Source: Acidimicrobiaceae bacterium (GTDB lineage Bacteria; Actinomycetota; Acidimicrobiia; Acidimicrobiales; JAUTXP01). Taken from it: a stretch of DNA of 45,388 nt. A model generated the notes under the pieces. It saw only the letters and a list, made by a program, of their open reading frames with translations, was not told where the DNA came from and did no database searches. Position numbers and translations under genes: made by a program. The stretch is taken from positions 85,485-130,872 of the forward strand of contig JAUTXP010000051.1 of assembly GCA_030837965.1 (NCBI GenBank), written 5' to 3'. Numbering within the stretch: position 1 is the stretch's first letter; every line of letters starts with the position of its first letter. This document shows positions 1 through 45,388 of the stretch, one piece after another.

Positions 1-1
1 C

Positions 2-214
2 GACTATCTCCAACAGGGCGACGTGCCCGTGCGCGAGGACCGCGACGCGGCGTGGCTCGACTTCGCGGGTTGGCGCGTCAACTATGAGCAGGTGCTGTTG
101 GCCTTGGCCGGGCTCACCATGGCCCCGCCCGCGGTGTGGTCGGGCGACCGGGCCTCCCCCTTCCACCGTCCCCGGCTCACTGCGCCCCTCCGCGGGCGCC
201 ACGCGGCCTCGTGA
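2..214 (+). CDS. C-terminal end of an unidentified protein (partial)
   Basis: An open frame enters from the left edge and ends at TGA 212-214, giving about 70 residues of a C terminus. The readable part begins DYLQQGDVPVRED and contains WLDFAGWRVNYEQ followed by a hydrophobic Leu/Ala stretch and APPAVWSGDR; the tail is Pro/Arg-rich. The stop overlaps the ATG of the next gene by one base (TGATG), which implies an operon. I do not recognise the family. An ATG-like start inside the window (GTG 23) is possible, but the frame is open upstream of it, so a truncated larger protein is more likely. Confidence 0.6.
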   Translation, partial: DYLQQGDVPVREDRDAAWLDFAGWRVNYEQVLLALAGLTMAPPAVWSGDRASPFHRPRLTAPLRGRHAAS

Positions 215-612
215 TGGCCAACGCAGCCACAGCGCCCACGAGCAGGCGCAAGGGCGTCCTCATCGCCGCAGCCGTCCTTCTCGCCGCGGCCGCGGCGGTC
301 GCGGCCGTGCTGGTCCTGACCACGCGCGACCCGGCCGACAACACGCCGCGCGCCCACGCCGTTCGGGCGTGCGCCGACGCCACCCGATTCGAGGCCGCGG
401 TCAAGTCCAATGCCAAGATCGACGTGGTCGACAAGCACCTCAACCGGGCCAGGGCCGAGGCTCACAAGGCCGAGGTGGGCAACAGCCTCTACGTCGGACT
501 GGCCAGCGGCATGGAGGCGTTGCGGGTGGCCATCGACCGCAACGACGGGCAAGCGGCACGAGTGGGCATCGACGTGGTCCGCACCGAGTGCGGCTACGTC
601 AAGCGGGGCTGA
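214..612 (+). CDS. Small membrane-anchored hypothetical protein
   Basis: This encodes 132 residues. A short basic N terminus (TSRRKG) is followed by one strongly hydrophobic Ala/Val/Leu segment at about residues 14-37, so the protein is either anchored in the membrane or carries an uncleaved signal, with the rest outside the cell. The outer part is mainly helical and charged (Glu/Lys/Arg/Ala) with two Cys, in VRACAD and RTECGY near the C terminus, which could form a disulfide. ATG 214 overlaps the previous stop; GTG 211 is an alternative in the same frame. No family is recognised and no function is assigned. Confidence 0.65.
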   Translation: MANAATAPTSRRKGVLIAAAVLLAAAAAVAAVLVLTTRDPADNTPRAHAVRACADATRFEAAVKSNAKIDVVDKHLNRARAEAHKAEVGNSLYVGLASGMEALRVAIDRNDGQAARVGIDVVRTECGYVKRG

Positions 613-630
613 CCAAGAACGGAAAGCGGG

Positions 631-1071
631 TCAGGCCTCGGTGGTCTCGGGCGGGTTGGGCCGGGTGGTGAAGCTCAGCCCCCACGCCGCGTCCTGCACG
701 CCGTCGATGCTCAGCTTCCACGTGAACCGGCTGCCCGGGTTGAGCGGAATCGGGCCGAGGTTCACGGCCAAGGGCAGGTCGATGGGACTGCCCTCGGGGA
801 TGCCCTCAGGCCTGCCCACCTCGAAGTCGCCCCTGATCTCCACCAGTTGCGGGCCCTCGGCCGTCTCCACGGCCACCGGTTGGCCGTCTGCGTCCTCCAG
901 CCACAGCTCCCAGTGATGGGCGGTGACGGCCTCGTGCCAGTCGATCTCGATCTTGACCGCGATGGCGGAAGGGGCGGGCGCCGGGCCGGTGAGGCTCCAG
1001 CCGCCGCCGAGGATGTAGAGCTTGCCGTCGGCCACCTGGGCGGCGTCGCAGAGGAGCATGGTCGCCTTCAT
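631..1071 (-). CDS. DUF6941-type hypothetical protein
   Basis: A 146-residue protein beginning MKATMLLCDAAQVADGKLYI and continuing LGGGWS. This opening, followed by an alternating beta-rich body with WHEAVTAHHWELWLEDADG and a C-terminal FTWKLSIDG stretch, matches my recollection of the actinobacterial DUF6941 family, whose function is unknown. There is no signal peptide or membrane segment, so it is probably cytoplasmic. Its ATG at 1071 lies only 24 bp from the divergent thioesterase start at 1096, so the two share a very short promoter region. Longer upstream in-frame starts run through the neighbouring gene and are unlikely. Confidence 0.75.
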   Translation of the reverse strand: MKATMLLCDAAQVADGKLYILGGGWSLTGPAPAPSAIAVKIEIDWHEAVTAHHWELWLEDADGQPVAVETAEGPQLVEIRGDFEVGRPEGIPEGSPIDLPLAVNLGPIPLNPGSRFTWKLSIDGVQDAAWGLSFTTRPNPPETTEA

Positions 1072-1079
1072 CGACCGGC

Positions 1080-1089
1080 AACCTAGTTT
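1080..1089. promoter_or_regulatory. Overlapping bidirectional -10 elements
   Basis: The 24-bp gap between divergent starts contains AACCTAGTTT. Read on the plus strand it gives TAGTTT (1084-1089), 6 nt before GTG 1096. Read on the minus strand it gives TAGGTT (1085-1080), 8 nt before ATG 1071. Both fit the actinobacterial -10 pattern TANNNT and share the central TA. The spacing implies leaderless or nearly leaderless transcripts in both directions. This is inferred from spacing only. Confidence 0.45.
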
Positions 1090-1095
1090 GAGAGG

Positions 1096-1899
1096 GTGAG
1101 CGCCTTCGACACGGCCACCGCCGTCCGTCCCGCAGGCGCGGGCGCATACACGGCCGACGTGGACCCGTCCTGGCACGTGCGCAGAGGGGCCAACGGCGGC
1201 ATCGTGGCCGCGGTCATGCTGCGGGCCATGCTGGCCGAGGTGGGCGACCCCGACCGTGTCCCCCGCTCGCTCACCATCCACTATCCGGCCGCCTTCGATG
1301 CCGGACCGACGACCATCGCCGTGGCCGTGGAGCGCGCGGGCCGGTCGCTCACGACGGTCAGCGCGCGGGCCGCCAGGCAAGACGGCCAAGGCCCCGTCGC
1401 CCTGGCCCTGGGCGCCTTCTCCACGGCCCGGCCCACTGTCGAGCTGCACGACATCGCCATGCCCGACGTGCCCGCACCGGACGACGTCCCGGCCTTCCTT
1501 CGACCCGAAGGCGGCCCGGCCTTCGCCCAGCACTTCCAGTACCGACTGGCTTCGGGCGCGCTCCCGTTCTCCGGCGCCGACCACGCCGAGGCCGCGGTGT
1601 GGATGGCCCCCCTCGACGCCACGGCCCTCGACTATCCGTTAGTGGCCGCTCTCACCGACGCCTTCATCCCCGTGCTGTTCGCCACCCAGACCGGGCCGCT
1701 CATGTCGCCCACTGTCGACCTCACCATCCATTTCCGCGCCGCCCTGCCCCTGGACGGTCAGGACACCGGGCCGTGGCTCGGGCTGTTCCGCACCCGGCTG
1801 GCCACCGAGGGCTTCATGGAGGAGGACGGCGAGGTCTGGAGCAGGGACGGCGTGCTGTTGGCCCAGTCCCGCCAACTGGCCCTCGCCGCGCCCGTATGA
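1096..1899 (+). CDS. TesB-like acyl-CoA thioesterase family protein
   Basis: The 267-residue product has the layout of a double-hotdog thioesterase (TesB / 4HBT_3 type). The N-terminal half carries WHVRRGANGGIVAAVMLRAM, where the GG turn leads into the long hotdog helix. The C-terminal half carries the second hotdog with SPTVDLTIHFRAALP near residue 200. It probably hydrolyses acyl-CoA thioesters in the cytoplasm; the substrate cannot be told from sequence. It starts at GTG 1096 without a clear ribosome site, consistent with a leaderless mRNA. Its TGA overlaps the next ATG by 4 bases (ATGA at 1896), so it is the first gene of a three-gene operon that includes fumarylacetoacetase. Confidence 0.82.
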   Translation: MSAFDTATAVRPAGAGAYTADVDPSWHVRRGANGGIVAAVMLRAMLAEVGDPDRVPRSLTIHYPAAFDAGPTTIAVAVERAGRSLTTVSARAARQDGQGPVALALGAFSTARPTVELHDIAMPDVPAPDDVPAFLRPEGGPAFAQHFQYRLASGALPFSGADHAEAAVWMAPLDATALDYPLVAALTDAFIPVLFATQTGPLMSPTVDLTIHFRAALPLDGQDTGPWLGLFRTRLATEGFMEEDGEVWSRDGVLLAQSRQLALAAPV

Positions 1900-2618
1900 C
1901 CCACGTTGGACGCCGCTTCACCAACTCCCGCAAGGTCCGCCTGGGCGACGTCGACCCCCGGGGCAGGCTTCGGCTCGACGCCATGGCCCGCTACCTGCAA
2001 GACCTGAGCAACGACGACACCGTCGACGCGGGCATCGAGGACGCGCAGACGTGGGTCGTGCGAAGAGTGGCCCTGCACATCGAGCGCTGGCCTCGGCTGA
2101 GCGAGCGGCTGGACATGGCCACGTGGTGCAGCGGGCTCGGCGGACGGTGGGCCGAGCGGTCCACGACCCTCGGCGACGCCGTGCACGCCGCGGCCCTGTG
2201 GGTGTTCGTGGACCCGAAGACCTTTCTCCCGGCCCGACTTCCGCCCGGCTTCATGGACCTGTGGGCCGAGGCCGCGCAAGGCCGCAAGGTGCGGGCCCGG
2301 CTGACCCACGACGACCCTCCGGCCGACGGGGTCACGTGGACACCGTGGCCGTTGCGGGCCACCGACCACGACGTGCTCGACCACATGAACAACGCGGCCT
2401 ACTGGGTCCCGGTAGAGGAGCAGTTGGCGCCCGGTGGGGCGTGGGCGGGCAGGACCATCACCGAGGCCGAGATCGAGTACCGGGTCCCGGTGACGCCGGG
2501 CCAGTCGGTGCTGGTCGGCGTGGCCGACGACGGCCGCCTGTGGCTGCGCAGCGGAGGCAATGCTGAAGGCGGCGACCGTGAAGGCGGCGTCATTCACGCG
2601 TCGGTGGTGGTGCGGTGA
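1896..2618 (+). CDS. Acyl-ACP thioesterase-like (double hotdog) protein
   Basis: A 240-residue protein resembling the FatA/acyl-ACP thioesterase family. The N-terminal hotdog begins VRLGDVDPRGRLRLDAMARY with LQDLSNDD (the helix and early strand), then WVVRRVALHIERWP and MATWCSGLGGRWAERS. The second hotdog contains TDHDVLDHMNNAAYW, the typical D-x-x-x-H-x-N-N motif whose Asn and His residues line the active site. It should hydrolyse acyl-thioesters in the cytoplasm. The start ATG overlaps the upstream stop and the stop overlaps the next GTG (GTGA at 2615), so translation is probably coupled. Its role beside fumarylacetoacetase is unclear. Confidence 0.8.
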   Translation: MTHVGRRFTNSRKVRLGDVDPRGRLRLDAMARYLQDLSNDDTVDAGIEDAQTWVVRRVALHIERWPRLSERLDMATWCSGLGGRWAERSTTLGDAVHAAALWVFVDPKTFLPARLPPGFMDLWAEAAQGRKVRARLTHDDPPADGVTWTPWPLRATDHDVLDHMNNAAYWVPVEEQLAPGGAWAGRTITEAEIEYRVPVTPGQSVLVGVADDGRLWLRSGGNAEGGDREGGVIHASVVVR

Positions 2619-3691
2619 ACTACGGCGTCTTCGTGCCGGGCGCGTCACCGGACGGGCACGCGACGCCGCGCGTCGGCGTGCAGTGGAACGACGCTGTGGT
2701 CGACCTCGGCCTGCTCGGCCTCGACGCCCCGCCGGGCCTGTTCGACGGGCCCAGCCTCAACCCGTTCATGGCTGCCGGGCCGGACGTGTGGGCCGCGGTG
2801 GCCGAGCAGTTGGCCGACCCGGCCGCCGATCTCGAGCGGGCGGCCACGCCCGTCGAAAGGGCCAACCTGCTGCTGCCCATCGAGGTCGCTGACTACGTCG
2901 ACTTCTACGCGTCCATCGACCACGCCACCAACGTCGGGCTTCTCTTCCGGCCCGACCAGCCTTTGATGCCGAACTGGCGTCACCTGCCCGTGGGCTACCA
3001 CGGCCGGGCGGGCACGGTCGTCGTGTCGGGCACGCCGGTTCGCCGACCGCACGGGCAGCGCCTCGACGCGCACGGCACGGTCGTGTTCGGCCCGTCGACC
3101 AGACTCGACTTCGAGTTGGAGGTCGGCTTCGTGGTCGGGGTGCCCAGTGGGCAGGGCGCACCCGTTCCCGTCGAAGGGGCGGCGTCGCACGTCTTCGGCG
3201 TCGTCCTGCTCAACGACTGGAGCGCCCGCGACATCCAGGCGTGGGAATACCAGCCCCTCGGCCCCTTCCTGGGCAAGTCGTTCGCCACGTCCGTCTCGGC
3301 GTGGGTCACGCCCTTGGCCGACTTGGAGGGGGCGCGCATCGCGCCGCCTGCGCAATCGCCCGAGCCCCTCCCCTACTTGCAGACCGACCAGCCGTGGGGC
3401 TTGGACCTCGACCTCACGGTGGAGCGCAACGGCGAGCAGGTCAGCGCGTGCCCGTTCGCCCCGATGTACTGGACCCTGGCGCAGTTCGTGGCCCACCTCA
3501 CGGTGAACGGCGCCTCGCTGCGAACCGGCGACCTGCTGGGGTCAGGCACCGTGTCCGGCCCCGAGCCCGGACAGCGAGGCTGCCTGTTGGAGATGGGCGG
3601 GCCGTTCCTGGCCGATGGGGACGAGGTCGTGCTGCGGGGTCAGGCCGTCAACGGCGTGGCCTTGGGCGAAGTGCGCGGCGTGGTCGTCTAG
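2615..3691 (+). CDS. Fumarylacetoacetase
   Basis: A 358-residue member of the fumarylacetoacetate hydrolase family, which splits fumarylacetoacetate into fumarate and acetoacetate at the end of tyrosine/homogentisate breakdown (EC 3.7.1.2). The N-terminal small domain (about residues 1-90) is followed by DFYASIDHATNVG (about 94-106), containing the catalytic His of the family. The metal-binding acids are visible as FELEVGFVVG (about 167-176) and LLNDWSARDIQAWE (about 196-209). The C-terminal GDLLGSGTVSGPEPGQ loop is also typical. It is somewhat shorter than animal enzymes (about 420 residues), as usual in bacteria. It is the last gene of the thioesterase operon, and its TAG stop shares the palindrome CTAG (3688-3691) with the stop of the convergent gene. 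Confidence 0.92.
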   Translation: MNYGVFVPGASPDGHATPRVGVQWNDAVVDLGLLGLDAPPGLFDGPSLNPFMAAGPDVWAAVAEQLADPAADLERAATPVERANLLLPIEVADYVDFYASIDHATNVGLLFRPDQPLMPNWRHLPVGYHGRAGTVVVSGTPVRRPHGQRLDAHGTVVFGPSTRLDFELEVGFVVGVPSGQGAPVPVEGAASHVFGVVLLNDWSARDIQAWEYQPLGPFLGKSFATSVSAWVTPLADLEGARIAPPAQSPEPLPYLQTDQPWGLDLDLTVERNGEQVSACPFAPMYWTLAQFVAHLTVNGASLRTGDLLGSGTVSGPEPGQRGCLLEMGGPFLADGDEVVLRGQAVNGVALGEVRGVVV

Positions 3692-4095
3692 CCCGCGGGC
3701 TGGAGCACGGCCTGGGTCTGGGTCACTTGGGCGACCCGCTTGCCGTCGTCGTCGGTGAGGTCCGTCTGCACCACCACCGTCGTGCGCCCCACGTGCAGCG
3801 GCGCCGTGCGGCTGTGCACGGTGGCCCCCTCGCGCACGCCGCGGAAGAAGTTGGTCTTGGACTCGATGGTGGACGTGCCCGCGCCCGGCGGCAGGTTCAA
3901 GAAGGCGCACAGCGCGCCCACGCTGTCGGCGAAGGCCATCAGCGCGCCGCCGTGCAGGAGCGACGCGCTGGTGCACAGCTCGGCCCGCCATGCCATCGAC
4001 GCCACCACTTCGTCCTTGGCCGCACTGGCCAACTCGATGCCGAGCACGTCGGCGAAAGGGATGGTCTGGCGCAGGGCGGCGGTGTCGAACTCCAT
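3688..4095 (-). CDS. PaaI-like hotdog thioesterase
   Basis: A 135-residue single-hotdog protein of the PaaI / YiiD-C type. The motif SASLLHGGALMAFADSVGAL (about residues 43-62) is the HGG-(x)n-D/E signature of the family, where the turn and following helix build the active site. TIESKTNFFRGVREG is the central strand-turn region. It probably hydrolyses small aromatic or acyl-CoA thioesters in the cytoplasm. It is transcribed toward fumarylacetoacetase and the two stops overlap within CTAG. ATG 4095 is the first start that keeps the family length of about 130-140 residues. Confidence 0.85.
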   Translation of the reverse strand: MEFDTAALRQTIPFADVLGIELASAAKDEVVASMAWRAELCTSASLLHGGALMAFADSVGALCAFLNLPPGAGTSTIESKTNFFRGVREGATVHSRTAPLHVGRTTVVVQTDLTDDDGKRVAQVTQTQAVLQPAG

Positions 4096-4140
4096 GCGGG
4101 CTGACACTATCCAGCCCCCCTGCCCCCGCCCCCCCTCGCA
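4096..4140. other. C-rich spacer, possible G-quadruplex on minus strand
   Basis: Between the thioesterase start and the hairpin at 4141 the plus strand carries three long C runs (CCCCCC, CCCCC, CCCCCCC) at about 4114-4136. The minus strand therefore has long G tracts that could form a quadruplex if one run is split. No coding signal is seen here. Confidence 0.3.
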
Positions 4141-4185
4141 TCTGGAGGACATAGGTACCGACTGGGTGTGCCTATGTCCTCCAGA
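4141..4185. repeat. GGAGGACAT hairpin element, copy 1
   Basis: A perfect 15-bp stem (TCTGGAGGACATAGG at 4141-4155 against 4171-4185) encloses TACCGACTGGGTGTG, in which ACC and GGT can pair as a small apical stem. It lies 19 nt beyond the stop of the minus-strand prolyl oligopeptidase. There is no U tract, so it is not a standard intrinsic terminator. Four related copies occur at 9980, 16516, 23964 and 43204. Confidence 0.85.
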
Positions 4186-4204
4186 CGCAAAAGATCGAGG
4201 GCGG

Positions 4205-6265
4205 TCAGGGCAACGGGGTGGCACCGGTGAGTTGGTGGTGCAGGAACGCCTCGACGTCGGCTTGCAGGTCCACCGTGCGGCTGATGGCCCTGGCCCCGTG
4301 GCCCACCGCCGTCTCCCGTCGGATGAGGACGGGCCGGTCGTCAGGGTCGGCGGTGGTGGCGTGCTGCAACGCGGCGCACAGCTTGCGGGCATGGAGCGGG
4401 TCGACGCGCGTGTCCCCCTCGAACACGGTGAACAGAACGGCTGGGTAGGCCGTCCCCTCCCGCACCCGGTGATAGGGCGAGTAGGAGTAGAGCCACTCGA
4501 ACTCAACGGCGTCGTCGGCTCGGCCATACTCGTCGTTCCACGTCTGGCCCAGCCCGAACAGCTCGTAGCGGATCATGTCGAGCAAGGGCGCGCTGCACTG
4601 CACCGCTCGGAACAGGTCGGGGCGCTGGGTGAGGGCGGCGCCGACGAGCAGCCCGCCGTTGCTGCCGCCCGCGATGGCGAGCCGGTCCGACGTCGTGTAG
4701 CCCGACGCGATCAGCCACTCGGCCCCGGCGATGAAGTCGTCGAACACGTTCTGCTTGGCCTCGCGCATGCCCGCCCGGTGCCAGGCCTCGCCGTACTCGC
4801 TCCCGCCCCGCAGGTTGGCCACTGCGTAGACGCCGCCTCGCTCCACCCAGCCCACGATGGCGGGCGTGTACCACGGGCTCATGGAGACGTTGAACCCGCC
4901 GTAGCCATACAGGACGGTGGGGTTGGCGGCGTCGAGGGATACGCCCTCGGCTGCCACCACGAACACGGGGATGCGGGTGCCGTCCTTGGACTCGAAGAAG
5001 GACTGGGTGACGCGCATGCCCGCGGTCGTCTCCGCCGCCGCGTCCGCGCCCGGCGGCGCGGCCCACAACGAGAAGTGGGCCGACCCGACGTCGTAGTGGA
5101 ACACGGTCGGCGGCGTGAGGAAGTCGGTGTAGGTGATCCAGACCTCGTGCCCGCCGTCGCGCCGGCCCGAAACCGTGGCCCCGCCCAGCCCCGGCAGCGG
5201 CACGTCGGCCCGGGCCTCGCCCGTCTCCTTGTCGTGCACGGTGACGTGGGCCACCACGTCGTGCACGCGCACGGCTACCACCGCGTCCTCGGTGACGGCG
5301 AAGTCCTCAAGTGGGTCGTCCGTCTCGGGCAGCAACTCGCGCCAGTCGGCTGCGCCGGGCGCCTGCGGGTCGGCGGTGCAGAGCCGGTACTTCGGCGCGT
5401 CGAGGTTGGTCCAGACGTACAGCCGGCCGTCGAAGGCCACCCCGCCGTAGGCCAACGCGTCCTCGTCCTCCAACACGGTGGCGACGGAGCCGGACGACAT
5501 GTCGATCAAATAGGCATCGTTACGCGGCGCCGTGCCCAGGGCCGCGGTCACGAACAGCCAGCGCCCATCCGGCGACGTGCCCACGCCGTAGTAGGTGGTC
5601 TTGTCCCTGCCCTCGCCGAACAGCAGCACGTCGTCGGTCGGATCGGTGCCGATGCGGTGGCGCCACACCCGCCGGTGGAACTGCTCCTCGCCCTCGGGGA
5701 TCACGCCGTCCACCAGCCGCCGGACCACGACCACCTCGTCGCCGCCGGGCAGCCAGGTCACCTCGCCGCCCCGGCCCAGCATCACGGGCGGGGCCACGTC
5801 CTCGCCGCTGGCCACGTCCAGGACATGCAGAAAGCTCTCCTCCCTGCCGCCGTGGGAGAGCATGTAGGCGACCCGGTCGCCCTCCTTCGACACGGCCACA
5901 CCGTCGAGGGTGGTGCTCAGGTCCGGGTTGATGGCCACCGGGTCGATGAGGACGCGCACGTCATCACCTTCCTGCACGCAGTGGACGGCCATCTCCTGAT
6001 CGGGCGTTCGGCGCAGGAAGAACGAGCGTGCGCCCACCACGACCGGGCTCGACACGGTGCCCGGGATCAAGGCCCGCAGCCGCTGCGCACGAGCGGCCCG
6101 GTCGGCGCGGGCGTCGAGGTAGGAGCGCACCAAGGCGTCCTGCTCCTTGCTCCACTGCTCGCACTGCTCGGAGGCGGCGTCCTCCAGCCAACGGTAGGGG
6201 TCGGCGACGGGGTGGCCATGGAGATCCTCGACCAGGTCGAGGCGCTCAGCTTCGGGATAGCGCAT
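4205..6265 (-). CDS. Prolyl oligopeptidase family serine peptidase (S9A)
   Basis: The 686-residue product has the two-part S9A plan. After the N-terminal DPYRWLED segment typical of prolyl oligopeptidases comes a seven-bladed propeller region (about residues 70-410), then an alpha/beta hydrolase domain. The nucleophile lies in GGSNGG (about residue 535), preceded by NLRGGSEYGEAWH. The Asp is in GDTRVDPLHARK and the His in VGHGARAIS near the C terminus. The enzyme cleaves short peptides after proline. No signal peptide is seen, so it is probably cytoplasmic. ATG 6265 is chosen because PEAERLDLVEDLHG aligns with the family start; it lies 10 bp after the stop of the MauA-like gene and may be co-transcribed with that operon. 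Confidence 0.93.
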   Translation of the reverse strand: MRYPEAERLDLVEDLHGHPVADPYRWLEDAASEQCEQWSKEQDALVRSYLDARADRAARAQRLRALIPGTVSSPVVVGARSFFLRRTPDQEMAVHCVQEGDDVRVLIDPVAINPDLSTTLDGVAVSKEGDRVAYMLSHGGREESFLHVLDVASGEDVAPPVMLGRGGEVTWLPGGDEVVVVRRLVDGVIPEGEEQFHRRVWRHRIGTDPTDDVLLFGEGRDKTTYYGVGTSPDGRWLFVTAALGTAPRNDAYLIDMSSGSVATVLEDEDALAYGGVAFDGRLYVWTNLDAPKYRLCTADPQAPGAADWRELLPETDDPLEDFAVTEDAVVAVRVHDVVAHVTVHDKETGEARADVPLPGLGGATVSGRRDGGHEVWITYTDFLTPPTVFHYDVGSAHFSLWAAPPGADAAAETTAGMRVTQSFFESKDGTRIPVFVVAAEGVSLDAANPTVLYGYGGFNVSMSPWYTPAIVGWVERGGVYAVANLRGGSEYGEAWHRAGMREAKQNVFDDFIAGAEWLIASGYTTSDRLAIAGGSNGGLLVGAALTQRPDLFRAVQCSAPLLDMIRYELFGLGQTWNDEYGRADDAVEFEWLYSYSPYHRVREGTAYPAVLFTVFEGDTRVDPLHARKLCAALQHATTADPDDRPVLIRRETAVGHGARAISRTVDLQADVEAFLHHQLTGATPLP

Positions 6266-6275
6266 CCGGCGAACG

Positions 6276-7625
6276 CTACGCGGCGCCGTAGAACCCGGCG
6301 TTGCCGAAGGCGAACACACCGCCGTCGGATGCGACCATCCAGTACCCGTCGTTGGCCGGGGTGGCGGCCATGCCCACGATGGGCGCGTTCAGAAGCGTGC
6401 CGCCCATCGACCCGAAGAACTTGGCCGTGCCGAAGGCGAACACGCCGCCGTCCGCGGCGACGAGCCAGTAGCCCTTGCCGTCGACGGTCGGGGCCATGCC
6501 CACGATGGGCTGGTTCAGGACCTTGTCGCCCAAACCGCCGCGGAACACGGCATCGCCGAACGCGAACACGCCGCCGTCCGAAGCCACGAGCCAATAGCCC
6601 TTGCCCGTCTTGGTCGGGGCCATGGCCACCACCGGCTTGTTCAAGTCGAGGGCGCCGGTCGAGCCCTCGAAGGGCACGTCGAACGCGAACACCCCGCCGT
6701 CCGATGCGACCAGCCAGTAGCCCCGCGCGTCGAGCGGGGCTGCGATCCCCACCACGGGGTCGTTCAATCGCGTGCCGCCAGTGGAGCCGTCAAAGGGCGC
6801 GTTGAAGGCGAACACGCCGCCGTCCGATGCGACCAGCCAGTAGCCCCCGCTGACCACGTCCGCGGCCATGCCCACGATCGGTCGTAACAACGGCTGGCCG
6901 TCCATCGAGCCGTAGTAGCCCGCCGAACCGAACGCGTGCACGCTGCCGTCCGTCGCCACGATCCAATAGCCCTTGCCGTCGGGCGCGGCGGCCATGCCCA
7001 CGGCCGCGGCCTTGTGAAGGCACGCGGCGTCGTGGGGCCCGGTCGAGTTGTCGGTGGCCGACACGGTGGAGCAGGCCGGGTCGAGCACCCACGGCGCCGT
7101 GCACGACACGACCCGGCACAGGATGCGCCCCGAGCAGCCGATCTCGGTGTGGCACTGGCCGTATCTGAACGCGGTGCAGCCGACATGACGAAGGTTGCAG
7201 TCGCCGTTCCCGCACTCGCAGGTGAGGCCGTCGCAGCCCGGGCAGAAGTGGCCGCCGCATCCGCACTGGCACACGCCGTTGCAGTCGATGTAGTAGCGCG
7301 GGCCCGCGCAGAACGACGTGCGGTCCGCCTTCCACCACCCGCCCATGAACGTGCCCGGCGGACACGTGTTGGAGCCGGTGATCGAGCAGCAGAACTCGGT
7401 GTAGCCGTCGCAGCACGGGGCCGAGCAGCCGCACGACCGGCCGCCACATCCGCACACTGCGGCATAGGCCGTCCCTGGCCGCAGGATGAAACGCAGCGGT
7501 GTGACGGCAAGCGCGGAGCCGACGACTGCGGTGCGGCCGATGAAGCTGCGCCTGCTCGTGCGGGCGCCGAGCGCATGGGCGGCCCGCTCGGCCAGCCGCC
7601 TGGCGTTCAGCACGCCGGTGTTCAT
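6276..7625 (-). CDS. Tat-exported MauA-like Cys-rich domain fused to a six-repeat beta-propeller
   Basis: 449 residues. A twin-arginine signal (TSRRSFIGRTAVVGSA) precedes a domain (about 55-200) with some 26 Cys. The stretch CCSITGSNTCPPGTFMGGWW followed by KADRTSFC resembles the methylamine dehydrogenase light chain (CSIDGN...CPPGT...SWVASC), whose Trp is one half of the tryptophan tryptophylquinone cofactor. A possible second Trp occurs in CTAPWVLDPAC. From about residue 205 there are six repeats of about 41 residues with the core GYWLVASDGGVFAFG, a pattern of secreted Acidimicrobiia propellers. The start overlaps the stop of the MauE-like gene (ATGA at 7622). MauD-, MauE- and MauF-like neighbours support the MauA assignment. 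No MauB or MauG is present, so catalytic activity and cofactor formation are unproven. Confidence 0.72.
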   Translation of the reverse strand: MNTGVLNARRLAERAAHALGARTSRRSFIGRTAVVGSALAVTPLRFILRPGTAYAAVCGCGGRSCGCSAPCCDGYTEFCCSITGSNTCPPGTFMGGWWKADRTSFCAGPRYYIDCNGVCQCGCGGHFCPGCDGLTCECGNGDCNLRHVGCTAFRYGQCHTEIGCSGRILCRVVSCTAPWVLDPACSTVSATDNSTGPHDAACLHKAAAVGMAAAPDGKGYWIVATDGSVHAFGSAGYYGSMDGQPLLRPIVGMAADVVSGGYWLVASDGGVFAFNAPFDGSTGGTRLNDPVVGIAAPLDARGYWLVASDGGVFAFDVPFEGSTGALDLNKPVVAMAPTKTGKGYWLVASDGGVFAFGDAVFRGGLGDKVLNQPIVGMAPTVDGKGYWLVAADGGVFAFGTAKFFGSMGGTLLNAPIVGMAATPANDGYWMVASDGGVFAFGNAGFYGAA

Positions 7626-8080
7626 GCCCGCGCCCCGCTGTTCAACGCGGCCGCGGCCATGGCTGTGGCGCTGATCAAGAAGACGGCGTAGACGACGCCG
7701 TGCAAGGGCGTGGCCCACGCCGCGTCGACGGGCGCCCCCTCGGACGGGCCTACCACGGCCGCGCCCAGCGCGGCCACGGCCAAGGCCGCGTCGATGGCGG
7801 CATGGGCGGCACGGGGCGGGGTCTGCTCCTTGGCCCCGAAACAGCCGCACGACGGGTCGCCCCTGCGGATGGCCAGCAGCACGTAAACGGCGAAGCCCGC
7901 GTACAGCAAGCCGACGGCGGCGGCGACGGCCCGGTTGCCGATTGAGAGTCCGGCCGCGCCGACCACGGTTTCGGTCAGGCCAAGCAGGCGACTTCGCATC
8001 GGGTCGTCGGCCGCGGCCAGCTTCACCGCGCCCGCGTAGACGAGCAGGGCACAGGCCAAGGCGTAGGCCGCGGTGATCAC
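7622..8080 (-). CDS. MauE/DoxX-like redox-associated membrane protein
   Basis: A 152-residue integral membrane protein with four hydrophobic segments: residues about 1-20, 45-65, 70-85 and 105-145. It resembles the MauE / DoxX redox-associated family. DPSCGCFGAKE after the second pair of helices is the characteristic Cys pair near the membrane face. MauE works with MauD in forming or stabilising the disulfides of the methylamine dehydrogenase light chain; here the natural client is the Cys-rich MauA-like protein encoded next. The GTG 8080 start overlaps the upstream stop (GTGA at 8077), and the stop overlaps the downstream ATG. Confidence 0.78.
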   Translation of the reverse strand: MITAAYALACALLVYAGAVKLAAADDPMRSRLLGLTETVVGAAGLSIGNRAVAAAVGLLYAGFAVYVLLAIRRGDPSCGCFGAKEQTPPRAAHAAIDAALAVAALGAAVVGPSEGAPVDAAWATPLHGVVYAVFLISATAMAAAALNSGARA

Positions 8081-8535
8081 GAGCCCGCCCCGATGGCCAG
8101 CGACCGCACGATGGCCTCGGCCCGCGGTGCCAGTACGAAACGGCGCACATGGCTGCCCAGCACCACGTAGAGGCAGAAGGCGCGCCCGTCCTCGGTGAAG
8201 AAGGACTGAAGGCCCGACTGGCCGGGCAGCACGCGCTGAAGGGCGTTGGGCTGGAAGTCCTCTGGCGGCAGCCGGAGGGGTCGGCCTGGGCGGGCGAACA
8301 GGGGCGACCCCGCCGCGGCCGGGTCGTGCTCGAACAGGGTGACGAAGACGTCGTCGGCCGACATGAGCTCGACCGCGCCGCCGCCGTAGTCGCCCCGCTC
8401 GGCGGGCAGCGGGAAGCTGGCCGCGTGCAGGATCGGGAGGGCGGTGGCGCCCGGCTCCGGCGTGCGTCTGCGGGCCCGGCCCTCCCAGCCCGCGGGCAGG
8501 TCGACGGCCAGGCCGAAGGCGGCCAGTCGCGGCAC
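8077..8535 (-). CDS. Hypothetical protein of the mau-like operon
   Basis: A 152-residue protein without signal peptide or membrane helix, starting at GTG 8535 as MPRLAAFGLAVDLPAGWEGR. The middle has ILHAASFPLPAERGDYGGGA and VFVTLFEHDP; the C-terminal half has QSFFTEDGRAFCLYVVLG and ends with a predicted helix. The DLPAGWEGR opening recalls small beta-rich proteins that start with a 'P.GW' motif, but I cannot name a family. It abuts the stop of the MauF-like gene with no gap and overlaps the MauE-like gene by 4 bases, so it belongs to the operon and probably to the same process. Confidence 0.65.
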   Translation of the reverse strand: MPRLAAFGLAVDLPAGWEGRARRRTPEPGATALPILHAASFPLPAERGDYGGGAVELMSADDVFVTLFEHDPAAAGSPLFARPGRPLRLPPEDFQPNALQRVLPGQSGLQSFFTEDGRAFCLYVVLGSHVRRFVLAPRAEAIVRSLAIGAGS

Positions 8536-9126
8536 CTAGCGCACTCCCCCGATGAGCAGTCCCGCGGCCGCGGCCACCAGTCCGGTCGTCGTGGTGAGCT
8601 GCACAGGACGGGCCCAGGCCCGCAGCCCGCGGTGCAGGTCGTTGAGTTGGCCCGGCCCCCGCACCCGCCTGCCCAGGAGCAGCGGCAGTGAGCGGCCCAG
8701 TCCGTAGGCGCTGCCCGCGACCAGACCCGCGCGCCACGAGCCTGCGGCCACGGTCAGGGCCAGAGCCAGGTAGGTGGCAGCCGTAGTGACGATGGTGAGG
8801 ACGCCCGCGCCCAGTTGGACGCCGAAGCCCATGCCGTAGACCCATCCTCGGTAGCGGGTGAGCCAGTCCTCGTTGACCTGCCGACGGGGACCGGGCACGC
8901 GCCCGCCGCGGTGTGATCGCAGTTCGATCGCGGCGCAGACGACTGCGGCGGCCGCGGCGGCCGCCCACGGCCATCGGCCCGTCGGGTGCACGAGCGCGCC
9001 CACCGCGCCGCCCGCGGAGAAGACAGCCACACCGCCCGCCCACGAACCGAGGATGTGGGCCGCGACCGTGAGTCCCCATCGGTTGTTTCGAGCCCGCTCC
9101 CCGAGCGGGTGGATGCTGGCCAGCAT
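8536..9126 (-). CDS. MauF/CcdA-like polytopic membrane protein
   Basis: 196 residues with about five hydrophobic segments (about 18-45, 50-68, 95-130, 130-150 and 175-194). The stretch YGMGFGVQLGAGVLTIVTTA is similar in style to the FG..LG.G..T repeats of the CcdA/MauF family, which carries electrons across the membrane to oxidised thioredoxin-like partners. In mau operons MauF is required for light-chain maturation. No obvious Cys pair is seen in the membrane helices, which argues against a true CcdA-type electron carrier. A ribosome site GAGGGGAG lies just before ATG 9126. The assignment rests partly on its position between MauD-like and MauE-like genes. Confidence 0.5.
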   Translation of the reverse strand: MLASIHPLGERARNNRWGLTVAAHILGSWAGGVAVFSAGGAVGALVHPTGRWPWAAAAAAAVVCAAIELRSHRGGRVPGPRRQVNEDWLTRYRGWVYGMGFGVQLGAGVLTIVTTAATYLALALTVAAGSWRAGLVAGSAYGLGRSLPLLLGRRVRGPGQLNDLHRGLRAWARPVQLTTTTGLVAAAAGLLIGGVR

Positions 9127-9135
9127 CGACTCCCC

Positions 9136-9198
9136 TCAGGGCGACCAGGTCGAGCGCACGGCGGCCAGCACCGCGGCCAGCGCAGCGAGGACGGCCAT
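9136..9198 (-). CDS. Possible 20-residue hydrophobic microprotein
   Basis: A tiny frame, MAVLAALAAVLAAVRSTWSP, starts at ATG 9198, which shares its first base with the TGA of the MauD-like gene (TGATG). It ends nine bases before the start of the MauF-like gene. It fills almost exactly the only gap in an otherwise overlapping operon and would form one short membrane helix. Tight coupling is the sole evidence for expression; it may be chance. Confidence 0.35.
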   Translation of the reverse strand: MAVLAALAAVLAAVRSTWSP

Positions 9199-9932
9199 CA
9201 GGCCTGGGGCGGCTCGTGGTACAGGCGGGGGTCGCCGGGGTGAATGCCGGCGGCCTCCAGCTCGCGGTCGACGTGGGCCTCGCGCTCGGCATCGCTCGAC
9301 CACGGACCGGGCACCTGGGCGTCGCCCTCGGCCGCGGTGAGCAGCTCGAGCACCTGGGCCAGCGTCTGGGCCGTGCCCTCGCCGCTGACCCGGCCCGTCG
9401 CGCCCGAGACGTGCACGAAGTACGGGGCGCCGGGCACGGCGTAGTCGACCCACGCGTCGGACGACATGACCACGTCCGTCCCGTCCTGGGTCAAGGCCCG
9501 GGCCGCGCTGACGCTCTCGTCGCCCGGCCCGCGGGTGACCACCACCATGCGCCTGCCGCTACTGCCAGTCGCGGGATCGCGGACGGCGTCCCAGAACGGG
9601 CGGCACGACGTGCACCCGGTGGTGAGGAAGGCGAGCACGGTGTCGCGTCCGCCGCTGGCCGGCGCGATGGTGACGGCCTCGTCGAACGGCGTGACGCCGA
9701 CGATGGCGGGCGCGGCCTGGCCCTGGGTTCGGGGCGACGGCGGACCGACCCGGACCGGGCCGTGTGTCGAGCCCGCGTGTGCAGGCGAAGGGGTGTCGTC
9801 GTCCAGGTTGACGCCCAGGTCGTGCAGTCGGCGCAGGATCTCGGCATGGCTGCGCAGCAGCCCGACGACCATCAGGGCCAGCACGGCCAGGGCGAGCGCC
9901 TCGACCGCCATCAACGCTCCCACGCCCCGCAT
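9198..9932 (-). CDS. MauD-like membrane-anchored thioredoxin-fold protein
   Basis: 244 residues. An N-terminal hydrophobic segment (about 5-26) anchors the protein, followed by a Pro-rich linker (about 45-75) and a thioredoxin-like domain. The redox motif is CTSC in FLTTGCTSCRPFWDAV (about residues 107-122), and the cis-Pro loop is VPGAPYFVHV. This order (anchor, linker, CxxC domain) is that of MauD, which helps form the many disulfides of the methylamine dehydrogenase light chain. It is the first gene of the operon, at ATG 9932, with an internal alternative at MAVEAL. The C terminus carries a charged extension of about 40 residues not needed for the fold. Confidence 0.8.
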   Translation of the reverse strand: MRGVGALMAVEALALAVLALMVVGLLRSHAEILRRLHDLGVNLDDDTPSPAHAGSTHGPVRVGPPSPRTQGQAAPAIVGVTPFDEAVTIAPASGGRDTVLAFLTTGCTSCRPFWDAVRDPATGSSGRRMVVVTRGPGDESVSAARALTQDGTDVVMSSDAWVDYAVPGAPYFVHVSGATGRVSGEGTAQTLAQVLELLTAAEGDAQVPGPWSSDAEREAHVDRELEAAGIHPGDPRLYHEPPQA

Positions 9933-9979
9933 CCTACGGCCCCGCCCGACGGCGCTCCCGAACCGCCCCCGAACGCGAA

Positions 9980-10021
9980 CTGGAGGACATGGTGGTCTTG
10001 GGCGACCACCATGTCCTCCAG
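9980..10021. repeat. GGAGGACAT hairpin element, copy 2
   Basis: An 18-bp perfect stem, CTGGAGGACATGGTGGTC (9980-9997) against 10004-10021, with loop TTGGGC. The outer arm is shared with the other copies but the inner part (GGTGGTC/GACCACC) is unique and still fully paired. It lies 56 nt beyond the stop of the minus-strand SURNod19 gene and 47 nt before the MauD-like start. Confidence 0.85.
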
Positions 10022-10077
10022 ACGGGTGCTGCTCTCGTACTGCTCTGGTACTGCTCGTGCTGCGTTGTTGCGTCGTG

Positions 10078-11874
10078 CTAGTCGGTGACCTCGAAGGCGC
10101 CTCGCATCGACGGGTGGATCCGACAGAAGAACGTGTAGACGCCGGGTTTGTCAGGCGTCAACGTCCAGTCCACCCGTTGGGCCGGGTACAACCCGACGCC
10201 CAACTCGGAGGAGTCGAAGTCCATCACGTCATCCCAGTTGCCGTTGCCGCCGTCGGCGATCGGGTAGTCCACCTTCGTGGGACCGGTGCACGGGACCCGA
10301 CAACTGGTGACGGTGTGCCACATGTAGTCGGCCGTGTCCGCGTTCACGAACTTCAGCGGCGATGCCTTCTTCACCTGCGGCAGGCCGTTGACCGCGACCA
10401 CGCCGAGGTCGGCTGCGCCGTAGGTGAACCCGCCCATGTCAATCTCGCTCAGCGCCTGACCCTTCTTGGTGGTCAGAGCCGGGCAGTTGTTGAGGGCGGT
10501 GCAAGGACCGTGGTTGACGTTCTCCTGGTACCGGGTGTGGGTGATCTGGCCTCGGGTGCACAGCGTCGTGGCCGAGGGGGTGCAGGTCGCCGTGAACCCG
10601 GCGGGGTTCTTCGCCTTGGTGGAGTAGCCGTCCACGATCTTGGTGGCCGGGTTGAACGGGTCGATGCCGCTGGTGTCGCCGGGGGCGACCCACGTCATCA
10701 CGATGCCCATGTTCTCGTACCAGGACGAGAAGTCCGAGTCATAGGTGGCGTTCAGGCGGATGGTGTCGCCCTCCTTGAGGAGGATGCCCCACCCGATGTC
10801 CTTGCTCGCCGCGGTCATGGAGAAGTCCCATGACGTGGGCTCGCCGCCAGGCTGCGTCCCGTCGCCCTTCCAGTAGATGCCCTCGGACGTGAGGATCGGC
10901 TTCTCCACGCCGTCACGGACGATGGAGATCTTGTCGTCCAAGCCGCCAGGGTGGAGGTGGCCGCCCATCACGACGAGCGTGCCGGTCTTGGTGTCGCCCA
11001 AGAACCCTGCTGGCACCTTCCAGTCCATGCCCTTCACGTTCTTCGGCTTGCCCTGCTGGGCTGACACGTTGCCCAGTGAGTTGTACCGGGCGCAGTTCTG
11101 AGCCGGGAACGAGCACGTGAGCTTGCCCGTCTTCGGGTCGGGGGTGCCATGACCCCGCTGCACGTTGTAGATGGGGTTGAACGGATAGGTCTCCGTCTCG
11201 GGGTCGAACTTGCTGCCGCCCACGTCCAGCCAGATGTTCTTGGTGTTCTGGAGCAAAGGCTTCCCGTTGGGCTGGAGAGCCTCGGCGTCAGTGGCCGCGA
11301 CGTAGTCGATGTCGTAGATGATCCAGACGACCGTCGGCTTGGCCGTGGCGTTGTGGATCATGTGGAGCAGGCCCCACGTGTCGTCCTTCTGGACCTTCAT
11401 GCCGTAGCCCTTGGGCCAGAACGGGATCGTCTTCTCCTCGCCCGAGGCCATGAAGGGGCCGCTGCCGTAGCTGCGACCCAGGTTGAGCCACGTGGCGTGG
11501 TGCAGGTGGAGCTGCTCGACCGGCGGGGCGTAGCCCGACGAGTCGATCAGGTTGGGCTTGAAGCGGGTGATGTACCCGTCGTAGGCAGGCTTCTCAATGG
11601 TGGTGGGCTCGATCAGCAAGTCGTTCTGACCGGGCTTGACCGGAAGCGGGCCGAAGACGAACCGGAGTCGCTTGCACTTCGCCCCGTAGTAGTTCGGGAC
11701 GTCGAACGAGCTCTCAGGGTCGCACGGCCGGGCGGGTACCTGCTCGATGAAGCCGGCCTCAGGGACCGGGGTTCTCGGTTCGTCCGCCTGAACGCCCGCA
11801 GCAGCAAGCCCCAGTAGGGCAAATGCCACGAGCAGCACGACGCGTACGCGTCGTCGATTGGAACGGCCAGCCAA
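10078..11874 (-). CDS. Secreted SURNod19-like protein with C-terminal cupredoxin domain
   Basis: 598 residues with a Sec signal (about 1-30, RRRVRVVLLVAFALLGL). The large central part resembles the SURNod19 family (PF07712): QLHLHHATWLN (about 119-129), LLHMIHNAT and MGGHLHPGGLD (about 303-313), all rich in His and reminiscent of copper monooxygenase sites. The last 110 residues form a cupredoxin: the His in YMWHTVTSC and the Cys, His and Met in FFCRIHPSMRG are the four type 1 copper ligands. It is probably a secreted copper protein; the substrate is unknown. The start is TTG 11874, preceded by the strong site GGAGGGGAG. It is transcribed away from the PQQ-like propeller genes. Confidence 0.78.
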   Translation of the reverse strand: MAGRSNRRRVRVVLLVAFALLGLAAAGVQADEPRTPVPEAGFIEQVPARPCDPESSFDVPNYYGAKCKRLRFVFGPLPVKPGQNDLLIEPTTIEKPAYDGYITRFKPNLIDSSGYAPPVEQLHLHHATWLNLGRSYGSGPFMASGEEKTIPFWPKGYGMKVQKDDTWGLLHMIHNATAKPTVVWIIYDIDYVAATDAEALQPNGKPLLQNTKNIWLDVGGSKFDPETETYPFNPIYNVQRGHGTPDPKTGKLTCSFPAQNCARYNSLGNVSAQQGKPKNVKGMDWKVPAGFLGDTKTGTLVVMGGHLHPGGLDDKISIVRDGVEKPILTSEGIYWKGDGTQPGGEPTSWDFSMTAASKDIGWGILLKEGDTIRLNATYDSDFSSWYENMGIVMTWVAPGDTSGIDPFNPATKIVDGYSTKAKNPAGFTATCTPSATTLCTRGQITHTRYQENVNHGPCTALNNCPALTTKKGQALSEIDMGGFTYGAADLGVVAVNGLPQVKKASPLKFVNADTADYMWHTVTSCRVPCTGPTKVDYPIADGGNGNWDDVMDFDSSELGVGLYPAQRVDWTLTPDKPGVYTFFCRIHPSMRGAFEVTD

Positions 11875-12361
11875 CGTCTTCTCCCCTCCGTCGGGCCTCG
11901 GTGGCCCGGCAGTCGTCGATGCCGATTGCTGGCCACGCCGGATGCCAGTGGCTTCGACGGAGGAGGGCGGGTGCAGAGCGCGGTGGCGTGGCCAAGCTCG
12001 CGACAGAATTTACTTGCCGCGTGCAACGAGTTTCGGGAGGTTCGTTCGAAGTCCTTCTGCAACATGGGAGAAATCTGAACCCTTGTCCGGTGTCGTCGCC
12101 GTGCGTGGCGCGCCAGCCACCTGCCCGCCTCGGCGCCTGCCGGCCATGGGGAAATCGTTCAGATCTTGCAGGAGTCGTGCAGGCCCGGCGAGAAGCCTGC
12201 CTCGACGGTTTCGAAGACCGCGGCCCTGCACCATCGGCGGGTGTGCTCCCCTCTCGGGGCGGCGCCCAGCCAGGCCTCTCCCCGCCGCGAACGCGAATGC
12301 CGCCGACTGGGGGTCGTGCGCCGCGGCGGCGTTCGGCTGTGGTTTGAGCAAGGGGGAGACT
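11875..12361. promoter_or_regulatory. Divergent control region between copper-protein genes
   Basis: These 487 bp separate the SURNod19-like gene (minus) from the PQQ-like gene (plus) and show no convincing gene. Both long leaders are GC-rich and able to fold. An 8-bp inverted pair, ATCTGAAC (12073-12080) and GTTCAGAT (12157-12164), lies near the middle, each next to GGGAGAAATC or GGGGAAATC, and could be paired operator sites. The strong ribosome site AGGGGGAG precedes GTG 12362. Confidence 0.4.
11885..11963 (-). promoter_or_regulatory. Possible leader fold covering the ribosome site of the SURNod19-like gene
   Basis: In the minus-strand transcript CCTCCGTCG (11963-11955) is the exact complement of CGACGGAGG (11893-11885), and the latter runs into the ribosome site GGAGGGGAG of the TTG start. 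The 61-nt loop contains another small hairpin, GGGCC/GGCCC. If both arms pair, the ribosome site would be hidden. No known riboswitch class is recognised. Confidence 0.35.
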
Positions 12362-13909
12362 GTGAAGCAGGCGATCACTGTCGCATTGGCGTTGGTCCTC
12401 GGGGCCGTGGGCCTGGCCTTTCCGGCCCGGGCGGCCAACCTGGGGACGGGCCAGTGCGCGCCCGCGGCCCACCCGGGTGGCGAGTGGCGCTCCTATGGCG
12501 GCAGCCTGGCCAACCAGCGCAACCAGACGGCTGAGACCAAGCTCAACCCGTCGACGGTGGCCAACACGGCCAAGGCGTGGTCGTTCAACATCGCCGACGA
12601 GGCCCAGGCGGGCGTGCTCGGCGGCGGCACCCTCCAGAACACGCCCGTCGTGGCCGACGGCTGCGTCTATCTCGCCAGCAGCTCGGGCTTCGTGTTCGCC
12701 GTCAACGCCGACACCGGTGAGCGGGTGTGGACCTCGCCCAAGATGCCCGGCTCGGCCGCGGGCACGTTGCTCGGCGGCGTGATCACGGGCTCGCCGTCGG
12801 TCTCCGGCGGCAAGGTCTACGTCGGCGTGTCCCGCCTGAACGACCCGTTCGTGGCCGCCCTCGACCAGAAGACGGGCGAGATCCTGTGGATCGCTCCGAC
12901 CCTCGATCCGGCCAAGAAGAACGACGCCTACCGCATGACGATCATCGCCTCGCCGGTGGTGGTCAACGGGATGATCTTCCAAGGGATGATGGGCGACGAG
13001 AACTCGGCCGGCTCGCGAGGCGGCTACGCCATCCTCGATGCCGCGACGGGCAAGCTGCTCGACCAGGAGTTCACCATCTCCGACGCCGAGTACGCGGCGG
13101 GCTACCGCGGCGCATCGGTGTGGTGCACGGCCGCGGCCGACGCGGCGGCGGGCTTCGTCTACGCCTGCGGCGGCAACCCGGCCAGCAAGCAGGAGGAGGC
13201 GCGCTACGCCAACGCCCTGCTCAAGATCGACATCAGGCGAACGCTCGCGGGCGGCGCGGCCAACCCGGCCTTCGGCAAGATCGTGGCCGCCTACAAGGGC
13301 AACTACGACCAGTACTACCCGGGCCTCGACCGCCAGCCCGCGTGCGACCAGGTCCCCACGACGGTGGTGTGGAGCCCGACCTGCGTGCAGATGGACCTTG
13401 ACTTCGGCGCCTCACCCAGCCTCTACAACATCGACGTGGCGGGCACGCCGGTGCAGGTCCTCGGCGACTTGCAGAAGGCGGGCATCTACCACGCCGTCTA
13501 CGCCGACTCCATGCAGTTGGCGTGGAACACGGTGGTGGGCACGCCCGGTCCCGTCTACAACGCGGGCTCGCCCGCGGTCGACGGCTCGAACGTCTATGTC
13601 GGCGCCAGCCTGCCGACCCAGGTGTTCGGCTTGTCCAACGACCGCGGCCGCTACCGCTGGGTGACGCCCATCGCCACTGGTGCGCCGATTCACTTCGAGT
13701 CGGTGTCCACCGCCAACGGCGTCGTCTACGAGATCGACAACTCGGGCGTGCTCAACATCTTGGACGCGGCCACCGGCGTGCCGGTGAAGCAGTTCGTGCT
13801 GTCCGCTGATGTGGGCGCCCCGGCCAACAGCCAGAGCAGCCAGGGCGTGTCCATCGCCCGGAACACCATCTACGCCGCCTCGTCCTCGTACGTAGTGGCC
13901 TATCGCTGA
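12362..13909 (+). CDS. Secreted PQQ-binding-like beta-propeller protein 1
   Basis: 515 residues with a Sec signal (MKQAITVALALVLGAVGLAF, cleaved near ARAANLG). The mature part begins GGEWRSYGGSLANQRNQ, the usual opening of PQQ-type propellers. It contains many blade motifs of the type FAVNADTGERVWT, AALDQKTGEILW and NILDAATGVPVKQF. In bacteria such propellers are quinoprotein dehydrogenases or non-catalytic binding proteins. No vicinal Cys-Cys pair, as in PQQ alcohol dehydrogenases, and no cytochrome CxxCH are seen, so an enzyme role is unproven. GTG 12362 follows the ribosome site AGGGGGAG. The next gene, 8 bp downstream, is a paralogue, and two cupredoxins follow. Confidence 0.8.
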   Translation: MKQAITVALALVLGAVGLAFPARAANLGTGQCAPAAHPGGEWRSYGGSLANQRNQTAETKLNPSTVANTAKAWSFNIADEAQAGVLGGGTLQNTPVVADGCVYLASSSGFVFAVNADTGERVWTSPKMPGSAAGTLLGGVITGSPSVSGGKVYVGVSRLNDPFVAALDQKTGEILWIAPTLDPAKKNDAYRMTIIASPVVVNGMIFQGMMGDENSAGSRGGYAILDAATGKLLDQEFTISDAEYAAGYRGASVWCTAAADAAAGFVYACGGNPASKQEEARYANALLKIDIRRTLAGGAANPAFGKIVAAYKGNYDQYYPGLDRQPACDQVPTTVVWSPTCVQMDLDFGASPSLYNIDVAGTPVQVLGDLQKAGIYHAVYADSMQLAWNTVVGTPGPVYNAGSPAVDGSNVYVGASLPTQVFGLSNDRGRYRWVTPIATGAPIHFESVSTANGVVYEIDNSGVLNILDAATGVPVKQFVLSADVGAPANSQSSQGVSIARNTIYAASSSYVVAYR

Positions 13910-13917
13910 GAGGCCTC

Positions 13918-15534
13918 GTGCCCCGACCCTGGACCCGCACCCTCGTCGCCGTCGCAGTCACCGTCCTGGCCGCAGGCGTCATCGTCCAAGTCCCCGCCAC
14001 CGCGGGCGCAACCTGCACGCCCGGGGCTGACACCAGCCCCGGCGGGCAGTGGCCCCGCATGGGCTACGACTTTGGTCAAACCAGGCATCAGCCTGCCGAG
14101 CACACCATCGGCAGGCTCCAGGCCCCGCTTCTGCAACCAGCGTGGACGTTCTCGGTGAACGACGCCACGGGCACGCAGTTCAACGAGGTCACCGGCTATC
14201 CGATCGTCGCCGACTCGTGCCTGTTCGTCGGCTCCAACGGCGGGCCCGGCAAGCCGGGATGGGTCTTCGCCCTCAACGCCGATGGCGGCGACGTGGTGTG
14301 GAAGCGGCAGTTGTCGGACGGCGTCTACAGCACGGTCGCGGTCGATGCCGGGATCGTGTACGCCTACGTCTCGCGGATCGGATCGCCGTATCTGGTCGCG
14401 CTCGACGAGCGCGACGGCCGAGTGCTGTGGCAGACCACGGTCGACAGCCAGCCGGGCACCGACGCGGTGGCCAGCCCCATCGTCTATGACGGCATGGTGT
14501 GGGTCGGGGTGTCCGGCTCCGCGGCCGAGGGCGACGACGCCACCCGCTTCGACTTCCGCGGCGTCAGCGTGCTGGTGCAGGCGGGTGCGGCGGGCGGGCG
14601 TGTCCTGGCGCACACCTATTCGATTCCCGACGACCGGTGGAAGCAGGGCACGGCCAACGCGGGCGGGGCCATCTGGTCGACCATCTCGATCGACGCCGAC
14701 CCGTCGTCGCCCACGCGTGGCTTCGGCTTCGTCGGCACGGGCAACCCGTTCAACTACGACAGCGAGGACCCCAACACCAACGCCGTTCTGAAGATCGACC
14801 TGCGGCGCACGGTCGGCGGCATGCAGAACCCGGCGCTGGGATCGATCGTCGGGTCGTACAAGGGGGACGTCGAGGAGTACTTCCCGGCCTTGTCCGACAA
14901 GGCTTCTTGCGACGAGAACGACCCGGTCGGGCTGTTCCTCGCGGGCTTCGAGTGCGGGCGGCTGGACCTCGACTTCGGCGCCGCACCCAACTTGTTCGTG
15001 GACCGGCTGGGCAGGCGGACGGTCGGCGTGGGCCAGAAGTCCGGCGTCTACCACGCCTTCGACCCGGTGACCATGCAGCCCCGCTGGAAGCAGTTGATGG
15101 GCGTGCCCTCCGCGGTGGGCGGCATTGTGGGCACGGCTGCCTTCGACGGCACCGCGCTCTACGTCCCCCACTCCATCGCGGGCTACCTGGCCGCGCTGGA
15201 CAGGGACACGGGCACGCCGAAGTGGGCCTCGCCCTCGGCCGACGGCGTGCACTGGGGCAACCCGGTCACGTCGGCCAACGGCGTCGTGTACTCGGTCGAC
15301 CTCAAAGGGTTCCTGGACGCGTACGACTCGGGCACCGGCGCCCCGCTGCTGCACCGGCCCATGTCGGTCGGGGCCAACACGGGCGCGGCGCCCACCTTCT
15401 CGTGGGGCGGCGTGTCCGTGGCCCACAACACCGTGTATGCGAGCGTGGGCGTGGGCCTGACGTCGGCGGCCGCGGGCCTGCCCGCCATGCCGGACGGGTT
15501 CGTCATCGCCTTCCGGCCCGCCCGGACGCTGTGA
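13918..15534 (+). CDS. Secreted PQQ-binding-like beta-propeller protein 2
   Basis: A 538-residue paralogue of the preceding gene. It has a Sec signal (about residues 1-30), then GGQWPRMGYDFGQTRHQPAE and blade motifs FALNADGGDVVWKRQ, VALDERDGRVLWQT and AALDRDTGTPKWAS. Shared family-specific segments include VLKIDLRRTVGGMQNPA against LLKIDIRRTLAGGAANPA, and LDLDFGAAPNLF against MDLDFGASPSLY, which show a tandem duplication followed by divergence. It is probably periplasmic or extracellular. As with its neighbour, catalytic PQQ residues cannot be confirmed by eye. The GTG 13918 start is 8 bp after the previous stop, and the stop overlaps the next GTG (GTGA at 15531). Confidence 0.8.
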   Translation: MPRPWTRTLVAVAVTVLAAGVIVQVPATAGATCTPGADTSPGGQWPRMGYDFGQTRHQPAEHTIGRLQAPLLQPAWTFSVNDATGTQFNEVTGYPIVADSCLFVGSNGGPGKPGWVFALNADGGDVVWKRQLSDGVYSTVAVDAGIVYAYVSRIGSPYLVALDERDGRVLWQTTVDSQPGTDAVASPIVYDGMVWVGVSGSAAEGDDATRFDFRGVSVLVQAGAAGGRVLAHTYSIPDDRWKQGTANAGGAIWSTISIDADPSSPTRGFGFVGTGNPFNYDSEDPNTNAVLKIDLRRTVGGMQNPALGSIVGSYKGDVEEYFPALSDKASCDENDPVGLFLAGFECGRLDLDFGAAPNLFVDRLGRRTVGVGQKSGVYHAFDPVTMQPRWKQLMGVPSAVGGIVGTAAFDGTALYVPHSIAGYLAALDRDTGTPKWASPSADGVHWGNPVTSANGVVYSVDLKGFLDAYDSGTGAPLLHRPMSVGANTGAAPTFSWGGVSVAHNTVYASVGVGLTSAAAGLPAMPDGFVIAFRPARTL

Positions 15535-16067
15535 GCGTGAGGGTTGTGAGGGTTGTGGGAGTAGGCCGGTTGCGCGCCGTCGTCGGCGTGCTGGTCGTGG
15601 CCGTCGGGGTTGGTGGCGGCGTGGCGCGAGCCGACCAGGCCGGCGTCTCCGCTTCGGTGGTGGCCGGGCCTGGGTCGGGCCGTGCGGGCCGCTACACCAC
15701 CGACACCGTGCCGCTGGTGCGGGGGGCGGGCGCCAGCCTGGTCAACGCCGACATCACCTGGCACGACGTGGTGTCGGCCGACTTCGGTCCCGACGACTCG
15801 CCGTGGTGCGGGGTCGTCGACCCGGCCAGGCCCGAGTCGCCCGCCAACCCTCGCCTGTACCCGCTGGGCCGGTGCCCGCTGTTCCGGGCCGAGGGCACGC
15901 CCGGCGCGGGCGGCAGCAGCGCCATCCAAGGCTTGGGCGGTCTGGTGGCGGGGCGGGTCTACGCCTTTCGCTGCACCCTGGTCCCCGGCATGCAGGGCCA
16001 TTTCATCGTCACCGACAACCCCCAATCGAGCAGTCCCCAATCGAGCAGTCCCGAATCGAGGAGCTGA
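15531..16067 (+). CDS. Secreted cupredoxin-like protein with an altered copper site
   Basis: 178 residues with an N-terminal hydrophobic signal (about 10-33). The cupredoxin-like domain has the His in TWHDVVSADFG and, near the C terminus, FRCTLVPGMQGHFIV. Compared with the next gene (FHCTVHPGMQ) the second His ligand is replaced by Val, leaving His, Cys and Met only, so a normal type 1 copper site is doubtful. Two more Cys (SPWCGV, GRCPLF) may form a disulfide. The tail consists of SSSPQ-like repeats encoded by a 15-bp tandem repeat. The start GTG overlaps the stop of propeller 2; GTG 15537 is an alternative. Confidence 0.75.
   Translation: MSVRVVRVVGVGRLRAVVGVLVVAVGVGGGVARADQAGVSASVVAGPGSGRAGRYTTDTVPLVRGAGASLVNADITWHDVVSADFGPDDSPWCGVVDPARPESPANPRLYPLGRCPLFRAEGTPGAGGSSAIQGLGGLVAGRVYAFRCTLVPGMQGHFIVTDNPQSSSPQSSSPESRS
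16021..16064 (+). repeat. 15-bp tandem repeat in the cupredoxin tail
   Basis: CCCAATCGAGCAGTC occurs twice in a row (16021-16035, 16036-16050), followed by a third degenerate copy (16051-16064). It encodes the Ser/Pro/Gln-rich C-terminal tail of the upstream cupredoxin-like protein and could vary in copy number between strains. Confidence 0.85.
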
Positions 16068-16068
16068 C

Positions 16069-16485
16069 ATGCGTCGCAGAATTCTCTCGCTGGCCGCCGC
16101 CGCCGTGCTGGTGGGCTTCACCGGAGGAGGCTTCGGCGCCCCGGCCCACGCGGCCGAGCTCCAGTTCGTGACCGGGCCCGGGAGCCAGATCACCAACTAC
16201 ACGGTGCCCGCCCTCGTCATCCATGCGGGCGACACGGTGACCTACACCAACGTCGACGTGGCCCCGCACGACGTCGTGTCCACCCGCATCGGCCCCGACC
16301 GCCCGTGGTGCGCATCGGCCGGATTCACGCCGGGCACGTGCCCGCTGGTGTGGACGCCGCTGCAAGGGTTGGCCGGGTCCTCGAAGATCTACGGGCTGGA
16401 GAGCCTCAAGCCGGGCGACCAGGTGCCGTTCCACTGCACCGTGCACCCCGGCATGCAGGCCACCCTGGTGGTCCTCCCCGTCTAA
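16069..16485 (+). CDS. Secreted cupredoxin (plastocyanin/amicyanin-like)
   Basis: A 138-residue protein with a Sec signal ending near PAHAAE. The mature domain of about 110 residues contains all four type 1 copper ligands: His in VAPHDVVST (about residue 67) and Cys, His and Met in FHCTVHPGMQ (about 122-129). Such proteins shuttle single electrons outside the cytoplasm; in methylamine oxidation amicyanin plays this part. WCASAGFTPGTCPLVW supplies two further Cys likely to form a disulfide, as in the preceding paralogue. ATG 16069 lies one base after the previous stop, so all four plus-strand genes from 12362 probably form one operon. Confidence 0.87.
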   Translation: MRRRILSLAAAAVLVGFTGGGFGAPAHAAELQFVTGPGSQITNYTVPALVIHAGDTVTYTNVDVAPHDVVSTRIGPDRPWCASAGFTPGTCPLVWTPLQGLAGSSKIYGLESLKPGDQVPFHCTVHPGMQATLVVLPV

Positions 16486-16515
16486 CCCCCACCCGCCCGG
16501 CCTTTGCTTTGCCGT

Positions 16516-16558
16516 CTGGAGGACATAGGTACCCGCTGGGTGTGCCTATGTCCTCCAG
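16516..16558. repeat. GGAGGACAT hairpin element, copy 3
   Basis: A 14-bp perfect stem, CTGGAGGACATAGG (16516-16529) against 16545-16558. Inside it, ACCC (16531-16534) can pair with GGGT (16538-16541) across an internal loop of T opposite GTG. It sits between two convergent genes, 30 nt after the cupredoxin stop and 33 nt after the stop of the minus-strand CrtA-like gene. Confidence 0.85.
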
Positions 16559-16591
16559 TCGCGTGAGGGCAGGGCCGACCGACGGTTGCGG

Positions 16592-17296
16592 TCAGGCGAG
16601 GGCGCCCGCGGGCAGCGGGTTCTTGCCGGGCAACGCGCCCTCGGATCGGTAGGGGCGGAAGCGCACGAAGGCAGACCGGTGGTGGAACGGCTTGGCCAAG
16701 TCGGCGTCGATAGCGTCGGCATGGGCCGGCGCCTGACGGCCGTAGGCGTAGGTCGACAAGGCCTTGGTCGACTCCCAAATCGAGCAGGTCGACACGAATG
16801 GCGGCCGGGCCCAGGCCGTGCCCCAGACGAAGCCGGGAGCAACGATGGCGCTGCCGGACGCCTTGGCACTGGCCCGCAAGAATCGCCGGGCCTGCGTGAG
16901 TCGCAGTTGGCCGAGCGTCAGCACCACAGCCGGGCCGTCATGCTCTACCGACCGCTCGTGGGGCAGGTCGTCCGACAGTCCCGGCCATGACCCGAATGAT
17001 CGCAGCGGCTCGAGGCGGACGTGCCATCCATGGGCCAGACGCTGGGCCAGGGGATGGTCGGCGTTGAAGCGGTCGATGGCGTCGTCGTCGTCCCAGAACG
17101 AGAGCAGCACCAAGCGGCCGAAGGTGGGCGTGGGCAGGGTCTTCGGGCTGAGGGGGGCGCCGACGCCAACGTTTGCCTGGCGCAGCCCCTTCACCGAGCC
17201 AGGCCGAGGCGGACGGACCAGCGCGGCCGCCACCGCGGGGACACCGATGTCGGCGACATGCACGGACACCACGCCGCGACCGTTGAGATCGGCCAT
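16592..17296 (-). CDS. Spheroidene monooxygenase (CrtA)-like protein
   Basis: A 234-residue protein resembling CrtA-like monooxygenases. It contains LRLTQARRFLRASAKA, then GFVWGTAWARPPFVSTCSIW, STYAYGRQAPAHADAI and HHRSAFVRFRPYRSEG. In CrtA the equivalent segments are a helix, a G-(x)n-STFSLW strand, an AYG...H helix and an ARFEPY strand of the two ferredoxin-like halves. CrtA oxidises carotenoids, but no other carotenoid gene is present here and distant members have unknown substrates. ATG 17296 is preceded by GGAG at a suitable distance; GTG 17302 is an alternative. It faces the copper-protein operon across a hairpin element. Confidence 0.6.
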   Translation of the reverse strand: MADLNGRGVVSVHVADIGVPAVAAALVRPPRPGSVKGLRQANVGVGAPLSPKTLPTPTFGRLVLLSFWDDDDAIDRFNADHPLAQRLAHGWHVRLEPLRSFGSWPGLSDDLPHERSVEHDGPAVVLTLGQLRLTQARRFLRASAKASGSAIVAPGFVWGTAWARPPFVSTCSIWESTKALSTYAYGRQAPAHADAIDADLAKPFHHRSAFVRFRPYRSEGALPGKNPLPAGALA

Positions 17297-17473
17297 GGAC
17301 ACTCCAATCGGGTTGGGGACAACCGGGTCGAAACGTACCCCGCGCCGACGGCTCGCCGCCGTGGTCGTTGGTCACACGCGGGCCGCGAGCGGACAACCGA
17401 GACCCGCCGACGAGGTCGAGGCGCGCGCTCAGATCGCTTCGCCCCGATCGTGCGCTTCAGCGCCTGAGCCTGC

Positions 17474-18052
17474 TCACGCTGAGGTGCACCCGTGCGGACC
17501 ACAACGCTGTTCGCCCTCGTGCTGCGCCCGCACTTCGTACGGCGGCGGCAACGCAAGTCCGAAGCGGGCACACAGGAGCGGCACGTCGTGGCGGTCAACC
17601 GGACGCGGGGCGTAATCGCTGTGCCACCGCAGCGACCACTCCGGCGCTTCGCACCGAACAGCAGTCGCGGCGATGACGCCTTCACCTTCGAGCGCCGTTG
17701 CGGGAAAGCGGTGTCCCGCAGCGACGCTCCCGTAGTGGAAAGACCCGTCGGGGAGCGGCTCGTAGAGGTGAAGGTCGACACGTCGGCTGCCGCCGTCGTG
17801 GACGACGAAGTTCCATGGCCGGTCGCCGGGCCACGGGAAGAGCCGGTCGATCCTGATCTCCGCGAGCGCGGCGATGAGCGGCTCCAAGTCTGTTGCGGGC
17901 AGCCACAGGTCCAGGTCCGAGTGCTCACGAGTCTGAGCGCGTAGCAGGGCGTCGATACCCCAGCCGCCGCCGACACAGGCGGCCACGCCCGCAGCCGCCA
18001 ACGCCTCGAGTATGGCTACGGCCTCAGAGGAAGTCATGACGTGAACGGCCAT
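17474..18052 (-). CDS. Aminoglycoside/lincosamide nucleotidyltransferase-like protein
   Basis: 192 residues. The nucleotidyltransferase signature GGWGID (about 28-33) followed by REHSDLDLW (about 42-50) matches the ANT(2'')/LinB-like group (PF10706), where the two Asp of DLDL bind the metal for transfer of AMP to a hydroxyl. Next come a strand pair with WNFVVHDGGSRRVDLHLYE and a C-terminal helical part with DRHDVPLLCARFGL. Many such genes give resistance to aminoglycosides or lincosamides, but most environmental members are untested, so resistance is only a possibility. ATG 18052 has AAGGA upstream; ATG 18037 is an alternative. It lies in a lower-GC island just downstream of a VapBC pair. Confidence 0.75.
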   Translation of the reverse strand: MAVHVMTSSEAVAILEALAAAGVAACVGGGWGIDALLRAQTREHSDLDLWLPATDLEPLIAALAEIRIDRLFPWPGDRPWNFVVHDGGSRRVDLHLYEPLPDGSFHYGSVAAGHRFPATALEGEGVIAATAVRCEAPEWSLRWHSDYAPRPVDRHDVPLLCARFGLALPPPYEVRAQHEGEQRCGPHGCTSA

Positions 18053-18073
18053 GAGGGCGAATCCTTCCCCTCT

Positions 18074-18475
18074 CTATGGCACGAGGACGAAACCCTCGTG
18101 CTTGAAGTCGCGGTCGAAGGCAAACGCGCGATCGAGGTCCGAGTCTCGCATGAGCTGAAAGCTCACCCAGTCGACGAAAGACACGTGCCTTCGAAGGCCC
18201 GCTAGGTACGCCGCCACCGCCCGCCGGTGGAGCACCTCGTCGACGAACATCACAGTGAGCGCCGGGATGAACGCATCGAAGAGCGTGCGCACGGCGGCTG
18301 CACCAAGGCGCCGCTGCACAAGGGCCGCCGTCTCCACGACGATGTAACTGTGCGTGACGAGGACATCCGTCTCGTCGGGCCCTGCGCTCAAGAGCCACGC
18401 GCCAGCACTGCCATGGTTGTCGTCGTCCTCGTCCAGCAGTGCATAGAGCGCGGACGTATCGACGAAAGTCCTCAT
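18074..18475 (-). CDS. vapC: VapC-type PIN-domain toxin
   Basis: A 133-residue PIN-domain protein. The conserved acidic residues are visible: Asp6 in TFVDTSALYALL, Glu in YIVVETAALVQ (about 48), Asp in VSFVDWVSF (about 108) and Asp in AFAFDRDF (about 124). PIN toxins are metal-dependent ribonucleases that usually cut tRNA or rRNA and are held inactive by the paired antitoxin. The ATG 18475 start overlaps the stop of the upstream antitoxin gene by 4 bases (ATGA at 18472), the usual toxin-antitoxin order and coupling. The RNA target cannot be predicted. Confidence 0.88.
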   Translation of the reverse strand: MRTFVDTSALYALLDEDDDNHGSAGAWLLSAGPDETDVLVTHSYIVVETAALVQRRLGAAAVRTLFDAFIPALTVMFVDEVLHRRAVAAYLAGLRRHVSFVDWVSFQLMRDSDLDRAFAFDRDFKHEGFVLVP

Positions 18476-18711
18476 GCCTTGAACGCGTCGGCGAGATGGG
18501 CGTCGTGGTCTTCGCTCACATTGCTGCGCCCGGACCGGTAGCCACCGATCGACCGCATGGCGCGCTGGCGGCGCACGTCGCTCGGCCCCTGGCTGAGATA
18601 TTGGTCGAGGGCCTGGCGGATGATCTCGGCGATGGAGACCCCACGCTGGCCAGCCTCCCGCTTCAACGCGCGAGCCTGTTGCTCCGTAAGTTGCAGCTGC
18701 GTGCGTATCAT
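18472..18711 (-). CDS. vapB: VapB-type ribbon-helix-helix antitoxin
   Basis: A 79-residue protein beginning MIRTQLQLTEQQARALKREA, a typical ribbon-helix-helix N terminus (beta strand RTQLQL, then two helices with GVSIAEIIRQALDQYL). The C-terminal half (SDVRRQRAMRSIGGY...) should wrap around the toxin. It would neutralise VapC and repress its own promoter. ATG 18711 is chosen because it gives the standard start of this family; GTG 18726 (MLTCSMIRTQ) is possible but would lie inside the upstream palindrome. It overlaps vapC by 4 bases. Confidence 0.85.
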   Translation of the reverse strand: MIRTQLQLTEQQARALKREAGQRGVSIAEIIRQALDQYLSQGPSDVRRQRAMRSIGGYRSGRSNVSEDHDAHLADAFKA

Positions 18712-18718
18712 GCTGCAT

Positions 18719-18745
18719 GTTAGCACTCAGTGCTTCACTGCTAAC
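18719..18745. promoter_or_regulatory. Palindromic operator upstream of vapBC
   Basis: GTTAGCA (18719-18725) and TGCTAAC (18739-18745) form perfect 7-bp inverted arms around CTCAGTGCTTCAC, in which CAGTGCT nearly mirrors AGCACT. The site lies 8 bp upstream of the antitoxin ATG, where VapB-type autorepressors bind. It also resembles half of a CIRCE element (TTAGCACTC), but the second half and spacing do not fit. Confidence 0.55.
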
Positions 18746-18758
18746 AGATGGTGGCCTC

Positions 18759-18872
18759 CTGTTCTGAATCGCGGGGTCCCCCGCGAGCGCGCAACCGGTG
18801 GTCGGCGGCTCGTCGCACGACGCGTGGCGGGTCGGCACTGAAGTGGGCGAGTTGGTAACCAGAGATGGTTGA
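18759..18872 (+). pseudogene. Fragment of a phosphotransferase gene
   Basis: Translated in the right frame this reads LF*IAGSPASAQPVVGGSSHD, then AWRVGTEVGELVTRDG*. It lines up with LFAIGDLTRSPQPVIGGWSH and NVWRVSTAVGEFAIKE of the intact phosphotransferase beginning at 21656. Two stop codons interrupt it and nothing recognisable follows, so only about 38 codons of the N-terminal region survive. It ends exactly where a short repeat shared with other intergenic gaps of this island begins. Confidence 0.8.
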
Positions 18873-18960
18873 ATCCGAACACCCATGCGGTGGTCGACCT
18901 CCGCGCGCTGACGCCGCCGACATGGTCATCCGCCGCGGTTCCGGCGATCGGTAGGGCGCT
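18871..18960. repeat. Island repeat, copy C
   Basis: AATCCGAACACCC (18872-18884), then GCGGTGG, and about 55 bp later CGACATGGTCATCCGCCG. The same order of blocks occurs at 21223 and 22718; the first block also occurs at 20094. It starts at the end of the phosphotransferase fragment and precedes the homocysteine methyltransferase-family gene. Confidence 0.45.
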
Positions 18961-18977
18961 CCGGGCGCCGCAGGGCG

Positions 18978-18983
18978 TAGCGT
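18978..18983 (+). promoter_or_regulatory. Possible -10 element of the methyltransferase gene
   Basis: TAGCGT fits TANNNT and lies 31 nt before ATG 19015. A good ribosome site (GGGGAGGG) falls between them, so a short normal leader is expected. Confidence 0.35.
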
Positions 18984-19014
18984 CTGCCTCGACAACCCGC
19001 ACCGGGGAGGGCAA

Positions 19015-19923
19015 ATGTCCACTCTGATACTTACCGACAGCGGCCTCGAGACCTGGCTGGCGTTCCACCGCGGCGTCGCTCTTCCGGACTTCGCCGCCTT
19101 CCCGCTCCTCGACAACGCCGACGGCCGAGCGCTCCTCGGCGAGTACTTCCGCGACCACATGCGGATCGCGGCGCGCGCCGGTTCGCCTCTCGTGCTCGAG
19201 ACGCCCACTTGGCGTGCGAACGCGGACTGGGGTGCCCGTCTCGGGTACGACGCAGTGGCGCTCGACCGCGTCAACCGTGACGCAGTCGCATTTCTCAGGG
19301 ACCTCGGGCTGGAGTTCGGGGATCTCGAGTTGACCGTCAGCGGCCTCTTGGGTCCGCGTGGCGACGGCTACAACCCCGAGCAGTTGCTCACGCCCACAGA
19401 CGCGGCGGCATACCACCGGGCGCAGATCGGGTCGTTCGTCGCGGCGGGCGCCGATCGGGTCACCATGCTCACCGCAACCCACGCCGGCGAGGCGAGCGGC
19501 GTCGTTCAGGCCGCGGCCGAGGCCGGGATACCGGTGGTGATCGCATTCACGGTCGAGACCGACGGCCAGCTCCCCAACGGGCAGCCACTTCACGAGGCCA
19601 TCGAGGAGGTCGATGCGGCGACGAGCGCCGCTGCCCTGCATTTCGGCGTCAACTGTGCCCACCCCGACCACTTCAGCGGCGCGCTGGACGCGGCCCCGGC
19701 GGCGATCAGCCGCATCGCGCTGCTTCGGGCCAACGCGTCTCGTGCCAGCCACGCTGAGCTCGATGAGGCCGAGGAACTCGACGACGGGGATCCGGTCGAG
19801 CTTGCGGGCCTCTACGCTCGGCTGCGCGACCGACATCCGCACCTTCAAGTGCTCGGCGGGTGTTGTGGCACCGACGCCCGCCATGTGGAGGCCATCGCCC
19901 AAGCCTGCGTGACGACGGCTTGA
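19015..19923 (+). CDS. Homocysteine S-methyltransferase family protein
   Basis: A 302-residue Zn-dependent methyltransferase-domain protein (PF02574). It starts ILTDSGLETWLAFHRGVALP, the usual TDGG/SGLET opening of the barrel. The zinc ligands are the Cys in GVNCAHPDHF (about residue 209) and the Cys pair in LGGCCGTDARH (about 281-282). Members transfer a methyl group from S-methylmethionine, betaine or similar donors to homocysteine or related thiols. VSGLLGPRGDGYNPEQLLTP and MLTATHAGEASGV are also typical. ATG 19015 follows GGGGAGGGCAA. Base composition and neighbours suggest it is part of a transferred island. Confidence 0.88.
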   Translation: MSTLILTDSGLETWLAFHRGVALPDFAAFPLLDNADGRALLGEYFRDHMRIAARAGSPLVLETPTWRANADWGARLGYDAVALDRVNRDAVAFLRDLGLEFGDLELTVSGLLGPRGDGYNPEQLLTPTDAAAYHRAQIGSFVAAGADRVTMLTATHAGEASGVVQAAAEAGIPVVIAFTVETDGQLPNGQPLHEAIEEVDAATSAAALHFGVNCAHPDHFSGALDAAPAAISRIALLRANASRASHAELDEAEELDDGDPVELAGLYARLRDRHPHLQVLGGCCGTDARHVEAIAQACVTTA

Positions 19924-20380
19924 CACGACACCGCCCGTCCCCGGGCTCGGATTCGGGGCTCCCGCGAGCCGCAGCACAACTACTCCCCCAGCAGCGCACG
20001 GGCGGCCTGCGACGACGCCAGCTTCGGTGAGCCTTTCGAACACGTCCGCAACTGGCGCATGAGACGCGCCGGTCACAAAATACAGCCCGAGCCCGCCCAT
20101 TACGAACACCCCAGCGCCGGTTGACGGCCACAAATCCTTCTGGCGCGGAGTGGCTTTTTCCAGCTGACCGTGTCCGTCGGCCACAGCACGAGCGGCGGGC
20201 ATTCCAACTGGAGCGGCCGACGCGGGCGCCACGACCATTCTGGGCACCTTTTCTTCGCACTGGGGCAAGAAAAGGTGCCGAGAAACTGGAAATCCGCCGA
20301 CGGTACTGGTGAAACCGGTGACCGCGCCGGGGCCTTACGTCGGTGCGACCGCTCCCGACGGGACAGGGAAGACTGGCGCG
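19924..20380. other. Gene-poor gap with repeat copy D and a hairpin
   Basis: No convincing gene is seen in these 457 bp. Copy D of the island repeat (CGCCCATTACGAACACCCC then GCGCCGGTTGACGG) lies at about 20094-20128. A separate strong hairpin is at 20243-20279. A minus-strand translation of about 20133-19930 looks protein-like (VFVMGGLGLYFVTG) but has no start in a good context and may be a gene remnant. Confidence 0.5.
20243..20279. repeat. 13-bp perfect hairpin
   Basis: GGCACCTTTTCTT (20243-20255) pairs perfectly with AAGAAAAGGTGCC (20267-20279) around an 11-nt loop. It lies 100 bp before the PhyH-type gene. The T and A runs are inside the stem, so it is not a classic terminator. Its role is unknown: recombination site, 3' element or operator. 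Confidence 0.6.
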
Positions 20381-21163
20381 ATGAAGATCCTGTCGGAACG
20401 GCAGTGCCGCGACTTCGTCCACGACGGCTTCGTGCTCGTCGAGGGGGTCTTCGATCGCGGGGTCGCGGAAGCGGGCTGCGAGGTGGTTTGGGACGCAATC
20501 GGTCGTCACGCCCGAGGCTGGTCCTCACCCGAGCACCCCGTCGCCTGGTTCGACAACTTCGTCCACCTCCAATACGGGTGGCGCGATGGGCCGTTCGCCC
20601 AAGCCGGGACCTCGAGGCTCCACGGGATCTTCGACGACCTACTCGGGCCTGGGCGCTGGAGGTGGGACCACGGGTTTGGATGGTGGCCGGTGCTGTTTCC
20701 GGGCTTTGCCGCCAACAAGGCTGTCAGGGATCTCGGCTGGCACGTGGACAGTGACGACGACCACCCCACGCTCCGCGTCCCCGAGAAGGCCGTGGTGGCG
20801 ATCTTTTACTTCTCTGACGCCGGAGAAGGCGACGGCGGGACCGCGGTGTTTCGCGGGTCCCACCTCGAAGTTGCGCGTCTACTCGCTGACGCTGACCCGC
20901 TCGCACTGAAACACGAGGACGTCCGTCCACGCCTCCCACGCCCGTCCAGCGACGAACACGTCTTGGAAGTCACCGGTAACGCGGGCGATGTGCTGTTCGC
21001 GCACCCCTTCCTCGTCCACGCGAGCAACCGGAACACCGGCAGCCGCGTCCGCTTCGCGTGCAACCCGCACGTCGACCTGCTCGATCCACTGGACTTAGAG
21101 CGCGCCGAGGCCGAACAGTCCTTGGTCGAGAGAGCGGTGACACTGGCGCTCGGGGCGAGATGA
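20381..21163 (+). CDS. Phytanoyl-CoA dioxygenase (PhyH) family protein
   Basis: 260 residues. The double-stranded beta-helix of Fe(II)/2-oxoglutarate oxygenases is indicated by the metal motif HVD in LGWHVDSDDDHP (about residue 123) and the distal His in FAHPFLVHASNRN (about 210). The 2-oxoglutarate-binding Arg follows in TGSRVRFACNPH. GEGDGGTAVFRGSHLEVARL is the usual GGT...GSH segment. Such enzymes hydroxylate small molecules such as phytanoyl-CoA, antibiotics or osmolytes; the substrate here is unknown. ATG 20381 matches the family start (LSERQCRDFVHDGFVLV). No close ribosome site is obvious. Confidence 0.85.
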   Translation: MKILSERQCRDFVHDGFVLVEGVFDRGVAEAGCEVVWDAIGRHARGWSSPEHPVAWFDNFVHLQYGWRDGPFAQAGTSRLHGIFDDLLGPGRWRWDHGFGWWPVLFPGFAANKAVRDLGWHVDSDDDHPTLRVPEKAVVAIFYFSDAGEGDGGTAVFRGSHLEVARLLADADPLALKHEDVRPRLPRPSSDEHVLEVTGNAGDVLFAHPFLVHASNRNTGSRVRFACNPHVDLLDPLDLERAEAEQSLVERAVTLALGAR

Positions 21164-21655
21164 TGCCCACCCGCGCCACTGCGCGCGGACATTGCCGTAA
21201 CAGTCGAGCGCAGCAGTCCCACCCGCCCATAATCGGAACACCCCTGTGCCGGTGAAACGTCTCCCAATCGTGCTGAGCCGCTCAACACGGTGATTCGCCA
21301 GGGGCCGGCCGAGAGGTGTGGCTCCCATCGATTCTCAGATGCCCCGCGCGCCGGTCCTGCTCCACCTTGACTGCCGCTCACACAGCTCGGGCGAGGTGCT
21401 TCGCCGGTCGTCGTATGGACTCATCCGCTCCCCGACAGGTGGGGCCTTCCGCGACCGCCCAGGGCAGACGCGGCGGCGAGTCACGGTACGAGGGCACGAA
21501 GGCGTGCCTTGCGACGAGCATCCGGCGGATCGAGCGGCATACACGAGCGGCAAGGACAACCTGGTCGCTCGGCCGACGCCCCGCCCGGTCGTGAATCGAG
21601 TTGCCGCGGGCGGCGAGGTCAACGCAACTCCGTGATGTGCTGTGAGACTGGTTGC
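21164..21655. other. Gene-poor gap with repeat copy A
   Basis: These 492 bp contain copy A of the island repeat (about 21223-21261: CGCCCATAATCGGAACACCC then GTGCCGGTGAAACGTC, followed by CTCAACACGGTGATTCGCC near 21283). Small open frames occur on both strands but none has a recognisable product or good start. No other signal is seen. Confidence 0.45.
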
Positions 21656-22684
21656 ATGCAAGTGCCCCGTCCCCGGGCTCGTGGCCCGATGGCGACTTGG
21701 GAACGCGTGCTCGGCCTGTTCGCGATCGGAGACCTAACGCGGAGCCCGCAGCCGGTGATCGGCGGCTGGTCCCACAATGTGTGGCGCGTCAGCACCGCAG
21801 TGGGCGAGTTCGCGATCAAGGAAATGGTGCACAATCCGCAGCCCTGGTGGACGGAGCAGATAACCGCGGCCATCAACTTCGAGCTGCGGGCGTGGGGAAA
21901 TGGCGGAATTCCAATGGCAGAGCCCATCGCCGATGCGGCTGGCGACTACCTCCCGTTAGTCGTAACGGATGGATGGACGCGGCGATACCGCTGCCACCGA
22001 TGGGTTGCCGGACGGCCGTGCGTCGACGAGGCCCCTTCGGTTGAGCGGTCGAGGCAGGTGGGTGCCACCGTGGCGAAGCTGGTAAATCTGGATGTTCCAG
22101 GCGGCTCCACGCGCACGGACCTGGCCTGGAACGCTCTCGAGGCTTACGAGGCCACGGTGACCGAGGCCAAAGCGCGACGCCTCGACTGGGCGCCGCTTCT
22201 CGCCGATCTGCGCTCCGGCGTCGACCAGCTCCGCGCGCAGTTCGACGAGCTCGCCGATGGTGACCTCCCCATGCTGTTCCTGCACCGGGACCTCGACCCG
22301 AGGAACACAGCACGCAGTGCGGACGGCGAGCTCGTCGTCTTTGACTGGGACTACGCGGGCCCGAGGCTCGTCGCCAGCGAACTCCTCACCGCCGCCCTTT
22401 CGTTTGCAGGCGGCGCCGCGGATGGCGACGACCAGTGCGTGGTCGCCACGTTCGACTCGTACCTCGCCACCGCCGCGCCGGTTGACTTCAGAGGTGCAGC
22501 GCCGCCACTCGCCGAAGAGGCGTTCCGGTGGATGATGCTCAACGCCTGGCGTGCGCTCGGCCACCGAGGTGCAAGTCCGGAACAGGCGGAGTTCGCAGGG
22601 TCACTCGTTCGCTCGCTGGCATCGACCTGGCTCGACCTCCGCGCCAGCCTCGAACGGTGGGAGGCAGCGCTGACGGCCGGATAA
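21656..22684 (+). CDS. APH-fold phosphotransferase family protein
   Basis: About 342 residues of the aminoglycoside phosphotransferase / choline kinase fold (PF01636). The N lobe has PVIGGWSHNVWRVSTAVGEF and AIKEM, with the Lys that positions ATP. The C lobe has the catalytic loop LFLHRDLDPRNTARS (about 209-223) and the metal Asp in VVFDWDYAGPRL. Substrates of this family include antibiotics, homoserine, choline and sugars; none can be chosen here. The start is uncertain: ATG 21635, 21656 and 21689 are all in frame and none has a strong ribosome site. A broken fragment of a close relative lies at 18759, and a repeat element follows 34 nt after the stop. Confidence 0.78.
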   Translation: MQVPRPRARGPMATWERVLGLFAIGDLTRSPQPVIGGWSHNVWRVSTAVGEFAIKEMVHNPQPWWTEQITAAINFELRAWGNGGIPMAEPIADAAGDYLPLVVTDGWTRRYRCHRWVAGRPCVDEAPSVERSRQVGATVAKLVNLDVPGGSTRTDLAWNALEAYEATVTEAKARRLDWAPLLADLRSGVDQLRAQFDELADGDLPMLFLHRDLDPRNTARSADGELVVFDWDYAGPRLVASELLTAALSFAGGAADGDDQCVVATFDSYLATAAPVDFRGAAPPLAEEAFRWMMLNAWRALGHRGASPEQAEFAGSLVRSLASTWLDLRASLERWEAALTAG

Positions 22685-22690
22685 GGGGCC

Positions 22691-22815
22691 CACGGGTGTT
22701 CGCACGGCAGTCACAAGCGCCCATAATCCGAACACCCCGTGTCGGTGGAACGTCCCCGTGCTGGTGGAGGGCCGCCGATCGTGCTGCTCGCCAACACGGC
22801 CATCCGGCGGGGCGA
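22691..22815. repeat. Island repeat, copy B, with inverted arms
   Basis: The core GCGCCCATAATCCGAACACC (22718-22737), then CGTGTCGGTGGAACGTC and a second block CGCCAACACGGCCATCCGGC near 22790, repeat the pattern of copies A and C. In this copy CACGGGTGTTCG (22691-22702) pairs with CGAACACCCCGTG (22729-22741) apart from one bulged C, giving a stem around a 26-nt loop. It follows the phosphotransferase stop directly. Confidence 0.5.
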
Positions 22816-22892
22816 CGGCGACCTAGAGGCATCAAGGCCGCCACGGGTCGCCCGGCCGCGAGATCACCACGTGCGCATCGAAAGACGGTTCC

Positions 22893-23462
22893 TTAGACCT
22901 TTCTCCCTGCGAAGGCGAGAAGCTTGTCGGCGGCGGACGCGTTCGGGGCCGCCGGCTGCTCGGCATCAAACACGCCCGGTGCGCGGAAGTCCGGGGTGAT
23001 GAGCTGGCGACCAATGGCGAGCGCGGTCTCGAGGAGCTCGTCGTCGTCCACCGTCTGGCCGGTCGCCTTGGCAATGTCGAGCGCGTGCGTCATGACATCC
23101 ATCACGGCGATGTTCAGGGCGACGCCCGCCGGCATCTCCCCAAAGGGCAGCTTGACCATCTTCTCCAGGGCCCCCTCACCGCTGAACGCGCGACGCGCCC
23201 GGTCGGAAGCCGTGTGGAACGCGCCCTTGTAGTCATTACCGAGGTTGTCGCCGCCCATCAGCTCCCCAAGGCGGCTATCGGGGACAGAACCCTGCTCGAC
23301 GCACTCTGCGAACATCGTCGCCCCGCCGACCACGTGATTGATCACGTCACGCACCGTCCATTCCGTGCAGGGCGTGGCGTTGCCCAACTCGGGCGGGTCG
23401 ACGTTGTCGACGACCGCCCCTGCGCAATCGAGCACCTTCTCCATCGTCGGCAGCAGATCCAT
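22893..23462 (-). CDS. TIGR03086 family (maleylpyruvate isomerase-like, DinB-fold) protein
   Basis: A 189-residue helical protein of the actinobacterial TIGR03086 group. It begins MDLLPTMEKVLDCAGAVVDN and carries TPCTEWTVRDVINHVVGGAT (about 30-49), where the His is one metal ligand of the four-helix bundle. MDVMTHALDIAKATGQ (about 120-135) holds the second His. The metal-binding MDMPI N-terminal fold is used by mycothiol-dependent enzymes, but most TIGR03086 proteins have no proven function. ATG 23462 is preceded by GAGGGTGACCC. It is the last protein gene of the island, transcribed away from tRNA-Glu. Confidence 0.85.
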   Translation of the reverse strand: MDLLPTMEKVLDCAGAVVDNVDPPELGNATPCTEWTVRDVINHVVGGATMFAECVEQGSVPDSRLGELMGGDNLGNDYKGAFHTASDRARRAFSGEGALEKMVKLPFGEMPAGVALNIAVMDVMTHALDIAKATGQTVDDDELLETALAIGRQLITPDFRAPGVFDAEQPAAPNASAADKLLAFAGRKV

Positions 23463-23797
23463 GGGTCACCCTCCGAGTCGCTTGTGCTGAGTTCTACTCG
23501 AAGTTCGCCTTCGAAGCACCGCAGTCACGCGGGGAACGAGCCCCACAGTCAAAGTGCGCCGACTTCCTTCGACGCGCCTGGTCGCCACCCATACGCCTGA
23601 CGGCTACGTCCCATCGCATGGCGTAACAAGTACGTCCGAAGCCGGACTGCAAGAGGTCACGACAGCAGTTGGGCAGAGAGGCGGGTACGTCAAGCGGGAC
23701 ACTGAAGGTGCACGGATCACCTCGCCGCCGCTGGCTGACCCGAACGGGCGCCGCCCAGGGCGCACGCGCGGGGGTGTTCGAACAATGACACTATCGG
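23463..23797. other. Gap between island and tRNA-Glu
   Basis: These 335 bp hold no convincing gene. A plus-strand frame crosses into the tRNA gene and is discounted. GGGGGTGTTCGAACA (23771-23785), close to the tRNA 3' end, shares GGGTGTTCG with the inverse of the island repeat. This is where an integration boundary would be expected. Confidence 0.4.
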
Positions 23798-23870
23798 CAG
23801 TCCCAACGGGATTCGAACCCGTGTCTCAACCTTGAGAGGGTTGTGTCCTAGGCCTCTAGACGATGGGACC
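23798..23870 (-). tRNA. tRNA-Glu (CTC)
   Basis: The 73-nt cloverleaf is read on the minus strand. The acceptor stem GGTCCCA pairs with TGGGACT (first pair G-U). The D arm has CTAGAGGCCTAGGAC. The anticodon loop is CTCTCAA with anticodon CTC, and the T arm is ACGGG TTCGAAT CCCGT. The discriminator is G and CCA is not encoded. The opening GTCCCATCGTCTAG resembles bacterial tRNA-Glu. Its 3' end faces the accessory island, a common site for integration of mobile DNA. Confidence 0.95.
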
Positions 23871-23963
23871 GGGAGCGGGAGGCCCGCGTTGACCGAGGCG
23901 TCAGGGTAGCAAACGCCGCCCGCGCCACCCCATCCCATCCCGCCTCCGGCCAACCCCGCCGGA

Positions 23964-24006
23964 CTGGAGGACATGGGCTGCGGAAACCGCAGGGTATGTC
24001 CTCCAG
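23964..24006. repeat. GGAGGACAT hairpin element, copy 4
   Basis: The outer 11-bp stem CTGGAGGACAT (23964-23974) pairs with ATGTCCTCCAG (23996-24006). An internal loop GGG/GGT leads to a different inner stem, CTGCGG (23978-23983) with CCGCAG (23987-23992), closed by AAA. It lies between the msrB 3' side and tRNA-Glu. The inner stem sequence differs from all other copies while remaining paired. Confidence 0.85.
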
Positions 24007-24056
24007 ACGGGTCCGGGTCCAGGCCGGCGCCGGGGCGGGGGCCGGTGTCGGGACGA

Positions 24057-24142
24057 GCGCCCGCCGGAAGCCAGGTCGGTCGGGCGCCCGCCCGGAACCA
24101 AGCCAGATCGGGCGCCCGCCGGAAGCCCAGCCGGGTCGGTCC
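24057..24142. repeat. Imperfect tandem repeat, about three units of 26-32 bp
   Basis: GCGCCCGCCGGAAGCCAGGT (from 24057), GGCGCCCGCCCGGAACCAAG (from 24083) and GGCGCCCGCCGGAAGCCCAG (from 24111) follow one another, each continuing with a CGG-rich end. The array is non-coding and lies just past the msrB stop. Confidence 0.65.
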
Positions 24143-24164
24143 GGCAATCGACCGGAAAGCCGTG

Positions 24165-24548
24165 TCAGTCGCGGGGGTGCAGGTCCAACGCCAGCGAGTT
24201 GATGCAGTAACGCTGGCCCGTGGGCCCGGGGCCGTCGTCGAAGACGTGGCCGAGGTGGCCCCGGCAACGTCGGCACACCACCTCGGTCCGCGTCATTCCG
24301 TGCGAGCGGTCCTCGACCGTCTCGACCGCCTCCGCCACCGCGGGCTCGGTGAAGCTGGGCCAGCCCGAGCCGGACTCGAACTTGGTGGCCGCGTCGAACA
24401 GTACGGCTCCGCAGCCCGCGCAGCAGTAGGTGCCGTCGTCATGGGCGTCGACGTACTTGCCCGTCCATGGCCGCTCGGTCGCCTTCTCCCTGAGCACGGC
24501 GTACTGCTCAGGCGTCAACTCGGCCCGCCACTCGTCGTCCGTCTTCAT
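24165..24548 (-). CDS. msrB: Peptide-methionine (R)-S-oxide reductase MsrB
   Basis: 127 residues, the normal length for MsrB, which reduces the R form of methionine sulfoxide in proteins using thioredoxin. The zinc site is formed by two pairs of Cys: [10 protein letters not shown] (about 42-47) and [12 protein letters not shown] (about 91-94). The catalytic Cys is in [10 protein letters not shown] (about residue 115). [14 protein letters not shown] is the substrate-binding loop. No signal peptide is present, so it acts in the cytoplasm. ATG 24548 gives the usual start [16 protein letters not shown] hairpin element and a tandem repeat lie downstream. Confidence 0.95.
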
Positions 24549-24632
24549 GGTCCCAGCTTCGCACGCGCCCGGAGCAAGCCGCGCTGCGCAGAAGCGCACG
24601 ACCCGCGGACGCTTCGCGCTCAGGCGCTTCGG

Positions 24633-25457
24633 CTACCAGTTGAACCCGGCCGGATACGTCACCGACGCCAGAACCTGTTGGCCCGCCGGATTCGGGTGGA
24701 AGTAGTCCCACGTACTGACCTGGCTGAGCACGAACTGGTAGTTGAACACCGCGTTCCCGTCGAACTTGCAGTTGGCGCCGTAGGCCGTGCACGCCTGCGC
24801 GAGCTGGGTGTTGAAGTCGACGACCCGCTGACGCACGCGGGCCCGGCGGTCGACGTCGGCCTGGGCCGTCGACTGCGGGTTGGCGAGCATCGACTGGCAG
24901 ATCTTGAACCCGCTCCACGCACTGCGGGCCGACGAGTTGTCCTTGCCGATGAACCACAGGCGCTGGACGTCGGGCACGCTGGCGATGAACACAGCCGCGT
25001 TGGGCAGACCCGACTTGATGGTGTTCAACGCCGCGTCCAACTGACTGCGGTACGTCGACACCGCGGTCATGGTCGACTCGGACGACGTGCACGCGTCGTT
25101 GGCGCCCATGAGGATGGTCACGTACTCGACGCCTTGACCGACGGCAGTCTGAGCCTGGCCGTTGAGGTCGGCCATCTTGGCGCCGGTCACCGCGTCGTTC
25201 AGGTTGTGGCCCGCGATCGCCGCGTTCTTGGCGTTGATCCGCAGGTAGTGAGAATTGACGCTGGCGTAATCGCCGGTCGACCACGAGCGGGCCGTGCAGT
25301 CCGCAAACCAGCCGCAGGCGTTGAAGCCGCGCGTGATGGAGTCGCCCAACGACGCCATCGAGTTGGGGATGGGCGGCACCGCCCCCGCGGGCGAGGGCAT
25401 GGCCAGCACGCCAACCATGGTGATGACAGCGGCCAGGCCGCAGAGAAGTCGTCGCAT
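24633..25457 (-). CDS. Secreted SGNH/GDSL-family hydrolase
   Basis: 274 residues with a Sec signal (MRRLLCGLAAVITMVGVLAM, cleaved near AGAVPP). The SGNH blocks are all visible: the nucleophile Ser in SLGDSITRG (about 38-46), the Gly of block II near the NAAIAGHNLND segment, the Asn in LMGANDACTS (about 117-126), and the catalytic Asp-x-x-His in WDYFHPNPAGQ near residue 250. The enzyme probably hydrolyses an ester in lipids or polysaccharide outside the cell. Paired Cys (CGWFADC, ACTAYGANC) suggest extracellular disulfides. ATG 25457 has GGGAG five bases upstream. Confidence 0.9.
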   Translation of the reverse strand: MRRLLCGLAAVITMVGVLAMPSPAGAVPPIPNSMASLGDSITRGFNACGWFADCTARSWSTGDYASVNSHYLRINAKNAAIAGHNLNDAVTGAKMADLNGQAQTAVGQGVEYVTILMGANDACTSSESTMTAVSTYRSQLDAALNTIKSGLPNAAVFIASVPDVQRLWFIGKDNSSARSAWSGFKICQSMLANPQSTAQADVDRRARVRQRVVDFNTQLAQACTAYGANCKFDGNAVFNYQFVLSQVSTWDYFHPNPAGQQVLASVTYPAGFNW

Positions 25458-25754
25458 GATGCTCCCAACTGTCGTGGCGGTTCCGCCTGCCGCCTGGCAG
25501 AGAGCGCCCCGCCGCGGAACATCGGAGCGGTCAGGCGAGCGGAACGGACGACTTCGGGCCGGACACGGGCACGGTAAGACGAGGGTCAGCCGCAAGCAAC
25601 GAAAACCCCCTCATCGGGGGGTCGATTTCTCGACGAGCGACGGGCACGACTGCGTCGACGAACGACCTCGACCGACTCGACCGGCTCGGTCGGGCTGCGC
25701 CTCCCGCGCCCTCCACAGCACGCCGGCTGCGGAGAACGCGAGGAGCGATCAGCG
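25458..25754. other. Gap between SGNH hydrolase gene and tRNA-Gln
   Basis: About 300 bp without a gene. It contains the terminator at 25602-25625 and presumably the promoter of the minus-strand SGNH gene. No other signal is seen. Confidence 0.5.
25602..25625 (-). terminator. Intrinsic terminator after tRNA-Gln
   Basis: On the minus strand the sequence reads ACCCCCCGATGAGGGGGTTTT: a five- to six-pair G-C stem with a GATGA loop, followed by a short T run. It lies about 130 nt past the 3' end of tRNA-Gln and would end that transcript. Confidence 0.65.
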
Positions 25755-25826
25755 CTCGGGGGGGAGGACTCGAACCCCCAATGACAGGGCCAGAACCTGT
25801 TGTGTTGCCGATTACACCACCCCCGA
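25755..25826 (-). tRNA. tRNA-Gln (CTG)
   Basis: A 72-nt cloverleaf on the minus strand. The acceptor stem TCGGGGG pairs with CCCCCGA. The D arm contains GGTGTAATCGGCAACAC, the anticodon stem ACAGG/CCTGT holds loop TTCTGGC with anticodon CTG, and the T arm is GGGGG TTCGAGT CCTCC with one G-U pair. The discriminator is G and CCA is not encoded. It lies between gltX/YdcF and a terminator, two kilobases from tRNA-Glu. Confidence 0.95.
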
Positions 25827-25838
25827 ATGGGCGAGTGG

Positions 25839-26495
25839 TCAGTGTAGCCAGTCGACCGAGACGGCCGACACGTTGCGCACCCGCCGGTCGATCCCGGCCA
25901 CCCGCCGGAACCCGATGACCCGCCCCAAGGCCACGGCCACCGTCTCCTTGGCCAGATACGGCAGCTTCCCCATCCCGTGGATGGGCGATGCGCGGGCAGG
26001 CGACGTGTACGCGGTCAGCCCCAGTTCGTCGGCCATGGCGCGGATGCGCAAGGCATGGAACCCGTCCGACACCAGGATCACCCGACTGACATGCCGTCGC
26101 TTCAAGAACGCGGTGGCCGACGCCAGCGACTGCCACGAGTTGCGGCCCGACACCTCTCGCAGGATGGCCGAGTCCGGCACCCCGCGACCCACCAAGTACT
26201 CGGCCGACGCCCTCGCCTCGGTGTAGCCCGACGTGTCGTTGGGCAGCCTGCCGCCGGTCACCACCAACGTGTCGGCGTAGCCCTTGCGGTACAACGCAAC
26301 GGCATGGTCGAGCCGGGCCCGCAACACCGGCGACGGCTTGCCCTGATACTGCGCGGCGCCGAACACGACGATGGCCTGGGCCCGCCTGGCCTCGTCACGC
26401 CGAGACACCGTCCACACCTGCACGAAGGTGACGGCCAGATAGGCCAGCACCGCCATCACAGCCAATGCGGCCAAACGGATGCCCCAGCGCAACAC
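25839..26495 (-). CDS. YdcF family (DUF218) membrane-anchored protein
   Basis: 218 residues. One N-terminal hydrophobic segment (about 5-27) anchors a DUF218 domain. Typical motifs are AIVVFGAAQYQGKPSPVLRA (about 40-60), ADTLVVTGGRLPND, EARASAEYLVGRGVP, EVSGRNSWQSLAS (the Glu-(x)n-N/S-T motif in altered form), VILVSDGFHALR and the late SPIHGM. YdcF/SanA-like proteins take part in envelope processes or vancomycin-related barrier function; the biochemical activity is unknown. GTG 26495 places the membrane helix at the very start. It is 37 bp after the gltX stop and probably in the same transcript. Confidence 0.87.
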   Translation of the reverse strand: MLRWGIRLAALAVMAVLAYLAVTFVQVWTVSRRDEARRAQAIVVFGAAQYQGKPSPVLRARLDHAVALYRKGYADTLVVTGGRLPNDTSGYTEARASAEYLVGRGVPDSAILREVSGRNSWQSLASATAFLKRRHVSRVILVSDGFHALRIRAMADELGLTAYTSPARASPIHGMGKLPYLAKETVAVALGRVIGFRRVAGIDRRVRNVSAVSVDWLH

Positions 26496-26531
26496 GGTCC
26501 GAAGAGTCCGAAACTCGGGCCGACGCGCCGA

Positions 26532-27941
26532 CTACGGCGCCAGCCGGGCGCGGGCTGCGACCAACCGGGACAGCACTCGCTCCCGGCCGAGCAAGGCCAG
26601 CGACTCGAATAGAGGCGGGCCCACCGCCTTGCCGGTGACGGCCACGCGGATGGGCGCCTGGGCCTTGGCCAGCCCCAGGCCGCGGCGTTCGGCGATGGCC
26701 CCGGTGGCCTCGTGCAGCGCGGCTGCGTCCCACGCGCACGACCCGTAGTCGGACAGCGCGTCCTCCAGGATGGGCCCGGCCACATCGGCCCGCTTGGCCA
26801 TGTGCTTCTCCCAGTCCCGCTCGTCGAGCACAGGCGGCTCGACGAAGAAGAAGTCGACCATGCCGGGCACGTCGGCCAGGGTGTGGGCCCGCTCCTGCAC
26901 CAGCGGGGCAATGGCCTCGAACACCGACCGCTCCCACGCCAGACCGGCCTTGTCCAAGAAGGGCGCCGACTGCTCCACGAACGCGGACGGCGACAGCGCG
27001 GCGATGTAGTGCTGGTTGAAGTGCAGCAGCTTCTTCTGGTCGAAGAAGGCAGGCGACGAGTTCACATCCTCCAGCCGGAACTCGGCCGTCAACTCCTCCA
27101 TGCTGAGGAACTCGCGGTCGCCGCCCGGGCCCCATCCCAACAGGGCCAGGTAGTTGACCATGGCCTCGGGCAGGTAGCCCTCGTCGCGGTACAGCTCAAG
27201 CTCCACCTTGTCCTCGGGCCTGCGCTTGGAGAGCTTGCGCCGCTTCTCGTTGACCAGCACCGGCAGGTGGGCGAACACCGGCTCGGGCAGGCCGCCGCCG
27301 CCGAGGGCCCGCCACAACAACAGGTACTTGGGCGTGTTGGGCAGATGCTCCTCGCCCCGCACCACATGGGTGACCCGGTTGTCGACGTCGTCCACCACGT
27401 TGGCCAGTATGAACAGCGCGCCTCCATTGCCCCGGACCAACGGGAAGTCCTCGATGGACGAGTGCTCGAAGGTGGGCTCGCCTCGCACCAGATCGTGCAC
27501 CACGACGGCGCCGTCGTCGGGCACGCGGAACCGCAGGGCCCGGCCCGGTCCCTGGGTCAAACCGCGGTCCCGGCAGAAGCGGTCGTATCCCTTGTTCTGA
27601 TCACCGGTGCGGGCCACCACGTCGTCGCGCGTGCAGTCGCAGTAGTAGGCCAGGCCGTCGGCGAACAGCTTCCCGGCCGCGTCGGCATACAGCTCGGTGC
27701 GCTCCGACTGTCGGTACTGCTCGTCCCAGTCCAGCCCCAGCCAACGCAGCGAGTCGTAGATGCCGTCGACCCACTCCTCCCGGTTGCGCTCGGCGTCGGT
27801 GTCCTCGATGCGCAGGATGAAGGTTCCGCCGGTGTGCCGAGCGACCAGCCAGTTGTAGAGGGCAGAACGGGCGCCGCCCACATGCAAAAAACCAGTAGGC
27901 GAAGGGGAGAACCGCAGCCGCGGCGCGGCCGCGTCCGTCAT
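26532..27941 (-). CDS. gltX: Glutamate-tRNA ligase
   Basis: 469 residues, the usual length of bacterial GluRS. The class I signatures are PSPTGFLHVGGARSALYNW (HIGH-type, about 13-31) and the KMSKR-type RRKLSKRRPED (about 236-246). The zinc-type insertion is represented by YYCDCTRDDV and RFCRDRG. LRIEDTDAERN and VVRGEEHLPNTPK bind glutamate and the tRNA acceptor end. The enzyme charges tRNA-Glu; in bacteria lacking GlnRS it also mischarges tRNA-Gln for later amidation by GatCAB. Both matching tRNA genes lie within 4 kb. The start ATG overlaps the stop of the acyl-CoA dehydrogenase gene (27938-27941). Confidence 0.96.
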   Translation of the reverse strand: MTDAAAPRLRFSPSPTGFLHVGGARSALYNWLVARHTGGTFILRIEDTDAERNREEWVDGIYDSLRWLGLDWDEQYRQSERTELYADAAGKLFADGLAYYCDCTRDDVVARTGDQNKGYDRFCRDRGLTQGPGRALRFRVPDDGAVVVHDLVRGEPTFEHSSIEDFPLVRGNGGALFILANVVDDVDNRVTHVVRGEEHLPNTPKYLLLWRALGGGGLPEPVFAHLPVLVNEKRRKLSKRRPEDKVELELYRDEGYLPEAMVNYLALLGWGPGGDREFLSMEELTAEFRLEDVNSSPAFFDQKKLLHFNQHYIAALSPSAFVEQSAPFLDKAGLAWERSVFEAIAPLVQERAHTLADVPGMVDFFFVEPPVLDERDWEKHMAKRADVAGPILEDALSDYGSCAWDAAALHEATGAIAERRGLGLAKAQAPIRVAVTGKAVGPPLFESLALLGRERVLSRLVAARARLAP

Positions 27942-29077
27942 CCGAGCAGTCGCTTGGAGATCACCACACGCTGCACCTGGTTGGTGCCTTCGTAGATCTG
28001 CGTGATCTTGGCGTCGCGCATGAACCGCTCCATCGGGAACTCACGCGTGTAGCCGTACCCGCCCAAGAGCTGCACGCCATTGGTGGTGACCTCCATGGCC
28101 ACGTCCGACGCGAAGCACTTGGCCATGGCCCCGGCCATCGTCAGTTCACCCCGCGGGTCGTCGTCCACCATCGAGCAGGCCCGGTAGACAAGCCCGCGCG
28201 CGGCCTCGGTCTTCATGGCCATGTCGGCCAGCATGAACTGGAGGCCCTGGAACTCGGCGATGGGCTTGCCGAACTGCTTGCGCTCACGCATGTAGCCCGC
28301 GGCGTAGTCGACCGCGCCTTGGGCGATGCCCACGGCCTGGGCGCCGATGGTCGGCCTGCTCCGGTCCAGCGTCCCCATGGCGATGTAGAAGCCCTGTCCC
28401 TCTTCGCCGATGCGGTGGGTGGCGGGCACCCGAACGTCTTCGAGGATGATCTCGCCGGTGGGGCTGCCCCGCACGCCCAGCTTCTTCTCCAGCTTGCCGA
28501 TCTTGACGCCCCAGTCCTTCTCGACCAAGAAGCACGACATGCCGCGGTAGCCCGCCTCGGGGTCGGTCTTGGCGAAGACGGTGTACGTGTTCGACACGCC
28601 CGCGTTGGTGATCCAGTACTTCGTCCCGTTGAGGATGTACGAGTCGCCTTCGCGCACAGCCCGCGTCTTCATCGACGCCACGTCTGACCCTGCATCGGGC
28701 TCCGACAGGCAATAGCTCGCCTGCCATTCCCCGGAAGCGATCTTGGGGAGGTACTCGCGCTTGAGCTCCTCGCTCCCCCACCGCATGACCGGGATCATCC
28801 CGAGCTTGGAGATGAGCATGGTGAGGCTCGTCGACGCGCACACGCGCGACAGCTCCTCGACCATGAGGGCCTGGGTCACGTGGTCGGCCCCGGACCCGCC
28901 GTACTCGACGGGGACGCCGAGGGCAGGAAGCTCCATGGAGACGCAGGCGTGGTAGCTGTCCCACGGGAACTCGGCCGTCTCGTCCACCTCGGCCGCCCGA
29001 GGGGCGATCTTGTCCTCGCAGAACTGGCGCAGCACGGCGCGGAACTCGCGCTGGTCATCGGTCAAAGTGAAGGTCAC
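27938..29077 (-). CDS. Acyl-CoA dehydrogenase
   Basis: 379 residues of the short/medium-chain acyl-CoA dehydrogenase type. The N-terminal helical domain begins FTLTDDQREFRAVLRQFCED. The FAD-contacting stretch YCLSEPDAGSDVASM and WITNAG lie in the beta domain. The C-terminal domain contains RKQFGKPIAEFQGLQF, LLGGYGYTREFPMERFMRDA and the catalytic Glu in IYEGTNQVQR. It introduces the first double bond of beta-oxidation or branched-chain acyl-CoA breakdown, passing electrons to ETF. GTG 29077 fits both the family start and a TACGCT -10 element just upstream. Co-transcribed with gltX by ATGA overlap. Confidence 0.94.
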   Translation of the reverse strand: MTFTLTDDQREFRAVLRQFCEDKIAPRAAEVDETAEFPWDSYHACVSMELPALGVPVEYGGSGADHVTQALMVEELSRVCASTSLTMLISKLGMIPVMRWGSEELKREYLPKIASGEWQASYCLSEPDAGSDVASMKTRAVREGDSYILNGTKYWITNAGVSNTYTVFAKTDPEAGYRGMSCFLVEKDWGVKIGKLEKKLGVRGSPTGEIILEDVRVPATHRIGEEGQGFYIAMGTLDRSRPTIGAQAVGIAQGAVDYAAGYMRERKQFGKPIAEFQGLQFMLADMAMKTEAARGLVYRACSMVDDDPRGELTMAGAMAKCFASDVAMEVTTNGVQLLGGYGYTREFPMERFMRDAKITQIYEGTNQVQRVVISKRLLG

Positions 29078-29083
29078 GACCCC

Positions 29084-29089
29084 AGCGTA
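29084..29089 (-). promoter_or_regulatory. -10 element of the acyl-CoA dehydrogenase gene
   Basis: TACGCT on the minus strand fits TANNNT and ends exactly 6 nt before GTG 29077, implying a leaderless transcript. The same spacing is seen before the genes starting at 1096 and 41159. Confidence 0.4.
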
Positions 29090-29145
29090 GAGCCATGCGC
29101 TCGATCCGCCCTGTCCGGGTTCCGGCGGGTGGGAAGCGGTCGACC

Positions 29146-29554
29146 TCAGGCCGGGTGGGCGGCCAGGTGCTCCAACAACAAGGCGCTCAATCGCTCGGCC
29201 GCCTTCTCGGGGATCCAATGGTCGACGCCTTCCAACACGGCCAGCCGGTACGGGCCTCCACATGGGAGGCGGTGGCCTCGGCGCCGTCGCGTCCGAGCGC
29301 GGCGTCGCCGTCGCTCCACACCAGCACGGTGGGCGAGGTCGAAGGCCACGGCCCGATAACCGGCCTCGGATAACGCCGCCATCTGAGAACGCCACTCACA
29401 ACGACGACTGCGGAAACCCATGGAGGAGCAGCACCAGCCTGCCCTCCGTTGGGCCCGCGGCCCGGCCGCTGAACACGAAGTCGCCGGCGCGCACCTCGAA
29501 CTGCTCCAACGAGGCGAACCACTCGACCGTCGGGGACGAGCCCACGCCGGTCAC
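29146..29554 (-). pseudogene. Decayed alpha/beta hydrolase
   Basis: Pieces of one alpha/beta hydrolase lie in different frames. From GTG 29554: VEWFASLEQFEVRAGDFVFS and LVLLLHGFPQSS, the first strands and oxyanion HGFP motif, ending at a stop. Then, shifted, CEWRSQMAALSEAGYRAVAF, which normally follows directly. Next comes PTVLVWSDGDAALG, the strand carrying the acid residue, and after another shift LEGVDHWIPEKAAERLSALL, containing the catalytic His. The nucleophile-elbow (GxSxGG) region and about 130 or more residues between are missing. An internal deletion plus frameshifts therefore inactivated it. The start overlaps the upstream gene's stop (GTGA), so it was once the last gene of the leuB operon. 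Confidence 0.82.
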
Positions 29555-30069
29555 ACCGCCAACAGTGAGCGCCAGTCCCTCGCCAGCGCGGCGCGCACGT
29601 CGGCCGGAGACAGCCGCAGCGTCGACTCCGGCACTCGATCGACGATCCCGCGCTGGTCCCAGTAGTGGTGAGCCGCGCCTTGGAACAGCGGCTTGCGGAA
29701 CGCGGTCACCTCCGCTGGTGCGTCGTCCAAGAATCCGAAGACGGCAAAGGCGTGTTCGAGGTCGAACACGACCGGCGCCCGCCCGTACAGCGAAGCCCGT
29801 TTCAGGGCCACCCCAAGGCAGCCCGCGACTGCATCCTCGGCGTGCTCGCCGTCGGCCAGCCGCAGCCTGCCGCCCTCGACGAAGGTCCGAGCCAGCTTGA
29901 GGGCGTAGCCCTGGTCGGGACCAGGGGTGCCGAAGCGCTTGCCCGCAGGTCGGGTCGAGCCGTGCATGTCGGCCGGGCGATCGGCAACCCATCGGTCGGG
30001 TGCGGGCATTTGCTCGGTGGCGCGCACCCGGTCGTCGGCATCAAGAGGGACGTACTCAGGCTGTGCCAT
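29551..30069 (-). CDS. Conserved hypothetical protein downstream of cimA
   Basis: 172 residues, no signal peptide or membrane segment. It opens MAQPEYVPLDADDRVRATEQ followed by MPAPDRWVADRPADM and TPGPDQGYALKLAR, then a mixed alpha/beta region with GVALKRASLYGRAPVVFDLE, and ends with a helical LSPADVRAALARDWRSLL. I know similar actinobacterial sequences only as hypothetical proteins and cannot suggest a function. ATG 30069 lies 14 bp inside the end of cimA, the same size of overlap as between ilvE and cimA, so it is translated from the leuB-ilvE-cimA mRNA. Confidence 0.75.
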   Translation of the reverse strand: MAQPEYVPLDADDRVRATEQMPAPDRWVADRPADMHGSTRPAGKRFGTPGPDQGYALKLARTFVEGGRLRLADGEHAEDAVAGCLGVALKRASLYGRAPVVFDLEHAFAVFGFLDDAPAEVTAFRKPLFQGAAHHYWDQRGIVDRVPESTLRLSPADVRAALARDWRSLLAV

Positions 30070-31693
30070 CAGGCCCTTTCGGTTCGGCGAGTGCGTGGCC
30101 GCCGGTGTCACCGGCGGCGTCGTCGTCGTGGAGCAGCAGGCCGAAGACGATACTGTCGAACAGGGCCTGCCAGGACGCCTCGATGATGTTCTCGGACACG
30201 CCGATGGTCGACCAGCTCCGCTCGCCGTCCGTGGAGTCGAGCAGCACGCGCGTCACCGCCCCCGTGCCCTTGGCCGTGTCCAGCACGCGCACCCGGTAGT
30301 CGGTCAGGTGGATGGACGACAGGGCCGGATAGAACTGCTCGATGGTGCTGCGCAGGGCCTGGTCCAAGGCGTTTACTGGGCCGTTGCCCTCGGCCACCGC
30401 GATGCGCCGCTCGCCGCCCACGTGGACCTTGATCACGGCCTCGGTCACGAAGCGGCCGTCCTCGCGGTGCTCGCTCGACGCCTGGAACGACTCGAGCCGG
30501 AAGTAGGGCTGGCTCCAGCCTGTCGCCCGCCGCATCAACAACTCCAGCGACGCGTCGGCCGCCTCGAAGTGATAGCCGCGGTGCTCCAACTCCTTGAGCC
30601 GGTCGAGGACCGAGCCCAAGGCGTCTCCGTCCAACGCCAGTCCCAGCTCCTCGGCCTTGAGTTGCAAGGTCGACTTGCCGGACAGCTCGCTGACCACGAA
30701 CCGGGTGCCGTTGCCGACCAGGTCGGGGTTGATGTGCTCGTACGCGTCGCGGGCCCGGAGGATGGCCGACGTGTGCAGCCCGGCCTTGTGGGCGAAGGCG
30801 GAAGGCCCCACGAAGGGCGCCTGCGGATCGAGCGTGAGGTTGACCAGCTCGGCGATGTGGTGGGACACGGCCGTGATCCGTTCCAGCCGGTCTTCAGGAA
30901 TGGTTCTTATTCTCATTTTGAGGGCGAGGTCGGGGATGATCGTGCACAAGTTGGCGTTCCCGGTCCGCTCGCCGTACCCGTTGATGCAACCCTGCACCTG
31001 CTTGGCCCCCATGCGCACGCCCATCAGCGCGTTGGCCACGGCCACGCCCCCGTCGTCGTGGAAATGGACGCCCACGTCCACGCCGTCGAACTGGGGAACG
31101 ACCGCGCCCATCACCTCTTCTACCTCGTGCGGCAGGGTGCCGCCGTTGGTGTCGCACAGCACGAGCGCGTCGGCACCCGCCTCGGCGGCGGCGGCCAGCA
31201 CCTGCAAGGAGAACTCGGGGTTGCGCTTGTATCCGTCGAAGAAGTGCTCGGCGTCGAGGAACACGCGTAGCCCGGCGGCGCGGAGGAACTCGACGGAGTC
31301 GCGCACCATGGACACGGCCTCGTCCAGCGACGTCCGCAGTGCCTCGGTGACGTGGTAGTCCCATGACTTGGCCACGATGCAGACGGTGGACGTATTGGCC
31401 TTGACCAGATGGCGCAAGGTGTCGTCGTCGTCGGCCCGCACGCCCGCCCTGCGGGTGGAGCCGAAGGCCACCAGCGTGGCCGTCGAGAGGGAAAGCTCGC
31501 TCGGTGCCCGGTCGAAGAACTCGATGTCCTTCGGGTTGGCGCCGGGCCAGCCCCCCTCGATGTAGTGCACGCCCAGGTGGTCCAACTGCTCGGCCACGCG
31601 CAGCTTGTCCTCGACGGTGAGCGACAGGCCCTCGCGCTGGCTGCCGTCGCGCAGGGTCGTGTCGTAGATCTCTACCGCATCAGGTACCGACAT
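30056..31693 (-). CDS. cimA: Citramalate synthase
   Basis: 545 residues of the DRE-TIM metallolyase family, CimA type (TIGR00977). It condenses pyruvate and acetyl-CoA to citramalate, the threonine-independent entry to isoleucine (EC 2.3.3.21). VEIYDTTLRDGSQREG (about 7-22) supplies the DRE motif, and VGVHFHDDGG holds the two metal-binding His. The long form with FVGPSAFAHKAGLH and the C-terminal regulatory domain (EAVIKVHVGGERRIAVAEGN) distinguishes it from LeuA. Around 30897-30920 the codons become AAA ATG AGA ATA AGA ACC ATT, unlike the rest of this high-GC gene. ATG 31693 overlaps ilvE by 14 bp. Confidence 0.95.
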   Translation of the reverse strand: MSVPDAVEIYDTTLRDGSQREGLSLTVEDKLRVAEQLDHLGVHYIEGGWPGANPKDIEFFDRAPSELSLSTATLVAFGSTRRAGVRADDDDTLRHLVKANTSTVCIVAKSWDYHVTEALRTSLDEAVSMVRDSVEFLRAAGLRVFLDAEHFFDGYKRNPEFSLQVLAAAAEAGADALVLCDTNGGTLPHEVEEVMGAVVPQFDGVDVGVHFHDDGGVAVANALMGVRMGAKQVQGCINGYGERTGNANLCTIIPDLALKMRIRTIPEDRLERITAVSHHIAELVNLTLDPQAPFVGPSAFAHKAGLHTSAILRARDAYEHINPDLVGNGTRFVVSELSGKSTLQLKAEELGLALDGDALGSVLDRLKELEHRGYHFEAADASLELLMRRATGWSQPYFRLESFQASSEHREDGRFVTEAVIKVHVGGERRIAVAEGNGPVNALDQALRSTIEQFYPALSSIHLTDYRVRVLDTAKGTGAVTRVLLDSTDGERSWSTIGVSENIIEASWQALFDSIVFGLLLHDDDAAGDTGGHALAEPKGPDGTA

Positions 31694-32600
31694 GCTCGAG
31701 CCAGTCCTTGTACCGGTCGACCTCGCCCTTCACCGTGGCGAAGAACGTCTCCTGGATCTTGCGGGTGATGGGCCCGGGCTCGCCGATCTCCCTGTCGTCC
31801 ACCGACCGGATGGGCACCACCTCGGCCGCCGTCCCCGAGAGGAATGCCTCTTCGCAGACGTAGAGGTCGGACCGCAAGATGTTGCCGGTCTGCACCTCCA
31901 CACCGAGGTCCCGGGCGATGGCGAAGATGGACTTCTGGGTGATGCCTTCGAGCGCGCCTGCGGAGACGGGCGGAGTGATGATGCGGCCGTCCTTCACCAC
32001 GAAGATGTTCTCGCCCGTGCACTCGCTGATGTAGCCCTGCGGCGATAGCAGCACGGCCTCGTCGTAGCCGGCCTTGAGGGCCTCGATCTTGGCCAGTGAC
32101 GAGTTGATGTACATGCCCGTGGCCTTGACCGCGGGCGGGATGGCATTGGGGTCGTGGCGCTGCCACGAGCTGACCTTGAGCCGCACTCCGTGCTCGATGC
32201 CCTCGTCGCCCAGGTACGTGCCCCATGGCCACACGGCGATGGACACGTTGATCGGACAGGGCATGGGGTTGAGCCCCATCTCGCCATAACCCGTGTAGAT
32301 GATGGGCCGGATGTAGCACGAGTCGATCTTGTTGACCCGCACCGTCTCCTTGGTCGCCTCCACGATCTGGTCGAAGGAGAAGGGCACGTCGATCAACAGC
32401 ATCTTGGCCGAGTTGAACAGGCGCTCGATGTGATCGGACAGCCGGAACACGGCTGGGCCCTGAGCCGTGGCGTAGGCCCGGATGCCCTCGAACACGCCGT
32501 ACCCGTAGTGCAACGCGTGCGTGAGGATGTGGACGTTGGCCTCGCCCCACGGGACGAGTTCGCCGTCCATCCAAATGCGCTCGGTCGGGGTGATGGGCAT
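31680..32600 (-). CDS. ilvE: Branched-chain amino acid aminotransferase
   Basis: 306 residues, a class IV PLP aminotransferase that makes leucine, isoleucine and valine from the 2-oxo acids and glutamate. IWMDGELVPWGEANVHILTH and YGYGVFEGIRAY are the N-terminal signature. The PLP Lys is in AVKATGMYINSS (about residue 160). DEAVLLSPQGYISECTGENI is the phosphate-binding and class IV pattern region, and FLSGTAAEVVPI contacts the substrate. ATG 32600 lies 14 nt after the leuB stop, with GGAGG upstream. It forms an operon with leuB and cimA, so its expression should follow the attenuator before leuB. Confidence 0.95.
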   Translation of the reverse strand: MPITPTERIWMDGELVPWGEANVHILTHALHYGYGVFEGIRAYATAQGPAVFRLSDHIERLFNSAKMLLIDVPFSFDQIVEATKETVRVNKIDSCYIRPIIYTGYGEMGLNPMPCPINVSIAVWPWGTYLGDEGIEHGVRLKVSSWQRHDPNAIPPAVKATGMYINSSLAKIEALKAGYDEAVLLSPQGYISECTGENIFVVKDGRIITPPVSAGALEGITQKSIFAIARDLGVEVQTGNILRSDLYVCEEAFLSGTAAEVVPIRSVDDREIGEPGPITRKIQETFFATVKGEVDRYKDWLEHVGT

Positions 32601-32614
32601 TGTGATTCCTCCCT

Positions 32615-33589
32615 TTACAGGCGCGACGCCACCGCGTCGCCGAGTTCTGAAGTGGTGCCCGACATCGGGATGACGTCGGTCATGGCTTTCTCGATGCGGG
32701 CGGCGGCATCGGCCTCGCCCAAAAAGTCCAGCATCATGGCGGCCGAGCGGACGGCGGCCAGCGGGTTGGCCCGGCCGGTGCCGACGATGTCGGGGGCCGA
32801 GCCGTGGACAGGCTCGAAGAGGGAGGGGCCAGTCCGGGCCGGGTTGAGGTTTGCCGAAGCGGCCAGCCCGATGCCGCCTGCTACCGCGCCGGCCAGGTCG
32901 GTGAGGATGTCGCCGAACAGGTTGTCCGTGACCACCACGTCGTAGCGCTGGGGCGACTCGACCAGGTAGATGCAGGCCGCGTCGACGTGGTTGTAGGCCG
33001 TCTCGACGTCTGGATAGTCGGCCGCCACCTCGTTGAGGGTGCGCTGCCACAGGTCGCCGGCGAAGGTGAGCACATTGGTCTTGTGGACCAGCGTCAAGTG
33101 GCGGCGGGGTCGGGACTGGGCCAGGTCGAAGGCGAAGCGGATGCACCGCTCCACGCCCATGCGCGTGTTGACCGATCCTTGGGTGGCGACCTCGTTGGGC
33201 GTGCCCTTGCGCAGCACCCCGCCCTCGCCCACATACGGGCCTTCGGTGTTCTCGCGCACGACGAGGCAGTCGATGGGGCCGGACGTGAACGGGCGCAGGT
33301 TGATGTAGAGGTCGAGCTCGAAGCGCAGCTTGAGCAGCAGGCCCCGCTCCAACACGCCGGGCGGCACGTCCGGGGTGCCGACCGCGCCGAGGAGGATGGC
33401 GTCGAAGCCGCGCAGCTCGGCCAAGGTCTCGTCGGGCAGGACGTCGCCGGTGCGCAGGTAGCGGGCGCCGCCCAGGTCGTAGTGCACCGTGTCGATGTCG
33501 ACGCCCGCGGCGCGCACGACCCTCAAGGCCTCGGCCAGCACCTCGGGCCCGATGCCGTCGCCGGCGATGACTGCGATCCTGTGACTCAC
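32615..33589 (-). CDS. leuB: 3-isopropylmalate dehydrogenase
   Basis: 324 residues, slightly shorter than many LeuB (about 350). It oxidises and decarboxylates 3-isopropylmalate, and in the citramalate route 3-methylmalate. [13 protein letters not shown] opens the protein. LRPF and [12 protein letters not shown] are the substrate loop, and [16 protein letters not shown] (about 220-235) carries the metal-binding Asp residues. [14 protein letters not shown] is the NAD-binding loop. GTG 33589 is chosen because it starts directly at [11 protein letters not shown] and has GGGAG upstream. It is the first gene after an attenuator, with ilvE 14 nt downstream. Confidence 0.95.
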
Positions 33590-33608
33590 AAAAAGGCTCC
33601 CGGGAAAT

Positions 33609-33634
33609 GAAAAACCGCCCACAACGTGGACGGT
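33609..33634 (-). terminator. Attenuator terminator before leuB
   Basis: In the minus-strand transcript ACCGTCCAC pairs with GTGGGCGGT (one G-U) around a GTT loop and is followed at once by TTTTT. This is an intrinsic terminator lying between a tiny leader ORF and leuB, 20 nt before the leuB start, so read-through decides expression of leuB-ilvE-cimA. Confidence 0.85.
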
Positions 33635-33639
33635 CGAGA

Positions 33640-33665
33640 GCGCACACCGGCGGGGCCGTGTGCGC
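33640..33665 (-). promoter_or_regulatory. Pause-type hairpin of the leuB leader
   Basis: GCGCACAC (33665-33658) pairs with GTGTGCGC (33647-33640), extended by a few G-C pairs around a bulge. It overlaps the stop codon of the leader ORF and immediately precedes the terminator hairpin, the usual order in amino-acid attenuators. Confidence 0.7.
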
Positions 33666-33697
33666 TACGGAATGACGGCTACCTGCTGGGTGGACAT
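33665..33697 (-). CDS. Leader peptide of the leuB-ilvE-cimA operon
   Basis: A 10-residue frame MSTQQVAVIP ends at a TAG that overlaps the first hairpin of the attenuator. It contains two Val and one Ile codon in a row of four (GTA GCC GTC ATT), two of them rare in this genome, so ribosome stalling for valine or isoleucine could control read-through. It has no leucine codon. This is inferred from position and codons. Confidence 0.6.
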   Translation of the reverse strand: MSTQQVAVIP

Positions 33698-33707
33698 GAT
33701 GAGGCGG

Positions 33708-33713
33708 AGTGTA
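33708..33713 (-). promoter_or_regulatory. -10 element of the leuB leader transcript
   Basis: TACACT on the minus strand lies 10 nt before the leader ATG. No clear -35 is visible; the upstream DNA is very C-rich. Confidence 0.4.
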
Positions 33714-33787
33714 CCGGGGCGGGGGCGGGCCGCGCTACCGAGCCTGGACGGCGGGCTCAGGAAACCCTTGCCGCCGGGGCTCGGTTG

Positions 33788-33819
33788 TGATATCTCAAGA
33801 TAGAGAGCTTGCAATATCA
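33788..33819 (+). promoter_or_regulatory. AT-rich promoter/operator candidate before the S8 protease gene
   Basis: TGATAT (33788-33793) and ATATCA (33814-33819) form inverted arms in a distinctly AT-rich stretch, about 85 bp upstream of ATG 33904. In this genome such an AT-rich patch stands out and is the most likely promoter region of the gene. Confidence 0.35.
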
Positions 33820-33903
33820 GCCTGGGGAAACGCGGTCGCACCCGTCTCTTGTCGTCGTCGTCGCCGGCCATTCGCCGCGCCCCGCCACTCGCAGGGGGAA
33901 GCA

Positions 33904-35919
33904 ATGCCGAAGTCCGCGACGCGTCCGCGCGCCCGTCTGTACATGCTCGCCGCCGGGCTGGCCCTCGCCTTGGTGCTCGGCGTGGTGTCGCCTGTGGCCC
34001 AGCGGCTGAAGCCCGCCGACGCGGTGGACGGCGATGTGCACGGCCACATCAACACCGCGGTGGGACCGATGATCACGGCCTTTTGCACCACCGGCGGCCA
34101 GGGCGGGGTGGGGTGGCAGGTCGATGGCGTGCGGCCCGGCTGGCTCTTCTCCGTCACCGCGGATCATCCCGCGGCCACTGTCGATTTCGACGTGACCTTC
34201 TTCAACGGCGCCCCGTGCGGCGGTGTCCGTCTGAAGACGCACTACAACCGGGCAGGCGACGAGTACGCCGTCGTGCCGCCGAACTCGACCTCCGCGCTGG
34301 TCACGCTGAACACCGGCGCCAACGCGGACTTCACCTACCGCGAGCTACAGCAACTGGCCGATGTCGGCCCGAGCGGCCACCACTCCCCCACCGTCGTCGC
34401 CATCGTCGAGCCGAACGGCTTCAATCCGTATCACGTGGACTTCCTCGGCAGCGAGCACCCGTGGAACAAAGACGCCGACTCGCAAAACGACATCGACTTC
34501 AGTGCCGACCCCGGGGGTTACGTAGCGGGCTATCCGGCAGGGGTCACCGCCCTCCCGATTCATCTGTCATCCGACCCGACCACCATGGTGGAGTCCCTGC
34601 GGTCACAGGACACCGATGCATGGAACTCGTTCACGACCTCGGATACCGACCACCCCGCCCACATCTTCCGCTTCAAGGACACCAAGATCATCGGCGCGGT
34701 CCGCTTCGGCGCGTCCTTCTGGGCGGACAACAACGCGCATGGGACCCGCTCCGCCGCGGTCGCCGCGGGCAACATCCATGGCACGTGCCCCGAGTGCCTC
34801 GTCGTCCTCGTCGCCGGCACCAGCGGCTTCAAGTGGGCGACCCAGCAGAGCTGGATCGACGTGGTGTCGAACTCGTACGAGTCCCGATGGAACAACCTCC
34901 CCCCAGTGAATGCCGAAGGCGCCAGCTTCACCGTGCGGGACAACCTCGGCAACGACGGCACCATCGCCGAGGCCAGTCGACAGGCAGCCATTGCCGGACA
35001 GTCGGTGGTATGGGCCGGAGGGAATGGCGTGCTCGACTCGTGGGACGCGCCGCAGACGACGTACTCGTCGTCCATGAAGGGCCCGGACTGGGTCGTCACC
35101 GTCGGCGCGGGCAACGACGACGGGCAGGACTACCTCGGGTCGGGCAAGCCGGTCGACATCTCAGGGCCGGGCAACGGATACCCCTCGACGGGCGGCGATG
35201 CCGACTTCCGCAAGCAGACCGTGGCCGGCACCGGAACGCACTCGGGCACGTCCAACGCCACCCCCGTCGTCGCAGGGACGCTGGCGAAGATCATCCAGAT
35301 GGGCCGGGACCTGCTGGGCGACGAAACCGGGGGGCACAGCGGCGGCGACGTGGCCCGCGCCACCTGGGCCAGACGACGAGCCCAGACCGCGCAGGGCCCG
35401 AACTGGTGCGGCGCGGCCAATCCCACGTGCCCCCTCGATGACGGCGTGCTCAGCCGCAAGGAGGTCGAGCAGACGCTGTTCGAGAACGTGTTGCCGTGGC
35501 CGGTGCGGGTGCCGACCATCCTGAACGGGCCGCTGAACTCGCCAGGAGGCGGTCCGGCCGGCGCGCCGATTGCGACCACTCCGTACGGCTACTACTACGT
35601 CGGCCATGGCGTGGTGGGCGGGCTCCAAGACCCCAGCCGGCTCCCGCTCGTGAACCTGCACTTGTGGCAGGCCCTCCAAGGCGACGTAGCGCCGTATCCC
35701 CGGCCCGCAGCCGAGCACAACTGGATGACGGTGGACTCCAAGTGCAGGCAGCACCTATGGCCTGGCCAGTGGGCGGACGGCTATTACCACGGCCAAGCGT
35801 TGCAACTCGACCCTGTGGCCGACGCGCTGGCCATCGCGTGGAACGACTGGTGCCAACAGGTGCCGGAAGGCGCCTTCGACCAACTGCCCGACGCGCCGAC
35901 CACCGCCGGTTCGCACTAA
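33904..35919 (+). CDS. Secreted subtilisin-like (S8) serine peptidase
   Basis: 671 residues with a signal peptide (about 1-35, LYMLAAGLALALVLGVV). The S8 core starts at VVAIVEPNGFNPYHVDF, where the catalytic Asp of the usual VAIVDTG motif is replaced by Glu. The His is in NNAHGTRSAAVAAG (His 279) and the Ser in SGTSNATPVVAGTLA (Ser 450), with the oxyanion Asn probably in WAGGNG. A C-terminal extension of about 200 residues with several Cys and Trp follows. It should be secreted; activity with a Glu in the triad is uncertain. ATG 33904 has the ribosome site AGGGGGAAG. Confidence 0.85.
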   Translation: MPKSATRPRARLYMLAAGLALALVLGVVSPVAQRLKPADAVDGDVHGHINTAVGPMITAFCTTGGQGGVGWQVDGVRPGWLFSVTADHPAATVDFDVTFFNGAPCGGVRLKTHYNRAGDEYAVVPPNSTSALVTLNTGANADFTYRELQQLADVGPSGHHSPTVVAIVEPNGFNPYHVDFLGSEHPWNKDADSQNDIDFSADPGGYVAGYPAGVTALPIHLSSDPTTMVESLRSQDTDAWNSFTTSDTDHPAHIFRFKDTKIIGAVRFGASFWADNNAHGTRSAAVAAGNIHGTCPECLVVLVAGTSGFKWATQQSWIDVVSNSYESRWNNLPPVNAEGASFTVRDNLGNDGTIAEASRQAAIAGQSVVWAGGNGVLDSWDAPQTTYSSSMKGPDWVVTVGAGNDDGQDYLGSGKPVDISGPGNGYPSTGGDADFRKQTVAGTGTHSGTSNATPVVAGTLAKIIQMGRDLLGDETGGHSGGDVARATWARRRAQTAQGPNWCGAANPTCPLDDGVLSRKEVEQTLFENVLPWPVRVPTILNGPLNSPGGGPAGAPIATTPYGYYYVGHGVVGGLQDPSRLPLVNLHLWQALQGDVAPYPRPAAEHNWMTVDSKCRQHLWPGQWADGYYHGQALQLDPVADALAIAWNDWCQQVPEGAFDQLPDAPTTAGSH

Positions 35920-35942
35920 AGCCCGCAGCCGAGCGGGGCCGC

Positions 35943-35948
35943 TAGCGT
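35943..35948 (+). promoter_or_regulatory. -10 element of greA
   Basis: TAGCGT lies 7 nt before GTG 35956 and no ribosome site is present, which suggests a leaderless greA transcript starting at or next to the GTG. Confidence 0.45.
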
Positions 35949-35955
35949 TTGGGGT

Positions 35956-36429
35956 GTGACCGACACGCCGCCCACGCAGTTGTCCCGCGACGCGTACGAC
36001 CGCCTCCAGGCCGAGCTGGAGGACCTCAAGACTCGCGGTCGGGTCGAGATCGCCAGGGCCATCGAGGCGGCGCGGATGCTGGGCGACCTGTCCGAGAACG
36101 GCGACTACCACGCGGCCAAGGACAGCCAGGGGAAGATGGAGTCGCGGGTCCGCCAACTCGAGGCCATTCTCAAGCGCGCCACGATTGTGGAGGCGTCCAA
36201 CGAGGAGGTCGGGCCCGGAGCCGTCGTGGGCATCCGCTACGAGGGCGACGAAGACGTGGAGCGCTACCTCATCGGGTCCATCGAGGAGCGCCACCACGAG
36301 GTCGACGTCATGTCGCCCAGCTCCCCCCTCGGCAGCGCGCTGTTGGGCAAGCGGGTGGGCGACGTGGTCGAGTACGAGGTGCCGAGCGGTGCCCGGCTCA
36401 AGGTCGAGATCGTCGAGATTCGGGCCTGA
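35956..36429 (+). CDS. greA: Transcription elongation factor GreA
   Basis: 157 residues, the standard GreA length. The N-terminal coiled coil (about 8-75) contains the tip motif GDLSENGDYHAAKD (about 43-56), whose acidic residues reach into RNA polymerase to stimulate transcript cleavage and rescue backtracked complexes. The C-terminal FKBP-like domain has VGPGAVVGIRYEGDEDVERY and ends SPLGSALLGKRVGDVVEYEV, PSGARLKVEIVEI. GTG 35956 is the family start (TQLSRDAYDRLQAELEDLK). The GH15 gene begins 25 nt downstream and may share its transcript. Confidence 0.95.
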   Translation: MTDTPPTQLSRDAYDRLQAELEDLKTRGRVEIARAIEAARMLGDLSENGDYHAAKDSQGKMESRVRQLEAILKRATIVEASNEEVGPGAVVGIRYEGDEDVERYLIGSIEERHHEVDVMSPSSPLGSALLGKRVGDVVEYEVPSGARLKVEIVEIRA

Positions 36430-36454
36430 CCGCCGGCGCGCACGGCTTGCACTG

Positions 36455-38206
36455 ATGAGCGGCGGCGACTCCCTCCCGTTGCGAGAGCGCGGGTTCATCT
36501 CGGACACGGCGACCGCCGCGCTGGTCGCAGCCGACGGCACCATCGACTGGTACTGCCCGGGCCGCTTCGACGCCCCTGCGACCTGCTTCCGCCTGCTCGA
36601 CCCCGTCGGCGGCGCCATCCGCGTCGGGCCTGCCAAGCCGTCGATGCCGCAGGTCGGCACCCAGTCGTATCGAGGCGACACCAACCTGTTGCAGACGGTG
36701 ATGGGCGACGTCGAGGTCCTCGACTTCATGCCGCGGGAGGGGTCGGCGGCCACGCCGCCGGGGCGGATCGTGCGCGTGGTCACGGCCCGGCGGGGTCCGG
36801 TCGACGTGGTCGTCGACGTGGTGCCTGGACACGCCTTCAAGCCCGCCCGCAACGTGCACACCTTCGCCACCGGGATCGCCTTCGACGGCACCGTCGTGCG
36901 AGCGGGCGTGCCCTTCGACGGCAGGCGCGCCACCGCCACGCTTCAGGCGGGCGAGCGCATGGTGGTCACCGTCGACGACGAGCACCACGAGCCGCTGACC
37001 GTCGACGCCGCCCTGGACCTGGCCGACCGCACGGCCACCGGCTGGCATCAGCATCTCAGCGCGCTGACGTACGACGGCCCGTACGCGGCGGCCGTGCGCC
37101 GCAGCCTGCTCGTCCTCAAAGGCCTGTCGCACCACGACACCGGCGCCGTCGTCGCCGCGCCCACCACCTCGTTGCCCGAGCGATTGGGCGGCGAGCGCAA
37201 CTGGGACTACCGGTTCGCATGGGTGCGCGACGCGTCGCTCGCCATCGATGCGGCCTACGAGGCGGGACTGCATGAAGAGGGCGAGCGGTTCGTGAGCTGG
37301 CTCCAGCGCATCTTCGACGGGGCCGAGTTCCCCCTTCGTCCCGTCTACGACGTGGAGGGCGAGCCCATCCGCGACGCCGAGCAGGAACTGCGGCTGGGGG
37401 GATGGCGCCGCTCGCAGCCGGTGCGCATCGGCAACGACGCGTCGACTCATCTGCAACTCGACTTCTACGCCGACGTGGTGGCCGTGCTGCACACGGAGCA
37501 GTTCCGCAGACGGTCGAGCAGCGTGCACCAGTTGTGGGCGCCGTTGTGTCAGATGGCCGACTGGTTGTGCGACGCATGGCGACAACCCGACCGCGGCATC
37601 TGGGAGATCAGGTCCGAGCCCCGGCACCTGGTGTCGTCCAAGCTGGCGTGCCACGACACGCTGGCCCGGATGACGGAGTTGGCCTTGGCCAGGAATCCGC
37701 TCGACATGGGCTCGGTGGCGTGGCGCGAGTCGGCGGCCGAGATCCTGGCGTGGGTGGAGAGGTACGGCTTGGCCGCGGACGGCGGGCTCCGGCAAGACGA
37801 CGGGCCCGAGGACGAACCCGACGCATCGCTGCTCATGTCGGTGTGGCGGGGACCGTGGCCGCCCGATCACGAGATCCCGCAGCGCACGGTCGAGCGGGTG
37901 CTGGCCCGCCTGTCCGACGGGCTGTACCTCCATCGCTATCCGCCCTCGTCCGACGACGGGCTGCCTCCCGGAGAGGGTGTGTTCATCCCCGCCAGCTTCT
38001 GGGCCGTGAAGGCGCTGGCCCGACTGGGCCGTTGGGAGGAGGCGCACGAGCGCATGGAGCACCTGGTCGGATTCTCCCGGCCCCTCGGGCTGCTGCCGGA
38101 GGAGGCCGACCCCCGCACCGGGGACTTCCTCGGCAACCTGCCGCAGGCCTTCAGCCATCTGGCCCTGGTCGACGCGGCCCTGGCCCTGGAACACGGCCCC
38201 CGCTAG
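36455..38206 (+). CDS. GH15 family glycoside hydrolase (glucoamylase/trehalase-like)
   Basis: 583 residues. An N-terminal beta-sandwich begins LRERGFISDTATAALVAADG followed by TIDWYCPGRFDAP. The (alpha/alpha)6 barrel starts near residue 220 with SLPERLGGERNWDYRFAWVR (about 241-260). The general acid Glu is in RGIWEIR (about 381) and the general base Glu in LGLLPEEADPRTGDFL (about 547). Actinobacterial members of this subfamily hydrolyse trehalose or alpha-glucans. No signal peptide is present, so it works inside the cell, most likely on trehalose or glycogen. ATG 36455 is the first start, 25 nt after greA. Confidence 0.93.
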   Translation: MSGGDSLPLRERGFISDTATAALVAADGTIDWYCPGRFDAPATCFRLLDPVGGAIRVGPAKPSMPQVGTQSYRGDTNLLQTVMGDVEVLDFMPREGSAATPPGRIVRVVTARRGPVDVVVDVVPGHAFKPARNVHTFATGIAFDGTVVRAGVPFDGRRATATLQAGERMVVTVDDEHHEPLTVDAALDLADRTATGWHQHLSALTYDGPYAAAVRRSLLVLKGLSHHDTGAVVAAPTTSLPERLGGERNWDYRFAWVRDASLAIDAAYEAGLHEEGERFVSWLQRIFDGAEFPLRPVYDVEGEPIRDAEQELRLGGWRRSQPVRIGNDASTHLQLDFYADVVAVLHTEQFRRRSSSVHQLWAPLCQMADWLCDAWRQPDRGIWEIRSEPRHLVSSKLACHDTLARMTELALARNPLDMGSVAWRESAAEILAWVERYGLAADGGLRQDDGPEDEPDASLLMSVWRGPWPPDHEIPQRTVERVLARLSDGLYLHRYPPSSDDGLPPGEGVFIPASFWAVKALARLGRWEEAHERMEHLVGFSRPLGLLPEEADPRTGDFLGNLPQAFSHLALVDAALALEHGPR

Positions 38207-38208
38207 CC

Positions 38209-38261
38209 CGCCCGCCCCCCGCCCCGCGCCCCGCCCCGCCCCCTGTCCGCGCCCCCCTTCC
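38209..38261 (-). other. Strong G-quadruplex candidate
   Basis: Just after the GH15 stop the plus strand is almost only C with single G or T breaks (runs such as CCCCCC, CCCC, CCCC, CCCC, CCCCC). The minus strand thus has at least six G runs separated by one to four bases, well above the four needed for a quadruplex. Confidence 0.5.
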
Positions 38262-38296
38262 AACTTTTCCACAGCACCTGCTGCTGTGGAAAAGTT
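38262..38296. repeat. Hairpin made of two inverted DnaA-box-like sites
   Basis: AACTTTTCCACAGCA (38262-38276) pairs perfectly over 15 bp with TGCTGTGGAAAAGTT (38282-38296) around CCTGC. Each arm contains TTTTCCACA, which fits the DnaA box consensus TTWTNCACA. It could act as a transcript 3' hairpin for GH15 or as a DnaA-binding site. There is no U tract. Confidence 0.6.
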
Positions 38297-38342
38297 CGAG
38301 GGGCGGGCAAGGTAGGGGTGGGAGTTCGGGTAGACACGTGCC

Positions 38343-39281
38343 ATGTCCGAGTCCGGCGGCATCCCGTCGCTTCCCCCCGGCCGCCACGTCAAGCTGCCGG
38401 GCCGCGGCACCACGTTCATCCGTGAGCTGCCCGGACCTCCGAGCGCGGCCGACGACCCCACCCTCGTGCTGCTGCACGGCCTGTCGGCCACGGCCGACAT
38501 CAACTGGTTCACGTCATTCGACCGGCTGGGCCGGCGCTTCCGCGTGGTGGCCATGGATCACCGGGGCCACGGCCGCGGCATCCGCACATGGCGCCCGTTC
38601 CGACTCGAGGACTGCGCCGACGACGTGGCCGCGTTGGCCGAACAGCTCGGCCTGGACCGCATCATCCCTGTCGGCTACTCGATGGGCGGGCCCATCGCCC
38701 AGTTGACGTGGCGCAGGCACCGGGGCCTGGTCGACGGGCTGGTGCTGTGCGCCACTGCTCGCAGCTTCGCCAGCCGCGACCCGCGCCAGCGCCTGCTGTT
38801 GTCCAGCCTGCTGCCCCTGTCGGCCGCGGCCCGCCTGGCGCCCGCCGCCCTGCGCACCCGCGTCACCGACACGCTCATCAACACGCGCACACAGGGCAGG
38901 CCGCTGGCCGACTGGGCCGCGTCCGAGTTCAAGCTGGGCGACGCCGCGGCCATGATGCAGGCCGGGTCGGCCATCGGCCGCTTCCGGTCAACCGAGTGGC
39001 TGGGCCAGGTCGACGTTCCCACCGCGGTCGTCGTCACCACGCGCGACCAACTCGTATCGCCCCGCCGCCAGTTGCTTTTGGCCGAGTCCATTCCCGGCGC
39101 CACGGTGCACCCGGTGGAGGGCGACCACGCGGCCTGCGTCACCGCCGCGGTGCGCTTCGTGCCCGCCCTGCTCGCGGCCTGCACCGACGTCGACGACAGG
39201 GCCGAGAGGGCCAGCAGGGCGGACGGCACGAGGCCGGCCAGGCCGCTCAACGGGGCAGGGTCGTCCACCGCCCGCGGCTGA
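38343..39281 (+). CDS. Alpha/beta hydrolase family protein
   Basis: 312 residues. The oxyanion motif is LVLLHGLSATADINW (about 39-53). DHRGHGRG follows, the nucleophile is Ser in PVGYSMGGPIAQ (about residue 117), the acid is Asp in VVTTRDQLVSP (about 236) and the base is His in EGDHAACV (about 262). The family includes esterases, lipases and epoxide hydrolases; the substrate is not apparent. There is no signal peptide. The C-terminal 35 residues are Arg/Ala-rich and look non-structured; they overlap the end of the convergent MATE gene by 35 bp. Confidence 0.88.
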   Translation: MSESGGIPSLPPGRHVKLPGRGTTFIRELPGPPSAADDPTLVLLHGLSATADINWFTSFDRLGRRFRVVAMDHRGHGRGIRTWRPFRLEDCADDVAALAEQLGLDRIIPVGYSMGGPIAQLTWRRHRGLVDGLVLCATARSFASRDPRQRLLLSSLLPLSAAARLAPAALRTRVTDTLINTRTQGRPLADWAASEFKLGDAAAMMQAGSAIGRFRSTEWLGQVDVPTAVVVTTRDQLVSPRRQLLLAESIPGATVHPVEGDHAACVTAAVRFVPALLAACTDVDDRAERASRADGTRPARPLNGAGSSTARG

Positions 39282-40542
39282 ACCTGGCCATCGTCACCGC
39301 GGCCCGCGCCGTCATCCACACCACCAGCCCGGCCCAGATCACGCCGATGCCGAGCCGGTGCCAAGCGAGCACGGCCGCCGCGAATGGCAGGAACGCAAAC
39401 GCGCCGGCCAGCGTCGTCCACTTGAGGAAGCGGAAGTCGGACGCGCCCATCAGCACGCCGTCGAGCACGAAGGCGATGGCCGCCGGTATCTGCAAAAGAC
39501 CAAGCAGGGCAAGGGCGATCGTGGCCCGGTGCACCACGTGGGCGTCCTCCGTGAACAGGTGCGGCACTACGGTCGACGTGGCCGCCACCACCGCGCCGAT
39601 GCCAAAGCCCGCCACCGCGCCGATGCGCAACAGCCGGCGCGAGACGTGCCACGCCCCCTGGATGTCTGACGCGCCCAGTCTCGTGCCGACCATGGCTTGG
39701 GCGGTGATGGCCAAGGCGTCCACCACCAAGGCCAGAAAGGTGAAGAGCTGGAGCGCGATCTGATGGCCGCCCACCGTCGGCGCCGACACGCGCGCCGCCA
39801 CCGAGGTGGACAAGGCCAGCACGCCCACCAGCGCCGCAGTGCGGATGAACAGGTCGCGGCCGATCACCAGGAGCCTGCGCATCTCGTCCCACACCGGCGG
39901 AGCAAAACGGGCCACGCCGAGCACGAGGAACCAGCACGCGGTCAGGACCTGGGCCACCACCGTCCCCCAGGCCGAGCCCGCCACGCCCCAGTGGAACCCG
40001 TAGACGAACAAGAGCTCCAGCGCGATGTTCAGCAGATTGGCGCCCACCACGATCCGCAGCGGCGTGCGCGTGTCGGACAGGCCGCGGAACCATCCGTGGC
40101 CCAACAAGGCGACGAGCACGAACGGGATGCCCAACGCGCTGATGCGCAGATAGGTGACGGCCGCTTCGAGCACGTCGCCCCGGCCGCCCAGGCCGGCGGC
40201 GACAGGTCGGGCCAAGCCGGCCACGAGGACGGCCGCGGGCAGGCCCAGGGCCGCACACAGCCACAGTCCCTGGGCCGCGACCGCGGCCGCGCCAGGCGCG
40301 TCGCCCTTGCCGGTGAGATGGGCGACGCGCGACGTGGTTCCGAACGACAGCACGTTGCTGACCCACATCAGCCCGTTGAGCACGGTGGACGCAATGGCCA
40401 GGCCGGCGAGGGGCACGGTTCCGAGCCGGCCGACGATGGCGGTGTCGGCCAGGACGTACAGGGGCTCGACGGCCAGGGACCCCAAAGCAGGCAAGGCGAG
40501 GGCGACGATGCGGCGGTCGAGGTCGTCGAGCCTCAGCCCCAA
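39247..40542 (-). CDS. MATE family efflux transporter
   Basis: 431 residues with twelve predicted membrane segments. The N-terminal MatE half contains [20 protein letters not shown] and [18 protein letters not shown], the family's LP...D...VG pattern. The second half repeats it with [13 protein letters not shown] and [16 protein letters not shown]. These proteins export drugs or metabolites using Na+ or H+; the closest group is the DinF-like one. TTG 40542 is chosen because it has GGAGG upstream and keeps the first helix complete; it overlaps the end of the IclR gene by 10 bp. Confidence 0.9.
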
Positions 40543-41159
40543 CCCATGGCCTCCTCGACGTGCCTGGCCGCGGCGACCACGGCGTCGCCGTACTTGCGAC
40601 CGGGCTGGCGCGTGGTGCGGTCGATTGGCCCGGACACGGACACGGCCGCCATCACATGGCTGCCGTCCATGACCGGCGCGCTCACCGACGACACTCCCCG
40701 CTCGCGCTCCTCCACGGACTGGGTCCAGCCTTTGGCCGGGGCCTGGCCCCGCAGCACGTGGCCCGCCGAGCCCAGCTTCAACGGCATCACCGCGCCGACG
40801 GGCACGATGGTCCGCAGGCCGTGCGGCGACTCCAGGCTGACCACGCACACCCGCTTGTTGCCCCGCCGGACGTAGAGCTGCGCGCTCTCGCCGGTGGCAT
40901 CGCGCAGCACTTCGAGGGCGGGGCGGGCGGCCACATCGAGCGAGCGCTGGGCCAAGCGGGTGCCCAGGATGAACCGGCCTTCGTCGTCCCTGGCCACCAT
41001 GCCGTGCACCTCCAACGCGGCGGCCAGGCGGTGAGCGGTGGCCCGCGGCACCTCCGACGCGTCGGCCAGGTCGTTGAGCGAGAGCGGGCCTGCCTCCAGC
41101 GCGTCGAGCAGGGCGATGGCCTTGTCCAACACTCCCACCCCGCTTACACTTCGTCTCAC
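40533..41159 (-). CDS. ndgR: IclR family regulator of leuCD (NdgR/LtbR-like)
   Basis: 208 residues. The N-terminal winged helix-turn-helix (about 8-60) reads [20 protein letters not shown] then [20 protein letters not shown]. The C-terminal effector domain (about 75-200) contains [20 protein letters not shown] and [19 protein letters not shown]. The short IclR form encoded divergently from leuCD is the arrangement of NdgR (Streptomyces) and LtbR (Corynebacterium), which control leuCD and other amino acid genes. It starts at GTG 41159, 6 nt after TAGTCT, so its mRNA is probably leaderless. The MATE gene overlaps its end and may be co-transcribed. Confidence 0.88.
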
Positions 41160-41191
41160 GGGCTAAGACTATCTTCCCAGGATGTGAGACG
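41152..41191. promoter_or_regulatory. Divergent ndgR-leuC promoter with mirrored start codons
   Basis: TAGTCT (minus, 41171-41166) lies 6 nt before the regulator GTG, and TATCTT (plus, 41170-41175) lies 8 nt before GTG 41184; the two -10 elements share the TA at 41170-41171. The 8-bp inverted arms CGTCTCAC (41152-41159) and GTGAGACG (41184-41191) cover the start codons of both genes and could also serve as a binding site. Confidence 0.5.
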
Positions 41192-42593
41192 GCCAGTGAA
41201 ACAGACCATGAGCCAAAAAGTGTGGGACCGCCACGTGGTGCACGCGGCCGAGGGCGAGCCCGAGCTGCTCTACATCGACCTGCACCTGGTCCACGAGGTG
41301 ACGTCGCCGCAGGCCTTCGACGGGCTGCGCCTCAGTGGCAGGCCCGTCCGCAGGCCCGACCTGACCCTGGCCACCATGGACCACAACGTGCCCACCGACG
41401 GGCTGCTCAACTTGAAGGACCCGATCTCGGCCAAGCAGATGGAGGTGCTGGCGGCCAACTGCGCCGAGTTCGGCATTCCCCTGTACCCGATGGGCCATCG
41501 CAACCAGGGCATCGTGCATGTGATCGGCCCGGAGCTGGGTCTCACGCAGCCGGGCATGACCATCGTGTGCGGCGACTCGCACACGGCCACGCATGGCGCC
41601 TTCGGAGCCTTGGCCTTCGGCATCGGCACCAGCGAGGTCGAGCACGTGCTGGCCACCCAGACGCTGCCGCAGCGCAGGCCGGGGACCATGGCCGTCACCG
41701 TCGAAGGCGACCTGCCCGCCGGGGTCACGGCCAAGGACGTGATCCTCGCCATCATCGGGCGCATCGGGACCGGCGGCGGCATCGGCTCGATCATCGAGTA
41801 CCGCGGCTCGGCCATCCGCGGCCTGTCCGTCGAAGGCCGCATGACGGTGTGCAACATGAGCATCGAAGGCGGGGCGCGGGCAGGCATGATCGCCCCAGAC
41901 GACGTGACCTTCGCCTATCTCGAAGGTCGTCCCCACGCGCCGACGGGGGCGGCGTGGGAGCGGGCCCTCGACGAATGGCGCGCCCTCGTCACGGACGACG
42001 ACGCCGCCTTCGACAAGGAGGTGTCGCTGGACGCGGCTGGATTGCAGCCGCACGTGTCGTGGGGTACCAACCCGGCCCAGGTCGTCCCCATCGACGGCGT
42101 GGTGCCCGACCCCGACTCGTTCCTCGAAGCGGGCGAACGGGAGTCGGCGGCGCGGGCCCTGACCTACATGGACCTGACTGCGGGAACCCCCGTGCGCGAG
42201 ATCAACGTCGACACCGTGTTCATCGGATCGTGCACCAACTCGCGCATCGAGGACCTGCGGGCCGCAGCGGGCGTTGTCGAAGGACGACAGGTCCGCGCCG
42301 GCATGCGGGCCATGGTGGTGCCCGGGTCTGGACTGGTGAAGGAGCAGGCCGAGTCCGAAGGGCTGGACAAGGTCTTCACCGCCGCGGGCTTCGAGTGGAG
42401 GGACGCGGGCTGCTCGATGTGCCTGGCCATGAACCCCGACAAGCTGGCGCCGGGCGAGCGGGCCGCCTCCACGTCGAACCGCAACTTCGAAGGCAGGCAG
42501 GGGCCGGGCGGACGCACCCATCTGGTCTCGCCCGAGGTGGCCGCGGCCACTGCGGTGGCCGGCCACTTCGCCACCCCGCAGGAGCTGGACTGA
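41184..42593 (+). CDS. leuC: 3-isopropylmalate dehydratase large subunit
   Basis: 469 residues of the aconitase family. With LeuD it isomerises 2-isopropylmalate to 3-isopropylmalate, and citramalate to methylmalate in the CimA route. [20 protein letters not shown] and [13 protein letters not shown] are LeuC signatures. The [4Fe-4S] cluster is held by Cys in [13 protein letters not shown] and the two Cys of [15 protein letters not shown] 41184 fits a leaderless transcript; GTG 41196 ([10 protein letters not shown]) matches the usual family N terminus and is a close alternative, as is ATG 41208. The stop shares one base with the leuD start (TGATG). Confidence 0.96.
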
Positions 42594-43216
42594 TGGATGC
42601 AGTCCGCGTCATCACCGGCACGGCCGTCGCCCTCGACCGCTCGGACGTCGACACCGACCAGATCATCCCGGCCGCCTGGCTGAAGCGGGTGGAGCGCACC
42701 GGCTTCGGCGAGGGCCTGTTCGAGTCCTGGCGCAAGGACCCGTCCTTCGCCTTGAACGACCACCGGTATCAAGGGGCCAGCATCTTGGTGGCGGGCGCCA
42801 ACTTCGGGACGGGCTCGTCGCGCGAGCACGCGGTGTGGGCCTTGATGGACTACGGGTTTCGGGCCGTGGTTTCCCCTCGGTTCGCCGACATCTTCCGCAC
42901 CAACTGCACGAAGGCGGGATTGGTGCCCGCCCAGATCGACGCCGAGTCGGTGGTCAAGCTGCTCGCCGCGGTGGCCGCCGATCCGAGCATCGAGGTGACC
43001 GTCGACGTGGAGTCCCGCGTCGTCTATTCGGCCGCCGCGGGCGTGGAAGCCGAGTTCCCGCTGGACGACTTCACCCAGTGGCGGCTGCTCGAAGGGCTCG
43101 ACGACATCGGACTGACCTTGCGGCACCAGTCGTCCATCGACTCGTTCGAGACGAGCCGGTCAGGCTGGCTGCCGACCACGTCCTCGAAGGGGCACGTGCC
43201 CGACTGGAGGACATAG
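42593..43216 (+). CDS. leuD: 3-isopropylmalate dehydratase small subunit
   Basis: 207 residues, the swivelling small subunit that completes the LeuC active site. Typical segments are LDRSDVDTDQIIPAAWLK, then FGEGLFESWRKDPSF, the loop GANFGTGSSREHAVWAL (about 66-82), FRAVVSPRFADIF and NCTKAGLVP. The C terminus (IGLTLRHQSSIDSFE) is standard, but the last residues PDWRT and the TAG stop are encoded by the left arm of a dispersed hairpin element, so the natural end may have been altered by that element. Translation is coupled to leuC by a one-base overlap. Confidence 0.96.
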   Translation: MDAVRVITGTAVALDRSDVDTDQIIPAAWLKRVERTGFGEGLFESWRKDPSFALNDHRYQGASILVAGANFGTGSSREHAVWALMDYGFRAVVSPRFADIFRTNCTKAGLVPAQIDAESVVKLLAAVAADPSIEVTVDVESRVVYSAAAGVEAEFPLDDFTQWRLLEGLDDIGLTLRHQSSIDSFETSRSGWLPTTSSKGHVPDWRT

Positions 43217-43246
43217 GTACCCGTTGGGTGGGCCTATGTCCTCCAG
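43204..43246. repeat. GGAGGACAT hairpin element, copy 5
   Basis: CTGGAGGACATAGG (43204-43217) pairs perfectly with CCTATGTCCTCCAG (43233-43246). ACCC (43219-43222) and GGGT (43226-43229) form the inner stem, with loop GTT and an internal loop of T opposite GGG. The left arm contains the leuD stop codon. The leuA stop lies 27 nt to the right, so the hairpin separates convergent genes. Confidence 0.87.
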
Positions 43247-43273
43247 ACGAAGATCAGGGGCGGGCGGCCAGGC

Positions 43274-44824
43274 TCAGGGCGTGATGGCGGTCATGCGGCC
43301 ACGGGCCTCGTTGCGGGCCCGCACCTGCACCACCTTGTTGACGGCGTTGAGGTAGGCCCTGGCGCTGGCCTCCACCACGTCGGTGGACACCCCTCGGCCC
43401 GTCACCTTCACGCCCTCGACCTCGAGCTGCACGATGACATCGCCGAGGGCGTCGACCCCGCCAGTCACCGACGACACGTTGAAATCGGTGAGTCGTCCGT
43501 CCACACCAGTGGCCGCTTTGATGGCCTTGCAGGCCGCGTCGATCATGCCGTCGCCCTCGGCGATGGCCTCGGCCTTCTCGCCGTTGCGCACGACCACCAC
43601 CTTGGCCTGAGGGACGGCGACGGTGCCGCCTCGGACCTCGAGGCTCTCGAAGACGAACTCGACGGCCCTGGCCCCGCCGATCTCCTCGGCCACGATGGCC
43701 TCCAAGTCGGCCTCGGTGAGCTGCACCTTGCGATCGGCCAACTCCTTGAAGCGGGTGAAGGCAGCGTTGAGCGCGTCGCCCGTCACGTTGAGGCCCATCT
43801 TCTCCAACGTGTCCTTGAAGGCATGACGACCCGAGTGCTTGCCCAGCACGATCTGACTGCCGGTCTGGCCCACGTCGGCCGCGTCGATGATCTCGTACGT
43901 GCTGCGCTCGGCCAGCACGCCGTGTTGATGGATGCCGGACTCGTGGGCGAACGCGTTGCGGCCCACGACGGCCTTGTTGTACTGGACCGGATAGCCGGTG
44001 AGGCGGCTGACGAGCCTGCTGGTGCGGGCCAGCTCCTCGGTGCGCACGCCGACCTCGATGCCGGGAAACTGGTCGCCGCGGATCCTGACCGCCATCACCA
44101 CTTCTTCGAGGGCGGCATTGCCGGCCCGCTCCCCCAGCCCGTTGACGCATACCTCCACCTGCCGGGCACCCGCCTGCACGCCGGCGAGCGAGTTGGCCGT
44201 GGCCAGCCCCAAGTCGTTGTGGCAGTGGGTCGACGTGATGTAGTCGCCCTTCACCTCGCGCCGGATGTACTGGATCAGCGCGCCGAAGTCCCACGGGATG
44301 CCGTAGCCGACGGTGTCGGGGATGTTGAGGGTCGTGGCGCCCGCCTCGACCGCGGCCTGGAGGACTTCCAACATGAAGTCGAGCGGCGTGCGGGTGGCGT
44401 CCTGGGGGCTGAACTCGACGTCGTCGGTGTGCTCGCGGGCCCGGGCCACGCCTTGGCGCGTCTCGGCGATCACCTGCTCTGGCGTCATCTTCAGCATGTG
44501 CTCCATGTGCGACGGGCTGGTGGAGATGAACACGTGGATGCGGCCCCGCTCGGCCTGCTTGAGCGCGTCCCAACAGCGATCGACGTCGGCGATGTGGGTG
44601 CGCGACAGCCCGGCGATGACCGGGCCCTGCACCGACTGGGCGATGGCCTCGACGGCCTCGAAGTCGCCTTGGCTGGCCACGGGGAAGCCGGCCTCGATGT
44701 AGTCGACACCCAGGCGCGCGAGCTGTTCGGCGATCTCGAGCTTCTCGGCCACGTCGAGCGAGATGCCCGGCGACTGCACGCCGTCTCGCAGGGTGGTGTC
44801 GAAGATGATCAGTCGCTCGGCCAT
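43274..44824 (-). CDS. leuA: 2-isopropylmalate synthase
   Basis: 516 residues, the standard-length (type 1) bacterial LeuA rather than the longer mycobacterial form. It condenses 2-oxoisovalerate with acetyl-CoA to start leucine synthesis. [16 protein letters not shown] (about 8-23) holds the DRE motif, GLSRTH and [14 protein letters not shown] (about 202-215) the metal-binding His pair, and [19 protein letters not shown] the subdomain that closes over the substrate. The C-terminal regulatory domain ([19 protein letters not shown]) senses leucine. ATG 44824 has AAGGAA upstream. A leader ORF and terminator lie directly before it. Confidence 0.96.
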
Positions 44825-44849
44825 TGGTTCGGTTCCTTTCGAGGGAAAC

Positions 44850-44880
44850 AAAAAACCCCCTGGCCGAAGGCGCAGGAGGC
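44850..44880 (-). terminator. Attenuator terminator before leuA
   Basis: In the minus-strand transcript CCTCCTG pairs with CAGGGGG (one G-U), with an inner GC/GC clamp around CTTCG, and is followed by TTTTTT. The hairpin ends 25 nt before the leuA start and lies after the leader ORF, so it is an attenuator rather than the end of another gene. Confidence 0.85.
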
Positions 44881-44884
44881 GAAA

Positions 44885-44911
44885 GACGAGTCCCGGGTGC
44901 GGGAACTCGCC
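44885..44911 (-). promoter_or_regulatory. Pause-type hairpin of the leuA leader
   Basis: GGCGAGTTCCCG pairs with CGGGACTCGTC around CACC, with one bulged base. It begins two bases after the stop of the leader ORF and precedes the terminator, as expected for the first hairpin of an attenuator. Confidence 0.7.
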
Positions 44912-44912
44912 G

Positions 44913-44948
44913 CTAGGTAAGGAGCAGGATGCTGGTCAGGTGCGGCAT
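44913..44948 (-). CDS. Leucine-rich leader peptide of leuA
   Basis: An 11-residue frame, MPHLTSILLLT, with four Leu codons, three of them consecutive (CTG CTC CTT), preceded by Ile. It is followed by a hairpin and an intrinsic terminator before leuA. Slow translation at the Leu run when charged tRNA-Leu is scarce would favour read-through into leuA, the classical attenuation scheme. There is no clear ribosome site; a transcript starting close to the ATG is likely. Confidence 0.8.
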   Translation of the reverse strand: MPHLTSILLLT

Positions 44949-44957
44949 GTTCTGGAC

Positions 44958-44986
44958 ATCGTTGCAGGCGGGGTCCGGAGCGTCAA
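44958..44986 (-). promoter_or_regulatory. Promoter candidate for the leuA leader
   Basis: On the minus strand TTGACG (44986-44981) and AACGAT (44963-44958) are 17 bp apart, a good -35 and an imperfect -10. The transcript would begin a few bases before the leader ATG at 44948. A second possibility is TACCTT (44990-44985), which shares its TA with TACGGT for the divergent gene. Confidence 0.45.
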
Positions 44987-44988
44987 GG

Positions 44989-44994
44989 TACGGT
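44989..44994 (+). promoter_or_regulatory. -10 candidate for the right-edge gene
   Basis: TACGGT fits TANNNT and lies 33 nt before ATG 45028, with the ribosome site AGGAGAAG in between. A plausible but unproven promoter. Confidence 0.35.
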
Positions 44995-45027
44995 TTCGGC
45001 AACTCGACCCCAGGAGAAGCAACTCGC

Positions 45028-45388
45028 ATGGTGCGACGCTCGTTCCGGATCGGTCTACGCCTCGGTGTGCTCGGCGGCGTCGTGGCCGCAGTGGTCAAGA
45101 CGTTGCAGAGTCGACGGGCCGGTCGAGCCGAGGAGCCCGCGCCCGCGTGGGCGCCTGCCGCGCCGACGCCCGCGCCCAAGGCTCCGGCACCCAAGCCTGA
45201 GGCTCCGGCGCCCAGGCCCGAGGCCAAGCCCGACGCCACATCTGCGCCTGCGCCCGCTGCTCCTTCTGCTGCGCCGCCGCCCAAGGCCGAAGCCGCGGCC
45301 GTTGCGCCTGCACCACCGGCTGCCGCCCCGCCGCCCGCGGACGAGACGTCGGAGGCGTCCTCGCATCCCAACGGCTCGTCCCCCGGTG
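45028..45388 (+). CDS. Membrane-anchored Pro/Ala-rich protein (partial, runs off the edge)
   Basis: The frame is open from ATG 45028 to the end of the window, 120 codons so far. It begins MVRRSFRIGLRLGVLGGVVA, one membrane helix after a basic start, followed by KTLQSRRAGRAEEPAP and a long low-complexity linker of Pro, Ala, Lys and Glu (PKAPAPKPEAPAPRPEAKP). The linker would extend from the membrane, and a folded domain probably follows beyond the edge. In related actinobacteria I recall proteins with this kind of start that end in a small Cys-containing domain, but that cannot be checked here. The ribosome site AGGAGAAG stands 8 nt upstream. Confidence 0.7.
   Translation, partial: MVRRSFRIGLRLGVLGGVVAAVVKTLQSRRAGRAEEPAPAWAPAAPTPAPKAPAPKPEAPAPRPEAKPDATSAPAPAAPSAAPPPKAEAAAVAPAPPAAAPPPADETSEASSHPNGSSPG

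Follow-up and report, generated by a model that had tools for sequence, protein, structure and literature searches.

What does a reading frame of only ten codons sense in front of the leuB-ilvE-cimA operon, and how would it act on the genes that follow? The question arises in the window, by which we mean the whole stretch of 45,388 nucleotides that was analysed, since an attenuator with Val and Ile codons and without Leu codons had been proposed there from the letters alone. Such a short ORF does precede the first gene of the operon, as expected of an attenuator, and reads MSTQQVAVIP* on the minus strand (33697-33665), conserved in relatives. Positions 33609-33697 span this leader ORF, a first hairpin (stem 1) and a terminator hairpin with its T-run; the features of the locus are listed below.

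33708-33713, minus strand: -10-like hexamer TACACT, ten bases 5' of the leader ATG (sequence)
33697-33665, minus strand: leader peptide ORF MSTQQVAVIP* (sequence and conservation in relatives)
33640-33665, minus strand: stem 1, GCGCACACGG...CCGGTGTGCGC, its first base being the G of the stop codon (fold and covariation)
33609-33635, minus strand: predicted intrinsic terminator, GACCGTCCAC gtt GTGGGCGG and then TTTTTC (fold and conservation)
32615-33589, minus strand: leuB, 3-isopropylmalate dehydrogenase, GTG start (NF002898, 496.5 bits, cut-off 393)
31680-32600, minus strand: ilvE, branched-chain aminotransferase, 306 aa (reading frame; named from the label of the original prediction and gene order)
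30056-31693, minus strand: cimA, citramalate synthase (TIGR00977, 705.8 bits, cut-off 450)

The cimA frame overlaps the end of ilvE, and for leuB a start at 33622 was rejected in favour of the better GTG start at 33589. LeuB acts in the citramalate route to isoleucine. Citramalate was rejected as the sole isoleucine route of this organism, as its genome also holds a threonine ammonia-lyase family match (TIGR01127, G000:C25:12071-13195), so that two isoleucine routes may coexist; the same family is matched in 40 of the 59 genomes searched (E 1e-30), this one among them. Clustered on the minus strand of the window we also observe tRNA-Glu(CTC) at 23796-23870, tRNA-Gln(CTG) at 25754-25826 and a glutamate-tRNA ligase gene at 26532-27941.

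The leader codons read ATG TCC ACC CAG CAG GTA GCC GTC ATT CCG TAG (33697-33665, minus strand), placing control codons for products of the operon in frame near the end of the ORF. Across 93 leuB leaders, Val, Ile and Leu make up 84% of the codons at positions -5 to -2 in frame 0; the alternative frames give 7% and 1%. TAG serves as stop codon in 84 of these leaders, possibly because its G is at the same time the first base of stem 1. Of the 93 leaders, 89 have a TACACT-like hexamer close to the start; their start codons were picked partly on the -10 score, which renders the spacing between promoter and ATG partly circular; no good -35 element was found at the window copy of this promoter. Transcription probably starts within a few bases of the ATG, making the leader transcript leaderless or near-leaderless judging from the hexamer. 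Between the leader promoter and greA lies a subtilase-like gene on the plus strand of the window (33709-35919, PF00082), which looks like an insertion in this lineage, as greA appears by eye to be directly upstream in many relatives.

Stem 1 (minus strand 33665-33640, GCGCACACGGCCCCGCCGGTGTGCGC) is followed by a short linker and the terminator hairpin with its T-run (minus strand 33635-33609, GACCGTCCACGTTGTGGGCGGTTTTTC). Taken alone, the fold of this single sequence is only moderately unusual, with a z score of -2.44 against 200 dinucleotide shuffles, three of which fold equally well. The strong evidence for the reality of the leader is comparative. Among 90 aligned leuB leaders, 97.7% of the stem 1 cells are paired, with changes on both sides at all 10 of the 10 model pairs, and 99.5% of the terminator cells are paired, with 5 of 9 pairs invariant; as the alignment (A3) was fitted to the structure of the covariance model R2, these counts lean toward that structure, and slid controls on the same alignment gave 32-62% paired cells. 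The terminator motif CCGxCC is invariant in 90/90 leaders. A U-G wobble in the terminator (33609-33635; A3 columns 90/127) is retained in 75/90, though C-G or U-A would pair better. Stem 1 together with a hairpin carrying a T-run was located in 88 of 93 leuB leaders. In all four leader sets (leuB, cimA, ilvB and leuA) the start of stem 1 lies 0-4 bases from where the stop codon begins, and the gap between stem 1 and terminator measures 0-8 bases, mostly 2-4 in the leuB set.

The leader thus carries a predicted and conserved intrinsic terminator ahead of the first gene. Hairpins in this position could instead hide the leuB ribosome-binding site until the leader ribosome opens it, a form of translational control that has been reported for mycobacterial cysteine genes with a leader ORF (as cited in PMC13236596) and proposed for leuA in Actinobacteria (PMC1262725). 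The T-run behind the second hairpin argues against such a mechanism, as does the distance from leader stop to gene start, which varies between 61 and 237 bases among relatives, and we regard it as very unlikely here.

How widely the element occurs was assessed with the covariance model R2, built from 16 of 32 rows and used for all model results; a previous model (R1) was dropped for its poor stem 1, caused by several rows that MAFFT had misaligned. R2 scores the window copy, itself part of the model, at 83 bits, and matches 229 of 395 genomes of the class, leuB, cimA and ilvB leaders mixed. Among 296 genomes drawn from the phylum it matches 23, five of them outside the class, including a leuB-ilvE-cimA operon whose leader ends SQVVIIR (G458), two ilvB leaders (G454 and G635) and a leuA leader ending QNLLLT (G473). 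The pattern of the leader's 3' half has a single occurrence in the window and none in 100 shuffles; in its exact form it was found in 75 stretches from named genomes, the majority labelled as Acidimicrobiia, Acidimicrobiales, Acidimicrobiaceae, Microthrix or just actinobacteria. A set of 90 loci from the class was hand-picked from the listed R2 matches, mostly one per genus, and is not a random sample.

Within the order we compared 57 leuB loci with upstream DNA, the own locus included, after leaving out two of 59, one with leuB in pieces (G036) and one with only a distant homologue (G048). A leader precedes leuB in 34 of the 57, of which 31 were found by script, one by eye (L040) and two via R2 (L054 and L032, the latter known only as a 3' half at a contig edge). 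Among the other 23, one leader lies between leuB and ilvE-cimA (L015 in G040, 2523-2618), which ends LVILLV*, contains Leu and is the single ilvE-first case, and two stand directly before cimA (G006 and G004); there leuB is apart from cimA, and the element stays with cimA and carries Ile runs. No leader was seen near leuB by script, eye or R2 in the remaining 20 relatives, 15 of which have cimA adjacent. Relatives without any leader ORF would have spoken against the original prediction, which outlasts this comparison with the element before leuB in 34 of 57 loci and before cimA or ilvE-cimA in three more. cimA is adjacent in 30 of 32 loci with leader and in 18 of 25 without (p 0.03), as counted before two of the leaders were added.

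If the leader senses amino acids on behalf of the operon, its codons should follow the genes behind it, and they do: the control codons at -5 to -2 track operon content, as shown for 124 loci in which a leader precedes leuB, ilvE or cimA. The 86 leaders of leuB-ilvE-cimA operons contain Val in 79, Ile in 85 and Leu in one, so that Leu codons in relatives, which would have undermined the proposal, are nearly absent. The three leuB-cimA leaders that lack ilvE all have Ile, and none has Val or Leu; the 28 leaders of cimA alone have Ile in 28, Val in two and Leu in two; the one ilvE-cimA leader has all three residues. Six further leaders are cut by contig ends or have no cimA in reach: three before leuB-ilvE with cimA unseen (Val 3, Ile 3, Leu 1) and three before leuB with no further operon gene seen (Val 3, Ile 3, Leu 0). 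The Leu-bearing leuB-ilvE leader (L010, SISVLH) comes from G028, a genome that gave no cimA at the threshold applied.

Overall, Val occurs at these positions in 83 of 90 leaders with ilvE seen behind them and in 2 of 31 without. The p value of 5e-19 for Val, like that of 1e-29 for Leu, assumes independent rows; since the rows are not independent, both overstate the case. On a tree of CimA from 97 of the 124 loci, those with more than 250 CimA residues in the stretch, the presence of ilvE behind the leader changed at least four times; three independent pairs fall on supported branches, and Val changed the same way in a mean of 2.8 of 3 (sign test p 0.25). We rejected the idea that Val codons signal LeuB: none of the three leuB-cimA leaders that lack ilvE (from two genera, judging by group code) has Val, and the one ilvE-cimA leader with no leuB has it. 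The original argument, that ilvE and cimA serve isoleucine and valine, gains support from these data, since Val is lost where no ilvE lies behind the leader and Ile is kept wherever cimA is.

Were the RNA read by a trans-acting factor, riboswitch or T-box, with the peptide of secondary importance, these operon-linked codon changes would be left unexplained. Conservation of CCGxCC (90/90) and of the U-G wobble (75/90) goes beyond what pairing needs and would suit such a reader. Rfam, T-box included, gave no match at gathering score for the window leader or nine leader loci, and a permissive search gave a single match at chance level. We consider this reading highly improbable.

The same plan recurs in front of other branched-chain operons. 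In the window, a leuA leader with the same two hairpins occupies 44849-44948.

44913-44948, minus strand: leuA leader ORF MPHLTSILLLT* (sequence)
44885-44911, minus strand: leuA stem 1 (sequence)
44849-44880, minus strand: predicted leuA terminator (sequence)
43274-44824, minus strand: leuA, 2-isopropylmalate synthase (PF00682 and PF08502)

With its Leu run, the leuA leader (44948-44913) shows the predicted contrast to the leuB leader, which has no Leu. Leu-run leaders with endings such as LLLT are found in 23 of 25 leuA upstream regions of relatives; L106 and L107 have none, and L104 was kept although the script misread its frame, as its visible leader ends LLLT. The original prediction of two leaders holds in that the leuA and leuB leaders differ in codons, but the genome has three, the additional one preceding ilvB outside the window (L061, G000:C67:9871-9969) and encoding MSAHRILVGT* with all three branched-chain residues. 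The three leaders of this genome therefore end LTSILLLT (leuA), RILVGT (ilvB) and QVAVIP (leuB). Among 30 ilvB regions of relatives, L143 has no leader, L126 was left out, and the doubtful L138 and L130 were kept. Leu is found within the last six codons of 23/23 leuA, 33/36 ilvB, 10/93 leuB and 2/21 cimA leaders; the 36 ilvB leaders have Val in 36 and Ile in 21 cases, and the 23 leuA leaders have Val in four and Ile in two. From this codon content we infer that the leaders would tune their operons separately.

Not only the amino acids but also their synonymous codons are selective. With expected counts derived from leuB and cimA usage in the same loci, the leuB leaders use GTA 61 times (5.1 expected), GTC 63 (65.4), GTG 9 (57.3) and GTT 3 (8.2) for Val, and ATT 87 (18.2) and ATC 104 (166.5) for Ile. 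The cimA leaders have 24 ATT codons against 7.5 expected, GTA accounts for 46 of 66 Val codons in the ilvB leaders, and CTT for 30 of 72 Leu codons in the leuA leaders, at position -2 in 20 of 23. In the leuB, ilvE, cimA and leuA genes of the window GTA is just 6 of 166 Val codons and ATT 2 of 93 Ile codons. We rejected AT content as an explanation of the GTA excess, since the equally AT-rich GTT occurs 3 times versus 61. The strong bias towards GTA, ATT and CTT agrees with a theory in which attenuator sensitivity requires particular synonymous codons (PMC1183508); GUA is described as a control codon in the LVVI stretch of the Mycobacterium tuberculosis ilvB1 attenuator (PMC13236596), and CUU and GUA in the Corynebacterium glutamicum ilvBNC leader (PMC11857589). 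Such rare-codon choice would have no reason in the absence of translation and, together with the frame-specific Val/Ile/Leu signal and the operon-linked codon change, speaks against an accidental ORF in DNA conserved merely as promoter and unregulated terminator. The shortness of ten codons and the moderately unusual single-sequence fold would suit an accident, which we nevertheless deem exceedingly improbable.

In-frame control codons, a terminator and a stem covered by the terminating ribosome make ribosome-mediated attenuation the best reading, and it is likely that the leader acts as a transcription attenuator sensing charged tRNA-Val and tRNA-Ile for leuB-ilvE-cimA. Transcription would start at or beside the leader ATG, and a ribosome would translate the ten leader codons. 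With both tRNAs charged it would reach the UAG, and RNA polymerase would be expected to halt at the predicted terminator; with either short, the codon choice suggests that the ribosome would stall at GTA, GTC or ATT near the stop and the polymerase would read through. The Ile codons would answer to cimA and LeuB in the citramalate route, the Val codons to ilvE. Stem 1, whose 5' arm starts in the stop codon, may read the position of the stalled ribosome: in the leuB set its calculated probability is 0.98, 0.75, 0.35 and 0.00 with the A site at -5, -3, -2 and the stop, respectively.

Of what the word attenuator implies, leader ORF, control codons and predicted terminator are in place, but a classical antiterminator was not found: neither duplex energies, partition functions, folds of partial RNA nor two drawn helices revealed a covariation-supported one in the leader sets. 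Duplex energies were calculated between the region past the ribosome edge and the 5' arm of the terminator for several edges, partition functions with the ribosome footprint blocked, and folds for RNA that runs up to segment 3. The freed region is no more complementary to the terminator 5' arm than shuffled sequences are in the leuB set (mean z about 0), and less so in the ilvB set (positive z). The same duplex test recovers two of three Escherichia coli controls (thr, z -4.6; leu, z -2.4) and misses his (z -0.4), so it can overlook real antiterminators and leaves room for a short one of the kind proposed for C. glutamicum. The equilibrium probability of the terminator was discarded as a test, being 0.99-1.00 in all three E. 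coli controls as well.

A fully classical version of ribosome-mediated attenuation, with three segments and a short or imperfect helix between the 3' arm of stem 1 and the 5' arm of the terminator, has to be weighed at this point. The segments of the leuB set are pairwise alike (GCGCAC/GUGCGC/GUCCAC/GUGGGC), and the five pairs of a first drawn helix form in 86.7% of cells; shuffles, however, reach 86.5%, the 90-row alignment shows no covariation, and in 36 of 90 sequences one particular pair fails to form. A second drawn helix, CGGY with ACCG, likewise lacks covariation in this alignment. Before segment 4 is made, segment 3 of the leuB set is 15-28% paired with the ribosome stalled and 38% with it at the stop, opposite to the classical order, whereas in E. 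coli thr and leu 9/10 and 6/9 bases are paired in the stalled state and none once the ribosome is past the control codons. That the ilvB set is less complementary than shuffled sequences also counts against it; in its favour, the E. coli his control fails the test too, and the antiterminator proposed for C. glutamicum overlaps the terminator by three bases only (PMC11857589). We hold the three-segment version to be possible yet doubtful. Equally tentative is an attenuator of two hairpins without antiterminator, in which the base of stem 1 contains the stop codon and stem 1, reporting the ribosome position, would sit at the polymerase exit, 2-4 bases ahead of the terminator hairpin, and directly set termination; with control codons swapped, this one design might serve leuA (Leu), ilvB (Leu/Val/Ile), leuB-ilvE-cimA (Val/Ile) and cimA (Ile) across the class.

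Several known attenuators resemble the leuB leader. The experimentally tested attenuation of M. tuberculosis ilvB1 comes from the same phylum and shares branched-chain control codons (LVVI, GUA) and an intrinsic terminator (PMC13236596). Its ilvB1NC leader, reported with 166 nt and a drawn antiterminator, belongs to a different operon, whereas the leader before leuB-ilvE-cimA has Val and Ile without Leu, is predicted to be near-leaderless and gave no antiterminator. C. glutamicum ilvBNC and the ilvB-II motif share a leaderless ORF with CUU and GUA before a branched-chain operon and a terminator as the most conserved part (PMC11857589, PMC10272879), but the C. glutamicum model has three hairpins, with the antiterminator overlapping the terminator by three bases, and another gene set (PMC11857589). 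Rfam found no sequence-family match between ilvB-II and the leuB leader, nor one of the leaders tested to the ilvB-OMG motif, a branched-chain-rich leader ORF upstream of ilvB in several phyla (PMC10272879). The E. coli leu, thr and his attenuators likewise combine end-product control codons with an intrinsic terminator; thr and leu have strong 2:3 antiterminators, whereas in the leuB leader the control codons lie next to the stop codon, within which stem 1 begins. The LEU element of Actinobacteria is also a leader with branched-chain codons before a leucine gene in this phylum, but is described with a Leu run and a pseudoknot whose base stem reaches the leuA Shine-Dalgarno site (PMC1262725), in contrast to the two plain hairpins with a T-run predicted here; MSTQQVAVIP contains no Leu at all, and Leu occurs at -5 to -2 in 1 of 86 leuB-ilvE-cimA leaders. 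In the open-access literature we found no printed report of this leader.

If the antiterminator is truly missing, the textbook view of a stalled ribosome preventing termination would need a second version. The leuB and cimA leaders represent a natural experiment, in which genes are lost or moved and the control codons change along, and this link between codons and operon ties the sensed amino acid to a set of enzymes without bench work. They also provide a large comparative set for testing the synonymous-codon theory of attenuators.
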